64,000 bases of DNA, taken from Gemmatimonadaceae bacterium. GTDB lineage: Bacteria > Gemmatimonadota > Gemmatimonadetes > Gemmatimonadales > Gemmatimonadaceae. The stretch lies in assembly GCA_030647905.1 (NCBI GenBank), contig JAUSJA010000017.1, positions 62,001-126,000 on the forward strand, read 5' to 3'. A program made the position numbers and the translations under genes. Below, piece by piece: positions 1 through 64,000 of this stretch. Numbering within the stretch: the first letter of the stretch is position 1; every line of letters starts with the position of its first letter. Below the pieces are notes generated by a model. It made no database searches. It was not told the DNA's origin and saw only the letters and a program-made list of their open reading frames with translations.

Positions 1-1
1 C

Positions 2-1732
2 CTTCGACGCGAGGAACTGGTTGAACATGTACTCGCGCGGATACTCTGACCAGAAATGCCCGACGTTGTGCAGATAGCCCGCGCCGTGCACGAAGATCAC
101 GGCCGCACCGTTGGACTGGGTACCCATGTCCTTCGGCCTGTAGATGTGCGCCGGGACCATCACACCGTCGCTCGCCGGAATCATCACGATCTCCGGCGTG
201 ATCCAGTTGAACGACAGCCACTCGGCGCTCGGTGACACGGTAAGCTGCGACATCGCCGCGCCCGCCTTGTTCGACATCAGGAAGAGATCGGGCGGACGGT
301 TCACATACGAGTGAACGTCGGCAAGCAGCGTTCCATCGGGTGATACGGTCACGCGGTGGCGGCCCGACTTCGTCGTGATCTGCTCGCGCGCGCCTCCGTT
401 TACCGACATCCGGTAGAATTGCTCCTCGAAAGGCGATGGCTCGTTCGTCTGCAGATAGAATGTCCTGCCGTCGGGAGAGAGCTCGACGCTGAGGACTTCC
501 CACTTGCCGCTCGTGAGCTGTCGGCGATCCGATCCATCGGCAGCGACAGTGTAGAGGTGCGCGTACCCGCTGGCTTCCGACACATGATAGAAGCGGCGGC
601 CGCCGTCATACCATCCAGTGCAACCAAAGGCGCATGGCCCGTCGACCCACGCCGTGTCGCGCAGAGTCTCGAGCGTGGTGAGTTTTCCCGTCGGATCCAC
701 TGACTGCAGCACACGCACCTTGTTGTCCGAGGTGAACGCGTAGAAAGCGCCATGCCTGCCGTCGTGGCTCCAGCCAAGAGGCACAACGAACCCGTTGGCT
801 GTATCGGTGGGATACGGCTTGAGCCATGTAAGACTGTCGGTGGTCAGGTTCAGAAGGCCGATGCGTCCCTTGTCCTGAACGTCTCCCACGTTGTCCCGAC
901 CGCGGATCTGCTCCGCGTAGCCGCTCTCGGTAACGAAGCGGGGAATGTCGTTTCCGCGCGCGCCCTGCGGCGGGACTCGCGTCGTGATGAGCAGGGACCC
1001 GGCGTCCGGCGCAGAAGAGAAGGAAGCCAGCTCTTCGCCGCGCTGGGTGTAATACGGCTTGATGCCGCGAGACTCGCGCTCCTTTCGCTCGGCTTTCACT
1101 ATGCTGTCCGCGCGCACACGGTCGCGGATCGCCTCGAAGAGATCGCGCTGTTGCTGCTCGATGCGCCCGCGCTGTCCGGTCGCCTTTGCCGAATCGGCCG
1201 GTTCGGGACCCGCGCGCAAGTCGGTGAGCTGGCGGATCAGCCCACCATTCAGATCAATCGAGTACGCGTTGTTGTCGCGGATGAAATACACTTTCGTGCC
1301 GTCGGCCGAGAATTCGGGCTGGCGCTCGCGAGCATTGGTCTGGGTGAGGCGGCGCGTAGTGCCCCGCTGCATGTCGGTGATGTACAGGTCGCCGTTGTGC
1401 TCGACGGCCTGGTACCGGCCGTTCGACGATCGGTGGCCGCTCGTCGCGAGGGCGCCAGCCGAGTCAAACTGCGCGGGTGACACGCGCTCGGGCTTCGCTC
1501 CCGGAACCGCGCGAACGCGGAACCGCTTCGGCGTCTCGCGCCAGTCGGTGCCCGGCTTGAGCCAGGTGAAGTAGATCCACTTGTTGTCAGCGCTCCATCG
1601 AACGTCCTGCGGGACCGTGCCGTACAGCTCCGGGCCGCGCATGATGTTCCTTATGGAGAAATCGAAGGGTGCTGAGGTCTGCTGCGCTCCAAGAGGCGCA
1701 GCGATGAGAAGTGCTAACAGAATCTTTTGCAT
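2..1732 (-). CDS. S9 family prolyl oligopeptidase-like peptidase, C-terminus cut by window edge
   Basis: About 577 codons are visible, read from an ATG at 1732 with a short signal peptide (MQKILLALLIAAPLGAQ), so the enzyme is probably exported. Most of the visible part is the beta-propeller typical of S9 peptidases, with repeated strand motifs such as RRLTQTNARERQPEFSADG. The alpha/beta-hydrolase domain only begins near residue 520 (PAHIYRPKD, then VIFVHGAGY), so the catalytic Ser, Asp and His lie beyond the window. The family cleaves short peptides. It sits 42 bases downstream of cstA on the same strand, which fits peptide use. Family is firm; substrate is unknown. Confidence 0.85.
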   Translation of the reverse strand, partial: MQKILLALLIAAPLGAQQTSAPFDFSIRNIMRGPELYGTVPQDVRWSADNKWIYFTWLKPGTDWRETPKRFRVRAVPGAKPERVSPAQFDSAGALATSGHRSSNGRYQAVEHNGDLYITDMQRGTTRRLTQTNARERQPEFSADGTKVYFIRDNNAYSIDLNGGLIRQLTDLRAGPEPADSAKATGQRGRIEQQQRDLFEAIRDRVRADSIVKAERKERESRGIKPYYTQRGEELASFSSAPDAGSLLITTRVPPQGARGNDIPRFVTESGYAEQIRGRDNVGDVQDKGRIGLLNLTTDSLTWLKPYPTDTANGFVVPLGWSHDGRHGAFYAFTSDNKVRVLQSVDPTGKLTTLETLRDTAWVDGPCAFGCTGWYDGGRRFYHVSEASGYAHLYTVAADGSDRRQLTSGKWEVLSVELSPDGRTFYLQTNEPSPFEEQFYRMSVNGGAREQITTKSGRHRVTVSPDGTLLADVHSYVNRPPDLFLMSNKAGAAMSQLTVSPSAEWLSFNWITPEIVMIPASDGVMVPAHIYRPKDMGTQSNGAAVIFVHGAGYLHNVGHFWSEYPREYMFNQFLASK

Positions 1733-1774
1733 CAAATCAGTCTGGTGTCGGTTGTGGAAGGTAATGTGAACTTA

Positions 1775-3856
<2,082 letters not shown>

Positions 3857-3881
3857 TCCGTAGGGCCCCGGAGGTTGGACG

Positions 3882-4613
3882 GTGAAATTGCGTATCGGTT
3901 ATGTTTCCCGCAATCAGACCATGACCTCTCTCAAGCCGACCTCGCTCGCGCGCCTTGCGGCACTGGCCGCCATCGCGATTCTCCACGGATGCGCTTCCGC
4001 GCCGGCCGCATCGAATCAGGAGCCAGCCGCTCCGTCGAGCCCGCTCGCGGGCATGATCGGGCGACAACTGATCGTCCTGCCCGCGCAGTATCTCTCGACC
4101 CCTGGTCCGGGGGGAACATGGGAGATCGTGCGGGGTGGTCCGGTGCTGCTCCCGATACTCGACGAGGAGATCGCCGACGCGTTCAGGAAGCGTGGTGTAA
4201 AGAGCAACTGGACGTTCGCCGGCGACATCACCGCTTCGGCCGATCGCAACGGAGGTCTCGTCGCCGATCCGCGCGAGCTCGCATCGCAGGGGATCAGGAA
4301 GATCAAGGCCGGTGACACGCCTCTCCCCGAGCCGCTGGCCTCGCAGATCCGCGGGCTGGTCGCTCTCACGAGCGCGCGGTTCGTCGTGCTGCCGATCGAG
4401 GTGCACATGGACACGCGCAATGGCGAGCGAAAGGGCTCGCTGCGCGTGCTGTACGTAGATGCCCGCACTGCGCGCGTCCTCTGGGCCGATGACGTCAACA
4501 GCCTGGTGCAGCGCGATCCCAGGGTGGTGAGCGAGAGCGCCACGCCCTATGGATTCAGAATGCTGGCGCGCGAGCTGGCGTCGGGGTTTGCCGACATGGT
4601 GGTGGCTCAATAG
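3882..4613 (+). CDS. Predicted lipoprotein of unknown function
   Basis: The chosen GTG start has a GGAGG ribosome site at 3870-3874, seven bases upstream; an ATG at 3921 would give a more typical signal-peptide length but has no clear ribosome site. A hydrophobic stretch (LARLAALAAIAILHGC) ends in a lipobox-like LHGC, so the protein is probably lipidated. The mature part has no motif I recognise; it ends with a mixed alpha/beta segment (FVVLPIEVHMDTRNGER, then LYVDARTARVLWAD) that looks like a periplasmic domain. The metallophosphoesterase follows after 17 bases and is probably cotranscribed. Confidence 0.6.
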   Translation: MKLRIGYVSRNQTMTSLKPTSLARLAALAAIAILHGCASAPAASNQEPAAPSSPLAGMIGRQLIVLPAQYLSTPGPGGTWEIVRGGPVLLPILDEEIADAFRKRGVKSNWTFAGDITASADRNGGLVADPRELASQGIRKIKAGDTPLPEPLASQIRGLVALTSARFVVLPIEVHMDTRNGERKGSLRVLYVDARTARVLWADDVNSLVQRDPRVVSESATPYGFRMLARELASGFADMVVAQ

Positions 4614-4630
4614 GTGCGGACGGGAGAGCC

Positions 4631-5461
4631 GTGACCACGGTATTTCACGTGTCGGACCTGCACTTCGGGCGGCCCGCCGTTCCAGCGCAGATCGACGCGA
4701 TCGAGCAGATCATTCAGGACGAGAAGTTCGACGTGGTCGCGATCTCGGGCGACCTGTCGCAGCGAGCGCGCGCCGGAGAATTCCAGCGCGCGGCGGTGTT
4801 CATCCGCGACGCGCAGAAGGTGAGCAGGACAATCACGGTCCCCGGCAACCACGACGTGAAGTGGTGGAAAGCTCCGCTCGGCGTTGGCTACCGTGACCGG
4901 ATGTACGAGAACTACATGCAGTTCATCTCCAGCGACCTCGAGCCCGTGCTGCATGTTCCCGGCGCGACGTTCGTGGGGTTGAACACGTCGCATGGGGTGA
5001 CCGCGCGCACGCTTACGTGGAACGTGCGCGATATCTCGATCATCGGAGATCTTCGGGCCGAGCAGTTCGACGTCGCCGAAGAGGCGTTCAGCGGCAGTGA
5101 TGTGGCCGACGCGCGCGTGATAGTGATGCATCACAATCCGGTGAAAGGCGAGTTGTCGCAGCGTCACGGCCTCAAGCGGACGAAGAAGATACTCGGCAGG
5201 TTCGCGCAGATGGGGGTGGACCTCGTGCTTTGCGGTCATGATCATCAGGAGTTGGTCCACTACATCGAGCATACCAGGAAGGGGACCGTGATCTCGACCG
5301 CCGGGACAGTATCGAGCCGGTCGCGCGGCGGACGGCCGTCGTCGGTCAACGTGATCGGGATTGGTGACACCACCATAGAAGTGACGACGCACATCTGGTC
5401 GGACGAGAGCAAGACATTCGTGGCGGGCCCCCACCGTTGCTTCGAGCGCTCAAGCGCCTGA
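4631..5461 (+). CDS. Calcineurin-like metallophosphoesterase
   Basis: A 276-residue protein carrying the full dimetal phosphoesterase motif set: DLH at 9-11, GD at 40-41, GNHD at 72-75, MHHNP near 166 and GHDH near 206. No signal peptide is seen, so it is cytosolic. Relatives include cyclic-nucleotide phosphodiesterases (CpdA-like), but the sequence does not fix the substrate. The GTG start is preceded by GGGAGAG. Its 3' end overlaps the SprT-like gene by 25 bases. Confidence 0.85.
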   Translation: MTTVFHVSDLHFGRPAVPAQIDAIEQIIQDEKFDVVAISGDLSQRARAGEFQRAAVFIRDAQKVSRTITVPGNHDVKWWKAPLGVGYRDRMYENYMQFISSDLEPVLHVPGATFVGLNTSHGVTARTLTWNVRDISIIGDLRAEQFDVAEEAFSGSDVADARVIVMHHNPVKGELSQRHGLKRTKKILGRFAQMGVDLVLCGHDHQELVHYIEHTRKGTVISTAGTVSSRSRGGRPSSVNVIGIGDTTIEVTTHIWSDESKTFVAGPHRCFERSSA

Positions 5462-5922
5462 TCGGCATCGGGACGCGCCAGCTCCAGCTTGCGCTCGAGC
5501 TGGAGACCCCGAAGCCTGAGCTCCGTGCACTGCCTTCCCCGCGAGGAAGGCGAAGAGCGTCGGACCGCACGCATCCGGCGGATGAGCAGCTCGTGCGCCA
5601 GCTGATGCAGCAGCACGCGGCTCTCAACGCGACCAGGTTCGGCGGAGCGCTGAGCACCGTCCCGATCCGCATCTCGCGGCGGATGAAGAGCCGGCTTGGC
5701 CGCTACACATGGCGCGGGCAGTCGGGACGCGATGCGGGGATCGTCATCAGCCGCCGCCACATCCGGCGACACGGGTGGGAAGAGGCGATACACACGCTGC
5801 TGCACGAGATGGTGCACCAGTGGCAGGACGAGAGCGGTCTCAAGGTGGACCACGGGCGCGAGTTCCGGAGGAAAGCCCGGGCGGTCGGCATCACTCCTCT
5901 GGCGAGACGTGGCGTAGCATAG
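5437..5922 (+). CDS. SprT-like zinc metalloprotease domain protein
   Basis: A 161-residue protein with an HExxH zinc site (LLHEMVHQW, H123, E124, H127) and a likely third ligand in DHGREF (H139), the arrangement of SprT/Spartan domains. The N-terminal 50 residues are basic and poorly ordered. It probably starts at TTG 5437, inside the end of the metallophosphoesterase gene, so the two are translationally coupled. Bacterial SprT-like proteins are poorly characterised; eukaryotic Spartan digests DNA-protein crosslinks, but nothing here shows that role. The start codon is the least certain part. Confidence 0.75.
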   Translation: MLRALKRLIGIGTRQLQLALELETPKPELRALPSPRGRRRASDRTHPADEQLVRQLMQQHAALNATRFGGALSTVPIRISRRMKSRLGRYTWRGQSGRDAGIVISRRHIRRHGWEEAIHTLLHEMVHQWQDESGLKVDHGREFRRKARAVGITPLARRGVA

Positions 5923-5950
5923 GCCAGCCGGCCCCGGCTATCTTTCCCGG

Positions 5951-7129
5951 ATGCCCACCAAAGACTTCTTCAACATTGACTTCGCGCTCTCCGAAGAGGA
6001 GCGCGCGATTCGCGACAGCGTTCGGCAGTTCGTGGAGGAGAAGGTCATTCCCGTCATCGGCAAGGCGTACGTGGAAGGCCGCTTTCCCAGCGAGATCGTT
6101 CCGCAGATGGCCGAGCTCGGCGTGTTCGGTGCGAATCTTCCGGAGGAATATGGTTGCGCGGGACTGAGCAATGTCGCTTACGGCCTGATCAACCAGGAGC
6201 TCGAGCGCGGCGATTCGGGTGTGCGATCGTTCGCGTCAGTGCAGGGTTCGCTGGTGATGTATCCCATCTACGAGTTCGGCAGTGAGGAGCAGAAGAGGCG
6301 CTATCTGCCGAAGATGGCGGCGGGCGAGATCATCGGCTGCTTCGGGCTGACCGAGCCGGACTATGGCTCGAACCCGTCGGGGATGATCACCCGCGCGCGA
6401 GAGCAGGCCGACGGAAGCTGGGTGATTAACGGCGCCAAGATGTGGATCACGAACGGATCTACGGCGCAGGTCGCGATCGTGTGGGCGAAGACCGGCGACT
6501 CGAAGGAGGACACGTCGATACGCGGATTCATTGTCCCGACTGATACTCCGGGATTCACCGCGAAGGATCAGAAGGGCAAGCTGTCATTGCGCGCATCCGA
6601 TACGAGCGAGCTCGTACTGGCGGACGTGCGCGTGCCGGCGGACGCGATTCTCCCGAAGTCAGGCGGCATCAAGAGCCCGCTGATGTGTCTCACACAGGCG
6701 CGCTATGGAATTTCGTGGGGCGCCATCGGCGCGGCGATCGCGTGCTACGAAGAGGCGCTGTCGTACGCGGGGAACCGGGTGATGTTTGGCAAGCCGATTG
6801 CGGGGTTCCAGCTTCAGCAGGAGCGGCTGGCGAACATGGTGACGGAGATAGTGAAGGCGCAGCTTCTGTCGCTGCATCTCGGCCGCCTCAAGGACGCGGG
6901 CACATACACGCCGCAGCAGGTGTCGCTCGCCAAGCGGAACAACGTGAACATCGCGACCGACGTCGCGCGGGAAGCGCGCCGGCTTCTCGGTGCGAATGGC
7001 ATACTCGCCGAGTACGCATCGATGCGGCATATGGCCAACCTCGAGAGCGTGTATACGTACGAGGGAACGCACGACATTCATACGCTGATCATCGGGCAGG
7101 CAGTTACAGGCTTGGCGGCGTTCGAATAG
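5951..7129 (+). CDS. gcdH: Glutaryl-CoA dehydrogenase (acyl-CoA dehydrogenase family)
   Basis: A 392-residue flavoenzyme of typical length. The FAD-binding segments TEPDYGSNPSGM and KMWITNGS are present, and the C-terminal YEGTHDIHTLIIGQAVTG carries the catalytic Glu at about residue 371 in the context characteristic of glutaryl-CoA dehydrogenases. The reaction is oxidative decarboxylation of glutaryl-CoA to crotonyl-CoA in lysine and tryptophan breakdown, with electrons passed to ETF. ETF and its quinone oxidoreductase are encoded at 24380-27790. It is convergent with cydB, with 34 bases between. Confidence 0.88.
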   Translation: MPTKDFFNIDFALSEEERAIRDSVRQFVEEKVIPVIGKAYVEGRFPSEIVPQMAELGVFGANLPEEYGCAGLSNVAYGLINQELERGDSGVRSFASVQGSLVMYPIYEFGSEEQKRRYLPKMAAGEIIGCFGLTEPDYGSNPSGMITRAREQADGSWVINGAKMWITNGSTAQVAIVWAKTGDSKEDTSIRGFIVPTDTPGFTAKDQKGKLSLRASDTSELVLADVRVPADAILPKSGGIKSPLMCLTQARYGISWGAIGAAIACYEEALSYAGNRVMFGKPIAGFQLQQERLANMVTEIVKAQLLSLHLGRLKDAGTYTPQQVSLAKRNNVNIATDVAREARRLLGANGILAEYASMRHMANLESVYTYEGTHDIHTLIIGQAVTGLAAFE

Positions 7130-7163
7130 GGCGTCCCCCGGGCGAACTGGCAGGATCTGCGCG

Positions 7164-8201
7164 TCAGCGCGCCTGTCGCGTCGCGAACGTTCTGCGAAGG
7201 TAGATGAGCGACGGAATGAGCAGCACGGCGCCGGCAGCCAGCGCCCAGGCCACAATCACGAGCGTGATTCGCGGCGCGACGGTGTTCCGGATGGTCAGGC
7301 TCGGCGGCACCACATATGGAAACTGCGCAAGTGCCCACCCCCACAGGATGAGCGACACCTGCGCCGCAGCGGCCAGCCGGGCCACGGCGTAGCGCCGCCG
7401 CCACAATGCTCCGATGGCTGTGAGCGCCGCCACGCCCGTGGCGATCTGGAAGGGCAGGGCCCACGCCGAGCCCACGAGCCCGGCCCGCATCATTGGCGCT
7501 TCGCGGTGCGCGAAGGCGAGTGCGCCGAACGCGGCCACGAACACCGCCGCCGCCGCTGCGAGCGCGCGCCGCCGGAAGTCTTCGCGCAGCGCGTCGTCGC
7601 GCGTCTCGTAGGCGAGATAGACGGCGGCCAGCATCGCGAACAGCGCCAGCGCCAGCACGCCCACGGCAATCGGGAACGGCGACAACCAGGGCGCCACGTA
7701 CACGTTCCGGAATGGCACCGCGCCAATCTGTGTCTGCGCGACGCCCACCGCGCCGGTGGATACGGCGCCGATCACGACGCCGAGCAGCAGCGGGGTGAGC
7801 GTGCTCGCCACGGCGAAGATGCGCCCCCAATTGCGGCGTTGCTCCGGCGTGCGGCTGCCGTAGCTGCGGAACACGAACGCCGAACCGCGCAGAACGATCC
7901 CCACCAGCATCAACGCCAGCGGGAGGTGCAGCACGGTGCCGAGCGTGGCGAACGCCGCCGGGAACGCCGTGAAGGTGAGCACGACGACGAGCACGAGCCA
8001 CACGTGATTGGCTTCCCAGATGGGACCGATGGCGTGGGCGATGAAGTCGCGCTGCCGGTCGCGTCGCGGCCCCGTGACGAGCAGGTCCCACACGCCGCCG
8101 CCGAAATCGGCGCCCCCGGTGAGGACATATACGTTGAGCGCCACGACGATGATCCCAGCGAAAAACTCTGGTAGACCAAAGGCCGCGAACATGCCGGTCA
8201 C
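7164..8201 (-). CDS. cydB: Cytochrome bd ubiquinol oxidase subunit II
   Basis: A 345-residue membrane protein with the CydB opening segment (LPEFFAGIIVVALNVYVLTGGADFG is spread over residues 9-33) and the conserved AIGPIWEANHVWLVL near 57-71. The start is taken as GTG 8201, which overlaps the cydA stop in a GTGA; an upstream ATG in the same frame at 8657 would lie inside cydA and encode nothing CydB-like. CydAB oxidises quinol and reduces oxygen with high affinity. No cydX-like or cydDC genes are seen nearby. Confidence 0.92.
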   Translation of the reverse strand: MTGMFAAFGLPEFFAGIIVVALNVYVLTGGADFGGGVWDLLVTGPRRDRQRDFIAHAIGPIWEANHVWLVLVVVLTFTAFPAAFATLGTVLHLPLALMLVGIVLRGSAFVFRSYGSRTPEQRRNWGRIFAVASTLTPLLLGVVIGAVSTGAVGVAQTQIGAVPFRNVYVAPWLSPFPIAVGVLALALFAMLAAVYLAYETRDDALREDFRRRALAAAAAVFVAAFGALAFAHREAPMMRAGLVGSAWALPFQIATGVAALTAIGALWRRRYAVARLAAAAQVSLILWGWALAQFPYVVPPSLTIRNTVAPRITLVIVAWALAAGAVLLIPSLIYLRRTFATRQAR

Positions 8202-9538
8202 GCGCCCGCCTCGAGCGGCTCGCGCGCATCGCCGCCCGCCGGCTCGCCGGCCGTGTCGCGCACCATGGCGGCGATCAACGCGACCACCACCGTGCCCAGC
8301 ACGAGGTAGAGGAGCGTGAACACTGTGAGGGGCACGATGAGCCCGGGCATCGGCGTCACTGCGTCGGAGGTGCGAAGCAGTCCTTGCACCACCCACGGTT
8401 GGCGTCCGATTTCCGTGACCATCCACCCCACTTCGGTGGCGATGAACCCGAACGGCGCGACGACCACGAGCGCGCGCAACAGCCACGGCTGCTCGGCGAT
8501 CTCGCGCTTGCGCCACCCCACCCACGCCGCCCACAACGCCACCAGCGCCATCGCCGTCCCGAGCGCAACCATGATCTGGAAGCTCACGTGCACCGGCGCC
8601 AGCGGCGGCCAGTCGGAGCGGGGGAACGCGGTGAGGCCCTTCACCTCGGCGTCCCACTCGTGGTACGCGAGCAGCGATAGTCCCCGCGGAATCTCAAGCG
8701 CAAAGCGCGTGGTCGCTCCCTGCGCGTCGGGCCAGCCGCCGATGCGAAGCGGCGCACCGCGCTCGGTGGCGAACTGCCCCTCGAGGGCGGCCAGCTTCAC
8801 GGGCTGGGTTTCGGCGACGAGACGGGCGCTAATGTCGCCGGAGAGCGGCTGCAACAGGGCGGCCGGCGCGCCCACCCAGAGCGCCACGATGAGCGCCCTG
8901 CGGTGAAAGCCGCGCGCCGCGCCGCGCCGCAGCATCCACGCGTGCACCCCCGCCACGGCGAGGCCCGTGGACGCGTAGGCGGCGAGCACCATGTGCAGCG
9001 CCTGCGGGAACGCGGCCGGGCTCAGCATGCCGGCCACCGGATCCACCGCCACGATCGTTCCCCCGGCCATCGTCACGCCGGTGGGGGTGTTCATCCACGC
9101 GTTGACCATGAGCACGAACACGGCCGACGCGGCGCCACTCACCGCCACGACGATCCCGGCCAGCAAGTGGGCGCGCCGCGAGAGCCGGTCCCACCCGTAG
9201 AGATAGACGCCGAGGAAGATCGCCTCGGTGAAGAAGGCAAACCCTTCGAGCGAGAACGGGACGCCGACGATCGGGCCGGCGAACTTCATGAACCCCGGCC
9301 AGAGGAGTCCGAGCTCGAACGAGAGCACCGTGCCCGAGACGGCGCCCACGGCGAACAGAATCGCCACCCCCTTCGCCCACCGCCGCGCCAGCTCCAGGTA
9401 TTCGCGCTCTCCGGTGCGGAGCCACCGCCATTCGGCCAGCACCATCATCAGGGGCATGGCGACTCCGATCTCGGCGAACACGATGTGGAAGCCGAGGGAC
9501 ATCGCCATCTGCGAGCGGGCCGCGAGCAGATCGGTCAT
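8198..9538 (-). CDS. cydA: Cytochrome bd ubiquinol oxidase subunit I (short Q-loop type)
   Basis: A 446-residue polytopic protein. Visible family features are the N-terminal heme ligand His18 in MSLGFHIVFAEIG, SGTVLSFELGLLWPGFM, a second heme His in ALHMVLAAY, and the invariant GRQPW segment near residue 385. The length is well below the roughly 520 residues of the E. coli protein, which points to the short Q-loop class. The ribosome site AGGTGA precedes the ATG. It overlaps cydB by four bases, so the pair is one transcription unit. Confidence 0.93.
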   Translation of the reverse strand: MTDLLAARSQMAMSLGFHIVFAEIGVAMPLMMVLAEWRWLRTGEREYLELARRWAKGVAILFAVGAVSGTVLSFELGLLWPGFMKFAGPIVGVPFSLEGFAFFTEAIFLGVYLYGWDRLSRRAHLLAGIVVAVSGAASAVFVLMVNAWMNTPTGVTMAGGTIVAVDPVAGMLSPAAFPQALHMVLAAYASTGLAVAGVHAWMLRRGAARGFHRRALIVALWVGAPAALLQPLSGDISARLVAETQPVKLAALEGQFATERGAPLRIGGWPDAQGATTRFALEIPRGLSLLAYHEWDAEVKGLTAFPRSDWPPLAPVHVSFQIMVALGTAMALVALWAAWVGWRKREIAEQPWLLRALVVVAPFGFIATEVGWMVTEIGRQPWVVQGLLRTSDAVTPMPGLIVPLTVFTLLYLVLGTVVVALIAAMVRDTAGEPAGGDAREPLEAGA

Positions 9539-9699
9539 GCTAAACGTTCACCTGTTGGCGGGTGCGGGACAACCTGGGGCGTGGCATCATCCACCACGCC
9601 GAAGATCTCGACGGCAGCTGGTGCAACAGGCGCTTCGCGCCGCATTTTGTTGGACCCGCTCGCAGCAGAGCTATTGCGTTATACATCGACGGAGTGAGC

Positions 9700-10062
9700 A
9701 TGACCCGTAAGCTCGTGCCCAGTACAAGTCCTTATGCGCCAATTATTGGATTCTCGCGAGCCGTGCGCGTTGGAAACCATATCTCAATTGGTGGCACGGC
9801 CCCGATAGATGCGAACGGTAAGACGGTAGGCGTCGGCGATCCCGCGACACAGTTAGCGACGCGCTTCAAGGGTCTCCCAGACGTCCGCTATAGCGACGAC
9901 CGCCATTGGATCAGTGGAAATATGGTTGTTTCGGAGTGGCTGCTGACGGGCACAAGGCCCGATGGAGTCCGGGTCAAAGTTCGTGGATGCGACCACTACG
10001 AGTTTCGAGACGGGAAGGTGGTTCGGAAGGACGCGTACTGGAAGATAGTTGAGAAGCCATGA
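9700..10062 (+). CDS. Chimeric small protein: RidA N-terminus joined to an NTF2/SnoaL-like C-terminus
   Basis: The 120-residue frame starts at ATG 9700 behind GGAGTGAGC. Residues 1-50 (SPYAPIIGFSRAVRVGNHIS, then GGTAPID) look like the N-terminal third of a RidA/YjgF imine deaminase. From about residue 52 the sequence switches to an NTF2/SnoaL-like half domain (DDRHWISGNMVVSEWLLTG, then DHYEFRDGKVVRKDAYW). Neither fold is complete: the RidA arginine region and the first half of the NTF2 cone are absent. The simplest reading is a deletion that fused two neighbouring genes. Base composition is less GC-rich than around it. Confidence 0.6.
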   Translation: MTRKLVPSTSPYAPIIGFSRAVRVGNHISIGGTAPIDANGKTVGVGDPATQLATRFKGLPDVRYSDDRHWISGNMVVSEWLLTGTRPDGVRVKVRGCDHYEFRDGKVVRKDAYWKIVEKP

Positions 10063-10066
10063 TGAG

Positions 10067-10084
10067 GTGAACGTTCTCGTTCAC
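10067..10084 (+). terminator. Hairpin after the RidA/NTF2 chimera
   Basis: Perfect seven-base arms, GTGAACG and CGTTCAC, close on a TTCT loop five bases past the stop codon. There is no T-tract, so it may be a weak terminator or an RNA-stabilising hairpin. Its left arm belongs to an 11-base word (AGGTGAACGTT) that recurs inverted in the cydA leader at 9543-9553. Confidence 0.35.
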
Positions 10085-10190
10085 AATACCCAATCGCGGA
10101 GTACTCGCAGATGCGCATGATCCTCCGATCACTGACTGCTGTCGCCATCCTCGCCGGCCGCAACTAACTCGAGCGCAAACGGAGAAATGA

Positions 10191-10706
10191 ATGAACAGAA
10201 CGACGGCGCAATTCACGCGCCTGGCAATCCTGTTGCTTGCGACCGCGGTCGCCTGCAAATCCGCTGACAAGACATCCAACGCGTCGACCGATCAGGCAAG
10301 GGCTGACAGCGCGCACAAGGCGGCGGGAGTAACGACCGGCAGCGCTCAGCCTCAGCCCGAACTCAGCGCGGAAGCAAAGGTTGCGCTCGACAGCGGAAAC
10401 GTGCTCTACCGCAGCGGGAGCGACCTCGATCGCAAGAAAGCGAGTGCCGACGCGAAAAGGGCGTACGCGGCCGCGCTCACGCAGTACCGGCTGGCCGCAG
10501 AAAGATCGCCGAAGCACGCCGCACCCTTCTTCGGCATTTACATGACCGCGCGCGCCCTCGGCAACATTGTGTTAGCCGATAGCGCGCTCGCGGGCATTCG
10601 CGAGCGCGGCGGGGAACTTCCGCCGGGCGCGATGCACTCCGGAGAACCAGCGCCGGCGCCGGCCGCCGCCAACGCCCCAGCGAAGGCCCCCTCGAAAGGC
10701 CTGTAA
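10191..10706 (+). CDS. Predicted lipoprotein with TPR-like helical domain
   Basis: A 171-residue protein with an N-terminal hydrophobic segment ending at Cys22 (LAILLLATAVAC), a plausible lipobox. The central part (ADAKRAYAAALTQYRLAAER, residues about 84-103) resembles one helical TPR hairpin, and the C-terminus is a low-complexity Ala/Pro tail. Function is unknown. The ATG lies six bases after a GGAGAA ribosome site. It is convergent with the CocE-type hydrolase. Confidence 0.55.
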   Translation: MNRTTAQFTRLAILLLATAVACKSADKTSNASTDQARADSAHKAAGVTTGSAQPQPELSAEAKVALDSGNVLYRSGSDLDRKKASADAKRAYAAALTQYRLAAERSPKHAAPFFGIYMTARALGNIVLADSALAGIRERGGELPPGAMHSGEPAPAPAAANAPAKAPSKGL

Positions 10707-10740
10707 GGCTCGACTGCGGGCGTTGCCCGTGATGCGGTTC

Positions 10741-12615
10741 CTACCGCATCACGGGGAGGACCAGGTGGGACGCGCGATCCGCCGAGTGGAATACGCGCTG
10801 CGTCGTGCGATGAAAATCCGCGTCCTTCGCCTGGAAGATGTTCATGAATCTGCCTGGGTTCCGGTCGATCATCGGGAACCAGGTGCTCTGCACTTGTACC
10901 ATGATGCGGTGACCTGCGCGGAACGTGTGGAACGCATCGTTCAGCGTGAACCTGACCGGCGTCGCGGCGCGTGGAACGAACGGCTTGAGGGCGGACATGC
11001 TCTCACGGAACTTCCCGCGCAGCACGTCGCCGCGCACCAGCATTTCGTAGCCCCCCAACGGCCGCGCCCAGCTCTCCGGGCCCGACGATACGCGCGTGCC
11101 CGATGACTTGAGGGTGTCCGGGAAAACATCGATCAGTTTGACGATCCAGTCGCTATCGGTGCCCGACGTGGATACCACGAAGTCCGCAACGATCGGCCCC
11201 GCGATGGTCATATCGCGAGTGAGGGGTGTGGTCTCGTACACCAGCACGTCGGGGCGCTCGGACGCAAAGCGCTGGTCTTCGTCCATAAACGCGGGGTTGT
11301 ACCAGTGGATCGTCTCGGCTGTGTACGGAACCGGCTTCGCGGGATCGCTGACGTACTCGTCGAAGCTTGCGCCGGCAGGGGGCGCGGTGAACGCGAGCCG
11401 GCCGCCGGCTTGCAGATAGAGATTCGTGGTGGTCGTATTGGCTGGAGGCCACTTGTCGAGGAAGCGCCACCGATTGGTGCCCGTTTCGAACATCGCGGCT
11501 TCATAGGCACGGGGAGCGGGTCCGTTCCTGAGATAGTGATTGAAGAACGGCACTTCGAGGCTGTCGGTGAAGAAGTCATCGGTCTTCGATCCCCAGTCCA
11601 TCACGCCGAGCGTGTCGCCGCTGCCGCGGTTCCACTGGCCGTGCGACCACGGCCCCATCACCAGCCGGTTGACGAGTCCGGGATTCTGCTTTTCAGCCGC
11701 GGCGTACGCGTTGAGCGCGCCCCACTGGTTCTCGGTGTCGAACCAGCCGCCGACCCAGAGCATCGCGGCCTTCAGGTTTTTCAGGTGCGGTCTCGCGCTT
11801 CGCGCGGCCCAGAACGAATCCCACTGCGGATGGCTCGACAGTGAATCCCAGAAGGCGACGCGATTGTGGAAGTAGCGCGGATTGACGTTCGAGAGCGCGC
11901 CGAGTTTCAGGAAGAACGCGTAACCGTCAGGCGTGCCGTGGTCGAAGCGCTGGTCCGGCGTGCTTTTGGGACTGGGGCGGGGCAAGCCGAATGCGCCGTA
12001 GAAGTCGAACGCGTGCGGGAGAAGCAGCGCGCCGTTGTGAAAGAAGTCGTCGCCGCTCATCCACTCGGTCACCGGCGCCTGCGGAGAAACCGCCTTGATC
12101 GCGGGGTGCGCTGAGATCGCGGCCATCGAGGAGTAGAACCCCGGGTACGACGTGCCGCGCACGCCGATGTTGCCGTTGTTGAAGGGCACATTGTGGATCA
12201 ACCACTCGGCGGTGTCGTATGTGTCGGTGGACTCATCGATGTCGCGATTCGACTTGGGCGCGACGATGACGGGACGCACGTCGGCGAATTCGCCTTCGGA
12301 CATGTAACGTCCGCGCACGTCCTGCCGGACGATGATGTACCCCTGGTGCATGTAGGCACGGACCTGATTGTCGACCGCCTGGGGGACGCTGTCGCGCCCG
12401 TACGGCGCCACGCTGTACGGCGTGCGCGTCAGGACGATGGGATGGCGCGTGGACGTGTCACGGGGCGTGAAGATGGATGTGAACAGCCGCACGCCATCGC
12501 GCATTGGGATGAGGACTTCGCTCTTGGTGAATGTGGCGCGGATGAAATCGGCGTCCTGAGCGCGCGCCGTGAACGGCAGCGCGAGCACGGCGAAGCCGAG
12601 GATGATGCGTTTCAC
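10741..12615 (-). CDS. Exported CocE/NonD family alpha/beta-hydrolase (X-Pro dipeptidyl-peptidase-like)
   Basis: The 624-residue form starts at GTG 12615, with GGAG five bases upstream and a clean signal peptide (VKRIILGFAVLALPFTARAQ). An in-frame ATG at 12795 would add about 60 residues with no coding character and hide the signal. The alpha/beta-hydrolase core shows the nucleophile motif GTSYPGFYS near residue 155 and a histidine segment MGPWSHGQWN; the C-terminal half is the jelly-roll domain of CocE and XPP proteins. These enzymes hydrolyse esters, beta-lactams or X-Pro peptides; the substrate here is unknown. Confidence 0.85.
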   Translation of the reverse strand: MKRIILGFAVLALPFTARAQDADFIRATFTKSEVLIPMRDGVRLFTSIFTPRDTSTRHPIVLTRTPYSVAPYGRDSVPQAVDNQVRAYMHQGYIIVRQDVRGRYMSEGEFADVRPVIVAPKSNRDIDESTDTYDTAEWLIHNVPFNNGNIGVRGTSYPGFYSSMAAISAHPAIKAVSPQAPVTEWMSGDDFFHNGALLLPHAFDFYGAFGLPRPSPKSTPDQRFDHGTPDGYAFFLKLGALSNVNPRYFHNRVAFWDSLSSHPQWDSFWAARSARPHLKNLKAAMLWVGGWFDTENQWGALNAYAAAEKQNPGLVNRLVMGPWSHGQWNRGSGDTLGVMDWGSKTDDFFTDSLEVPFFNHYLRNGPAPRAYEAAMFETGTNRWRFLDKWPPANTTTTNLYLQAGGRLAFTAPPAGASFDEYVSDPAKPVPYTAETIHWYNPAFMDEDQRFASERPDVLVYETTPLTRDMTIAGPIVADFVVSTSGTDSDWIVKLIDVFPDTLKSSGTRVSSGPESWARPLGGYEMLVRGDVLRGKFRESMSALKPFVPRAATPVRFTLNDAFHTFRAGHRIMVQVQSTWFPMIDRNPGRFMNIFQAKDADFHRTTQRVFHSADRASHLVLPVMR

Positions 12616-12815
12616 AGGGGCTCCGGAAGTTGCGGGGTTGGCGGAATGTATGGTGCGCACTGCATCGCGAGGGAATATCAATCGCGGCGAGTGTGAGCTC
12701 AGCCAATGCGGCACCGAGGAGGGAGTGCGTGATGGTTTCCACGGTGGTAATGTTAATGTCTCGCGCAGCCTCCTGGCCGCATCCGGCACCAACACCTTCT
12801 GACTTGCTCCACCTC

Positions 12816-13694
12816 ATGTCGACTCGTTATCACCCTCTCCCTCCGACGCTACGGGCCTCGCTACTCGCGGCAGCGCTCCTCATCACGCCGTCGCTTGTCA
12901 CGGCTCAGGCCACTCGTCCGAGCGGCCCGATCCAGGAAGCATCGCGGCTCGACTCCCAGGGTGCGACGAAGGAAGCGCGCGTCATCTTCCAGAGCGTCAT
13001 CGACACCGCGACCGTTCCCGCCACGAAGGCCGCGGCGCAGCGTGCCATGGCGATGTCGTACGCCTTCGACGGCGACTGCGCGAACACGGTGAAGTACGAA
13101 CAGATGGTCATTGGCTACTGGCGGACGCGGGAAGAGGCCGAGCCGCAGAACGCCTTCTACCAGCAGGGCGAGATGGCGAACGAAGGAGCGCGCGTCTGCA
13201 TCGACGTCGGCGAGCTTGACGTGGCCGAGAAGCTCTACCGCATGGGCAGCGAGCTGGGTCTCAGGGAGCCCGAACCGAAGACACATCCGAAGAGCCTGTG
13301 GGACTACCGTCTCGCGCACGCGCTCGCGCGTCTCGCGGCGCGCCGGGACAACGCCGCCGAGGCGAGCCGCCAGGTCGCGGAGGCGCGGAAGATTCTCGAC
13401 GGCGACCCGAAGATGGCCGGCGCGCAGGAGCGCTTCTATCCGTATCTCGTCGGTTACGTCGCCCTCTACACCAACGACCTGAAGGGCGCCGAATCGGAGC
13501 TGACGAAAGCGCTCGGCATCCAAGGCAACCAGAACGATCCGTTCATGCACGTTCTGCTCGCCATGACGTACGAGAAGATGGGGCAGGCCGACAAGGCGAA
13601 GGCCCTCTACCAGAAGGCATACGACATTGCCACGGGGCACAATCCCCCGTCGGCATTCGCTCGGCCGTTCGCGAGGAAGAAGCTGGGGATATAG
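12816..13694 (+). CDS. Exported TPR-repeat protein
   Basis: A 292-residue protein with a signal peptide (LRASLLAAALLITPSLVTAQ) and at least three helix pairs with TPR spacing (KAAAQRAMAMSYAFDGDC, QNDPFMHVLLAMTYEKMGQ, ADKAKALYQKAYDIA). ATG 12816 is chosen because the signal peptide begins there; upstream codons are not protein-like. TPR domains bind other proteins, so a periplasmic scaffold role is possible but unproven. It diverges from the CocE-type hydrolase with about 200 bases between. Confidence 0.65.
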   Translation: MSTRYHPLPPTLRASLLAAALLITPSLVTAQATRPSGPIQEASRLDSQGATKEARVIFQSVIDTATVPATKAAAQRAMAMSYAFDGDCANTVKYEQMVIGYWRTREEAEPQNAFYQQGEMANEGARVCIDVGELDVAEKLYRMGSELGLREPEPKTHPKSLWDYRLAHALARLAARRDNAAEASRQVAEARKILDGDPKMAGAQERFYPYLVGYVALYTNDLKGAESELTKALGIQGNQNDPFMHVLLAMTYEKMGQADKAKALYQKAYDIATGHNPPSAFARPFARKKLGI

Positions 13695-13755
13695 GGAGCC
13701 CACTGGGAGATCCGTCAGTGAATTCGGGACAATCTTCTGCACCGGAGGATCGCGC

Positions 13756-14232
13756 ATGAAAACCATTTCCTTCTCGCTCAACGGAGTCCAGCGCAACCTG
13801 ACCGTCGACGACACTCGCATGCTGCTCTGGGTGTTGCGCGACGACCTCGGCCTCACCGGTACGAAGTTCGGCTGCGGCGAATCGGTCTGCGGCGCGTGCA
13901 CAGTGCTGATCAACAATGAAGCGATCCGCGCTTGCACTACGCCGATGAGTGCTGTTGACGGCACGCGCGTCGTCACGATCGAAGGGCTGGCGCACGATGA
14001 GCGCTTGCACCCCGTGCAAGAAGCGTTCGTGAAGCACGTTGGCTTCCAGTGCGGCTACTGCACAAGCGGGATGATCATGGGCGCGCACGCATTGCTCCTC
14101 AGGAACGCCAAGCCTACTCGCGCGCAGATCGTCAAGGAGATGGAACCGCACCTGTGCCGGTGCGGCGCACACGTTCGCATCGTGCAAGCCATTGAGAGTG
14201 CATCGGCCGCGATGGCGGGAGGTGCGCGATGA
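13756..14232 (+). CDS. [2Fe-2S] subunit of a molybdenum hydroxylase (isoquinoline 1-oxidoreductase alpha-like)
   Basis: A 158-residue protein with both iron-sulfur domains of the xanthine oxidase family: plant-ferredoxin type cysteines C40, C45, C48 and C60, and the four-helix domain cysteines C98, C101, C133 and C135 (CGYCTSG and CRCG). A GGAGG site precedes ATG 13756. It passes electrons from the molybdenum subunit, whose gene overlaps its stop by four bases. No FAD subunit gene is present, as in IorAB-type enzymes that feed an external acceptor. Confidence 0.88.
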   Translation: MKTISFSLNGVQRNLTVDDTRMLLWVLRDDLGLTGTKFGCGESVCGACTVLINNEAIRACTTPMSAVDGTRVVTIEGLAHDERLHPVQEAFVKHVGFQCGYCTSGMIMGAHALLLRNAKPTRAQIVKEMEPHLCRCGAHVRIVQAIESASAAMAGGAR

Positions 14233-16385
14233 ACCGCGAGAACGACGTGCCCGAAGTCCCCGAAGGCTGGGGATTCGTTCAGACGATGGACCGGCGTGAG
14301 TTCCTGAAGCTCACGAGCTACGGCCTGCTCGTGATGTGCGCGATTGACCCGCTCCTCGGCATGGCGGGTCCGATACCAGCGGAGGCTGCTCCGCAAGCGG
14401 CCCCCGACATCAACGCCTTCCTGCACATCGGAGCGGACGGCCGTGTCACGTGCCTCGTCGGAAAGGTCGAGCTGGGACAAGGCATAATGACAGCGCTCCC
14501 GCAGCTCGCGGCCGAAGAGTTGAGCGTGCCCTTGTCGTCGGTGGACATCGTGATGGGAGACACCGACATCTGCCCGACGGACGGGGGCACGTACGGGTCG
14601 CTCAGTGTTCGCATGTTCGGGCCAATACTGCGCGCTGCCGCAGCCGAGGCGCGGGCGGTGCTGGTGCAGATGGCGGCCGAACGACTGCAACTTCCGGTTG
14701 CCGACCTCGACGTGCGCGACGGCATCGTAGTGTCGAAGACCGACCGCGCGAAACACGTCAGCTATGGTGAGCTGACCGCGGGCAAGCGCATCGAGCGGCG
14801 CCTGGAAGGCCAGGCGGTGCTGAAAAAGGTTGGTGCGTTCACGATCATGGGCACATCAGCGCCGCGCCGCGACGCGCTGGAGAAGGTTACCGGCAAGGCG
14901 AAGTACGCCGGCGACATCGCGCCGAGCGGGGCGCTGCACGCGCGCATCCTGCGACCACCGTCGCACGGCGCGACATTCGTGCGCGCCGACACGTCAGCCG
15001 CAGAGGCGGCGCCTGGGGTGCGCGTCGTGCGCGACGGCGATTTGATTGCGGTCCTGCACGCGCATCGCGACGAGGCAACGCTGGCTCTCGCGTTGGTCAA
15101 AGCCACGTATTCGCCTTCGCCGTCCACTCTCACCCACGAAACGATCTTCGAGCATCTGCAGAAGGTGGCGCCTGAAGGGCGGGAAACAAGCTCGCGAGGG
15201 AGCCTCGCCGACGGAGAGAAATCGGCGTCGCAAGTTGTCGAACAGACGTACCTCAAAGGCTACGTAGCGCACGCACCGATGGAGACGCACTCGGCCGTGG
15301 CGGCGGTGGAGAACGGCAAGGTCACGGTATGGGCCGGCACGCAAACGCCATTCCCGCTCAAGACGCAAATCGCGCGCGCTCTCAATCTCGCGCCCGAAAA
15401 GGTGCGCGTCATCACGCCGTACGTTGGTGGCGGATTCGGCGGCAAGAGCGCGAGCATGCAGGGTGTCGAAGCCGCGCGTCTCGCGATGGCAACGGGAAAA
15501 CCGGTACGCGTGGTGTGGGGACGCGAGGAAGAGTTCTTCTTCGACACGTTCGACCCTGCCGCGGTCTTCAAGATCCGCGCGGGGCTCGACACCGCGAAGA
15601 AAATCGTGTTCTGGGACAATGTGGTGATCGGCGCCGGGGAGCGCGGCTCGGCGCTGTTCTACGACGTCCCGAACCACCGCACTGTGGTCCGCAGCGGCTG
15701 GAACAGCAACACCGGCGGCATGCACCCGTTCGGCATCGGGCCGTGGCGGGCGCCGGGCGCCAATGCCAACGTCTTCGCGCGCGAGTCGCACATCGACGTG
15801 ATGGCGGCGAAGGCCGGATTGGATCCTGTCGAATTCCGAATGCGGAACCTCACCGATGCGCGCATGCGCCGCGTGCTGGAAGCGGCCGCAAAACGATTCG
15901 GCTGGTCGCCGAAGCCGGCGCCGAGTGGGCGCGGCTTTGGCGTGGCGTGCGGCAACGACGCAGGCACATACGTGGCGACAATGGCCGAAGTGAAAGTGGA
16001 CAGGGGCACCGGCAAGGTGCAGGTCGTGCGCGTCGTGTGCGCACAGGACATGGGTATCGTCGTGAATCCCGAGGGCGCCGCGCAACAGATGGAAGGTTGC
16101 ATCACCATGGGGCTCGGCTACACCCTGGCCGAGGAGGTGCGATTCAAGGACGGCGTCGTGCTCGACACGAATTTCGATACGTATGAGATCCCGCGGTTCT
16201 CGGTGGTGCCGCGTATCGAGACGGTGATTCTGGATTCGCCGGACCTCGCGCCTCAGGGAGGGGGCGAGCCCGCGATCATCACGACGGGCGCGGTGGTGGC
16301 GAACGCGGTGTTCGATGCGGTCGGCGCGCGCGTGGTGCAGTTGCCGATGACGCCGGCGCGCGTGAAGGGCGCGATGAAGGGATAA
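14229..16385 (+). CDS. Molybdopterin-binding subunit of a periplasmic molybdenum hydroxylase (isoquinoline 1-oxidoreductase beta-like)
   Basis: A 718-residue protein. The N-terminus has a Tat-like motif DRREFLKLTS (R22, R23) followed by a hydrophobic stretch, so the folded enzyme is probably exported with its small subunit. GGGFGGKS near residue 400 is the pterin-binding loop and GGGEPAI near 680 holds the catalytic glutamate position. Two-subunit enzymes of this type hydroxylate N-heterocycles or oxidise aldehydes; the substrate cannot be read from sequence. A molybdenum-cofactor gene, moeA, lies at 29643-30893. Confidence 0.85.
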   Translation: MNRENDVPEVPEGWGFVQTMDRREFLKLTSYGLLVMCAIDPLLGMAGPIPAEAAPQAAPDINAFLHIGADGRVTCLVGKVELGQGIMTALPQLAAEELSVPLSSVDIVMGDTDICPTDGGTYGSLSVRMFGPILRAAAAEARAVLVQMAAERLQLPVADLDVRDGIVVSKTDRAKHVSYGELTAGKRIERRLEGQAVLKKVGAFTIMGTSAPRRDALEKVTGKAKYAGDIAPSGALHARILRPPSHGATFVRADTSAAEAAPGVRVVRDGDLIAVLHAHRDEATLALALVKATYSPSPSTLTHETIFEHLQKVAPEGRETSSRGSLADGEKSASQVVEQTYLKGYVAHAPMETHSAVAAVENGKVTVWAGTQTPFPLKTQIARALNLAPEKVRVITPYVGGGFGGKSASMQGVEAARLAMATGKPVRVVWGREEEFFFDTFDPAAVFKIRAGLDTAKKIVFWDNVVIGAGERGSALFYDVPNHRTVVRSGWNSNTGGMHPFGIGPWRAPGANANVFARESHIDVMAAKAGLDPVEFRMRNLTDARMRRVLEAAAKRFGWSPKPAPSGRGFGVACGNDAGTYVATMAEVKVDRGTGKVQVVRVVCAQDMGIVVNPEGAAQQMEGCITMGLGYTLAEEVRFKDGVVLDTNFDTYEIPRFSVVPRIETVILDSPDLAPQGGGEPAIITTGAVVANAVFDAVGARVVQLPMTPARVKGAMKG

Positions 16386-16417
16386 CAAAAAGCGGCCGGC
16401 GGGCTGTCACATCCTGG

Positions 16418-18814
16418 CTAAGCATGAGGCGCGCGCGCTTTTACGTATCTGACGATGGCGGCCAGCTGTCCATCACCATCGAGACCCGCTTCGGCCATGA
16501 CGCACGCGCCCGGTCCACTCCCCGGGTAACGACCGTGTGAGAACGGATGCAGCGTCACCGATCTGCCGAGGTCGGAACGAATCCACCGATACATCGTGGG
16601 AAGGGTGAACCCGGTCAGTCCCATCGCGTGCATTGCGACGCTTTCCGGATAAATCTCGTCTCGCTCCTCCGGTGACAGCAGGTCGAAGAGCTCAGCGCTT
16701 GCCACGTAATAGACGTCCAGATCTATTCCCTTCGTTGCGAGAAGCGGCAGCGTCTGCTCCACGAACGCATATGCGACTCCCGATTCCTGGAGCACAACCG
16801 CTCCTTCGCTGCGACCGTTCGCGCTTCGCAGCTTGTACACTCCGCTGGCCGAATCCGACGCGGGGGCGAGGCCGAGCGCCTTCCTGTCGGGCACTGTTTC
16901 CGACGGCCGGCTGACGAAGGGGGCGATGATCGCGGGCGAGCTGCGCAGAGCGGCCGCCATGAGAGGCCATATCTCCTGCGAATCCCACGGTGTGAGGGTG
17001 ATCATCGCTCCCCTAGGGAAATTCTCCTGGAGAAGCTGTAGCGGCTGGGGATCCGCGTGGGTGGGTCCGTCCTCGCCGGTCTTCAGGCCGGCGTGACCAC
17101 ACACGAGAATGAATGGACGATACGGACCGGGATCGAGTGTCTGCCGCGCCTGATTCCCTATCGCGTGCAGACGGGCGGCGATGTGCCCGAGCGGCGCGAT
17201 GAACGCAGCGTACGACGAGCCGACTCCGATGTGATGCCCGAACGCGGAGATGCCGGAGAGAACGCCGCTCATTGCGTCCTCACAGATTCCGCCGATTGAC
17301 AGAGTGCGCGAGTCAGGATTCGAGCGCGTGTTGAAGTAACCTGGAGCGAATCCCACTGCCGCCTCGTTGAGGCTCGTCGATCCAAGAAGGTCGGCGGCCG
17401 AAATGAAAAGGGCGCCGCCGCTTTCCCTGTTGAGATATCCGAGCACCTTTCCGAGCTGCCCGCGCAATGTCGTGGATGCGGCGGGAGAAAGCTCGAGCGA
17501 CGGTGGCGTCGCTGTGGACTGCGCGAGCGAGAAGACCCGCTCCACGTCAGGCGACTTTTTCGAGAGGCAACGATTGCGCTTGTATAGGCGCTCGCGGGCC
17601 GCCGTCACCCGCTCGACTATCCGCGCGACGAGCTGACGGTTCGATGTCAGGACCATCCCGACGGCGGAGAGCGCTTCCCAGAAACATCTCTCTACAACCT
17701 CCGAGCTGCTGCCGCCCCCGCAGCGCGGATTTGCGGGGTCGCATAGCGGGAGGCCCACCGGACTCTCCGCGACGAGCGGCGCCATCACCTGGTAGAAACC
17801 CGCCGCGCACAGCTTGTGGCCGGCGCCATGTGATGCGCGACCTTCGATTCCGTAGCGCCATCCTTTGGTAGTTCGGTAGACGATGGCGGTCGGCTGCCCG
17901 TTCCCGAGACTGAGCGCGCGCCGCTGCGCGGCCACGATCTGCTGGAAGCTCGTTCCGTCGGGAACGTAGATGACGTTCCAGTCATTGAGATAGAACAGCT
18001 CGCATGGCGTCCATTGCACATAGTCGCCCGGGATCACGCCTTCGCGAGTGACGTGCTCCGAGTCTATTGACGCCTGATTCCAGTCGAGATGGACGATGAC
18101 GTTGCCGAGCGAAGCGGTTCCCGCCGCCGCGAGGGCTTCAGCGACGCGGCCGGGAGTCAGCCCGCCTTCTCCTTCGACGATGTGCACGCGAGGCGTATCA
18201 TCCGGATAGCAGTCGGCGGCAGCAAATGCGAGGCCGATGGACGACGCGAGCCCCACTCCCGACGCTCCCGTCGCAAGTCGCACGAACGGAGTCGCCGGAG
18301 TCGGGTGCCCGTCGAGCGCCTTCGATTTGAGAGAGCTCGCGAGCGGCGCGGGCCCCGCGGGATTTCTCCGGAAGCCGAGCAGATCCTCCAGGCGAAGCTG
18401 CAGGCTGATGTCGGCGGGAAGCAACGATGGCGCGCCGATCCGGACTATCTCGTTCCGGAGCGCCCACATCGAGTAGAGACCGAGCGCCTTGTGGCCCGCG
18501 GCATACGATATGATGTCGGCCTTTTCGCTGAGTGGATCGGAAAAGTCGTAATCCATCGCGTCGAAGAGCAGCGCGGACACGAATCGGCCCGACGAAATCG
18601 ATCCACCCGGATGCCCGGACATCGGGACGTAGTTGTACATCATCGCGCAGAGCGATCGGTAGATCATGTCGAGCGTCTCGAACGCCTCGACCTCCTGGGC
18701 GCTGAGCGGCAACGGCGTGTCTTCGCCGATCTCGATCCATTGTCCGCGATGCGCTCCGAACGGAGAAGCAGGCGAGGTAACCCCGTCGAGTGTCTGTTCC
18801 AGTGCGATCGTCAC
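16418..18814 (-). CDS. Transketolase-family thiamine-diphosphate enzyme of unknown substrate
   Basis: A 798-residue protein, longer than ordinary transketolase (about 660). Family features in order: GHPGGSISS near residue 67, the thiamine-diphosphate/magnesium region GEGGLTPGRVAEAL with DWNQASID, a catalytic-Glu-like GGICEDAM, and GEDGPTHADPQPLQLLQ, the counterpart of the transketolase GEDGPTHQPIEHL segment. The GTG start is preceded by GGAG. An aminotransferase gene lies directly upstream on the same strand, 45 bases away with heptad repeats between, suggesting a shared but unidentified pathway. Alternatives are a true transketolase or another ketoacid enzyme. Confidence 0.75.
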   Translation of the reverse strand: MTIALEQTLDGVTSPASPFGAHRGQWIEIGEDTPLPLSAQEVEAFETLDMIYRSLCAMMYNYVPMSGHPGGSISSGRFVSALLFDAMDYDFSDPLSEKADIISYAAGHKALGLYSMWALRNEIVRIGAPSLLPADISLQLRLEDLLGFRRNPAGPAPLASSLKSKALDGHPTPATPFVRLATGASGVGLASSIGLAFAAADCYPDDTPRVHIVEGEGGLTPGRVAEALAAAGTASLGNVIVHLDWNQASIDSEHVTREGVIPGDYVQWTPCELFYLNDWNVIYVPDGTSFQQIVAAQRRALSLGNGQPTAIVYRTTKGWRYGIEGRASHGAGHKLCAAGFYQVMAPLVAESPVGLPLCDPANPRCGGGSSSEVVERCFWEALSAVGMVLTSNRQLVARIVERVTAARERLYKRNRCLSKKSPDVERVFSLAQSTATPPSLELSPAASTTLRGQLGKVLGYLNRESGGALFISAADLLGSTSLNEAAVGFAPGYFNTRSNPDSRTLSIGGICEDAMSGVLSGISAFGHHIGVGSSYAAFIAPLGHIAARLHAIGNQARQTLDPGPYRPFILVCGHAGLKTGEDGPTHADPQPLQLLQENFPRGAMITLTPWDSQEIWPLMAAALRSSPAIIAPFVSRPSETVPDRKALGLAPASDSASGVYKLRSANGRSEGAVVLQESGVAYAFVEQTLPLLATKGIDLDVYYVASAELFDLLSPEERDEIYPESVAMHAMGLTGFTLPTMYRWIRSDLGRSVTLHPFSHGRYPGSGPGACVMAEAGLDGDGQLAAIVRYVKARAPHA

Positions 18815-18829
18815 TGCGGCTCCTGATTG

Positions 18830-18857
18830 TACCCGTTACCCGTTACCCGTTACCCGT
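18830..18857. repeat. Four tandem copies of TACCCGT between two genes
   Basis: Four exact heptads fill the gap between the aminotransferase stop and the transketolase-like start. Read on the minus strand they are ACGGGTA units. A degenerate, partly inverted version occurs at 24285-24340 upstream of etfB. Confidence 0.85.
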
Positions 18858-18859
18858 AA

Positions 18860-20191
18860 CTAGTAAAGATGTCGTCCTTCCTTCACGAATGCCCGGAAGC
18901 CATCGGCGTCACGGCTCGCCCGCTCCAGGCGCTGCATTCCCAGCTCGAGCTGCTCGAGCGAAGTCGCGATCGAAAGCCGCAGATAGTGCTTGCCCTCGCT
19001 GCCGATTCGTCCGAACGATTTGCGGTCCAGCGTAGCCACGTGATATCTGAACAGAAGGAAGAGCTGAAAGAGCGTCGAAGGTGTGGTGAAGTCGCGCACC
19101 GGTGCAGGGAGCGATGCATGCGCCTCGATTGCACCGAGGCTCTGGCAGACGCCGGCGATGTTCGGGAAAACGTAGAACGCGCCTTTCGGCTTCTGGCAGC
19201 GTAGGCCGTCAATTGAATTCAGCGCATCCACGACGAAGTCGCGCCGCTTCGAGAATGCATCCACCATCGTGGTGATGGCGATGTCGCTCTCCGGTGATTC
19301 GAGAGCGACCTTGGCGCCCATCTGGTTGTATCCGGGAACGCAGGAAAAGTAGTTGATGTTCAGATTCTTGAATACCGCCGCCTCCTCCGCCGTCGGGAAC
19401 ACTGCCCAGCCGATCCGCCCGCCCGTCCAGGAGTACGACTTGGAGACTCCCGACACGAGCACTGTCCGCTCTTGCATTCCCGGGACCGATGCGATCGAAG
19501 CGTGCTTCTCTCCGTCGAAAACGATTCTCTCGTACACCTCGTCCGAGTACACGCGCACCTCGGGTGCGGACCCGGCGAGAATTACCTGAGCGATCTCGGC
19601 GAGCTGATCGGGCGTCGCGACTCCACCGGTGGGATTTGAGGGGAAGTTGATGTAGATGAGCTTCGTGCGGTCGGTCATGAGACGCCTGAGATCACTGCCG
19701 CGGAAGCTGAAACCCGAGCTCTCTTCCAGATGGAGCGGAACCGCGGATGCTCCAATGTATCGAACGAAGGATTCGTAAATGGGGAACCCCGGGCTCGGGT
19801 AGATGATCTCGTCGCCGAGGTTGCAGTAGGTCTGCTGTGTGAATCCGATGGCCGGCTTTGCGCCGGGAAAGACGACGACACGGTCCGGCGTGATGTGAAT
19901 CCCCCGGGCTTCGCCCATCGTGTGTGCGACGGCCTCGCGAAGCGGAAGAATTCCCTGCGGATCGTTGTAGTGCGTGAGGTCGTTGTCTATCTGCCGCTTG
20001 ACCTCTTCGGCGATGTGGCGGGGCAGAGGGAAGTCGGGCTCTCCGAGGTTGCATCGCACCACTTGATGGCCGGCGTCCTCGACCTCCTTTATGTATGGAC
20101 CGACCTTGAACGCATTCTCGGTGTCGATCATCGCGACGCGATCCGCGAAGAGCGGTCGCGTTTGTCGTGACGGTGCGGCAGCGGTGGCCAT
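18860..20191 (-). CDS. Pyridoxal-phosphate aminotransferase, class I/II (AspC-like fold)
   Basis: A 443-residue enzyme with the fold-type I signatures NLGEPDFPLP, INFPSNPTGG and the PLP-lysine region VSGVSKSYSWTGGRIGWA. ATG 20191 is preferred because it follows AGGGAGAGACC; an ATG at 20257 has no ribosome site. Near the C-terminus, about residues 355-375, there is an unusual insertion rich in Phe and Leu (TLFQLFLLFRYH). The amino donor and acceptor are not determined. It is upstream of, and probably cotranscribed with, the transketolase-like gene. Confidence 0.8.
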   Translation of the reverse strand: MATAAAPSRQTRPLFADRVAMIDTENAFKVGPYIKEVEDAGHQVVRCNLGEPDFPLPRHIAEEVKRQIDNDLTHYNDPQGILPLREAVAHTMGEARGIHITPDRVVVFPGAKPAIGFTQQTYCNLGDEIIYPSPGFPIYESFVRYIGASAVPLHLEESSGFSFRGSDLRRLMTDRTKLIYINFPSNPTGGVATPDQLAEIAQVILAGSAPEVRVYSDEVYERIVFDGEKHASIASVPGMQERTVLVSGVSKSYSWTGGRIGWAVFPTAEEAAVFKNLNINYFSCVPGYNQMGAKVALESPESDIAITTMVDAFSKRRDFVVDALNSIDGLRCQKPKGAFYVFPNIAGVCQSLGAIEAHASLPAPVRDFTTPSTLFQLFLLFRYHVATLDRKSFGRIGSEGKHYLRLSIATSLEQLELGMQRLERASRDADGFRAFVKEGRHLY

Positions 20192-20390
20192 CGGTCTCTC
20201 CCTGGCAAGACGAAAGCGGGCACTCACGCCCCCGAGCGGCGCGTGCCCGTCGTTCATTCGAGTCTATTGGGTATTCTGCCTTGTCGGTTCCGTTGACGCT
20301 ATAGGGCGAAGCGAGGAAGTGGAGTGAGGGATGCCCTGACACGAAGAACCCTCCAGGCGGACGGTGCCGGGCGCAGATGTGAAAGACGCC

Positions 20391-20419
20391 TTGACCGCGC
20401 TCACTGGCAACCGTAAAGT
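20391..20419 (+). promoter_or_regulatory. Predicted sigma-70-type promoter of the DASS transporter gene
   Basis: TTGACC and TAAAGT are separated by 17 bases. The -10 box ends nine bases before ATG 20429, so the transcript would be almost leaderless. Sequence match only. Confidence 0.4.
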
Positions 20420-20428
20420 GGCGCGCAC

Positions 20429-21949
20429 ATGACTCTGCCCACCGGCGCGACTATCGAGATCGAGGGACTCAAGCGCGCTGAGCCGAGTGCTGCGCGCGGC
20501 CGCCTCGGAATGTTGCTGGCGCTGCTGGCTTTCGTCTCACTCCTTTTCGCGCCGCTCGGAGGTTTGAGCGCGGAGGCGCACCGCCTCGCGGCGATCATGG
20601 CGGCAGTCGTCATCCTCTGGGTGACGGAGGCGCTGCCCATGCCGGTGACGGCGCTCATCGGCGCCGTCGCCTGCGTCGTGCTGCGTGTGGCTTCGGCGCG
20701 CGACGTCTTTTCTCCGTTCGCCGACCCGCTGATGTTCCTCTTCATCGGGTCGTTCATGATTGCGCGCGCGATAATGCTCCACGGTCTCGACCGCCGGGTT
20801 GCGTATGCAGTGCTCTCGCTCCGCGTGGTGGGCTCGAGTCCAACGCGAATCCTCTTCGCCTTCGGCGCGGTCACCGCCGCGATCTCGGCGTGGATATCGA
20901 ATACCGCTACGACCGCGATGATGTACGCCATCGGCATGGCCATCCTCGCATTCATGGCCGACTCGGCCAAGCGCGACGGACGAACGCTCGACCCCAACTA
21001 TGCGACCGCCCTCATGCTGATGACGTCTTTCGCGGCATCGGTGGGGGGACTCGCGACTCCCATTGGAACGCCGCCCAACATCATAGGTCTGGGATTCATT
21101 CGGGAGCTTACGGGAACCGAATTCCCGTTCTTCAGGTGGATGATGATCGGCGTTCCCGCGGTCGTCCTCATGCTCATCGCGGTCTTCTTCGTCTTTCGCG
21201 GGGCGGGAAAAGGCGTGCACACAGGAATGGCGGAAAGCGCGGGCATGCTCGAGCGTGAGCACGAGCTGCGCGGGAACTGGTCGACAGGTGAAAAATCCAC
21301 GGTGGTCGCGTTCTCCGTGACCGTCTTTCTCTGGGTTCTACCGGGTGTGCTCGCGCTCGCTTACGGTGACGCCAGCCCGCAGTACAAGGCGCTCACCGCG
21401 CGGATTCCCGAGGGAGTCGCGGCGCTTATCGGCGCGTGTCTGCTCTTCGTGCTGCCCGGCAATCAGCAGGGCAGGGCGATCACGTGGCGGGAAGCGGCGA
21501 AGATCGACTGGGGAATCGTTCTCCTCTACGGCGGCGGATTCGCTCTCGGCGTCCTCTCCTTCAAGACCGGCCTGGCCGAAGCGATGGGAAGGGGAGTGCT
21601 GGGTTATCTCCCCGCGAGCGGTGGGACGGGACTGCTCATCGCGTCAACGATCATGGCCGTGATTCTCTCTGAAGTCACATCGAACACCGCCTCCGCGAAC
21701 ATGATCGTGCCGGTCGTGATCTCGATAGCGCGTGCGGCGGGAGTGGATCCCGTGGAGCCGGCTCTGGGAGCCACATTTGGCGCCAGCCTGGGATTCATGC
21801 TCCCCGTTTCGACACCGTGCAACGCGATCGTCTACGGATCGGGATACATCCCGCTCAAGCGGATGATGCGATACGGGGTTGTCGTTGACATCGTGGGAGT
21901 GGTCGTCATCGTCACGCTGGTGAAAGTCCTGCTGCCGCTCTTGCGTTGA
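20429..21949 (+). CDS. Sodium:dicarboxylate/anion symporter, DASS (SLC13) family
   Basis: A 506-residue inner-membrane protein with about a dozen hydrophobic segments. The two SNT signatures that form the sodium and carboxylate site in this family are present: WISNTATT near residue 155 and TSNTASANM near 415, each followed by a hydrophobic helix. Members import di- and tricarboxylates or sulfate with sodium. It stands alone; neighbours are on the opposite strand. Substrate is inferred only at family level. Confidence 0.85.
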   Translation: MTLPTGATIEIEGLKRAEPSAARGRLGMLLALLAFVSLLFAPLGGLSAEAHRLAAIMAAVVILWVTEALPMPVTALIGAVACVVLRVASARDVFSPFADPLMFLFIGSFMIARAIMLHGLDRRVAYAVLSLRVVGSSPTRILFAFGAVTAAISAWISNTATTAMMYAIGMAILAFMADSAKRDGRTLDPNYATALMLMTSFAASVGGLATPIGTPPNIIGLGFIRELTGTEFPFFRWMMIGVPAVVLMLIAVFFVFRGAGKGVHTGMAESAGMLEREHELRGNWSTGEKSTVVAFSVTVFLWVLPGVLALAYGDASPQYKALTARIPEGVAALIGACLLFVLPGNQQGRAITWREAAKIDWGIVLLYGGGFALGVLSFKTGLAEAMGRGVLGYLPASGGTGLLIASTIMAVILSEVTSNTASANMIVPVVISIARAAGVDPVEPALGATFGASLGFMLPVSTPCNAIVYGSGYIPLKRMMRYGVVVDIVGVVVIVTLVKVLLPLLR

Positions 21950-21969
21950 TCCGGTATCAACCGGTGCCG

Positions 21970-22980
21970 CTAGCGGATCGGAGAGCTTGTGACGTCGACG
22001 CGGCTCTTTCCAAGCTTGTCGATGTCGCGCATCCACACCTCGAGCCCTCCTGACGCCAGCGTTCGCGAATATCCCGCCACCAGTTGCTGCTGATATCGGT
22101 CGAGATCGAAACGAAACGGGTCAGATGGGTCGAGGTCTGTGATAAACATGTCGGCGTCGAGCATCATCAGCTTGCCAAACTTGAGCGTTCCGCCCTTGTA
22201 ATACATGTAGTTGCGCGCTGAAGAATCGGGAACCGGAATGAGCGGAGGTGTCGTCGGTGACCCGAATGTCATCACGACCTGGTCGCCTTCGGTACGCACA
22301 CCGGTCACGCGTCCCTCGATCTCCGGAGGCGGGAGAATGACATTCGGCGAAAGGAAGATGTCGTTGCCGCTGACCGACGCGCCCTTCGCCTTTCTCAGGT
22401 CGATCACCTTGTCGAGAGGAAGGCCGAGTCCGCGCATCAGTCCATCCACGTGCAGGCCGAGTATCTCGGTGCGCGTCGGATGTATGCGAATGCGTCCGTC
22501 AGGTGTAGCCGAGAGAGTCGCGCGGATCTCGAAAGGCATGCTTGCGACCTTGTGAAGCGTGCCCTTCTGCACGATCTGGCTGCCCGATATCGAGACACGA
22601 AGATTGCGCAGTGGCGCGCCCGCGTAATTGAAGACGTACTTGTTAAGCAAGAGACTCAAGTCGGGGCCTGTGAGACCCACCTCCGCGGCATCCACGGCGA
22701 TCACGAATGACCGCTTGTCGTCGAACATCACCGGTCCGCCGATCCTGCTGCGCATCGTTCCGCTCAGGCGACGAATTCGAAGAGGGATCTGCGGGTCGAC
22801 GTAGAAGTCCACGTTCCGCATCTGGACGTGCGTCGGGACGTCCTCGGCCGAGTTGGCGACTGGCGTACGGAGGGGGGCTTTCGGCGAGGCATCCGGCGTA
22901 GTTGCCCACCCGGCCAGAGCCAGCGCTGCGATCGGAGCTGCGAGAATCGATGATGATCTGCCGAGCGATCTTGTATGCAC
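21970..22980 (-). CDS. Exported protein of unknown function, possibly LmeA/DUF2993-like
   Basis: A 336-residue protein with an N-terminal hydrophobic segment (ILAAPIAALALAGWA) that looks like a signal peptide, but where a lipobox Cys could stand there is Trp. The body repeats short beta-strand segments (VQMRNVDFYVDPQ, LRIRRLSGTM, NLRVSISGSQI) reminiscent of lipid-binding tubular domains, which is a weak impression rather than a match. It is convergent with the DASS transporter and appears to be a single-gene unit. Confidence 0.5.
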   Translation of the reverse strand: MHTRSLGRSSSILAAPIAALALAGWATTPDASPKAPLRTPVANSAEDVPTHVQMRNVDFYVDPQIPLRIRRLSGTMRSRIGGPVMFDDKRSFVIAVDAAEVGLTGPDLSLLLNKYVFNYAGAPLRNLRVSISGSQIVQKGTLHKVASMPFEIRATLSATPDGRIRIHPTRTEILGLHVDGLMRGLGLPLDKVIDLRKAKGASVSGNDIFLSPNVILPPPEIEGRVTGVRTEGDQVVMTFGSPTTPPLIPVPDSSARNYMYYKGGTLKFGKLMMLDADMFITDLDPSDPFRFDLDRYQQQLVAGYSRTLASGGLEVWMRDIDKLGKSRVDVTSSPIR

Positions 22981-23047
22981 GTGTTCCCCAGCCGTGTAAG
23001 TGATGGAGGTATTGCACCGGCCATGCCAACCCCGGCGTGCCGTGACT

Positions 23048-23062
23048 CAGGCGGACCGCCTG
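23048..23062. repeat. Perfect inverted repeat CAGGCGG-A-CCGCCTG
   Basis: Seven-base arms around one base, in the region upstream of both the gene starting at 22980 and the toxin-antitoxin locus. It could be an operator or a weak hairpin; nothing distinguishes these. Confidence 0.35.
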
Positions 23063-23138
23063 TGATTCTGGTTCGTCGATGTACTTAAGTCTCCACGCAA
23101 CATTCCGCAGGTTACGCAGCGGGATGTTCGCCGCATAA

Positions 23139-23291
23139 TTCCCGATCGCACTCGGTGTGGCCGATGAGATCCAACTCACCTTTGTCTATGCTGACCGGGC
23201 AGAGGCTGGCGATGTCGTGAGGCGAATCATTTCGGCCTGAGTGAGTAGTCGTCGTGAGCGCCAAGCGTACCACAAAGTCTTCCCGACGTAG
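23139..23291 (+). pseudogene. brnT: Remnant of a brnT toxin gene (C-terminal part only)
   Basis: The frame beginning at 23139 translates as FPIALGVADEIQLTFVYADR, then EAGDVVRRIISA, a TGA at 23238-23240, then VSSRRERQAYH. This is the C-terminal half of a BrnT ribonuclease toxin (the RIISA and RRERxxY elements), interrupted by a stop and lacking the N-terminal half. As in intact brnTA loci, its end overlaps the start of the brnA-like frame. The toxin is therefore not expected to be made. Confidence 0.6.
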
Positions 23292-23880
23292 CCCGGGTCG
23301 GAGTATTACTCCGAGTTTGGGCCGCGCGAATCTTTCCCATCTACGGCGCGTTACCGAGGCCGAAATCGTTAATACTTCGCCGGAAGAGCTTCGGGGGTTG
23401 CCCAAAGACTTTTGGGAAGAGGCGATCCCGGTGCTGCCCGCGGCAAAAGTACCTATCTCTCTCCGGGTGGATGCTGATGTGCTTGAATACTTTCGAGAGT
23501 CTGGGCCTCGGTACCAGTCGCGCATGAATGCGGTGCTGCGTTCTTACATGGAGCGATCATCAACACTGCCCGCGAAACGGTCTAGGCGACGCGGGAAGGC
23601 CCAGAGACGTTGCATCGACGGTGAACGCGGTTATACTAACGGTATGAAAACTGCCATCTCCCTCCCAGACGCCGTCTTTCGTGCGGCCGAGCGCCAGGCG
23701 AAGCGATCGCAGAAGTCCCGCAGCCAGCTTTATGCGGACGCGCTGGCCGAGTACCTGAGCCGTCATGCCCCCGATGAGGTCACCGAGGCGATGAACCGTG
23801 TCGTCGCCAAGCTTGATGAGCCGCAGGATCCATTCGTGCTCGCTGCAGCGCGCTCGGTGCTCGAGCGTGTCGAATGGTAG
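23254..23880 (+). CDS. brnA: BrnA-like antitoxin frame running without a stop into a MazE-like antitoxin
   Basis: From GTG 23254, residues about 30-107 match the BrnA antitoxin domain: LRRVTEAEIVNTSPEEL, KDFWEEAIPV, then the ribbon-helix-helix part ISLRVDADVLEYF and QSRMNAVLRSYMER. No stop follows; a basic linker of about 23 residues continues in the same frame into the complete MazE-like protein that begins at 23644. The product could be a 208-residue double antitoxin, or the C-terminal half may be made separately from its own start. The partner toxin brnT is only a remnant. The domain call is firmer than the true extent. Confidence 0.6.
   Translation: MSAKRTTKSSRRSPGRSITPSLGRANLSHLRRVTEAEIVNTSPEELRGLPKDFWEEAIPVLPAAKVPISLRVDADVLEYFRESGPRYQSRMNAVLRSYMERSSTLPAKRSRRRGKAQRRCIDGERGYTNGMKTAISLPDAVFRAAERQAKRSQKSRSQLYADALAEYLSRHAPDEVTEAMNRVVAKLDEPQDPFVLAAARSVLERVEW
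23610..23637 (+). promoter_or_regulatory. Predicted internal promoter for mazEF
   Basis: TTGCAT and TATACT are separated by 16 bases, inside the brnA-like frame. The -10 box ends six bases before ATG 23644, so transcription would begin at or next to the start codon, giving a leaderless mazE message. MazE/MazF-type complexes usually repress their own promoter. Confidence 0.5.
23644..23880 (+). CDS. mazE: MazE-like ribbon-helix-helix antitoxin
   Basis: A 78-residue protein that opens with a ribbon-helix-helix DNA-binding domain (MKTAISLPDAVFRAAERQAK, then SRSQLYADALAEYLSRH) and ends with an acidic, toxin-binding tail (PQDPFVLAAARSVLERVEW). The stop overlaps the mazF start by seven bases, the usual arrangement for a co-translated type II pair. 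It can be translated alone from ATG 23644 or as the C-terminal half of the longer brnA-like frame. Confidence 0.78.
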   Translation: MKTAISLPDAVFRAAERQAKRSQKSRSQLYADALAEYLSRHAPDEVTEAMNRVVAKLDEPQDPFVLAAARSVLERVEW

Positions 23881-24221
23881 AGGTTGCCCAAGGCGAGATC
23901 TGGTGGGCGGATTTGTCGGTGCTCGCGGGTTCAGCAGCCGGGTTTCGGCGGCCGGTGGTGGTCGTGCAGGGGAATCCGTTGAACCGCAGCCGACTCGCGA
24001 CGGTGGTGTGCGTTCCGCTCACGAGCAATCTGACGTGGGAAGCCGCACCGGGAAACACGCTCTTGCCAGCCAAGGTGGCCGGCCTCCCGAAGGACTCGGT
24101 GGCCAACGCATCGCAATTGTTCGCGGTCGATCGCACCTATCTCAGCAAACGTATTGGGAGACTGGCGCCGAAGCGCCTTGAGCAGATATTGGCGAGTATC
24201 GACGTTGTGCTTGGCCGATAG
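23874..24221 (+). CDS. mazF: MazF/PemK family endoribonuclease toxin
   Basis: A 115-residue protein of normal MazF length. The family elements are all present: QGEIWWADL at the N-terminus, FRRPVVVVQGNPLNRS, and VCVPLTSNL, followed by the helix KRLEQILASIDVVLGR. MazF enzymes cleave single-stranded RNA at short specific sites. It overlaps mazE by seven bases, and an inverted repeat lies just past its stop. Confidence 0.85.
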   Translation: MVEVAQGEIWWADLSVLAGSAAGFRRPVVVVQGNPLNRSRLATVVCVPLTSNLTWEAAPGNTLLPAKVAGLPKDSVANASQLFAVDRTYLSKRIGRLAPKRLEQILASIDVVLGR

Positions 24222-24228
24222 GCCGGCT

Positions 24229-24262
24229 AACAGGGTCGCAGCACAAGAATGCGCGACCTGTT
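24229..24262 (+). terminator. Hairpin downstream of mazF
   Basis: The arm AACAGGGTCGC at 24229-24239 pairs with GCGACCTGTT at 24253-24262, ten pairs with one bulged G. It begins eight bases past the mazF stop and lacks a T-tract. It would separate the toxin operon from etfB. Confidence 0.45.
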
Positions 24263-24284
24263 CTCGTGGGAGGAGAGTACACGT

Positions 24285-24340
24285 TCCCGTTGCCCGTCAC
24301 CCGCCTACTGCATGGCTCGAAGCGACGGGTAGCGGGTAGC
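24285..24340. repeat. Degenerate heptad repeats in inverted arrangement
   Basis: CCCGTTGCCCGTCACCCG on one side and GACGGGTAGCGGGTAGC on the other flank a short centre. Each side is a run of imperfect seven-base units related to the exact TACCCGT array at 18830-18857. It lies between mazF and etfB. Confidence 0.55.
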
Positions 24341-24379
24341 TATATCTTTGGTGAAATCTTTCACATGGGAGAACACGGA

Positions 24380-25132
24380 GTGAAGATCGCCGTGTGCGTA
24401 AAGCGCGTTCCGGACATGGACGTGCGGTTCAAGATCGCCGCTGATGGCGTCTCGGTGGACGAGACGGGCGTCAAGTTCGAATTGAATGATTTCGATGCGT
24501 GGGCCGTCGAGGCCGCGCTGCAGCTCAAGGAAAAGGCTGGTCAGGGAGAGGTAACGGTGTTGTCCCTGGGCCCGAATGCGGTACAGGAAACCATCCGGAA
24601 GGCCCTGAGCATGGGTGCCGACCGCGCCGTGCATCTCCAGGCGGACAGGATTCCATTTGATGGGTTTGCCATCGCCAGTGCGCTCGCCGCCGAATTGAAG
24701 GATGGCGGGTACGACCTCATCCTCTTCGGAAGGCTTTCGCCAGATTCGTCGAACGGCGTGACGGGTCCAATGGTCGCCGAGTTCCTCGACATGCCCTGTG
24801 TTACCGCGATCTCGAGGCTCGACATCACCGATGGACGCGGCACCGCGAAGCGCGAGATCGAAGGCGCGCAGGAGATTGTCGAGTTCTCGCTGCCGGCAGT
24901 GCTTACGGTGGACGAGGGACTCAACACCGCGCGATATCCGTCGCTCAAGGGAATCATGGCCGCGAAGAAAAAGCCGCTCGAGTCGAAGCCGGCGCAACTG
25001 GGCGAGCCGAAGGTAAGGATCGAGAAGCTCGATCTTCCTCCCGACCGTGCGGCCGGCAGAATCATCGGCGACGGCGCCGCCGCGGTGCCCGAGCTCGTGC
25101 GACTTCTTCAAACCGAAGCGAAGGTTCTCTGA
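24380..25132 (+). CDS. etfB: Electron transfer flavoprotein beta subunit
   Basis: A 250-residue protein starting at GTG 24380 (MKIAVCVKRVPDMDVRF), with GGGAGA seven bases upstream; an ATG at 24365 has no ribosome site. Family features include LNDFDAWAVEAALQLKE, GADRAVHLQ and the C-terminal segment KGIMAAKKKPL typical of ETF beta. With EtfA it carries electrons from acyl-CoA dehydrogenases to the quinone oxidoreductase encoded next. The stop and the etfA start share one base. Confidence 0.92.
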   Translation: MKIAVCVKRVPDMDVRFKIAADGVSVDETGVKFELNDFDAWAVEAALQLKEKAGQGEVTVLSLGPNAVQETIRKALSMGADRAVHLQADRIPFDGFAIASALAAELKDGGYDLILFGRLSPDSSNGVTGPMVAEFLDMPCVTAISRLDITDGRGTAKREIEGAQEIVEFSLPAVLTVDEGLNTARYPSLKGIMAAKKKPLESKPAQLGEPKVRIEKLDLPPDRAAGRIIGDGAAAVPELVRLLQTEAKVL

Positions 25133-26118
25133 TGGCGAACATTCTTGCATTCGCGGAATCGCGGAACGGAGAGCTGCGGAAGGTCGCGCTCGAGGTTGTC
25201 ACGGCGGCACGCAGGCTTGCCGATGCGACCGGCGGCGAAGTTCATGCCCTGCTCGCGGGCGCTCCCGGCATCGTGGCAAAGTCCGAACAGCTCGCGCAGC
25301 ACGGCGCTGATGTCGTGATCGTCTGCGAGCACGACGGCTTCACGAAATACAATCCCGAAGCGGTGTCGGCGCTCGCCGCGGAGCGGATCAAGTCCGGCGG
25401 CTACCGCGCCGCACTGTTCGCCACATCCGCGCTCGGTCGCGATCTCGCACCGCGCGTTGCGGGAAAGCTCGCCGCCGGAATCGTCACCGACGTCACGAGC
25501 GTGGAGCTCACCGGCGATACTCTAACGGTGAAGCATCCGATGAACATCGGGAAAGTGATCGCGACGGTCACTATCGCGGGAACTCCGGCGATCGTGTCAC
25601 TCAGGCCAAACACGTACGCGCCAGTCTTGAATCCGAAGGCGGGCCGTGTCGAGCGGGTCGCGCCTGTCGGCGATCCGTTGGCGTCTCGCGTTGTCGTGAA
25701 GGAGCTGGTCACTGGTTCCGCCGGCAAGCTGGATCTCGCCGAAGCGCCGGTGATCGTCGCCGGTGGCCGCGGCCTCAAGGCAAAGGAGAACTTCAAGCTC
25801 GTCGAGGATCTGGCCGACGCTTTCGGGAATGCCGCGGTGGGCGCAACGCGCGCCGTGACCGATGACGGATGGCGTCCGCACGCGGACCAGATCGGACAGA
25901 CGGGACGGCTGGTGAGTCCGGAACTGTACGTCGCGGTCGGCATCTCCGGCGCCGTGCAGCATCTCGCCGGAATGAAGACGTCGAGGACGATCGTCGCCAT
26001 CAACAAGGACAGGGAAGCTCCGATCTTCAAGGTTGCGGACTACGGAATCGTCGGCGACGTTTTTGACGTCGTGCCAGCGCTTACCGCTGCCGTGCGAGAA
26101 GCGAGGAAGGGCCAATAG
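25132..26118 (+). CDS. etfA: Electron transfer flavoprotein alpha subunit
   Basis: A 328-residue protein of standard length. The C-terminal FAD domain is clear: VAGGRGLKAKENF, GATRAVTDDGW, GQTGRLVSPELYVAVGISG and AINKDREAPIFKVADYGIVG. It forms the ETF heterodimer with EtfB and binds the FAD that accepts electrons. It starts at the base where etfB stops, and the oxidoreductase gene begins one base after its own stop, so the three are one operon. Confidence 0.94.
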   Translation: MANILAFAESRNGELRKVALEVVTAARRLADATGGEVHALLAGAPGIVAKSEQLAQHGADVVIVCEHDGFTKYNPEAVSALAAERIKSGGYRAALFATSALGRDLAPRVAGKLAAGIVTDVTSVELTGDTLTVKHPMNIGKVIATVTIAGTPAIVSLRPNTYAPVLNPKAGRVERVAPVGDPLASRVVVKELVTGSAGKLDLAEAPVIVAGGRGLKAKENFKLVEDLADAFGNAAVGATRAVTDDGWRPHADQIGQTGRLVSPELYVAVGISGAVQHLAGMKTSRTIVAINKDREAPIFKVADYGIVGDVFDVVPALTAAVREARKGQ

Positions 26119-26119
26119 C

Positions 26120-27790
26120 ATGAGCAGTGGTCGCCGGCTCCGGGTCGTTCCGGCCGAGTACCAGCCGCCGCTTCCGGCGGAGCTGATTCTTCGCGAGCCA
26201 CTCGATCCGGAGGCTGTGCCGATGGACGTCGTGTTCGTCGGCGGCGGTCCAGCCGGTCTCGCGGGCGCTATCGAGCTCGCGCGTCTCATCAAGGAAGACA
26301 CCGAAGCAGGCGGTACGCTCGGCGAAACTCAAATCGCGGTTCTCGAAAAGGCATCGGGTCTCGGCGAGCATTCGCTCTCTGGCGCGGTCGTGAATCCGCG
26401 CGCGTTCCAGGAGCTGTTTCCTGATCTCGCGATCTCCGATTTCCCGTTTCGCGCGCCCGTGACGACTGAGCGCGTGTACTTCATGAAGGGCGGTCGCGCG
26501 CAGCGCATTCCCACTCCGCCGACAATGCAGAACCACGGGCACTACATCGCGTCGCTGTCGGAGATGGTGCGATGGCTTGGCGAGAAAGCGGAGGGGATGG
26601 GTGTCAATATCTTCACCGGCTTTCCTGCCGCGGCGCTGATGATGGATGGAGAGAAGGTCGTCGGTGTGCGAACCACTCCGGCCGGCGTGATGCGCGACGG
26701 CACGCCCGGCAGCGGGTACACGCCACCGACGGACATCTCGGCGCGTGTCACTGTCTTGTCGGAAGGTACGCGGGGCTCGCTGACGCAGGCGTGGATGAAG
26801 CAGGCCGGCGTCACCTCCGACAATCCACAGATCTTCGCACTCGGCGTCAAGGAGATCTGGGAGACGAAGACGCCGCTCGACGCGATCATCCACACACTGG
26901 GTTGGCCGCTACCGAACGATGCATTCGGCGGAAGCTTCATGTATCCGCTCACGCCGAATCTCGTCGCCGTCGGCATCGTCGTCGGAATGGATTACCGGCA
27001 GACGACGCTCGACGTGCATCAGCTCCTGCAGAAGCTCAAGACTGCGTCGCCGTTCCGCGAGTATCTGGAAGGCGGCGAGATGGTCGAGTGGGGAGCGAAG
27101 ACTATCCCGGAAGGCGGCTTTCATGCGCTGCCGAAGAAGCGGTACGGCGACGGTGTTCTCGTCGTCGGCGACTCTGCGGGCCTGGTGGAGGTCGCATCGC
27201 TCAAGGGGATTCACTACGCGATGCAGTCGGGGATGTACGCGGCGCGTGCCATTGTCGACGCGCTCAAGAAGGACGACGTGTCCGACAACACCATGGCGCG
27301 TTACGACGCTCTGGTGGACGCGAGCTACATCACGTCGGACCTGAAGGAGCGGCGCAATATGCGGCTCGCGTTCCAGAAGGGCGGGCTTTATGTGGGCGGA
27401 ATCAAGGCGACACTGATGACGCTGACGAAGGGCGCGTTTCCCGCCGGGAAGATCGAATCGCACGCCGATGCCGAGGTGCCGCGCGACGTGACGCCCGATG
27501 AGCCGTTCGTTCCCGACGGCAAGCTCACGTTCAGCAAGCTCGACGCGAACTTCAAATCGGGTAACGCGACGAGAGACACCATTCCTTCTCACCTCGTTGT
27601 GGGTCAGGATATCCCGCCTGAGGTGGCCGAGCTCTACGTGCACATGTGCCCTGCGGGAGTGTATGAGCTGAACGATGGACGCCTCGTCGTGAATCAGGCG
27701 AACTGCGTTGACTGCAAGGCGACGGACGTGATCGGGCCGCGGTGGACGCCGAGGGAAGGAGAGAGCGGGCCGAAGTATCGGTTGATGTAA
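26120..27790 (+). CDS. Electron transfer flavoprotein:ubiquinone oxidoreductase, with one canonical cluster Cys replaced
   Basis: A 556-residue membrane-associated flavoprotein. The dinucleotide-binding loop VFVGGGPAGLAGAIELA is near residues 35-51, and the C-terminal iron-sulfur region holds C510 (HMCPAGVYE), C529 and C532 (ANCVDCKATD). Canonical enzymes have a further Cys three residues after the last; here it is Thr535. The enzyme oxidises ETF and reduces quinone, completing the route from glutaryl-CoA and other acyl-CoA dehydrogenases. It overlaps nothing but follows etfA by one base. The function is firm, the cluster type is open. Confidence 0.9.
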   Translation: MSSGRRLRVVPAEYQPPLPAELILREPLDPEAVPMDVVFVGGGPAGLAGAIELARLIKEDTEAGGTLGETQIAVLEKASGLGEHSLSGAVVNPRAFQELFPDLAISDFPFRAPVTTERVYFMKGGRAQRIPTPPTMQNHGHYIASLSEMVRWLGEKAEGMGVNIFTGFPAAALMMDGEKVVGVRTTPAGVMRDGTPGSGYTPPTDISARVTVLSEGTRGSLTQAWMKQAGVTSDNPQIFALGVKEIWETKTPLDAIIHTLGWPLPNDAFGGSFMYPLTPNLVAVGIVVGMDYRQTTLDVHQLLQKLKTASPFREYLEGGEMVEWGAKTIPEGGFHALPKKRYGDGVLVVGDSAGLVEVASLKGIHYAMQSGMYAARAIVDALKKDDVSDNTMARYDALVDASYITSDLKERRNMRLAFQKGGLYVGGIKATLMTLTKGAFPAGKIESHADAEVPRDVTPDEPFVPDGKLTFSKLDANFKSGNATRDTIPSHLVVGQDIPPEVAELYVHMCPAGVYELNDGRLVVNQANCVDCKATDVIGPRWTPREGESGPKYRLM

Positions 27791-27794
27791 GGGA

Positions 27795-27960
27795 CTACGG
27801 AATGACGGAACTGCGGAAAATAAAACTACCCGGCGACCGGCTGATGGCTCAACACTGCGCAGTCGGCTCCGGGCCAAGCTGACAGCCGAACCCACAGCCC
27901 ACCGCGCCTCATAAGCCCACCGCCGGTCGCCGGGTAGTTCTATGTTCCGTAGTTGGTTTG
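27795..27960. repeat. MITE-like element with terminal inverted repeats
   Basis: The left end at 27809-27842 is an inverted, imperfect copy of the right end at 27923-27955; the core word CCGGTCGCCGGGTAGTT is exact in both. About 80 bases lie between and contain no gene. The left end also has repeated ACTACGGA-like octamers. It begins just past the ETF:quinone oxidoreductase stop. Transposition is inferred from the structure only. Confidence 0.6.
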
Positions 27961-28014
27961 TTCAGGAAGAAACTTCCTTTGACGCTCTGTCCTGTTCGCG
28001 AGGTAAGACGGACA

Positions 28015-28866
28015 ATGGCACAAACAACACGGGTTTGTCCGGCGCGAATCGCTGATACAAGATGGCATTGCCTCTCCGCCAATCTCTTTGCCGTTTGCTT
28101 GTCGGTTCTCAGTTTTGCCTCTTCCCTCGAAGCGCAAGCGACTCGAGCCGAACCAGTTGAACGCGGCGTTGCCGTAAGTGGTTTCGTCGTATCGGATGGA
28201 AGATTGATATCGGGCGCCGAGGTCACCGTTGTGGGGACGCCTCTGATAACACATTCCGACGCGAACGGCCTGTTCCGTTTTCCTGATGTCGCGCCCGGTC
28301 AACGTGTTATTCAAGTACGTGCTATCGGATTCGTTGCCAAGGATTTTCCTTTGGACCTGCGCGGGAAAGAAGACCGGCGAGTAGTCCTTACACTTCCGAA
28401 GGCCCCGCAACAGCTGCCTGACCTGGAGATCGTTCGGTCAGCTGATAAGCCGCAACGATACGCTCATACCAGCAAGTTTGACCTTTTCTTCGCACGTAAG
28501 GCGCAGGGCATCGGAACGTTCATCACTCGCGAGGAGATTGACAAGCGATTCAAATCGCGGACTCAGGAGCTGCTCCAGACAATCCCCGGAGTTCTCGTGC
28601 GGCAGCACGGCACACAATGGTGGATTCAGTTTCAACGGTGCGGACGCTCAAAGATTCCTGGTAGTGCGACGGCGGGCAAAGAATCCGAGTTGGTAGAGGT
28701 TTTCGTTGACGGTCAGTTCTCACCCGACGGTACAGACCGACTCGAGACAATCACTCCTGCTGAAATCGAAGCAATAGAGATATACAAAGGCCCAGCCCAG
28801 CTGCCGGCGGACGCGCGGGGTCGCGGATGCGGAGCGATCTATGTGTGGCTTCGCGAGGGGTCGTGA
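28015..28866 (+). CDS. Exported protein with carboxypeptidase-like domain and TonB-receptor plug, no barrel
   Basis: A 283-residue protein: an N-terminal signal region, a carboxypeptidase-regulatory beta domain (VVSDGRLISGAEVTVVGTPL, then DANGLFRFPDVAPG) and a TonB-receptor plug (FITREEIDKRF, LQTIPGVLV, VFVDGQFSPDG, ITPAEIEAIEIYKGPAQLP). A true receptor would continue for another 400 or more residues as a barrel; this one stops after the plug. Its composition is visibly less GC-rich than its neighbours and repeat copies lie on both sides, which suggests acquisition. Function is unknown. Confidence 0.7.
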   Translation: MAQTTRVCPARIADTRWHCLSANLFAVCLSVLSFASSLEAQATRAEPVERGVAVSGFVVSDGRLISGAEVTVVGTPLITHSDANGLFRFPDVAPGQRVIQVRAIGFVAKDFPLDLRGKEDRRVVLTLPKAPQQLPDLEIVRSADKPQRYAHTSKFDLFFARKAQGIGTFITREEIDKRFKSRTQELLQTIPGVLVRQHGTQWWIQFQRCGRSKIPGSATAGKESELVEVFVDGQFSPDGTDRLETITPAEIEAIEIYKGPAQLPADARGRGCGAIYVWLREGS

Positions 28867-28877
28867 AACGCGGATTG

Positions 28878-28910
28878 CCGGTCGCCGGGTAGTTCTAAGT
28901 TCCGAAGTTG
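28878..28910 (+). repeat. Third copy of the CCGGTCGCCGGGTAGTT repeat
   Basis: This matches 27923-27955 in the same orientation at 31 of 33 positions. It lies 11 bases past the stop of the plug-domain gene, so that gene is bracketed by direct repeats. Confidence 0.75.
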
Positions 28911-28926
28911 TTCTTTTGTCCCGGCA

Positions 28927-29646
28927 TCAGCTAGCCGCATCGGCGACCTCGTACAGATCTATCCTCTGCCTGATCTTCCCCGCCTCGAAGGCATGCGTCA
29001 CCTTCGACCTGATCACGAGCCGCTCCTCGGCGCACTGCTCGATGAACTCGGGCACGCCGATGCGGCCCGGGTCAGCGAGTATCACCATCCCGCCCGGCGC
29101 GAGACCGCGCTTGAAAATGCCCGGAAGCAGCCGCGCGTACTCCTTTTCGTAGAGGACGTCCGACGCGAGAATCAGGTCGAAGCCCTTCGCTTCGCGTGGA
29201 AACGATCGCCAGTCTATCATCCTCGCTTCGGGCGAGCGGCCGGTATTCCGAAACGCATTGGCGCGGGTGAAGGCGAGCGCGTCGGTGTAGTAATCGGTCG
29301 CCGTCATCTCGTATCCGGCAATCATCGCCCCGATCGTCACGAGCCCGACACCGCATCCGAGCTCGAGACCCTTGCCACCGGTTCGCCGCCCGCCTCTGTC
29401 GGCGAGCGAGACGAGATGCGCCGCGAGGATTGTGGATGAGGGCCAGATATCGGCCCAGTAGGGCAGCCGCTCGTCCATCACGAAGTCCTCTTCGCGGATC
29501 AGGTCGTCGGAATTCTTCGGCCGAAGAATCGAGAACGTGCGGCTGCCCACCTCGACGTCACCGGTGACGGTGTCGAAGCGCTTCTCGAGCGCCTCGACGA
29601 GCTCTTCGCCCTCGAGGTCGGTGAACTCCGCGACGGCGGGCGTCAC
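28927..29646 (-). CDS. SAM-dependent methyltransferase (METTL21-like protein lysine methyltransferase fold)
   Basis: A 239-residue protein with a class I methyltransferase core: motif I ELGCGVGLVTIGAMIAG, the acidic motif II TATDYYTDAL, and FDLILASDVLYEKEY, a D-x-L-Y-like motif seen in protein-lysine methyltransferases of the METTL21/FAM86 group. The target is unknown. Its start overlaps the moeA stop by four bases, making it the last gene of a four-gene operon. Confidence 0.75.
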   Translation of the reverse strand: MTPAVAEFTDLEGEELVEALEKRFDTVTGDVEVGSRTFSILRPKNSDDLIREEDFVMDERLPYWADIWPSSTILAAHLVSLADRGGRRTGGKGLELGCGVGLVTIGAMIAGYEMTATDYYTDALAFTRANAFRNTGRSPEARMIDWRSFPREAKGFDLILASDVLYEKEYARLLPGIFKRGLAPGGMVILADPGRIGVPEFIEQCAEERLVIRSKVTHAFEAGKIRQRIDLYEVADAAS

Positions 29647-30893
29647 GTGAGAGTCAGGTGATCGGTCATGACCATCGTATCCCCGAGAGGAAGCGCGCGA
29701 TGGATCTCACCGGCCGCGAGCTCGAGGCGGTCGCCCGGCAGAATGAGAAGAGCGTTTGCTCGCGCCATCGCCATCAGCCCGGACGAGCTCTGCGAGCCGG
29801 AGAGATCGGCCATGTATTCACCCTCCCCGGTTCGGGTAAGGGCGACGCGAAGGAAGTGCATGAGCAATGCCGCGAGCGTGATCGGACGCGACAGACGCGC
29901 CGGAACGGTCTCACGGAAGAGCGCTGTGAAGCCGAGCATCTTCCGGATCACGGGGCGAACGAAGACCTCGAATGTAACCATCGCGGAAACGGGATTGCCC
30001 GAGAGGCCGATCCACGGCTTGCCGAGGAGCGTTCCGAACGCAAGAGGCGCTCCGGGTCTCATCCGCACCTTCCAGAAGTCGAGCTCACCACCCAGCTCGG
30101 CGAACACGTCGCGCACGTGATCGTGGTCCCCAACGGAAATGCCGGCCGACGTGACGATGAGATCGCACCCGGTCGCGGCAGACAATTTCTCTCGAAGAGA
30201 CGCCGGATCGTCGCGCGCGATGCCGAGATCCACCGGATCTCCACCGGCATCGCGGATGAGTGCCGCGAGGGTGACGGAGTTGGACGACACGATTCGCGTG
30301 CTTGCCTGCTCAGCGGTGAAATCGGCGAGCTCCACGAGCTCGTCTCCCGAGCTGATGAGCGCAATCCGAGGCGCGCGATGCATCTGAACGGTCTTGATGC
30401 CGGCCGACGCGATGGCGCCGATATGGGCGACGCGGAGTAGCTCACCCGCATCGAACAGGATGTCCCCGGCGCGGAAATCCTCGCCCGACTTGCGGATGTT
30501 TCTGCCCACATCGCGCAGTTTGAGAATCGTCACTATGTCTCGGCCTTCGTCCGTGTCTTCCCGCCGCACGACGGTGTCGGCTCCCGCCGGCACCGGGGCG
30601 CCGGTCATGACGCGAGTCGCTTCGCGCGGCCCGATCGCGCGGGAAGGGAAACCGCCCGCGGCAACGGTCTCCACGACACGAAGCTGCGCGGGCGCGGGCC
30701 GCGGAGCGACCATATCCGCCTGGCGAACCGCGTACCCGTCCATGGACGAGTTATCCCACGGCGGCGACGTGAGAGGAGAAACGACACGCTCCGCCAGAAC
30801 CCTGCCGGCTGCGTTGCCAGTCGCTACAGTCTCCGCAGGCAGCGCCTCGATCCGTCGCAGGATCCTCGCGCTCGCCTCGGCGACAGGAATCAA
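29643..30893 (-). CDS. moeA: Molybdopterin molybdotransferase
   Basis: A 416-residue protein of normal MoeA length. Seen motifs are the N-terminal SPPWDNSSMDGYAVR, MTGAPVPAGADTVVRRED, the MoCF-domain segments TSAGISVGDHDHV and GLSGNPVSAMVTFEVFV. MoeA inserts molybdate into adenylylated molybdopterin. The likely user in this window is the molybdenum hydroxylase at 13756-16385. It overlaps dacB upstream and the methyltransferase downstream by four bases each. Confidence 0.93.
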   Translation of the reverse strand: MIPVAEASARILRRIEALPAETVATGNAAGRVLAERVVSPLTSPPWDNSSMDGYAVRQADMVAPRPAPAQLRVVETVAAGGFPSRAIGPREATRVMTGAPVPAGADTVVRREDTDEGRDIVTILKLRDVGRNIRKSGEDFRAGDILFDAGELLRVAHIGAIASAGIKTVQMHRAPRIALISSGDELVELADFTAEQASTRIVSSNSVTLAALIRDAGGDPVDLGIARDDPASLREKLSAATGCDLIVTSAGISVGDHDHVRDVFAELGGELDFWKVRMRPGAPLAFGTLLGKPWIGLSGNPVSAMVTFEVFVRPVIRKMLGFTALFRETVPARLSRPITLAALLMHFLRVALTRTGEGEYMADLSGSQSSSGLMAMARANALLILPGDRLELAAGEIHRALPLGDTMVMTDHLTLT

Positions 30894-32227
30894 CGGGACC
30901 GGCTTCGGTAGTTCGCCAGGAGAACGCCGACGGCGTCCTGGGCTCGCGTTATCTCCGACACCCGCGTGGTGAAGTGGTTGGAGAGAAAGCTGAACACGAG
31001 CCGGTCGCCATCCGCGGTCGTCACGTATCCGGACAACGAGCGCACGAACTCGATCGTCCCGGTCTTGGCGTGCATGTTGTTGGCAGCCGCAGTACCGGCC
31101 ATCCGGGTCCTGATCGTTCCATCCACTCCGGCGATTGGCAGCGCCTCGTAGAAAGCGCTGAACGCGGTGTCGCGCTGCATCGCAACGAGAATCTTCACCA
31201 TCGTCTCCGGCGTCACGAGGTCATGGCGCGACAATCCGCTGCCATCGTTGACCACTGCGCCTGTCGAGTCCACTCCCCACGCCCGGAGCTGACGCGTGAT
31301 CACCACCGCACCGCTGTCGGGAATGCCGACGCCCGTGCGCTCGAGGCCCAGGGTCTTGATCAGGATCTCGCCGATCTGGTTCTGCGACGGCTTGAGGAAA
31401 TGCTTCAGGATCTCGCGAAGCGGCGGCGAATCGAACGAGTACAACGTGTCCAGCGGTGCGTCGAGCGCGACGATGCTGTCGGAGACGCCGAGCCCGGCGG
31501 CGATTCCGCGGGCGCGGAGGGCGGTGTCGAGCGCGGCCAGGTACGCTCTGGTGGGGTTGTTGGTGCCGACGAACTCGACGGTGTCGCCGCTCGCGCGATG
31601 AACGACGGTGCGCACCATTCCTTCGTTGAATAGAAGCTCGTCGGTCGGAGTGCCGCTCGACGTCATGTCGTCGAGCTCCCATCCGTATCCGTAGATGTTG
31701 TCCGGGAACGCGTCGTCGCCGGGACGGAGCGACCCGGTGATGCGACGGATGCCGCGTGCCGAAAGGGAGTCGGCGACAGCGTTCATCGCGTTCATCGCGC
31801 TGCCGCGCATCCGGTCGCTGAGACTCGGATCGCCCCGGCCGATGACGATGAGATCCCCGTTCAGTGTCCCTTCGCTGAGAGTGCCACGAGTGCCCATTAC
31901 GGTGCGGAACCGGTAGTCCGGGCCGAGTTGCGCAAGAGCGACCGACGACGTGAGCACTTTCTGGTTGGACGCCGGCATGAAGAGCTTGCCGGCGTTCCGG
32001 GAGAAGATCGTGTCGCCTGTACGCGGGTTCACGATGAGCAGGCCGATCTGCGCGTTGGCGAATTTCGGATCGCTCACGAGCGAGTCAATTGACGAACGAA
32101 GCACTTCGAGCGGCGCCCGCACGGGAATCGGGCGCCGCGTCGAAGGCCATGGCGCGCATGCCGCAAAGCTCATGGTGAGCGCGGCAGCGGCAACGGCCGT
32201 GCGGCGCGATGAAAGCAGGGGCATCAT
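30890..32227 (-). CDS. dacB: D-alanyl-D-alanine carboxypeptidase/endopeptidase, PBP4 family (S13)
   Basis: A 445-residue exported penicillin-binding protein. A lipobox-like segment ends at Cys24 (LTMSFAAC). The active site shows SxxK at S87-K90 (PASNQKVLTSS), the DGSGLSRHD segment of PBP4 enzymes and KTG in MHAKTGTIEF. It trims or cleaves peptidoglycan cross-links in the periplasm. It is second in the operon, overlapping the PTPS-family gene upstream and moeA downstream by a few bases. Confidence 0.9.
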   Translation of the reverse strand: MMPLLSSRRTAVAAAALTMSFAACAPWPSTRRPIPVRAPLEVLRSSIDSLVSDPKFANAQIGLLIVNPRTGDTIFSRNAGKLFMPASNQKVLTSSVALAQLGPDYRFRTVMGTRGTLSEGTLNGDLIVIGRGDPSLSDRMRGSAMNAMNAVADSLSARGIRRITGSLRPGDDAFPDNIYGYGWELDDMTSSGTPTDELLFNEGMVRTVVHRASGDTVEFVGTNNPTRAYLAALDTALRARGIAAGLGVSDSIVALDAPLDTLYSFDSPPLREILKHFLKPSQNQIGEILIKTLGLERTGVGIPDSGAVVITRQLRAWGVDSTGAVVNDGSGLSRHDLVTPETMVKILVAMQRDTAFSAFYEALPIAGVDGTIRTRMAGTAAANNMHAKTGTIEFVRSLSGYVTTADGDRLVFSFLSNHFTTRVSEITRAQDAVGVLLANYRSRSR

Positions 32228-32646
32228 TCTCCGCGATACGACGCGCTGAGCGTCTGGTCTTCGGCGATCGTGACGCTCTCGATCCGCGCCGGCTTCGGAA
32301 GCCGCGCGCCGACGCGGTCGAAGATGAATCGAGCCAGGTTCTCCCCGCTCGGCACCAGCTTCCCATCGGCGAACTCGGGGACGTCCACGTTGATGTTGCG
32401 GTGATCGAACCGCGTCTTCACTTCATCCGCGAGAATCCGGTCGAGCTCGCCGAGGTCCACGATGAAACCGGTGAGCGGGTCTATCTCGCCGGCAATCGTC
32501 ACGTGGCAGACGTAGCTGTGGCCATGGTAGCTCTCGCGGGCGCAGAGCCCGAAGGCCGCCTGGTTCTTTTCGTCACTCCATTCGGGGCGACGGTATCGGT
32601 GGGCCGCCGCGAAAGTCACGCGGCGCGTCAATTGTGCACGGGGCAT
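32224..32646 (-). CDS. 6-pyruvoyl-tetrahydropterin synthase/QueD family enzyme (CxxExxHGH type)
   Basis: A 140-residue protein with zinc ligands His16, His41 and His43. The active-site signature is C35-A-R-E38-S-Y-HGH, which is the CxxExxHGH pattern described for PTPS-I/III proteins that can serve both pterin/folate and queuosine pathways; QueD proper has CxxxHGH. SGENLARFIF follows near residue 100. It is the first gene of the operon with dacB, moeA and the methyltransferase. Which pathway it serves is open. Confidence 0.85.
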   Translation of the reverse strand: MPRAQLTRRVTFAAAHRYRRPEWSDEKNQAAFGLCARESYHGHSYVCHVTIAGEIDPLTGFIVDLGELDRILADEVKTRFDHRNINVDVPEFADGKLVPSGENLARFIFDRVGARLPKPARIESVTIAEDQTLSASYRGE

Positions 32647-32704
32647 GTCGGTAATCTGCCTTGCGCCAGCCGGATGCGCAGCGGGGGTAGTGGGTCAGTT
32701 CCCG

Positions 32705-32750
32705 CGTCCGCCAGCTACTCTACGCGGCAGCGGACAGGGCTGGTCTCACC
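32705..32750 (+). repeat. REP-like dispersed repeat, copy A
   Basis: One of three related intergenic sequences in this window, sharing GCTACTCTAC and GGCAGCGG with copies at 53743-53790 and 63140-63188. It has GC-rich ends able to pair (TCCGC with GCGGA). It lies between the PTPS-family gene and the BON-domain gene. Confidence 0.6.
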
Positions 32751-32791
32751 AGATTTCCCCCTTTCCACCGAAGCGGCGCAAGCGCGAAGCC

Positions 32792-33295
32792 TCACCGGCC
32801 AATATCGTCTTGATCCTGCCCGCTCATGCCTTCCGGTGTTGGACTCTCGGGAGGAATCCACGGCCGCCCGCCCTCGGTGGCTTCGCGCACGTCGTGTGTC
32901 CCCTCGGAGTCGTCGCGCGACATGTCTGCGAGGTGCTCCGACTCGGGACTGAACGGGCCAGAGACTTCGCCGAGCAGCAGTCCGCTGTGCTTCTCCTCGT
33001 CGGCGATGTGCTCGTCTGCTGCCTCGGGGCTCTCCGCCCTCCGGAGTTCGTCCACGACGAGCTCGTTGTTCACGAGCGACAGCCCGATCACGTCGGTGAG
33101 CAGATGGTCCGCGATCCGCACCTCTTCTTCGGTGCCCACGCGCCCGGTCAGAGTCACCGCGCCCTCGCTCACCACCACAGCGATGTCGTTGGCATCTATG
33201 GAGTTGTTCGAGGCGAGCTGTTCGCGTACGAGCGTGCGGAGCTCATCGTCGGTCAGGTTCTCGATCTCGTCGGTGTTGTCGAAGTCGTCAACCAT
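32792..33295 (-). CDS. BON-domain protein
   Basis: A 167-residue acidic, hydrophilic protein without signal peptide. Residues about 15-85 form a BON domain (LRTLVREQLASNNSIDANDI, VVVSEGAVTLTGRVGTEEEV, then LTDVIGLSLVNNELVVDELR), a fold associated with membranes or lipid. The C-terminal half is low complexity and rich in Glu, Asp and Pro. ATG 33295 is preferred over a TTG at 33316 because GGAGG sits just before it. It ends a unit with gpmI and the outer-membrane protein gene. Confidence 0.7.
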   Translation of the reverse strand: MVDDFDNTDEIENLTDDELRTLVREQLASNNSIDANDIAVVVSEGAVTLTGRVGTEEEVRIADHLLTDVIGLSLVNNELVVDELRRAESPEAADEHIADEEKHSGLLLGEVSGPFSPESEHLADMSRDDSEGTHDVREATEGGRPWIPPESPTPEGMSGQDQDDIGR

Positions 33296-33336
33296 CCATC
33301 CTCCCGCGCGGGGCAAATGACGCGAGTCGCGCCAAA

Positions 33337-34032
33337 TCAGCGGAAGAGGAGGTACGATGCCCCGAGGGTGAAACCGAGGTTCCTCTTCCAGAAATTCTTC
33401 GCCTGCTTGCTGTCCAGGACAGTCGTGTTGTCCGACGTGGTGGAGTAGTAATCCACGGGATACTTGATCTGATAGATGTAAGTCCCCGCATCCGCTCTCA
33501 CCTGGAAACGTCCGCCCGACACGAATCGCAGACCACCGGCGAGTGAAAAGGCAAATGTAGTGCCGAGATTGAACGGGTCCTTGTCCGCCTGCTTGTCGAG
33601 ATCGCTGGCGAGGCCGACGCCGGTGTAAATGACGGGAACCACACCGTGCCAGGTCCGCTGTCCCGTGAGATTGAACGACAGCCCCACGTCCACGAGGTAG
33701 ACGGGCCAGCTCTGCACCCCGAGATCGCGTGACGCCGTGGGCTGGCTCGGGTCTATGACTTTCCGTTCGCTCATCACGTTGGCGAGGCGAAACACGATCT
33801 GCGCGGGGCCGCCGACGGCGACCTCATACCGCACGCCCGCCATGGGAGCGCTGCGCGGAGCGGCGCCTGCCGGATCCTTGCCTGCGATGTAGTAACCGCC
33901 GAAAAGAGTTGCTTCCTGCTTATACTCGAGATCGCGGAACGGGCTCTTCGGAGGCGGATATCCGACGTCCACCTGCGCCGCCGCGGGAACAGCCGTTACT
34001 GCCAGAGCCAACGCGAACAACACCTGCTTCAT
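33337..34032 (-). CDS. Predicted outer-membrane beta-barrel protein
   Basis: A 231-residue protein with a signal peptide (MKQVLFALALAVTAVPAAAQ) and alternating hydrophobic strands typical of small barrels (ATLFGGYYIAG, YLVDVGLSFNLTG, GFTLGASYLLFR with a terminal aromatic-rich strand). It overlaps the gpmI stop by four bases, so it is translationally coupled to a glycolytic enzyme, an odd pairing. No substrate can be proposed. Confidence 0.65.
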   Translation of the reverse strand: MKQVLFALALAVTAVPAAAQVDVGYPPPKSPFRDLEYKQEATLFGGYYIAGKDPAGAAPRSAPMAGVRYEVAVGGPAQIVFRLANVMSERKVIDPSQPTASRDLGVQSWPVYLVDVGLSFNLTGQRTWHGVVPVIYTGVGLASDLDKQADKDPFNLGTTFAFSLAGGLRFVSGGRFQVRADAGTYIYQIKYPVDYYSTTSDNTTVLDSKQAKNFWKRNLGFTLGASYLLFR

Positions 34033-35612
34033 TTCATCTCTCCGAGATTGTTTCCGGTCATCTCCGGCGGCTGCTCGATGCCCATCATCCTTAATATAGT
34101 AGGCCCCACATCGCACAAAGCTCCGCCGCCGCGCAGCGCCTGGAGCGAGTCGTCGTTGAGCGCGACGATCGGCACCGGACTCGTGGTGTGAGCCGTGTGC
34201 GGCCCGCCTGTCGCCGGATCTATCATCATCTCCGCGTTGCCATGGTCCGCCGTGATGAGCAGCCGGGTCCCCGAAGATTTCGCCGCCTTCATCACTCGCG
34301 CGAGACACGCGTCCACCGTCTCCACCGCCTTTATCGTCGCCTCCATCGAGCCGCTGTGTCCCACCATGTCGGCGTTGGCGTAGTTGCAGAGAATGAAATC
34401 GTGCGATCGCGCTTCGATGGACCTGCACAGCACATCGGTAATCCCGGGAGCGCTCATCTCCGGCATCAGGTCGTACGTCGCGACCTTCTGGCTCGGGATC
34501 AGGATCCTCTCCTCACCCGCGAACGCCTCCTCGCGCCCGCCGTTGAAGAAGTAAGTCACATGGGGGTACTTCTCGGTTTCCGCGGTCTTCAGCATGGTGC
34601 GCCCTTGCCCCGACAGCACTTCGGCGACGATCCGCGCCATGGACTGCGGTGCGAACGCCACCGGAAGGTCAAAGGTCCTGTCGTATGAGGTCAGCGTGGT
34701 GACGGAAACGCGCGGCCGATGTGACACGTCGAATCCGGAGAACGCGGGATCGATCAACGTCTGCACGATCTGACGCATCCGGTCGGACCGGTAATTGAAG
34801 CAGATGACGGCGTCGCCGTCGCGCATCGGAGCCACCGGAGCGTCGTTCTCCACGATCACGACAGGAAGCATGAACTCGTCGGTGACACCGGCATCGTATG
34901 ACGCCCGGATGGCACCCGTCGGTCCGCTCGCGCTCGCACTCGCGCTTGGGCCCGCCCCGTCCACGACGGCGCGATACGCGAGCTCGGTGCGCTGCCACCG
35001 CCGGTCGCGATCCATCGCGTAGTAGCGCCCCGACACGCTGGCGATACGCACTGTGGTGCCGCATTCGGCGCCATTCCCCGTCGTTGCCGCGATGCGCGCG
35101 AGCAGTTCCTCCATGTAGGCAAGGCCGGAGGTCGGCATCGTGTCGCGTCCGTCCATGAATGCGTGTATCGCGACCCGTGGCACCCGCTCGTGCACTGCCA
35201 GCTCGATCAGCGCGAAGAGATGCGCGTCTATCGCGTGCACGCCACCAGCGCCGATGAGCCCCATCAGGTGCAGCGTGCCGTCGTTCTCCTTCACTTCCTC
35301 GCACGCGGCGACGAGCGCGGGATTGCGGAAGAAGCTCCCGCCCGCGATCGAGCTCGATATCCGCACGAGATCCTGCATCACCACGCGGCCCGCGCCGAGG
35401 TTGAGGTGGCCGACCTCGCTGTTTCCCATCTGTCCTTCGGGAAGGCCCACGCGCGTGCCGGACGCCGCGAGCAGCGTGCGCGCGGGATGCTTCCAGATCG
35501 CGTCCCAGGTGGGCGTGTCGGCGAGGGCGATTGCATTGCCCTCGGTTTCCTCGCGATAGCCCCAGCCATCGAGAACGATCAAAGCGACTGGTCGCGACGT
35601 ATCGCTGGCCAT
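34029..35612 (-). CDS. gpmI: 2,3-bisphosphoglycerate-independent phosphoglycerate mutase
   Basis: A 527-residue enzyme within the usual 510-550 range. ALIVLDGWGYRE (Asp15) and the nucleophile Ser65 in MGNSEVGHLNLG are seen, as are the metal-binding ITADHGNAEMM and GPHTAHTTSPVP. It interconverts 3- and 2-phosphoglycerate in glycolysis. ATG 35612 is chosen because the family begins at that point; an ATG at 35660 would add 16 residues. It diverges from the SH3-protein gene. Confidence 0.93.
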   Translation of the reverse strand: MASDTSRPVALIVLDGWGYREETEGNAIALADTPTWDAIWKHPARTLLAASGTRVGLPEGQMGNSEVGHLNLGAGRVVMQDLVRISSSIAGGSFFRNPALVAACEEVKENDGTLHLMGLIGAGGVHAIDAHLFALIELAVHERVPRVAIHAFMDGRDTMPTSGLAYMEELLARIAATTGNGAECGTTVRIASVSGRYYAMDRDRRWQRTELAYRAVVDGAGPSASASASGPTGAIRASYDAGVTDEFMLPVVIVENDAPVAPMRDGDAVICFNYRSDRMRQIVQTLIDPAFSGFDVSHRPRVSVTTLTSYDRTFDLPVAFAPQSMARIVAEVLSGQGRTMLKTAETEKYPHVTYFFNGGREEAFAGEERILIPSQKVATYDLMPEMSAPGITDVLCRSIEARSHDFILCNYANADMVGHSGSMEATIKAVETVDACLARVMKAAKSSGTRLLITADHGNAEMMIDPATGGPHTAHTTSPVPIVALNDDSLQALRGGGALCDVGPTILRMMGIEQPPEMTGNNLGEMK

Positions 35613-35692
35613 ATTTGCCCGCTGCGTGTAAGAGTGTAGGTTAGAAACCGGCTCTGCCAAATGTACGCCTCACAAAAAGTCCTATCCAGCCA

Positions 35693-36268
35693 ATGCGAAG
35701 CACCGTCGTACTCGCACTGATCGTCGTCGTCCGCGGGCTCGCCGCCCAGGAGAGCGCACCGCACGTCGCAACGAAGACAACGGTCGTCCGGCCCGCACCG
35801 ACCACCGGCGCTACGCCGAGCCCGGCGATCGGAGAAATCGCAAAAGGCGCAACCGTGGATGTCATAGCCCGCGACCGCGACTGGGTTCGCGTGCGCCTCG
35901 AAGGATGGGTGCGCGAGTCCGATCTCATCGTTGCCGACAGCACTCTCCGCCCGCTGAGCGTCGCCGATATCCGCAGCGATCCGACCTCCGCTCGCGGCAA
36001 GCTGGTGCGATGGGACGTGGAAGTGGTCTCGGTTCAGACAGCCGACGCCCTGCGGACCGGTCTCCGGCCGGGAGAACATTATCTGCTCGCGCTTGGTCCA
36101 GGCGCCGAGAAGACGCTGGTTTACATTGGTGTACCTCCGGGCCTGCTCCAGAGTGCGCGGAGCTTGCCCCCACTGGCCCAGGTGACGGTTACCGCGCGCA
36201 TCAGGAACGGCAGAAGCGAGCCCGCAGGTGTCCCGATCCTCGACCTTCAAAGTCTCACCCGACGATAA
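35693..36268 (+). CDS. Exported SH3-like domain protein
   Basis: A 191-residue protein with a signal peptide (MRSTVVLALIVVVRGLAAQ). Residues about 45-80 resemble a bacterial SH3 domain (IAKGATVDVIARDRDWVRVR, then EGWVRESDLI), a fold that often binds peptidoglycan. A second domain of unknown type follows. It is the first gene of a six-gene cell-envelope operon and its stop shares one base with the next start. Confidence 0.65.
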   Translation: MRSTVVLALIVVVRGLAAQESAPHVATKTTVVRPAPTTGATPSPAIGEIAKGATVDVIARDRDWVRVRLEGWVRESDLIVADSTLRPLSVADIRSDPTSARGKLVRWDVEVVSVQTADALRTGLRPGEHYLLALGPGAEKTLVYIGVPPGLLQSARSLPPLAQVTVTARIRNGRSEPAGVPILDLQSLTRR

Positions 36269-36945
36269 TGTCCAATCCTCCCGATATCTCACCAAGCCCA
36301 TCGGACGACGACACCGGCGACCGCCGGGACGCGGCGGGCGCCCGAGGCGGCGACAGACGACGCGGAGGATGGCGCGATTTCCGCCGCGCTTATCCGGGCT
36401 TCGTCTTCACGCTCCTCGTCGGACTCGCGGCAATGGTTGCGATAGACGGCTTCCTGATTCTGAAGGGCCGGACGTACGACGCGGAGGTCGCGCGCCTCCG
36501 CGGCAGCATGACGCAGCAGGAGCGTAACAAGACCGACGCGATCGTGGCTGCAGAGAAGAACAAGACGCGGATCGCTCTCGAGCTCGCGCGGCGTCAGGCG
36601 AAAATCGAGAAAAGGCTCCACCTCTCGGTCGCCCTGGACAGCGGAAAGATCTACCTCGAGCGCGAAGGCGCCGTGTTGCGCGAGATGGCGGCGGCGTTCG
36701 GGCCGGAAGCAAGGGTCGGCCCCGACTCGATCCCCGTAGTGATACCGCGCGGCGAGACGTCGGTCGCGAAAGTGACGGATAGCGCGATCACGCTCGGCGG
36801 AGGAACGGTCATCATCCCGTCGGACGCGCCTTCGCTGGCCCAGGACACATCGCCAATTCCGCCCGGCTCGGTGCGCATCAGCCGCACCGACCTCGTGGCG
36901 ATCATGCCGAATCTCAGTCCCGGCATGCGGGTATACTTCTACTGA
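36268..36945 (+). CDS. Membrane-anchored, catalytically dead L,D-transpeptidase-like protein
   Basis: A 225-residue protein: a basic cytosolic tail, one membrane helix at about 43-65, a charged probable coiled coil at 66-105, then a domain that aligns with the L,D-transpeptidase encoded next. Its C-terminal 26 residues align gap-free with that enzyme (GSVRISRTDL against GCIRLRNEDI, MRVYFY against TPVYIY), placing Ser201 at the catalytic Cys. The domain start also aligns (VALDSGKIYLEREGAVL against VSIAEHQLWYKRGNQVL). The catalytic HGTN segment is missing and the middle is about 95 residues shorter. A regulatory or scaffold role is inferred. Confidence 0.6.
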   Translation: MSNPPDISPSPSDDDTGDRRDAAGARGGDRRRGGWRDFRRAYPGFVFTLLVGLAAMVAIDGFLILKGRTYDAEVARLRGSMTQQERNKTDAIVAAEKNKTRIALELARRQAKIEKRLHLSVALDSGKIYLEREGAVLREMAAAFGPEARVGPDSIPVVIPRGETSVAKVTDSAITLGGGTVIIPSDAPSLAQDTSPIPPGSVRISRTDLVAIMPNLSPGMRVYFY

Positions 36946-36976
36946 CGCGCGCGGCGCTTCCACCTGGGGTGAACCG

Positions 36977-37834
36977 ATGGGATTTGTAGACTCGCTGACG
37001 CACGGCGGAAAATGGGTATGGGGGACGCTGCTGGCATTCGCATGCGCCGCGACGGCCAGTGCGATGCTCGTCAACCAGACTGCAGTCGCCCGCTACGAGC
37101 GCGACGTCAATCGCATGGTTTTCAACGACAATCTTGGCGTGCTCGAGGAGGTGAAGGCCAGGCTCGGCACGACCGCCGACAGTCTCAACAAGCTCGTTTT
37201 CGGAGATCCCGTCGTTTCCGCGGACCAGCCGTATATCGTTGTGAGCATTGCCGAGCACCAGCTGTGGTACAAGCGCGGCAACCAGGTGCTGTTCAATACG
37301 CAGGTCGCGACGGGAAGCGGCAAGACACTGGTGAGCGGCGCGGGCGGGAGGCAGTACAAGTTCGATACGCCGCGCGGTCGCCTCATGGTCGAGGACAAGG
37401 AGATAGATCCGGCCTGGGTTCCGCCCGACTGGCATTTCCAGGAGCAGGCCAGCAAGCGCGGCTTGGGCCTCGCCCGCATGGACCGCTCGTCCCAGATCCC
37501 CACGGGCGACGGCGGTGTCGTGAAGGTGAGCGGGACCGAGGTCGTGAAGCGTTACCCTGACGGCCGGGAGATCCCCCTCTCCGCGACCGACGGGCGGGAA
37601 ATTGTTGTCAACGGCAACATCGTGGTGCCCCCCTTCGGCACGAACCAGCGACGTTACAAAGGGGTACTCGGTACCCGGCGCCTGGTGCTGGGCGACGGGT
37701 ATGGGATCCATGGCACCAACGTCCCCGAGAGCATCGGGCGTTCGGTGAGCCACGGCTGCATCCGGCTTCGGAACGAAGACATCGAGAAGCTGTACGACAT
37801 GATCCCTGTCGGTACGCCTGTTTACATCTATTGA
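36977..37834 (+). CDS. L,D-transpeptidase (YkuD fold)
   Basis: A 285-residue protein anchored by one N-terminal helix (about 13-35). The catalytic domain starts near residue 73 (YIVVSIAEHQLWYKRGNQVL) and carries the full active site: His245 in GIHGTN and SHGCIRL with Cys261. L,D-transpeptidases make 3-3 cross-links in peptidoglycan or attach proteins to it. It lies downstream of the SH3 protein and of a degenerate paralogue, and upstream of an M15 peptidase, all on one strand. Confidence 0.9.
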   Translation: MGFVDSLTHGGKWVWGTLLAFACAATASAMLVNQTAVARYERDVNRMVFNDNLGVLEEVKARLGTTADSLNKLVFGDPVVSADQPYIVVSIAEHQLWYKRGNQVLFNTQVATGSGKTLVSGAGGRQYKFDTPRGRLMVEDKEIDPAWVPPDWHFQEQASKRGLGLARMDRSSQIPTGDGGVVKVSGTEVVKRYPDGREIPLSATDGREIVVNGNIVVPPFGTNQRRYKGVLGTRRLVLGDGYGIHGTNVPESIGRSVSHGCIRLRNEDIEKLYDMIPVGTPVYIY

Positions 37835-37893
37835 TCAGGCGTCCTTGGCCGATTCAATCCCAAATGGCATGCCGGGGGCCCGGCTACTAGCTT

Positions 37894-38952
37894 GTGAGGA
37901 TGGATTCACCCATTGCCGACCGGCAGCCGGTGCTGCCGGACGAGACCTTGTATCGCCATAGACGTCCCGCTCTGATCGTCACGCTGGGGCTGATCGTTGT
38001 GGCAACCGTGGGTGCCATGCAGTTCCGGGAGCCGTTCGCCGGATTCGGCGGAAAGCCGTTCGCCACCTTCCTCTCCCGAGCGCTGCCAGTCGCCTCTCCT
38101 TCGGCCTCGGCCTATGGGGAGAGTGGGGGGGTGCTGCTCAAGTTCGCTCTGCCGGGCCAGAGCGTCGAGTACCCGCTCGATGTCCGCGGCGACCCCACTG
38201 CTCTCGCCTACAGCTGGGTGCGGCTGGGGGACACGACCATGACGGAGGGGGCGAAGCCACTCCTCGGAGCGCAGGTCCAGGCGCCTTTCAGGGCCGGCTT
38301 CTACCGTCTCGCCCTGGTGCGCGGCGACAAGAGCCGGATCGTGGACGGACTTACCGTCGCGGTGCTGGTTCCTTTCAAGGAAAAAGAAGGGGCGATGCTC
38401 AACGGCTACCGCATTGGCACGTACCTCGCTGAAAGACTCGTGGGGAATCAGGAGCCCCCCGAAGGGTTCCTCGAGATAACGGAGCGCGACGTGGATCTGC
38501 CGATCAGCAAGCATCTTCGGGTCGGCGACTTTCTGAATCACGACAGCCAGGAGACATGGCCGCGCTATGCGGCCGTGAGCCCGCGGCTACTCGACAAGAT
38601 CGAGCTCGTCATATCGGAGCTGGCGCGCTGGCACGGCGGCACTTCCGACGAGGTGCAGCTCACCCTCGACGTTCATTCCGGATTTCGCGCGCCCGCCCAC
38701 AACCGGCGTATCAGCCGTGCGGCAAAGGACAGCCAGCACCAGTACGGAGACGCCGCCGACGTCGCGATAGATGCCAACGGCGATGGCCGGTACAGCGCGG
38801 TGGACAGCCGGATGGTGGGACTCGCCGTCGAGATCGTGGAACTCAAGCACCCCGGTCTCGTAGGGGGACTGGGGATATACACCAGCGGGCACGCGCGCAC
38901 GACGTACGTGCACATAGACGCCCGCGGCAAGCGCGCCCGCTGGCGCGGCTGA
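37894..38952 (+). CDS. Membrane-anchored peptidase of the M15 (D,D-carboxypeptidase/YcbK-like) family
   Basis: A 352-residue protein with one N-terminal membrane helix (ALIVTLGLIVVATVGAMQF, near 29-47), a beta-rich middle region and a C-terminal M15A domain: LDVHSGFRAPAHNRR, then SQHQYGDAADVAID with the zinc His and Asp, and the last ligand in TYVHIDARG. It probably cuts peptidoglycan peptides in the periplasm. Start could be GTG 37894 or ATG 37900; neither has a good ribosome site. Confidence 0.75.
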   Translation: MRMDSPIADRQPVLPDETLYRHRRPALIVTLGLIVVATVGAMQFREPFAGFGGKPFATFLSRALPVASPSASAYGESGGVLLKFALPGQSVEYPLDVRGDPTALAYSWVRLGDTTMTEGAKPLLGAQVQAPFRAGFYRLALVRGDKSRIVDGLTVAVLVPFKEKEGAMLNGYRIGTYLAERLVGNQEPPEGFLEITERDVDLPISKHLRVGDFLNHDSQETWPRYAAVSPRLLDKIELVISELARWHGGTSDEVQLTLDVHSGFRAPAHNRRISRAAKDSQHQYGDAADVAIDANGDGRYSAVDSRMVGLAVEIVELKHPGLVGGLGIYTSGHARTTYVHIDARGKRARWRG

Positions 38953-38962
38953 GGACTATCAC

Positions 38963-39379
38963 GTGAACGACATTCTGCGCGACCGGCTCCTGCGCAAGCT
39001 CGACCTGATGCCGGACGACAAGCTGACCCAGGTGCTCGACTACATGGAGTTCCTCGATTCGAAGTATGCTCCGCGAAACGCGCCGCCGCCGAATCCGCTG
39101 ACGCGCTTCGCCGAGGGAGTGGAGAGCACGTTGAGGGCGGGGAAGATTTCCGCGAGCGCGATCTCCGGAACCATGAACATCATGAACAGGGCGGTGGGCG
39201 CGATCTCCGAGGTTGCCGCCGCTGGCAAGTCTGTTGCAACGGGGATCATGGGCGCCGCCTCGGGCAGCGCCGCTGAAGCGCCTCAGCCATCCGCCGCTCC
39301 TCCGGACATTCCGCGGGGCGGGCCGCATGAGCTGGGAAGCCAGCTACCACACACTCCCCCCGGAGACGACAGCAAGTGA
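38963..39379 (+). CDS. Small protein of unknown function
   Basis: A 138-residue protein I do not recognise. The N-terminal 30 residues form an amphipathic helix pair (RLLRKLDLMPDDKLTQVLDY) resembling short DUF2281-type helices; the centre has small-residue-rich helices (ISASAISGTMNIMNRAVGAI) that could lie on a membrane, and the C-terminus is Pro-rich. It follows the M15 peptidase by 10 bases and overlaps the YkvA-like gene by four, so it belongs to the same operon. Confidence 0.55.
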   Translation: MNDILRDRLLRKLDLMPDDKLTQVLDYMEFLDSKYAPRNAPPPNPLTRFAEGVESTLRAGKISASAISGTMNIMNRAVGAISEVAAAGKSVATGIMGAASGSAAEAPQPSAAPPDIPRGGPHELGSQLPHTPPGDDSK

Positions 39380-39843
39380 CCACAGCGAAGAAGAGCACCA
39401 GATCGGCGGCAGGCAGGCGGCCGCGCAAGCTTCCGCCCGAGGTGGAGGTACCGAGCGTGCCGCGCACCGGAGCGAAGCGCACGGTGATGGGCACGATCAG
39501 CGAGGTGCCGAATTTTCTTCGCCTGCTCTACGGCCTCATCACCGACAACCGCGTCAACGCCGTGGACAAGCTGGTCGTTGCCGGAGCGATCGCATATATC
39601 CTGCTTCCGGTTGACGTGATTCCGGATTTCATCCCCTTCCTTGGCGAGGTGGATGACGTCTTCCTGCTGGTTCTCGCGCTGCAGCGGCTCATCTCCAACG
39701 CGGGGCGCACGGTAGTGCAGGCGTACTGGCCGGGTGATCCCTCCGAGCTTTCCTCGCTCAATCTCGAAAAGATACTGGCTGCCTGCGTGTTCTTTCTTCC
39801 GCGCAGAATGCGTCGCCGGCTGAGGACGATCGGGCGCCTCTAG
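39376..39843 (+). CDS. YkvA/DUF1232 family membrane protein
   Basis: A 155-residue protein whose centre carries the DUF1232 signature: DKLVVAGAIAYILLPVDVIP followed by DFIPFLGEVDDVFLLVLAL, two hydrophobic helices with the conserved P-x-D-x-I-P-D. The N-terminal 35 residues are basic. The GTG start overlaps the preceding stop. The family has no established biochemical role; here it closes a cell-envelope operon. Confidence 0.8.
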   Translation: MTTAKKSTRSAAGRRPRKLPPEVEVPSVPRTGAKRTVMGTISEVPNFLRLLYGLITDNRVNAVDKLVVAGAIAYILLPVDVIPDFIPFLGEVDDVFLLVLALQRLISNAGRTVVQAYWPGDPSELSSLNLEKILAACVFFLPRRMRRRLRTIGRL

Positions 39844-39872
39844 GACGCCCGATTGCCGGCGGTAATGCCGCC
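39829..39872. terminator. Two hairpins between converging genes
   Basis: ATCGGGCG at 39829-39836 pairs with CGCCCGAT at 39846-39853, and GGCGG at 39858-39862 pairs with CCGCC at 39868-39872. They cover the stop codons of the YkvA-like gene and susD, which converge here. No T-tract follows either arm, so termination is inferred. Confidence 0.45.
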
Positions 39873-41458
39873 TAGGTCGGACAGCGCGCCAGTGCCACCG
39901 GACACCGCTCGGGGTCAGGTGCCGGAGCCGATGAATTCCCGCCAGGTCCCCCGAAAGTGTACGAGTCGAGCTGAAGCGTCCCGAGCTCGCGCCCCGGGAC
40001 CGGCATCTGGGTGAAGGCGGCTTCGGGAAGCATCTGCCACCCGCGCGAGTCGAAGAAGCGGACGAGCGCATCCACGCCCACCATCTCCACGCCTTTCTCG
40101 TAGCGGAGCGCGTCCCACAGACTGCCGCACTGTCCGTTCAGCTTGCGCGGAACGCAGCCCGGCTCGTCCGGAGGACCGGCGATGGTGACCGGAGGAAGCT
40201 GGCCATTCGCGACGCGCGTCTTGTTGATGAGGGCAACGGCCTCCGCGGCGCGGTTCAGGCGGATGAGCGCTTCCGCCTTCAGCAGATCCATCTCGGCGAC
40301 CGTCAACGCCGGTTGCGGTCCGGTCTGCCAGCTCGTGCCTGTGCCGAAGCGCAGGTAATAGTAGTGCGAGTAGCGCCACGTGCCGCGGCTGGCAGCGAAG
40401 ATGTTGAAGGCGCTATAGCCGACATACTTGCCCGGCGTCGTGGGTCCGCCCGCTCCCTGGATGCGCCTGTCCTTCGTGCGGATCTGGAACGCGACGCGGC
40501 TTGTGAGCGGTGTGTTGACCCAGTTCACGAATCCGTTCGTCGAGTCGGCGGGTCCGAGAAGCCAGTAGCTTGGCCGGCCGAAATCGCTCGGCGGGCCCGT
40601 GCGCACGCGCGCGATGAGCCGCTTCCAGTCATCCCACAGGATGTCCACCTGCGCGACTGGAGCGAAATCCGTAGTGATTCCGGCGTCCACGCGCTTCAGC
40701 ACCTCCGCCCAATCCACGGCGGTGCGCTCGGTGCGCGTCCGCGGAGAGTAGGCGATGAAGCGGGCGGCGAATGAGTTGGCGAGCTTCACGAACTCGTCGC
40801 GGCTCATCGCCTGGAAGAGCCACGAATTCACGGGAAGAGTGAAGTTGCTCGTCTTCGCGATGGTGATCGCCGCGTCGAGTTGCGAGATGGATGCCTTGAT
40901 CACATCGGGATATGGGTGGAACTGCGGCGTCGTGATCGTGTCGAGCGCGAGCTTCTCGTCAACGATGAACGCCTTGTCGTAATAGAGGCCCAGCTGTCCG
41001 TGCGAGATTCCCTGGATGAACTTGCCGACGGCCTGCGTGCGCGCGGTGCGCGATGCATCCACGATGACGAGCCCCGAGTCAATCGAGATGAGCGCGTCGT
41101 TGACGGACGAGATGGTGCCGTAGAGCCCGTACCACGGAGTCTGGTTCACGCCATTGCGAGCGTTGACGGGGCTGTTGTTCCACGCCGATCGCGGCTCAGC
41201 GGAGACTTCGAGCTGGCCGAAGTCGGCGAAGCCTGACGTGATCTCGCGTGCCGACGTGGAGAACGCCCACGCCGGATAATCGTCGTGACCCGACACGGGC
41301 CACCACGTACGGAACGAGGTTGCCACGAACGACTCGGCGGCCGTCGGCTGCTTCGTCGCACGCTCGCGGTCAGGGGCGTTCGGGTTGTTTATCTCGAGGT
41401 CCTGGCATCCGACGGAAGCCGCCGCTCCGATGACCAGTATGAATTTCATTTTGCGCAT
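39872..41458 (-). CDS. SusD/RagB family outer-membrane lipoprotein
   Basis: A 528-residue protein with a lipobox at Cys18 (ILVIGAAASVGC) followed by the SusD-typical QDLEINNPNAPD. Helical TPR-like segments follow (AEMDLLKAEALIRLNRAAEA is one near the C-terminus). SusD proteins sit on the cell surface as the ligand-binding lid of a SusC transporter. It lies 14 bases downstream of susC on the same strand. No glycoside hydrolase or sigma/anti-sigma pair is nearby, so the ligand is unknown. Confidence 0.88.
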   Translation of the reverse strand: MRKMKFILVIGAAASVGCQDLEINNPNAPDRERATKQPTAAESFVATSFRTWWPVSGHDDYPAWAFSTSAREITSGFADFGQLEVSAEPRSAWNNSPVNARNGVNQTPWYGLYGTISSVNDALISIDSGLVIVDASRTARTQAVGKFIQGISHGQLGLYYDKAFIVDEKLALDTITTPQFHPYPDVIKASISQLDAAITIAKTSNFTLPVNSWLFQAMSRDEFVKLANSFAARFIAYSPRTRTERTAVDWAEVLKRVDAGITTDFAPVAQVDILWDDWKRLIARVRTGPPSDFGRPSYWLLGPADSTNGFVNWVNTPLTSRVAFQIRTKDRRIQGAGGPTTPGKYVGYSAFNIFAASRGTWRYSHYYYLRFGTGTSWQTGPQPALTVAEMDLLKAEALIRLNRAAEAVALINKTRVANGQLPPVTIAGPPDEPGCVPRKLNGQCGSLWDALRYEKGVEMVGVDALVRFFDSRGWQMLPEAAFTQMPVPGRELGTLQLDSYTFGGPGGNSSAPAPDPERCPVALARCPT

Positions 41459-41472
41459 TTGATCTCCGGTTA

Positions 41473-46364
<4,892 letters not shown>

Positions 46365-46545
46365 CGTTCAGCTATTTCTCGGGTAGGCCAAACGGGGACT
46401 TGTTCCTTGACAATGCTCGTCGCCGTGCGACAACTTCTCCACGCTTTCCGCTGTGAAATACGAATAGCCGCTGCCTGGCAGGCCAGACATCGAGGCCCGC
46501 CGGCTCGTTGTACGTTCACATCCGCCGGATTCCGGAGACTCTCGA

Positions 46546-48093
46546 ATGGGTATTTGGTCGAAGAAAAGCGTGGCCGCGCTGCAGGTAGAAGCGGTCGGAG
46601 AGGAGGGCACGCAAACACTCAGGCGTGCGCTCGGCGCGCTCAACCTCACGACATTGGGCATCGGGGCTATCATCGGCGCCGGTATCTTCGTTCTGACGGG
46701 GACGGCGGCGGCGCAGTATGCCGGGCCGGCCATCGTGTACTCGTTCATTCTCGCCGGGCTCGGCTGCCTCTTCGCCGGACTCTGCTACGCCGAATTCGCG
46801 GCGATGATTCCGATCGCCGGCAGCGCGTACACGTACGGATACGCGACGCTCGGTGAGCTCGTCGCGTGGATCATCGGCTGGGATCTCATCCTCGAATACC
46901 TGTTCGGAGCGGCCACGGTCGCGGTGGGCTGGTCGGGATACTTCTCCGCCTTCATGAACGAGCTCGGGTTCCGGATCCCAGTGCAGTTCACGGGCGCTCC
47001 GCTCGACGTTGTGGGTACGCACAACCTCGTCGCTTCGTCCATCTGCTACGATCCGTCCACCAACGAAGTCATCAAGCTCGCGGCCGGCTCGGTCTGCGAC
47101 ACGACGAAGTACACCATCACGCACGGCATCATCAACCTCCCTGCGATACTCCTCGTCGGTCTGATGACCATACTGCTCGTCATCGGCATCAAGGAGTCGG
47201 CGCGGTTCAACAACTACATCGTGTTCGTGAAGCTGGCTATCGTTCTTCTCGTCATCGGCTTCGGCTTCATGTACGTGAACTCCGATAACTGGCACCCGTT
47301 CATTCCCGAGAATACGGGAACCTTCGGGCAGTTCGGCTGGACGGGAATCGTGCGCGGCGCGGCGGTGATTTTCTTCGCCTACATCGGATTCGACGCCGTG
47401 TCCACCGCGGCGCAGGAAGCCAAGAATCCTCAGCGCGACATGCCGATCGGTATTCTCGGCTCCCTGGCGATATGTACGGTCCTGTACATCCTGATGGCGC
47501 TGGTGATGACGGGGCTCACGAGCTACAAGAACCTGAACGTGCCGCACCCGGTGTTCATCGCCATCGAGGCGGCCGGACCGGCGCTGGCCTGGATGAGGCC
47601 GATCGTCAACATCGGAGCAATCGCGGGCCTCGCGTCGGTAGTGCTCGTGATGCTCATGGCGCAGCCGCGCATCTTCTTCTCGATGTCGCGCGATGGCCTG
47701 CTCCCGCCGGTGTTCGGGAAGGTCCACCCGAAGTTCCGGACACCGTACATCACCACGATTCTGACCGGCGTGATCTGCGCCGTGGTCGCCGGCCTGTTCC
47801 CGATCGGACTGCTCGGCGAGCTCGTTTCCATCGGGACTCTGCTCGCGTTCGTGATCGTCTCGGCCGGCATCATCGTGCTGCGCAGAAAGAGCCCCGATCT
47901 GCCGAGACCGTTCAGGACGCCGCTGGTTCCGCTCGTTCCGCTCCTCGCCATCGCCATCTGCGGCTACATGATGTACAGCCTGCCGGGCGATACCTGGATC
48001 CGGCTGATCGTGTGGCTGGCGATCGGACTGCTCATCTACTTCATCTACGGAAAGGCGCACTCGCGCATCGGCAATACCGCAACGAGTGGTTGA
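46546..48093 (+). CDS. APC-superfamily cationic amino-acid transporter (YfnA/CAT-like)
   Basis: A 515-residue membrane protein with about 12 to 14 hydrophobic helices. The substrate-binding glycine loop of the first helix, GIGAIIGAGIFVLTG, is near residues 38-52, and IPIAGSAYTYGYATLGE and FFAYIGFDAVSTAAQEAKNP are further APC signatures. Such carriers import amino acids by proton symport or exchange. Its last eight bases overlap the start of the DHH phosphoesterase gene. Confidence 0.87.
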   Translation: MGIWSKKSVAALQVEAVGEEGTQTLRRALGALNLTTLGIGAIIGAGIFVLTGTAAAQYAGPAIVYSFILAGLGCLFAGLCYAEFAAMIPIAGSAYTYGYATLGELVAWIIGWDLILEYLFGAATVAVGWSGYFSAFMNELGFRIPVQFTGAPLDVVGTHNLVASSICYDPSTNEVIKLAAGSVCDTTKYTITHGIINLPAILLVGLMTILLVIGIKESARFNNYIVFVKLAIVLLVIGFGFMYVNSDNWHPFIPENTGTFGQFGWTGIVRGAAVIFFAYIGFDAVSTAAQEAKNPQRDMPIGILGSLAICTVLYILMALVMTGLTSYKNLNVPHPVFIAIEAAGPALAWMRPIVNIGAIAGLASVVLVMLMAQPRIFFSMSRDGLLPPVFGKVHPKFRTPYITTILTGVICAVVAGLFPIGLLGELVSIGTLLAFVIVSAGIIVLRRKSPDLPRPFRTPLVPLVPLLAIAICGYMMYSLPGDTWIRLIVWLAIGLLIYFIYGKAHSRIGNTATSG

Positions 48094-49120
48094 TCTTCTA
48101 ACAGTATCGAACGACAGACGAGCTGCGATCGAGCGTCTCGCGCGGGAGTTCCGCGCGGGGCGCTCTGTCGTTCTGTCAACGCACATCAACGCCGACGGCG
48201 ACGGGTGCGGCTCCGAGACGGCGCTGGCGCGAATCCTCATGTCGCTCGGGATGAAGGTCCAGATTGTCAACCCCACTCCCTGGCCCGAGATGTACGACTT
48301 TCTCCTCGGCGGTGACGTGACGGATGCCACCGCTCTCGGCGCGGCGGTGATGAAGAAGGCTGAGCTGCTGATCGTGCTCGACATCAGCGACGTGAAGCGG
48401 CTCGGCGGGCTCGCGGACACGGTGCGCGGGCTGCGCGTTCCGAAGCTGGTGATAGATCACCACATCCCGAGCGAGGAGCCGCCGGGCACCGAGATCCTCG
48501 CCGATACCGCGGCGTGCGCCACTGGCGAGCTGATCTTCGATCTCGCGGTGACGCTGGGAGTCGAGATCACGCCGCAGATGGCCGTGGCTCTGTACGTCGC
48601 GATACTCGCCGACACCGGCGGATTCAGGTTCAGCAACACGACTGCGCGCTGTCTCGCCATCGCGTCGCAGCTCCTCGCCGCCGGAGTCGAGCCGGAGGAG
48701 ATGTACCGCCGCCTGTACGCGTCGCATCCGATCGGCCGGCTGCATCTGCTGCGTGATGCGCTGGCGACGCTCGAGGTTGATCCGGCCTACGGCATCTCGT
48801 GGATTTCGGTCGCCGCCGGCGCGGCAGAGGAGTACGGTCTCAAGTCCGATGATCTGGAAGGGTTGGCGGAGCATCCGAGGTCTGTCGGCGGGACACGCAT
48901 GGCGATCTTTTTCCGCGACCTGGGCCACGGGAAGATCAAGGTGTCGTTCCGCAGCACTGGCGATGTGGACGTGAACGAGTTCGCGAGGAAGTTCGGCGGC
49001 GGTGGGCATGCGCGTGCGTCGGGGGCGTTGATTCCTGGCACGCTCGAGGAAGTGAGGCACTCCGTGGTCGCGGCTGCCCGCGAGTTCGTCGGAAGCGTCG
49101 AGGGGCACACCGCCGGCTGA
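48086..49120 (+). CDS. DHH-family phosphoesterase, NrnA-like oligoribonuclease/pAp phosphatase
   Basis: A 344-residue cytosolic protein with the DHH core: THINADGDGCGSETAL, LIVLDISDVKRLGG, VIDHHIPSEEPPGTE and ADTGGFRFSNT, followed by a DHHA1 domain with GGGGHARASGALI. NrnA enzymes degrade 2-5 base RNA fragments (and linear dinucleotides) and dephosphorylate pAp. The GTG start lies within the end of the permease gene. Confidence 0.85.
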   Translation: MVDLLTVSNDRRAAIERLAREFRAGRSVVLSTHINADGDGCGSETALARILMSLGMKVQIVNPTPWPEMYDFLLGGDVTDATALGAAVMKKAELLIVLDISDVKRLGGLADTVRGLRVPKLVIDHHIPSEEPPGTEILADTAACATGELIFDLAVTLGVEITPQMAVALYVAILADTGGFRFSNTTARCLAIASQLLAAGVEPEEMYRRLYASHPIGRLHLLRDALATLEVDPAYGISWISVAAGAAEEYGLKSDDLEGLAEHPRSVGGTRMAIFFRDLGHGKIKVSFRSTGDVDVNEFARKFGGGGHARASGALIPGTLEEVRHSVVAAAREFVGSVEGHTAG

Positions 49121-49165
49121 AGGTCCCCCGTTGCAAGCCGTCCTGCCGGTCGTCCCTTGAGAGGA

Positions 49166-50050
49166 ATGCCTCGTCGAAAAACTCCCCCCGGGTCACTGTA
49201 CGGCGGTTATCAGCCCTTCACGGAGCCGGTGGCGCTTTCGGTGGTGCTGCCATGCTACCGCACCGCTGCGCTCGCGCGCCAGTCGGTGACGCGCCTGGTC
49301 ACGGCGCTCTCCGGGCGAATCGATTCGTTCGAGATCATCGTCGTGGATGACGGCGCGGGCGACTGCGTCGTGGCAGTCGGAAACATTCCGCCTGGTCCCG
49401 GTGGAAACATCCGCGTCATCACGCTCCCGGAGAATCGCGGAAAAGGGAAGGCGGTGGCGGAAGGAATGAAAGCGGCCACCGGCGCGGTGCGCGTCTTCAC
49501 CGACATAGATCTGCCGTACGGCACGACTCCCATCATGCTCGTCGAGACTCTGGTCCGGACGCGCGGCTTTCACATGGTGATAGGCGACCGGACATTCCCG
49601 CAGTCGCGATACGAGATAGCGCTGCCACTCGGACGACGGCTGGCATCTGGCGTTTTCTCGAAGATAACGGCGACGCTCATCACCGGCGGATTTTTCGACA
49701 CGCAGTGCGGACTCAAGGGATTCCGCGGTGACATCGCCGGGGCGCTATTCGGGCTCCAGCGCGTGGACCGGTTCGCATTCGACGTCGAGCTGATCTACAT
49801 CGCCCTCAAGTACGGGCTCGAGATCAAGCGCATCCCGGTGATACTCGAATCCAACGACACATCTTCCGTTCGCCTGGGCCGGGACGCCATGCGCACGTTC
49901 GGAGATGTCGCGCGCATCAAGTACAATCAGCTTCGCGACAACTATGCCAGTCCGCAGCTCGCGGGTCTCGTCGCCGGCGAATGCGCCGCGGCGTCGCAGC
50001 CACTCCGCACTCCCGCCTTCTCGCGGCCCGTGCTGAGCATCCAGAGATGA
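49166..50050 (+). CDS. Glycosyltransferase family 2, dolichyl/polyprenyl-phosphate glucose synthase-like
   Basis: A 294-residue protein with the GT2 nucleotide-sugar fold: SVVLPCYRTAALARQ, FEIIVVDDGAGD and the DxD-like VFTDIDLPYG. The C-terminal part (GFFDTQCGLKGFRGDIAGAL, then DRFAFDVELIYIA) is typical of enzymes that load sugars on polyprenyl phosphate. Start is ATG 49166; a TTG at 49157 is possible. It overlaps the next methyltransferase gene by four bases. Confidence 0.82.
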   Translation: MPRRKTPPGSLYGGYQPFTEPVALSVVLPCYRTAALARQSVTRLVTALSGRIDSFEIIVVDDGAGDCVVAVGNIPPGPGGNIRVITLPENRGKGKAVAEGMKAATGAVRVFTDIDLPYGTTPIMLVETLVRTRGFHMVIGDRTFPQSRYEIALPLGRRLASGVFSKITATLITGGFFDTQCGLKGFRGDIAGALFGLQRVDRFAFDVELIYIALKYGLEIKRIPVILESNDTSSVRLGRDAMRTFGDVARIKYNQLRDNYASPQLAGLVAGECAAASQPLRTPAFSRPVLSIQR

Positions 50051-50784
50051 GCACTGCCGAAGTAATTGACTATGAGGAGCACTGGTCGAGCTCCGTCGAG
50101 ACGTACGAGAGCCATCCGACCAGCCGCCATCGTCGTCGCTTCGTCATGAGCTGCCTGAGCGGGATCCACCCGCGGCCGGGAATGTTTGTGTTCGACTACG
50201 GAAGCGGAGCGGGGCTTCTCCTCGGGCAGATCCAGTCACGCTTCGGAATGCCGGAAATGGATTTCGGCGGGTGTGACATTTCTCTCGCGGGGATCGAAGC
50301 CGCGCGGAAGCGCCTTCCGGGCGCGACTTTCATCGCCGGTGAGTTTCCGGCGCTCGAGCGGGGAATCGACATCGCGATTACCTCCGAGGTCATCGAGCAT
50401 ACGGCGCAGTACCGCGAGGTCCTCGCGTGGCTGGCGGATCACATGAAATCTGGCGCGGACCTGATAATCACGACGCCGGGCGCCACACTCGACCCGCCGG
50501 ATCATTACTACGGACACATCCAGCACTTCACGTTGGAACATCTTGGAGAGGTTCTGGGAGAGCTCGGCTTCACCATCTGCACTGCGCGCTACTGGGGCTT
50601 TCCTTTTTTCACGCTGCAGAAATGGGTGACGAAGCGAAACTTCGATCGCATTCGCGACCAGTACATGCACGGCGAGCTGAACTTGAAGAAGAAAGCCATT
50701 TTCGCACTTACGTACTACACCTATTTCGTGCACGACCTGTTTCCGAAGGGGCCGCAGATATTCATCCACGCGCGGAAGAAGTGA
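50047..50784 (+). CDS. Class I SAM-dependent methyltransferase
   Basis: A 245-residue protein. Motif I is VFDYGSGAGLLLG near residue 48, DISLAGIEAARKRLPGATF is motif II, and ITSEVIEHTAQYREVLAWLA with LIITTPGATLDPP matches UbiG/Coq3-like methyltransferases. The C-terminal portion has aromatic-rich helices that could contact membrane. It sits between the glycosyltransferase and a polytopic membrane protein, with start/stop overlaps on both sides, so a role in a lipid-linked glycan is plausible inference. Confidence 0.78.
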   Translation: MSTAEVIDYEEHWSSSVETYESHPTSRHRRRFVMSCLSGIHPRPGMFVFDYGSGAGLLLGQIQSRFGMPEMDFGGCDISLAGIEAARKRLPGATFIAGEFPALERGIDIAITSEVIEHTAQYREVLAWLADHMKSGADLIITTPGATLDPPDHYYGHIQHFTLEHLGEVLGELGFTICTARYWGFPFFTLQKWVTKRNFDRIRDQYMHGELNLKKKAIFALTYYTYFVHDLFPKGPQIFIHARKK

Positions 50785-52415
50785 TGCCATCGGGCAAATC
50801 CGTGCTTCAGATCAACCCCGGGCAGGCGCGTCCTTTCGCGCGCGTCGCCGTCGCCACGCTGAAGAACAACTGGGAGGTGCTGCTCATCCTCTCTCTCGCC
50901 GCTGCCGTATTTCGCCCGTGGTCGATGTCCATTCTTCCAACTTTCGACTTCTCGGAATTTCTGCCGCAGGCGGCTGCGCACGATTCCTCCATCGCGCAGT
51001 ACATCGCGATCGTCGCCGAGCTTGGCACTCAGGGGCGGATGTGCCTGCTCCAGTATGTCCACATGGTGATCGCCTGGCAGGCGTTCGGAATGTGGGCGCC
51101 GGGCTGGCACTGGACGTACTTCGCGTTGTTGAGCGCGGTCGTGATCGCAGGGTGGAAGGTGATGCTTCGTGTCGGTGTGAGCCGGCCGGCTGCCACCATT
51201 GCGCTCACCGTATGGGCGATGATGGAACCGACCGCGGGAGCGTGGCTCCGTCCGACGGGAGAGCCCATCGCGCTGCTCCTCGCATTGCTAGCATTCCGCG
51301 TGGGATTAGGCTATGCCGACGCCAGTGACTGGCGACGGCGCGCGGTGATCGTCGTGTCGTGCGCGGTCGGCGCAATGCTCGCGAAAGACGTACTTGCCGC
51401 CATCGTTCCGCTCTGCTGGATCGGCACCCGGTTCCGCGTGCACGATGGGAACTGGGAGTGGACGCCATGGCAGCGGCGAGACACGATCCTCATCCTGGCC
51501 CTCGCTGCCGCAGTGCTTGCTGTAATGGTCCCGATCGCTTATGTGGCACTCAATGCCCCAAAGGGGAACTATGCCGGGCAGTTCGGTGAAAAGCTTTTCG
51601 ACCTTTCAAATGCGGCCGAACGGCTGCAGGTCACCTTCCTCCCGCTCAGGGAACGAGCACCTCCACTTTCGCGGATCCTCAACGATCCGCTCTGGCGGCT
51701 CTGGATACTTGCACCCGGCCTGACATGGATGTGTGCGGTTGCCGCTGGTCTCGTGATCGGCGTGCGCCGCGGTCGCATATGGCCGATTGCGCTTGCGGGA
51801 GTCTGGAGCATCGTCGGAGTGGTCGTCTACGCTCCGTGGCCCGGCAGGGCGGCGTTCTACATGCTTCCGTTCGCGTTCGGCGCGGCGTTCGGAGCGGCGC
51901 ATGCGCTGACTTGGCTTCTCCAGACCCGATCCACCGGCCGCATCTGCTTGGCCGGGCTGGCTTTCGTAATGGCAGTCACCACGTTCGAGGCGCGGGGTAT
52001 CGTGTATGAGCACGAGCTTCGGATCGGCGTCGATCAGCACATCATGACCCGCATCGCCGAGATTGACGGCTCCGATCAGCTCATCGCCGCGGTCCCCAAA
52101 CCAGCACCACCGGAGATGTGGGGTCTTGGGCGCCGCCTGGCTCAGTTCGGTCACCTGTACACCGGAACCCCGAAGGTACCGGGGTTCGATGTCAGTTGTG
52201 CCGAATCACGCCGTCTTCTGGAAAGCAACCCACGGACAATTGCCGTGAGCGAGGATCGCGCGTGTGGCATTCTGACCACTCGCTCCGAGCCGATTTCCAT
52301 GTCGGTTCCGCGGTATCGGTGGCCACTCCTGACGGGATCATTTCATACCACTCGCACCGCCTATGTAACCCGGGGCGCCGCGGTAGGCGGGACCATCGCC
52401 GTCGTTGTCCGGTAG
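50784..52415 (+). CDS. Polytopic membrane protein, possibly a GT-C-type transferase
   Basis: A 543-residue protein with about 9 to 11 hydrophobic helices spread over residues 30-430 and a soluble C-terminal domain. The overall shape and the position after a polyprenyl-phosphate GT2 fit a membrane sugar transferase that uses lipid-linked sugar, but I see no convincing catalytic motif. It is the last gene of the glycosyltransferase-methyltransferase cluster and converges with the pyrimidine operon. Confidence 0.6.
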   Translation: MPSGKSVLQINPGQARPFARVAVATLKNNWEVLLILSLAAAVFRPWSMSILPTFDFSEFLPQAAAHDSSIAQYIAIVAELGTQGRMCLLQYVHMVIAWQAFGMWAPGWHWTYFALLSAVVIAGWKVMLRVGVSRPAATIALTVWAMMEPTAGAWLRPTGEPIALLLALLAFRVGLGYADASDWRRRAVIVVSCAVGAMLAKDVLAAIVPLCWIGTRFRVHDGNWEWTPWQRRDTILILALAAAVLAVMVPIAYVALNAPKGNYAGQFGEKLFDLSNAAERLQVTFLPLRERAPPLSRILNDPLWRLWILAPGLTWMCAVAAGLVIGVRRGRIWPIALAGVWSIVGVVVYAPWPGRAAFYMLPFAFGAAFGAAHALTWLLQTRSTGRICLAGLAFVMAVTTFEARGIVYEHELRIGVDQHIMTRIAEIDGSDQLIAAVPKPAPPEMWGLGRRLAQFGHLYTGTPKVPGFDVSCAESRRLLESNPRTIAVSEDRACGILTTRSEPISMSVPRYRWPLLTGSFHTTRTAYVTRGAAVGGTIAVVVR

Positions 52416-52435
52416 CCCAAAAACCTCCCGGCAGC

Positions 52436-52810
52436 TCAGCCGTGCGGGCGGTTGACACTCCGCTCGGCACTGAATCCTTCAGGGTAGCGCTTCTTCAGCT
52501 TCTCGACGTTCATCCGCGCGATATCACCCAGGCCGACTCCGATCCCGCGCGCGCCCATCGCGCAGTACCATAGAATGTCGCCGATCTCCTTCGCAATCTT
52601 ATCCTTCGTGGCGTCGTCGAGCGGATGGCCGTGAAACATGACCTTCTTCACGTGGTCGGCGATCTCGCCCGACTCGCCTGACAGGCCAAGCGCGGCGGTG
52701 TTGAGCATGGTCGCCTGATTGGCGAGACTCTCCGGCGATGCGGTGCGCAGCGCCAGGGAAGCGTACACATCGAAATCGGAAAAGGACTCCGCCGCGTGAG
52801 CGTCCGTCAC
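52436..52810 (-). CDS. MazG-like nucleotide pyrophosphohydrolase
   Basis: A 124-residue all-alpha protein. The metal-binding motif of the MazG superfamily is seen as LGLSGESGEIADHVKKV near residues 41-57 and KEIGDILWYCA near 74-84. These enzymes hydrolyse NTPs or dNTPs to monophosphates. Its GTG start overlaps the stop of the beta-ureidopropionase gene by four bases, so it is the last gene of the pyrimidine operon. The linkage suggests a nucleotide housekeeping or salvage link, which is inference. Confidence 0.72.
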   Translation of the reverse strand: MTDAHAAESFSDFDVYASLALRTASPESLANQATMLNTAALGLSGESGEIADHVKKVMFHGHPLDDATKDKIAKEIGDILWYCAMGARGIGVGLGDIARMNVEKLKKRYPEGFSAERSVNRPHG

Positions 52811-53676
52811 AGTGCCACCAGCCCGCTGTAAGTCTCCGGTCTCCTGTCGCGATAGAACTGCCACACATTCCTTACCTCGCGCACCTTGTCGAGATCGAGC
52901 TCCGCCGTCACGAGCTCCGTCTTGTCGCGGCTGCCCGTCGCGATGAACTGCCCGCGCGGATCGCAGAAGTAGCTCTGCCCGTAGAACTCGCCGATGTCCC
53001 ACGGCTGCTCGTGCCCGACGCGGTTGATCGCGCCGACAAAGTATGCGTTTGCCACCGCGTGTGCTGGTTGCTCGAGCTTCCACAGGTACTCCGAGAGCCC
53101 GGCCACCGTCGCCGAGGGATTGAAGACGATCTCCGCGCCGTTGAGTCCGAGAGCGCGCGCGCCCTCCGGGAAATGCCTGTCGTAGCAGATGTACACGCCG
53201 ATGTCGGCGTACGCTGTCCTGAATACGGGGTACCCGAGGTTGCCGGGCTTGAAGTAGAACTTCTCCCAGAAGCCCGGCGCGCAATGCGGAATGTGGTTCT
53301 TGCGATACTTGCCGAGGTATGTGCCGTCGGCGTCAATCACCGCGGCGGTGTTGTAATAGATGCCCGGCCCGTCCTGCTCGTATATCGGCACCACAATCAC
53401 CATGTTGTGGTTCTTCGCCAGCTCCTGCATCAGCTTCGTGGTCGGCCCGTCCGGAATCTTCTCCGTGGTGTCGTACCACTTCGTCGTCTGCTCGGCGCAG
53501 AAGTACGGGCCGGTGAAGATCTCCTGCATGCAGATGATCTGCACGCCTTCCTTCGCCGCCTGCTCGATGATCGGAACGTGCTTGGCGATGTTGGCTTCGC
53601 GGATGGTCTCGAGCGGCTCGCTCGTGCTGCACGCATGCGTGGCCTGGATCAGGCCGCACTTCACGACTCTCGGCAT
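52807..53676 (-). CDS. Beta-ureidopropionase/N-carbamoyl amidohydrolase (nitrilase superfamily)
   Basis: A 289-residue enzyme with the nitrilase triad: Glu52 in MQEIFTGPY, Lys126 in KYRKNHIPH and Cys164 in ICYDRHFPEGAR. The best fit in this operon is hydrolysis of N-carbamoyl-beta-alanine (or its methyl homologue) to beta-alanine, CO2 and ammonia, the third step of reductive pyrimidine breakdown. N-carbamoylputrescine amidase is a close relative and the main alternative. The operon context favours the pyrimidine role. Confidence 0.85.
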   Translation of the reverse strand: MPRVVKCGLIQATHACSTSEPLETIREANIAKHVPIIEQAAKEGVQIICMQEIFTGPYFCAEQTTKWYDTTEKIPDGPTTKLMQELAKNHNMVIVVPIYEQDGPGIYYNTAAVIDADGTYLGKYRKNHIPHCAPGFWEKFYFKPGNLGYPVFRTAYADIGVYICYDRHFPEGARALGLNGAEIVFNPSATVAGLSEYLWKLEQPAHAVANAYFVGAINRVGHEQPWDIGEFYGQSYFCDPRGQFIATGSRDKTELVTAELDLDKVREVRNVWQFYRDRRPETYSGLVAL

Positions 53677-53742
53677 TCTATTATTCCTGTTTCAGCTTTC
53701 GGTTCTTGGCTAATTGAGTCATCAAGCTGGCAAAATGGTCGT

Positions 53743-53790
53743 GCGCCCGCCAGCCATTTCTACTCGGCAGCGGAAAGGTCTTGTGAGACC
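53743..53790 (+). repeat. REP-like dispersed repeat, copy B
   Basis: It shares CCGCCAGC, GGCAGCGGA and the flanking GAGACC with copies A (32705-32750) and C (63140-63188). It lies in the 135-base gap between the permease and beta-ureidopropionase genes, inside the pyrimidine operon, where it may stabilise or end part of the message. Short GTGACCGGT-like direct repeats follow. Confidence 0.6.
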
Positions 53791-53811
53791 GGTGTGACCG
53801 GTGAGTGAGGG

Positions 53812-55266
53812 TCAGGAAGCAGTCTTCTTCGTGCCCCGCATCAGAATAAGATAGAACGCGAAGCTCAGCGCAAAGGTGACGAACCACGCGTAAGTGTAGA
53901 GACGGTCGAACAGGTTCGGGTCCGCCACCTGGCCGCCGGGGGTCGTCGCGGCGTGGATGAACCCGGGAACCACCGGGAGCACCGCGATGACGAGCGCCGC
54001 CATGGCGCGCCAGTTCACCCCGCCCGCGTACGTGTAGCGCCCTTCGACCGAGAAAAGATCGCGAAGGTCGAGCTGCTGTCGCCTCACGATCCAGTAGTCG
54101 GCGATGAGAATGCCGCCGAGCGCGCCCATCAGGCTCGAGTATCCGATGAGCCAGGTGAAGATATAGGCGGCGGCGTCGGAGTAGAGCTTCCACGGCATCA
54201 TCAGAATTCCGATGACCGCCGTGATGAGCCCGCCCGTCACGTAGGTGATGCGGCGCGGGCTGAGGTTGGAGAAGTCATTCGCGGGGGATACGACGTTGGC
54301 CGCCATGTTAGTGGTGAGCTGCGCCGCGAGAATTATCAGCGCGCCGAAGATGATCACCGCGGGCGACCCGATCTTCGTGATCAGCTCGACGGGATCCCAG
54401 ATGGCTTTCCCGAAGATGACGATCGTCGCGCTCGTCACCGCGACACCGATGAACGCGAACAGCACCATCGTCCCCGGCAGTCCGAGCGCCTGGCCCATCG
54501 CCTGCGACCGCTGGCTCCTGGCGTAGCGAGTGAAGTCGGGGATGTTGAGCGAGAGCGTCGCCCAGTATCCGACGTTTGCGGTGAGCGCGGCGGGGAAGAG
54601 CGTCCAGAACGGCGTCGAGCCCTGCTGCAGCTTCACCGACTCAGTGAGAATGTTGCCGAGGCCGCCGCCATGCCGCACGGCCCATACGAGCAGCGCCAGG
54701 CCGCCGGCGAGAAGAAGCGGCGCCGACCAGCTCTCCAGCGCCTTGATCCCCTCAGTGCCCTTGAGGATGATGAAGACCTGGACCAGCCAGAAGATTCCGA
54801 ACGCGATCCCAGTGTGCGCTCCGATCTGCGACCACCCGGACCATGCCGCATTGAGGAGCGCGTCGAGCGCCAGTCCGCCGATCCACGTTTGAATGCCGAA
54901 CCAGCCGCAGGCGACGACCGCGCGGAGCATCGCCGCGACGTTCGCTCCCTTCACGCCGAAGCTCGCCCGGCAGAGCACGGGGAACGAGATGCCGTACCTC
55001 GTTCCCGCGTGCGCGTTGAGAATCATCGGGATGAGCACGATCACGTTCCCGAGAAGGATCGTGAACAGAGCCTGATACCACGTCATGCCCTGCTGCATCA
55101 GTCCCGACGCCAGCGTGTAGGTCGTGATGACGACGGCCATCCCGATCCACAGCGCGGCGATGTTGTAGGTGGACCACGTCCGCCGCGACGGCGGAGTCGG
55201 CGCGAGGTCCGGATTCCACAGCGGACTACTGGAGAGTTCAGCGTCGAGCTCTTCGGATGCGTGCAT
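53812..55266 (-). CDS. NCS1-family nucleobase:cation symporter
   Basis: A 484-residue inner-membrane protein with about 12 helices. NCS1 landmarks include YNIAALWIGMAVVI in helix 1, NAHAGTRYGISFPVLCRASFG, and WIGGLALDALLNAAW. The family imports uracil, cytosine, allantoin, hydantoins or thiamine. Position in the pyrimidine-breakdown operon points to uracil or thymine, or dihydropyrimidine, as the substrate. Confidence 0.87.
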   Translation of the reverse strand: MHASEELDAELSSSPLWNPDLAPTPPSRRTWSTYNIAALWIGMAVVITTYTLASGLMQQGMTWYQALFTILLGNVIVLIPMILNAHAGTRYGISFPVLCRASFGVKGANVAAMLRAVVACGWFGIQTWIGGLALDALLNAAWSGWSQIGAHTGIAFGIFWLVQVFIILKGTEGIKALESWSAPLLLAGGLALLVWAVRHGGGLGNILTESVKLQQGSTPFWTLFPAALTANVGYWATLSLNIPDFTRYARSQRSQAMGQALGLPGTMVLFAFIGVAVTSATIVIFGKAIWDPVELITKIGSPAVIIFGALIILAAQLTTNMAANVVSPANDFSNLSPRRITYVTGGLITAVIGILMMPWKLYSDAAAYIFTWLIGYSSLMGALGGILIADYWIVRRQQLDLRDLFSVEGRYTYAGGVNWRAMAALVIAVLPVVPGFIHAATTPGGQVADPNLFDRLYTYAWFVTFALSFAFYLILMRGTKKTAS

Positions 55267-55432
55267 CTGACCTCAGGAGGATGCGTGCACTGCCGGATTG
55301 TGGTGCTGCTGCCTGCCGCCGTCGCGTGCTGTTGACGCTACCTGTGCATTCCGCTGAGCGGATTGAAGAACTGCAGGCCGAGGTCGAAGGTGAAGTAGTT
55401 CGCGCCCTGCTCAGGGGAGCCGGCGGTATTAG

Positions 55433-55978
55433 CTACGCCAGGCACCTTGTACTTAAGTTCTGCCCGACGTAGCGCGCCTGCGGCGTAAGGCGGAAGAAGC
55501 CGAGGAGCGGGATGTCCACTCCGGCGCCGACCTCATATCCCGGATTGCGATCCGTCGTGAGCTCGGTGGACTGGCTGCTGCCGTAGCCGCCCTGGAGCTC
55601 GTTGAACGTTACGCCACCCTTGATCCACGGACGGACCATGGAGAATCCCGGCGGAATCAGCTTCACGCCTGCGGCGAACCCCTGGAGCTTGTACTTGCCG
55701 TCCGTGTTACAGGTGGTGCTCTGGCAGTCGAAGTTGATGTGATCGAATCCGCCGTACACGCCGATCATGCCGAGCTGAAGGCCGGCGTCGAGTCCGTAGC
55801 CGAACCCTGACTTCGCCGCGTCGAGGGCCGCCGAGCTTGCTGCGGTGTTGTCGCTGAACGCTCCCGTCGGGATGCCTGCTCCGCCCCTCAGGCCGAAGTA
55901 AAGCCCTTGCGCGCTGAGCGGAGCTGCGCCGACGACCAGCCCGGACAATACCGCAACAACGCGTTTCGAGATTCTCAT
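55433..55978 (-). CDS. Outer-membrane beta-barrel protein with a frameshifted C-terminus
   Basis: A 181-residue protein with a signal peptide (VVAVLSGLVVGAAPLSAQ) and porin-like strands (GLYFGLRGGAGIPTG, GVYGGFDHINF, GFFRLTPQARYVGQN). The frame ends abruptly at LSTRCLA. One base out of phase the coding continues from about 55455 to a stop at 55338 as KYKVPGVANTAGSPEQGAN and YFTFDLGLQFFNPL, a proper terminal barrel strand. A one-base deletion near 55453-55458 (real or a sequencing error) explains this. It lies inside the pyrimidine operon and may be its outer-membrane pore (inference). Confidence 0.7.
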   Translation of the reverse strand: MRISKRVVAVLSGLVVGAAPLSAQGLYFGLRGGAGIPTGAFSDNTAASSAALDAAKSGFGYGLDAGLQLGMIGVYGGFDHINFDCQSTTCNTDGKYKLQGFAAGVKLIPPGFSMVRPWIKGGVTFNELQGGYGSSQSTELTTDRNPGYEVGAGVDIPLLGFFRLTPQARYVGQNLSTRCLA

Positions 55979-56001
55979 TGAGCTCTCCGGATCGAGTAGA
56001 C

Positions 56002-57393
56002 CTACTGTAGTCCGGCGGTGGTGCGCGGCAGCCATTTGCCGCGTCCTTCCTTTCCAACAACGCGATAATCATCCACAATCACGTCGCCTCGCGATAGCGT
56101 CGTGCGCGAGAAACCCGCGAGATCCCATCCCTGGTACGGCGACCAGTCGGCATTGGTCTCCATCGTCTCGCAGTCCACTTTCATTGTTGTCTTCGGGTGG
56201 ATTATCGCCAGATCGGCATCGGCTCCGACTTCGATGGCGCCCTTCCGCGGATAGAGTCCCATGATCTTCGCCGGATTGGTGCTCAGCTTCTGCACCATCT
56301 CCTCGAGTGAGATCCGGTTCTTCAGCACCCCGTGCGTGTACGTGATCGGCATCAGAGTCTCGAGCCCGGGCATCCCCATCGGGATCTTCGTCCAGTCACC
56401 GTTCCACATCGCCTTCTGCTCGCGCGTGAACGTGCACGTGTCCGTGGAGATGACCGACACCTCACCACTCTTGAGACCTTTCCACAGGCGCTCCGAATCC
56501 TTTGGAGTTTTGAGCTGCGGGCAGCATGCGAAGAGATGGCCGTCCTCTCTGTCGAACATGCTGTCGTCGAGCACCAGGTACTGCGCGCACGTCTCGGCGA
56601 TCACCGGCACTCCGCGTGCCTGCGCAGCCTTGACGATGTCGGTGCCCTGCGCGGTGGACATGTGAACGATGTAGAGCTGCCCGCCGGTCACTTCGCTCCA
56701 TGTCACTACACGCTGAATGGCTTCGGCCTCGATGAAGTTGGGGCGCGTCATGCGATGGAGCCGCGCGCCGTACTGCTTCATCAGCTCGGGCGTGTGGTGC
56801 CGTGCGATCAGCTCGTCGAGCACGCGTGACGACTCGGCGTGCACCAGCAGCATCGTGCCGTACTCCTTCATCTTCTCGAGCGTGCCGAAGAGCGCGCGAT
56901 CGTCGGACTGCCACCCCTCGGACTCGTAGATCATGAACTCCTTGAAGGTGGTGAAGCCGCGGTCCACCATGCCCTTGATCTGGTCCTTGTGCTCGTTGTA
57001 GCGGGTGATGCAGATGTGGAAGGTGTAGTCAATGAGCGCCTTGCCTTCGGCGCGAGCCATCCATTTGTCGGCGGCGTCGTTCAGGGAATCGCCGGCGTAG
57101 GGAATGGCGAAATCAATCAGCGTCGTCACGCCTCCCCGTGCTCCGGCGCGCGTGCCTGTGCGATAGTCGTCGGCCGAGACGGCGCCCATGAAGGGCAGCT
57201 CGAGGTGAACGTGCACGTCGAGCACGCCGGGGATCACGTGATGTCCCTTCGCGTCGACGATCTTCGTTGCGGCACCTGCTTCGAGATCAGGGCCGATCGC
57301 GGCGATCTTCTCGCCGGAGATGCCGATGTCGGTAACACTGGTCCCGCGGGGGGTGACGACGTTGCCGCCCCTTACGATCGTGTCGAATCTCAC
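56002..57393 (-). CDS. hydA: Dihydropyrimidinase (hydantoinase)
   Basis: A 463-residue amidohydrolase. The metal-binding DVHVHLE holds His61 and His63, the carboxylated lysine is Lys151 in FTTFKEFMIYES, and VHMSTAQG follows near residue 240. It opens the dihydrouracil or dihydrothymine ring to the N-carbamoyl beta-amino acid. It lies between the barrel-protein and aminotransferase genes in the same orientation. Other cyclic ureides could also be substrates; context supports pyrimidines. Confidence 0.9.
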   Translation of the reverse strand: MRFDTIVRGGNVVTPRGTSVTDIGISGEKIAAIGPDLEAGAATKIVDAKGHHVIPGVLDVHVHLELPFMGAVSADDYRTGTRAGARGGVTTLIDFAIPYAGDSLNDAADKWMARAEGKALIDYTFHICITRYNEHKDQIKGMVDRGFTTFKEFMIYESEGWQSDDRALFGTLEKMKEYGTMLLVHAESSRVLDELIARHHTPELMKQYGARLHRMTRPNFIEAEAIQRVVTWSEVTGGQLYIVHMSTAQGTDIVKAAQARGVPVIAETCAQYLVLDDSMFDREDGHLFACCPQLKTPKDSERLWKGLKSGEVSVISTDTCTFTREQKAMWNGDWTKIPMGMPGLETLMPITYTHGVLKNRISLEEMVQKLSTNPAKIMGLYPRKGAIEVGADADLAIIHPKTTMKVDCETMETNADWSPYQGWDLAGFSRTTLSRGDVIVDDYRVVGKEGRGKWLPRTTAGLQ

Positions 57394-57448
57394 TTCCGCT
57401 CCATTATTGAATTGCCTCTCGTGCGATCAGGCGGATTCTGCGCCCGCC

Positions 57449-58843
57449 TCAGGCGGCTTCGACCGTTCCCAGCGCGTGGTGAAACACATCGAGCGCGAAA
57501 TCCGCGTCGGCGGCGGTGATGCACATCGGCGGCTTGATGCGGATGACGTTGCCGTCAATTCCACCCTTGCCGATGAGCACTCCCATGACGCGCGCTTCCT
57601 CGAGCACCTGCAGCGTCTCCGCCTTCGCCGGCTCTTTGGTACCGCGATCGCGCACGAGCTCCACGCCAAGCATGAGGCCCATGCCACGGACGTCGCCGAT
57701 GAGCTGATGCTCGTTCATCAGCTTCTTCAGCCCTGCTTTCAACCGCGCGCCCACGACGCGCGAGTTCTCCTGAAGCCCGTCCTCGTCAATCACGTCGAGG
57801 ACCGCCGAGCCAGCCGCCATGCACACCGGGTTGCCGCCGAAGGTATTGAAGTGCACCCGCTGCGTCAGTGCCTGGGCGATCTCCATTCGCGTCGTCACCG
57901 CCGCGAGCGGAACACCATTGCCGATGCCCTTCGCCATCACAACGATGTCGGGCACCACGTCGAAGTTCTGGAATCCCCAGTAGTGGTCGCCTGTCCGCCC
58001 GAAGCCGGTCTGGACCTCGTCAGCGATGCAGAGACCGCCATACTCGCGCACGACGGCGTACGCCTCGCGCAAATAATTCCTCGCCCCGTGCGTCGCCCCG
58101 CCCACTCCCTGGATCGGCTCGGCGATGAACGCCGCCACTTTACCCGGGGTCGAGAAGCGGATGAGATCCCTGATGTCGGCCGCGCTCTTCGACGCGATCT
58201 CCTCGGGCGTGCCGGTGAAGGGACTGCGATACGGATCGGGATTGATGACGTGATGGATCCCGCTGTTGATGTTAACTGGATACTTCCACGTGCTGTGCGA
58301 CGTGAGGGTGTTGCTCGACGGCGACGCGCCATGATACGCGTTGCGCAGCGCGATCACGTCGTTGTTGCCGGTGTACAGCCGCGCGATCTGGACCGCGAGA
58401 TCGTTGGCCTCGCTGCCGCTGTTCACGAAATAAGTGACATCGAGCCCCTTCGGCATCTTCGATGCGAGCTTCTTTGCGAACGCCGGCATTCCGGGATGCA
58501 GATAGATCGTCGTTGCGTGCTGGAGTGTGTCCACCTGCTGGTGAATCGCCGCCGTCACCTTCGGATGGCAGTGTCCACAGGAAACCGTGACGATTCCAGC
58601 AAAGAGATCGAGATATCGCTTGCCGGTCTCGTCGAACAGCCACTGCATGTGGCCCTCGACGATCATCAGCGGATCCTTGTACAGAGTGGTAATCGCCGGG
58701 TTGGCGTACTGCTTCCGCATTGCGATGACTTCATCGCGTGACGGGCCGCTGTACGGACGCGGCATGTGATCGCACGGCGGCATCTGCGGCGCCGTGGCTC
58801 TCGTCGCTGCGCCGGTTTCGGCGCGGGGCATGGTCGCCGTCAT
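57449..58843 (-). CDS. Class III aminotransferase, beta-alanine/alanine-glyoxylate type
   Basis: A 464-residue PLP enzyme related to alanine:glyoxylate aminotransferase 2. NSGSEANDLAVQIARLYTG, LCIADEVQTGFGRTGDHYWG and the PLP-lysine segment IVVMAKGIGNGVPLAAV are seen. In this operon it most likely converts beta-alanine (or 3-aminoisobutyrate) to the semialdehyde that the neighbouring MMSDH oxidises. It starts directly after the preA-like stop with no gap. Confidence 0.87.
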   Translation of the reverse strand: MTATMPRAETGAATRATAPQMPPCDHMPRPYSGPSRDEVIAMRKQYANPAITTLYKDPLMIVEGHMQWLFDETGKRYLDLFAGIVTVSCGHCHPKVTAAIHQQVDTLQHATTIYLHPGMPAFAKKLASKMPKGLDVTYFVNSGSEANDLAVQIARLYTGNNDVIALRNAYHGASPSSNTLTSHSTWKYPVNINSGIHHVINPDPYRSPFTGTPEEIASKSAADIRDLIRFSTPGKVAAFIAEPIQGVGGATHGARNYLREAYAVVREYGGLCIADEVQTGFGRTGDHYWGFQNFDVVPDIVVMAKGIGNGVPLAAVTTRMEIAQALTQRVHFNTFGGNPVCMAAGSAVLDVIDEDGLQENSRVVGARLKAGLKKLMNEHQLIGDVRGMGLMLGVELVRDRGTKEPAKAETLQVLEEARVMGVLIGKGGIDGNVIRIKPPMCITAADADFALDVFHHALGTVEAA

Positions 58844-59980
58844 CTACTTGACCGCCTGCGCCGTCTCGGCCTCGGCCGGCGCGGCATAGCCCTCGACGGG
58901 CTCGTAGCCGCCGGCATAATCGGAGGTGCTGGGGCGGCGGATCTTCGACTGTAGCACCACGCGGTCACGCCGTGACCCGCGGAAATCCTCGAGCGAATTG
59001 AAGCCGTGCTTCTCGAGAAACGCCCTGTATCCCTCATTGAGCCGCTTGATGACGTTCGGTCCGATTGCGTGATCGAGCATCGCCGCAGTGCACACCTGCA
59101 CCGTGCCACAGCCGAGCGCGAAATAACTGGCTGCCTGCGACATGTCGGAGATCCCGCCGATTCCGGAGAAGCTCCTGTCGGGAAACGCCTGCGTCAGCTG
59201 CGCCATCTTGGCGAGCGCCATCGGCAGAATCGCCGGGCCGCCGAGGCCGCCGCTCGACACGAATCCATCAACGTTGATCTCGAAGTCGAGCGTGTCGGGG
59301 TCAATCAGCGGCAGTGAAGGGAAAGTGTTCGACGATGCGATTGCATCGGCGCCGCCGGTGAAACACGCGCCGGCTTCAACGACGATGTCGGCGGTGGCCG
59401 GCGTGAGCTTGCACCACACGGGAACCTTGGAGACTTCCTTCACTGCCTCGGTAACCGTGGAGCAGAGCACGGAATCCTTGCCGATGTTCGATCCCATGTC
59501 CTTTCTGTCCATGTGGGGACACGAGAAGTTGAGCTCGAGCCCGTCGGCCCCTGCGTTCTGGCATGCTTGCGCGAGGAGCTGCCAATGCCCAAGCTCCTTG
59601 TCGTTGCCGGAGCCGGCCATGATCGAGGCGATGAGCACCTTGCCCGGATGCGCGTCCTTGATGCGGCGGATGCGCGGCTCCCACCAGTCAATCGGCTTGT
59701 CGGAGATAAGCTCCCAGTTCCACGACGAATGCAGCGCCGTGTTGTCGCGCTTCTTCATCGAGACCTGCGCGCTCTCGGTGGACGTGCGCATGAACTTCGC
59801 CTTCGCACCGTAAACGTTCACCACGGGATGCAGGCCGATGGTCTTGGTCACGACGCCACCCCATCCGGCGTCGAACGCCCGCATGATGTTGCTCTCCGAC
59901 TCCGTCGGCGGCGCCGAGGAGAGCATGAAGGGGTTTTCGAATTGGATCCCGGTGAACTTTACCGAGCAGTCAACAGCCAT
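58844..59980 (-). CDS. preA: Dihydropyrimidine dehydrogenase catalytic subunit, PreA-like, without Fe-S domain
   Basis: A 378-residue FMN-barrel protein of the dihydroorotate dehydrogenase fold: FENPFMLSSAPPTESESN, GWGGVVTKTIGLHP, LELNFSCPHMDRKDMG and PVWCKLTPATADI. ATG 59980 follows GGAGG by five bases. E. coli PreA has a C-terminal two-cluster ferredoxin domain; here the chain ends in a Pro/Ala tail with no CxxCxxC motif, and no PreT-like flavoprotein gene is in the window. It should interconvert uracil or thymine and the dihydro form, with an unknown electron partner. Confidence 0.82.
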   Translation of the reverse strand: MAVDCSVKFTGIQFENPFMLSSAPPTESESNIMRAFDAGWGGVVTKTIGLHPVVNVYGAKAKFMRTSTESAQVSMKKRDNTALHSSWNWELISDKPIDWWEPRIRRIKDAHPGKVLIASIMAGSGNDKELGHWQLLAQACQNAGADGLELNFSCPHMDRKDMGSNIGKDSVLCSTVTEAVKEVSKVPVWCKLTPATADIVVEAGACFTGGADAIASSNTFPSLPLIDPDTLDFEINVDGFVSSGGLGGPAILPMALAKMAQLTQAFPDRSFSGIGGISDMSQAASYFALGCGTVQVCTAAMLDHAIGPNVIKRLNEGYRAFLEKHGFNSLEDFRGSRRDRVVLQSKIRRPSTSDYAGGYEPVEGYAAPAEAETAQAVK

Positions 59981-60017
59981 TGCTGCCTCCATAAGCGTTT
60001 CCGGCCGCGGCGGCCGG

Positions 60018-61472
60018 TCAGGACATCCAGTTTGTGCCGTGCTCCCTGTTCCATTTCGTCGTCATCTTCTTCGATTGCGTCCAGAATTCGATCGAGCCGC
60101 GGCCGGTGATGTCGCCAACGCCAAAGCGCGACTCATTCCATCCGCCGAACGAGAAGGGCTCGCGCGGAACCGGCACGCCGACGTTGACACCGACCATTCC
60201 CGCGCTCGCGCGCTCCATCACGTAGCGCGCGGTGGCGCCGCTTTCCGTGAAGACGGACGCGGCGTTTCCATATGGCGATGCGTTCTCGACGGCCAGCGCC
60301 TGGTCGAGATCCTTCGTGCGGATGATCACCAGCACGGGCCCGAAAACTTCTTCCTGCGCGATGCGCATGTCGGGCGTCACGTGATCCATGATCGTCGGGC
60401 CGACGAAGTATCCGCCCTCCTTGCCCGCGACCACTGTGTTGCGGCCGTCCACCAGGATGGTGGCGCCTTTCTCTTCGGCCTCCGTGATGTACCGCTCGAT
60501 TCTCTCTCGCGCTGCCGCCGAGATCACGGGGCCGAGATTCTTTCCGGGCACGACTGTCTTTGCGTGCTCGATGATCCGCTTGATGATGTGATCCGTGTTC
60601 GACACCGCCACCATCACCGACGCCGCCATGCAGCGCTGTCCGGCGCATCCCGACATGGACGCGACGACGTTCGACGACGTCATCTCGAGGTCGGCGTCAG
60701 GCATCACGATCAGATGATTCTTGGCGCCGCCGAGCGCGAGCACGCGCTTGAGATTGGCGGTGCCGCGTCGGTACACGAGCTTTGCGATTTTCGTCGAGCC
60801 GACGAAGCTGATGGCCTCGATTCCGGAGTGATCGCAGATCGCCTCGACGACGTCCTTGCCGCCGTGCACCACCTGGAACACACCCTCGGGAAGTCCCGCT
60901 TCCTTCAGCAGCCCGGCGATCCTGTTCGCGCTGAGCGGAACGAGCTCCGACGGCTTGAGGATCAGGCAGTTGCCGAGTGCGATGGCGTTGGGGATGGTCC
61001 AGTTGGGGACCATGTTCGGGAAATTGAACGGCGCGATCGAAGCGACGACACCGAGGGGAAAGCGCTCGATCCGGCATTCGACGCCGCGGCTCACCTCGAG
61101 CACTTCGCCCGCCGTGATCTGCGGCAGCGAGCAGGCGAACTCGGTGAGCTCCATGGACTTGAGGATCTCCGCCTTCGCCTCGGCGTAGATTTTCCCGTTC
61201 TCTTCGGTGACGAGCGCGGTCAGCTCTTCGATATCGCGCTCAAGGAGGTAGCGGTACCGGTAAAAGATCTGGACGCGCTCCTTGATGGGAAGCGAGGACC
61301 ATGCCGGAAAGGCCGCCTGGGCGACCGCGACGGCTCTGTCCACGTCGCGTCTCGACGACAGCGGTACCTTCGAGATGACCGAACCATCGCTCGGATTGAA
61401 CACGTCGAGGAACTCGTGCTCGCCCGTCACGAAGTCACCGGCCACGTAGTTCCGGACTTCGGGGTATTTCAT
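60018..61472 (-). CDS. mmsA: CoA-acylating methylmalonate-semialdehyde dehydrogenase
   Basis: A 484-residue aldehyde dehydrogenase with the MMSDH features: NFPNMVPNWTIPNAIA at about 150-165, GSTKIAKLVYRRG and catalytic Cys281 in SGCAGQRCMAAS. It converts malonate or methylmalonate semialdehyde plus CoA to acetyl-CoA or propionyl-CoA with loss of CO2, the last step of beta-alanine and aminoisobutyrate use. It is the first gene of the pyrimidine operon, 37 bases before preA. Confidence 0.92.
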   Translation of the reverse strand: MKYPEVRNYVAGDFVTGEHEFLDVFNPSDGSVISKVPLSSRRDVDRAVAVAQAAFPAWSSLPIKERVQIFYRYRYLLERDIEELTALVTEENGKIYAEAKAEILKSMELTEFACSLPQITAGEVLEVSRGVECRIERFPLGVVASIAPFNFPNMVPNWTIPNAIALGNCLILKPSELVPLSANRIAGLLKEAGLPEGVFQVVHGGKDVVEAICDHSGIEAISFVGSTKIAKLVYRRGTANLKRVLALGGAKNHLIVMPDADLEMTSSNVVASMSGCAGQRCMAASVMVAVSNTDHIIKRIIEHAKTVVPGKNLGPVISAAARERIERYITEAEEKGATILVDGRNTVVAGKEGGYFVGPTIMDHVTPDMRIAQEEVFGPVLVIIRTKDLDQALAVENASPYGNAASVFTESGATARYVMERASAGMVGVNVGVPVPREPFSFGGWNESRFGVGDITGRGSIEFWTQSKKMTTKWNREHGTNWMS

Positions 61473-61609
61473 GCCAGTCCTGCAGAGGGTGATACTGTCT
61501 GCAAACTGTCACGCAAACCATTGCCGGGCAAGGGAAAAACACCCCCTTGGCGAGGCGGAAACTGCGCGTCCGGGTGGCTCCGCGGCGGTGCGGAATCTAT
61601 CTTGATAAG

Positions 61610-61879
61610 ATGAGATCTCTGGGGCGGAAACGGACTCGGTCGCAGGTGGCGATCGAGAAGAGCATCGAGACGGTTCTCATCGAGGTGCAGCCGCTGCTCA
61701 GAATGGAGCATTGCCGGCTCGAGCTCACGAGCTTCACGACGGACACCGGCGTTCTCGTCGTCAGCATCGAAGGCTCGTGCTCCGACTGCGAGGTCTCGCC
61801 GGCGACGTTCTCAACGGCGATCGCCGCTCACGTCAAGCAACGCGTTCCCGAAGTCCTCAACGTCCGCTTCGCCGACTGA
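61610..61879 (+). CDS. NifU-like C-terminal domain protein (Fe-S scaffold)
   Basis: An 89-residue protein with the NifU C-terminal signature: LLRMEHCRLELTSF, then SIEGSCSDCEVSPATF and HVKQRVPEVLNV, including the CxxC that binds an iron-sulfur cluster. ATG 61610 gives a normal length; an ATG at 61547 would add 21 residues. It precedes an Mrp/ApbC protein by 80 bases, and the two together are a common Fe-S cluster assembly and delivery pair. Confidence 0.8.
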   Translation: MRSLGRKRTRSQVAIEKSIETVLIEVQPLLRMEHCRLELTSFTTDTGVLVVSIEGSCSDCEVSPATFSTAIAAHVKQRVPEVLNVRFAD

Positions 61880-61959
61880 CATTCGGAACGGGCGGACGAA
61901 GCCGGCCGATTAGCTTTCGAAGGTATCTTCATCGCCCCCGCTCCAAGGATCCATCCAGA

Positions 61960-63117
61960 ATGCCCGACAATCTCCAGGTCCGCGTGGACACCGCGCTGGC
62001 CAGCGTTCGCAACAACCGACTCGGCCTCAACATTCTCGAAGCGGGAATGGTGCGCGATCTCGCGACGACCCTCGACGGAAAAGTGCGCTTCAGCGTGCTC
62101 CTTTCCTCAGCCGACGACGCGTCTCTTGTTCGCGACGCCCGCCAGGTGGTCGAGCAGGTGCCCGGCGTCACCGACGTGCGTGTGGACGTGAAGGACGCCG
62201 CGCATCCGGGTGGCGGCAGCTCCGTGTCGGCCGCGCCGACCAACGACGCGATTCCAAAGTCGCGCGCTGAAGGAAAGTCCCGTGCTCTCCCGGTGATCGG
62301 TCAGGAACCGCAGTCACAGCGCGCCACCGTCCCCGCACCCACTCCGGTCAACTACCCGAATCTCGGCACGGTCATCGCGATCTCGAGTGGCAAGGGCGGT
62401 GTCGGCAAGTCCACCGTCGCCACGAATCTCGCCGTGGCGCTGGCGAAGCAAGGCGCGCGCGTCGGTCTCATGGATGCCGACATCTACGGCCCGAACATCC
62501 CGCGGATGATGGGAATCAACAAGCCGCTCGAGGTGGACGCGGACGCGCACATCATTCCGCTCGAGGCGCACGGCATCAAGCTCGTGAGCATCGGGTTCCT
62601 CATCGAGCGCGATCAGCCGGCGATATGGCGCGGCCCGATCATCATGAAGGTCATCACGCAGTTCCTGCGCGACGTGAACTGGGGGCAGCTCGATTTCCTG
62701 CTGGTGGACATGCCTCCGGGCACCGGCGACGCGCAGCTTTCACTCGTTCAGGCGACGCATGTCAGTGGCGCTGTCATCGTCACCACACCGCAGGACGTCG
62801 CGGCGGGCGATGCGCTCCGCGGCGCGAAGATGTTCCAGCGTGTGGATGTGCCGGTCATCGGCGTGATCGAGAACATGAGCTGGTTCGACTGCCCACACTG
62901 CGGCAAGCCGATGAGCATCTTTGGATCAGGTGGCGGAGAGCGTCTCGCGAACGAGCTCGGCGTGCCGCTACTCGGGCAGATTCCGCTATATCCGCAGGTT
63001 CTCGTGGGTGGAGATGCTGGGTTGCCCATCGTGGTGGGAGAGCCCGAATCTGCGGCAGCTGTCGCTCTGCTGAAAACCGCCGAGCGGATTGCGGCTGCCT
63101 ACCCCTGGAAAGACTAG
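61960..63117 (+). CDS. mrp: Mrp/ApbC (NBP35) family Fe-S cluster carrier ATPase
   Basis: A 385-residue protein. Residues 1-80 are the MIP18-like (DUF59) domain (LGLNILEAGMVRDL), then a Gly/Ser/Pro linker, then a P-loop ATPase with ISSGKGGVGKST at 141-152 and MDADIYGPNIPRMMG. CPHC near residue 310 is the cluster-binding pair of the family. It delivers Fe-S clusters to target enzymes. Fe-S enzymes in this window include the hydroxylase small subunit and ETF:quinone oxidoreductase. Confidence 0.92.
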   Translation: MPDNLQVRVDTALASVRNNRLGLNILEAGMVRDLATTLDGKVRFSVLLSSADDASLVRDARQVVEQVPGVTDVRVDVKDAAHPGGGSSVSAAPTNDAIPKSRAEGKSRALPVIGQEPQSQRATVPAPTPVNYPNLGTVIAISSGKGGVGKSTVATNLAVALAKQGARVGLMDADIYGPNIPRMMGINKPLEVDADAHIIPLEAHGIKLVSIGFLIERDQPAIWRGPIIMKVITQFLRDVNWGQLDFLLVDMPPGTGDAQLSLVQATHVSGAVIVTTPQDVAAGDALRGAKMFQRVDVPVIGVIENMSWFDCPHCGKPMSIFGSGGGERLANELGVPLLGQIPLYPQVLVGGDAGLPIVVGEPESAAAVALLKTAERIAAAYPWKD

Positions 63118-63139
63118 CCGGCCGGGTAACGGTCTCGTC

Positions 63140-63188
63140 GGTCTCACTAGCACTTCCCGCTGCCCCACAGAGTAGCCAGCGGGCGCGC
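63140..63188 (-). repeat. REP-like dispersed repeat, copy C
   Basis: On the minus strand it aligns with copy A over 46 bases without gaps, sharing GCTACTCT, GGCAGCGG and GTxxxACC. Perfect seven-base arms CCCGCTG and CAGCGGG enclose a 14-base loop. It lies between the converging mrp gene and the membrane-protein gene. Confidence 0.6.
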
Positions 63189-63194
63189 GACCAC

Positions 63195-63734
63195 CTAGAC
63201 CTGCTTGAAATCGCCCCGCCAGTAGGACAGCAGAACCGCGCCGAAGCCGGTGGTGACGGCGATGAACGTCACTGCGCAGGCAAACGATTCGAGCATCGCT
63301 CCGAGTAGTGGCACGCCGCTGAGCGCCGCGGTCACGAGCCAAAGCCCGAGATAGACGGCGGTGCCGGTGAAGAAAGCGCGAAGCATCGCGCCGTTCGGCG
63401 TCTCGTCGCGACTCTTTCCGCCGGTGATCGCCGCGCCGGTCATCGTCGCGACGGCGATGAAGCCGAACATCGCGATGCCCGCGACAACGACCATGAAAGC
63501 GACGAGCCCGAGCGGAATGAGCAGGATGCCGATGAGCGTAGCGGCGAGCAGAACCACCACCGCGACCGCGCCGGGCAGGATCGCGAGCTGACCCACGAGC
63601 CCGCTGCCGAGGGACTTGCCGACCCCACGCTGCATCGTGTTGATGACGATCTGGAGCTTGTCCGCGCCGAGGGCCATCAGCGTGAAGCCGACGATCCCGA
63701 CGATGAGAATCCAGCCGATCACGATACCTGGCAT
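63195..63734 (-). CDS. Multi-helix membrane protein of unknown function
   Basis: A 179-residue, strongly hydrophobic protein with about five helices (IVIGWILIVGIVGFTLMALG, AVAVVVLLAATLIGILLIPL, AFMVVVAGIAMFGFIAVATM and two near the C-terminus). I recognise no family motif. The start lies one base after the stop of the next membrane-protein gene, so both form one unit. It converges with mrp. Confidence 0.55.
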   Translation of the reverse strand: MPGIVIGWILIVGIVGFTLMALGADKLQIVINTMQRGVGKSLGSGLVGQLAILPGAVAVVVLLAATLIGILLIPLGLVAFMVVVAGIAMFGFIAVATMTGAAITGGKSRDETPNGAMLRAFFTGTAVYLGLWLVTAALSGVPLLGAMLESFACAVTFIAVTTGFGAVLLSYWRGDFKQV

Positions 63735-63735
63735 G

Positions 63736-63996
63736 TCAGGCGGCCTTCCGGCTGGCGGATGCGGCCGCGCGGAGAGCGGCGGTGGCGGCGACCACTCCGG
63801 CCGCGAAGGATCCGATCACCGCCACGCCCGCAGTCGTTCCGGCAGTGGCGGCAGCCCCTGTCGCGGTGCTTGCGGCCGATGCCGAGGCATCGGTGGCGAG
63901 CGCGGTGAGGAAGGCGACAGTGCTCTGTCCGAATACACGTGAAACGAGCAGCAGCAGATCCACGTTGAAGAACGCGACGAGCGCGACAGCCGTCAT
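63736..63996 (-). CDS. Small Ala-rich membrane protein, possibly incomplete at the window edge
   Basis: An 86-residue frame with one hydrophobic N-terminal helix (ALVAFFNVDLLLLVSRVFG) and a long Ala/Thr-rich stretch ending in AAASASRKAA. No function can be proposed. The frame stays open to the last base of the window, so the true start may lie further upstream. It ends one base before the start of the neighbouring membrane-protein gene. Confidence 0.4.
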   Translation of the reverse strand: MTAVALVAFFNVDLLLLVSRVFGQSTVAFLTALATDASASAASTATGAAATAGTTAGVAVIGSFAAGVVAATAALRAAASASRKAA

Positions 63997-64000
63997 CGTG

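Follow-up and report, generated by a model that had tools for sequence, protein, structure and literature searches.

A plug-domain gene between inverted ends of a dispersed MITE-like repeat family in a Gemmatimonadaceae genome: a plausible joint insertion

A 1.1-kb stretch between two convergent genes of a Gemmatimonadaceae bacterium is, on balance, best explained as a transposase-less, transposon-like unit that was inserted between them, with a small palindromic element and a gene moving together. This stretch lies in the window, which denotes the whole 64,000-nt segment of DNA that was analyzed, and belongs to a 3.1-Mb genome (G000) assembled in 37 contigs. The outer boundaries of the unit would be two inverted ends of one dispersed repeat family (at 27809 and 28919), which would hold a complete small palindromic element at the left, with its right end now inside the unit, along with a compositionally foreign plug-domain gene. 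For its origin, we infer a single insertion event, a trans-acting enzyme and a donor: the small element most likely adjoined the plug gene in a donor, and a recombinase acting in trans would have used the far end of the element together with the solitary end located beyond the gene. Element and gene could then move together, comparable to mobile insertion cassettes and Tn3-derived miniature elements.

The original prediction described three copies of one repeat at this locus, the first inverted and the others direct, which was confirmed. The 17-mer CCGGTCGCCGGGTAGTT was detected at three exact places in the window (27824–27840 on the minus strand, and 27923–27939 and 28878–28894 on the plus strand), and a search of the 64,000 nt allowing up to three mismatches gave no further place. 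When the window was shuffled 100 times, the mean was 0.23 and the maximum 2; three places were never reached. Copies 1 and 2 face each other as the arms of a palindrome, with 85% complementarity over 41 nt. When treated as single-stranded DNA, the region 27790–27965 gave a predicted fold with z = −6.0 compared with shuffles. Both results bear out the 150-base palindromic element that had been proposed. Copies 2 and 3 are direct repeats (41 nt, 88%) that include 21 consecutive identical bases. The prediction that such repeats, matching at 31 of 33 bases, flank an AT-richer gene agrees with our comparison, which gave the same 31/33 match and a GC content of 55.7% for the plug gene against 63.7% for the window. 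The outermost copies, 1 and 3, are mutually inverted (27809–27841 and 28877–28909, 33 nt, 88%), so that the 1.1-kb stretch is bounded by inverted ends, as in a transposon. For a transposition reading, this inverted pair is more telling than the direct repeats to which attention had been drawn. The positions of all features are collected in Table 1; the single outer end begins 10 bases past the stop codon of the plug gene.

Table 1. Features of the insertion locus and its flanking genes (positions refer to the window)
Feature	Position	Strand	Basis
Flanking gene, ETF-ubiquinone oxidoreductase (ETF-QO)	26033..27790	+	domain match
Entire interval from one flanking stop codon to the other, largely insertion compared with 16 congeners	27791..28926		synteny
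Short 8-bp units (ACTACGGA/ATGACGGA) preceding the left arm, directly after the ETF-QO stop codon	27791..27808	+	sequence reading
Complete palindromic element, two ~41-nt arms and a 64-nt middle	27809..27955		repeat comparison, fold, end profile
Outer end on the left, shared by element and unit	27809..27849	-	repeat comparison, end profile
Right (internal) end of the element	27914..27954	+	repeat comparison, end profile
Cargo gene, CarboxypepD_reg and TonB-receptor Plug domain, no barrel	28015..28866	+	domain matches
Solitary outer end with neither arm nor partner, in inverted orientation to the left end	28877..28919	+	repeat comparison, end profile
Flanking gene, methyltransferase, convergent	28927..29646	-	domain match

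A gene lying between direct repeats that share 21 identical bases in a row also has the topology of a single crossover, in which the small element was resident first and a circular molecule with the plug gene and one end later recombined at the right end of that element. Such a history is unlikely in our estimate: the repeats share very little identical sequence for an ordinary homologous exchange, and the outer end, when compared with the eight other ends in G000, agreed best with that of locus C26:484k (40/44) and next with the internal end (36/44), although an exchange of flanks during the crossover could blur this difference. The closer agreement with C26:484k is also evidence against the outer end being a recent local copy of the internal one.

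The absence of the whole stretch from congeners is consistent with the joint insertion that we favor. The ETF-QO gene was present in 17 of the 18 congeners searched (88% identity in G006; no match in G016), and the methyltransferase follows it in the same convergent arrangement in 16 of them, the contig of G017 ending at this point; these 16 were hence taken as comparable. In all 16, the plug gene is missing from the space between the two genes, and no family end was detected there (best profile E-value, 0.65). Measured between aligned gene ends, which slightly overstates the distance between stop codons, the gap was 10–35 bp in nine congeners, 70–149 bp in four and 387–624 bp in three, while the same measure gave 1,142 bp in the window, filled by the element, the gene and the outer end. 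Little DNA is left outside the repeats: about 18 bases separate the ETF-QO stop codon from the first one, and about 7 follow the last one up to the stop codon of the methyltransferase. Together these fall within the 10–35 bp of the shortest gaps, so that the insert consists essentially of the unit. The empty sites that the original prediction proposed to look for were thus found, the gene and the repeats being jointly absent in 16/16 comparable congeners, and the arrangement it had named as contradictory, a plug gene kept at this place in the absence of the repeats, was seen in none of them. Extra DNA of other kinds, free of family repeats, occupies the site in G005, G013 and G015, which implies that it takes insertions by other routes too. 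In G013 this DNA contains a different open frame, and in G005 it is a stretch that could be resolved only in part (labels by reading). An esterase-like open frame of ~200 aa, also labeled by reading, was observed at the repeat-free junction of G015 (L093:3075–3700). Elsewhere in the genus, a convergent-gene gap of G013 contains an insertion with its own inverted repeats (L255:2588–2821; 68 nt at 78%), and the gap between the same two genes in G003 contains a different insertion, again with its own inverted repeats (L256:742–1450; 118 nt at 79%, 473 nt apart). Two different insertions in one gap suggest that convergent-gene gaps in this genus collect unrelated elements.

The plug gene encodes 283 aa when translated from the ATG at 28015, a start chosen by reading in an open frame that begins at TTG 27958, and the N-terminus of the product looked signal-peptide-like by eye. 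Its GC3 of 0.56, compared with 0.76–0.83 for five neighbor genes, suggests that the gene was acquired. In the search of 179 family genomes (cut-off 1e-33, with at most 13 candidates scored per genome), the best-scoring relatives were 38–41% identical and located in G003, G007 and G100. Eight loci of plug homologues were inspected up to 1.5 kb on each side, and no family end was detected there. The single plasmid match to the protein, in Gemmatirosa, was 26% identical over 78%. Matches were obtained in 59 of the 61 genomes searched, including its own, many of them in short open frames and others in full-length receptors. Matches to this short CarboxypepD_reg and Plug protein are thus widespread, reaching 27 per genome (G033), and many of the frames are too short for a barrel.

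The palindromic element is a member of a dispersed and patchily distributed repeat family, which was found in G000 and in one congener, G013. The 17-mer was detected in G000 at eight places in five loci (six copies), which comprise the window locus, two complete palindromes on contig C26, a short palindrome on C35 and a single end on C19. When two mismatches were allowed in the end, 18 of 148 family genomes gave matches (nine in G000, 41 in G013 and one in each of the other 16), and a reversed control pattern matched some two dozen of the 148. A longer end pattern matched three of the 395 phylum genomes sampled, with 39 places in G013, seven in G000 and one, at three mismatches, in G268; its control gave one match in the 395. 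The ends are numerous only in G000 and G013 among these 395 genomes. A pattern scan was also run on named genomes, for which nearly all the matches listed were single and located in other phyla, mostly Actinobacteria, and were taken as chance. The other copies that had been suggested as a check in the genome and its relatives therefore exist, as five loci in G000 and 39–41 end matches in G013.

A profile was derived from 44 ends and applied to the DNA that had supplied them, where its E-values are circular; the congener loci did not contribute to it. This gave 50 matches in the 28 loci examined, corresponding to 49 places owing to the overlap of L052 and L123. They make up 21 complete pairs, 66–248 bp long from one end boundary to the other; the remaining seven are single ends, of which G000 has two and G013 five. 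The stretches of G013 examined were 20 regions of 1.2–1.5 kb together with L050, L052 and L054; they cover 24 of the 27 listed among its 41 end matches, with C15:39898, C21:160691 and C22:19112 lying outside. The gap at the C19 locus of G000 differs in the six congeners inspected, and the intergenic part of the C35 locus was unalignable with seven congeners; a clean element boundary was recognized at neither. The single family end at the C19 locus (L024:3322–3363) provides the final four codons and the TAG stop codon for a BadF-like kinase gene, whose convergent neighbor is dicarboxylate-symporter-like (both labels by reading). The C-termini of this kinase differ in G006 and G018, the two congeners translated. 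Runs of 8–9-bp units such as TTCCGCAG/TTCCGTAG were seen by eye just outside the element ends in L021, L023, L088 and L112, and also beside the unrelated insertion of G003 in L256. A further tandem repeat was noticed in the window at 18830–18857, where TACCCGT occurs in four perfect copies.

The distribution of this family bears on a second alternative, in which the gene arrived by another route and came to lie between two separately inserted elements, of which one stayed complete and one has since shrunk to a single end, gaps between convergent genes tending to collect such elements. Four of the five family loci in G000 do sit between convergent genes (by reading), the examined loci include the seven single ends, of which that at G013:C159 appeared by eye to be a half element broken near its middle, and 3/16 congeners carry other extra DNA at the site. 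We nevertheless consider this course of events rather unlikely, as it needs three insertions in a native gap of ~20 bp, leaves little DNA outside the repeats and has to draw on six family copies in the genome. By a hand estimate, with six copies spread over five loci in a 3.1-Mb genome, two would lie 1 kb apart by chance in roughly 1% of cases.

Target-site duplications were sought by scanning the 21 pairs at offsets of 2–10 bp, and at most 3/21 pairs agreed for 3–4 bp, a result whose power is limited by divergence and indels. A 2-bp signal in 15/21 pairs corresponds to the self-complementary CG inside the repeat, and no duplication was recognized by eye at the window locus. A Y1-type transposase (PF01797) gave no match in G000 or G013, while 3/19 genomes of the genus have one. 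Five single ends in G013 were followed inward for ~5 kb, the open frames beside them being read by eye, and no second end was located at the distance expected for an insertion sequence; the sole other element inward was a complete copy 5.3 kb off. The layout at G013:C159, in which a complete element, 5.3 kb of genes and the single end lie in the same orientation, was considered as a second example of the unit and rejected: the 3.5 kb beside the single end is resident DNA in G006, G015, G018 and G007. The 1.6 kb nearest the complete element matches none of these four. Neither a second copy of the unit nor a donor locus was found. RNA-family models over 26500–30000 gave only one sub-threshold match (29859–29883), which is outside the unit. 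No match was obtained in phage DNA for the whole insert or in plasmid DNA for the palindromic element, and none of the viral contigs matched one 20-base form of the end exactly. The earlier suggestion that the gene was carried by, or trapped between, such elements has thus gained the dispersed family and the joint absence of gene and repeats in 16/16 congeners as evidence, but no donor locus, second unit copy or target-site duplication was found that would speak for movement in one event, nor, in a narrow search, a partner enzyme.

Like MITEs, the 21 paired copies of this family are short, possess terminal inverted repeats and contain no transposase, and the copies are dispersed over several loci. 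We refer to the element as MITE-like, and not as a MITE or TIME, because no target-site duplication was found and, in a narrow search, no partner enzyme. The ends do not appear to resemble those of Tn3. The palindromes contain GTAG, which is a hallmark of REP sequences. An origin from the REP/RAYT system was set aside because a Y1 transposase was undetected in G000 and G013. In integrons, palindromic attC sites carry the core consensus RYYYAAC/GTTRRRY. An integron-like cassette would be in line with direct copies around one gene and a palindromic site of ~150 bp, yet the ends do not fit this core by eye and the copies are scattered instead of forming arrays, which makes such a cassette extremely improbable. 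REP/BIME sequences with RAYT transposases (PMC2817692) are likewise intergenic palindromes, whereas the present family has few copies of 66–248 bp and showed no Y1-type transposase in G000 or G013. Bacterial MITEs (PMC10969869) are also short, palindromic, multi-copy and devoid of coding capacity; the present family differs in that no target-site duplication was found, nor a related autonomous element beside five single ends in G013, and in that several of its ends are single.

The unit that we propose resembles a mobile insertion cassette (MIC/MICE) in having a coding sequence without transposase between inverted ends (33 nt, 88%). As to insertion as a unit, the site is empty in 16/16 comparable congeners, and no second location of the unit was seen. 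In the qnrS2 cassette of the Aeromonas plasmid pAC3 (PMC5444012), inverted repeats similarly enclose a transposase-less gene together with a MITE. Here, however, the internal element and the outer ends belong to one family, and neither a target duplication nor a partner transposase was seen. TIMEs are Tn3-derived miniature elements that can mobilize neighboring DNA and form larger non-autonomous units (PMC4133298). They have 38-bp Tn3-type ends and 5–6-bp target duplications, neither of which was seen in this family. A more specific scheme, in which the family inserts between genes by a non-DDE, non-Y1 enzyme that makes no target duplication, and captures a neighbor gene through a solitary end past its stop codon, appears quite improbable.

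The cases of gene capture by miniature elements described in PMC4133298, PMC5444012 and PMC10969869 concern mainly resistance genes. Among the open-licence titles listed in searches for miniature, nonautonomous or palindromic elements of gemmatimonads, no description of this repeat family was found. The present analysis adds a repeat family and leaves the general understanding of such elements unchanged; the locus can plausibly be read as a gene that travelled with a miniature element, and as such it is not particularly unusual. It would provide a chromosomal instance of such capture from a phylum that has received little study, and one for which the congeners show clear empty sites.
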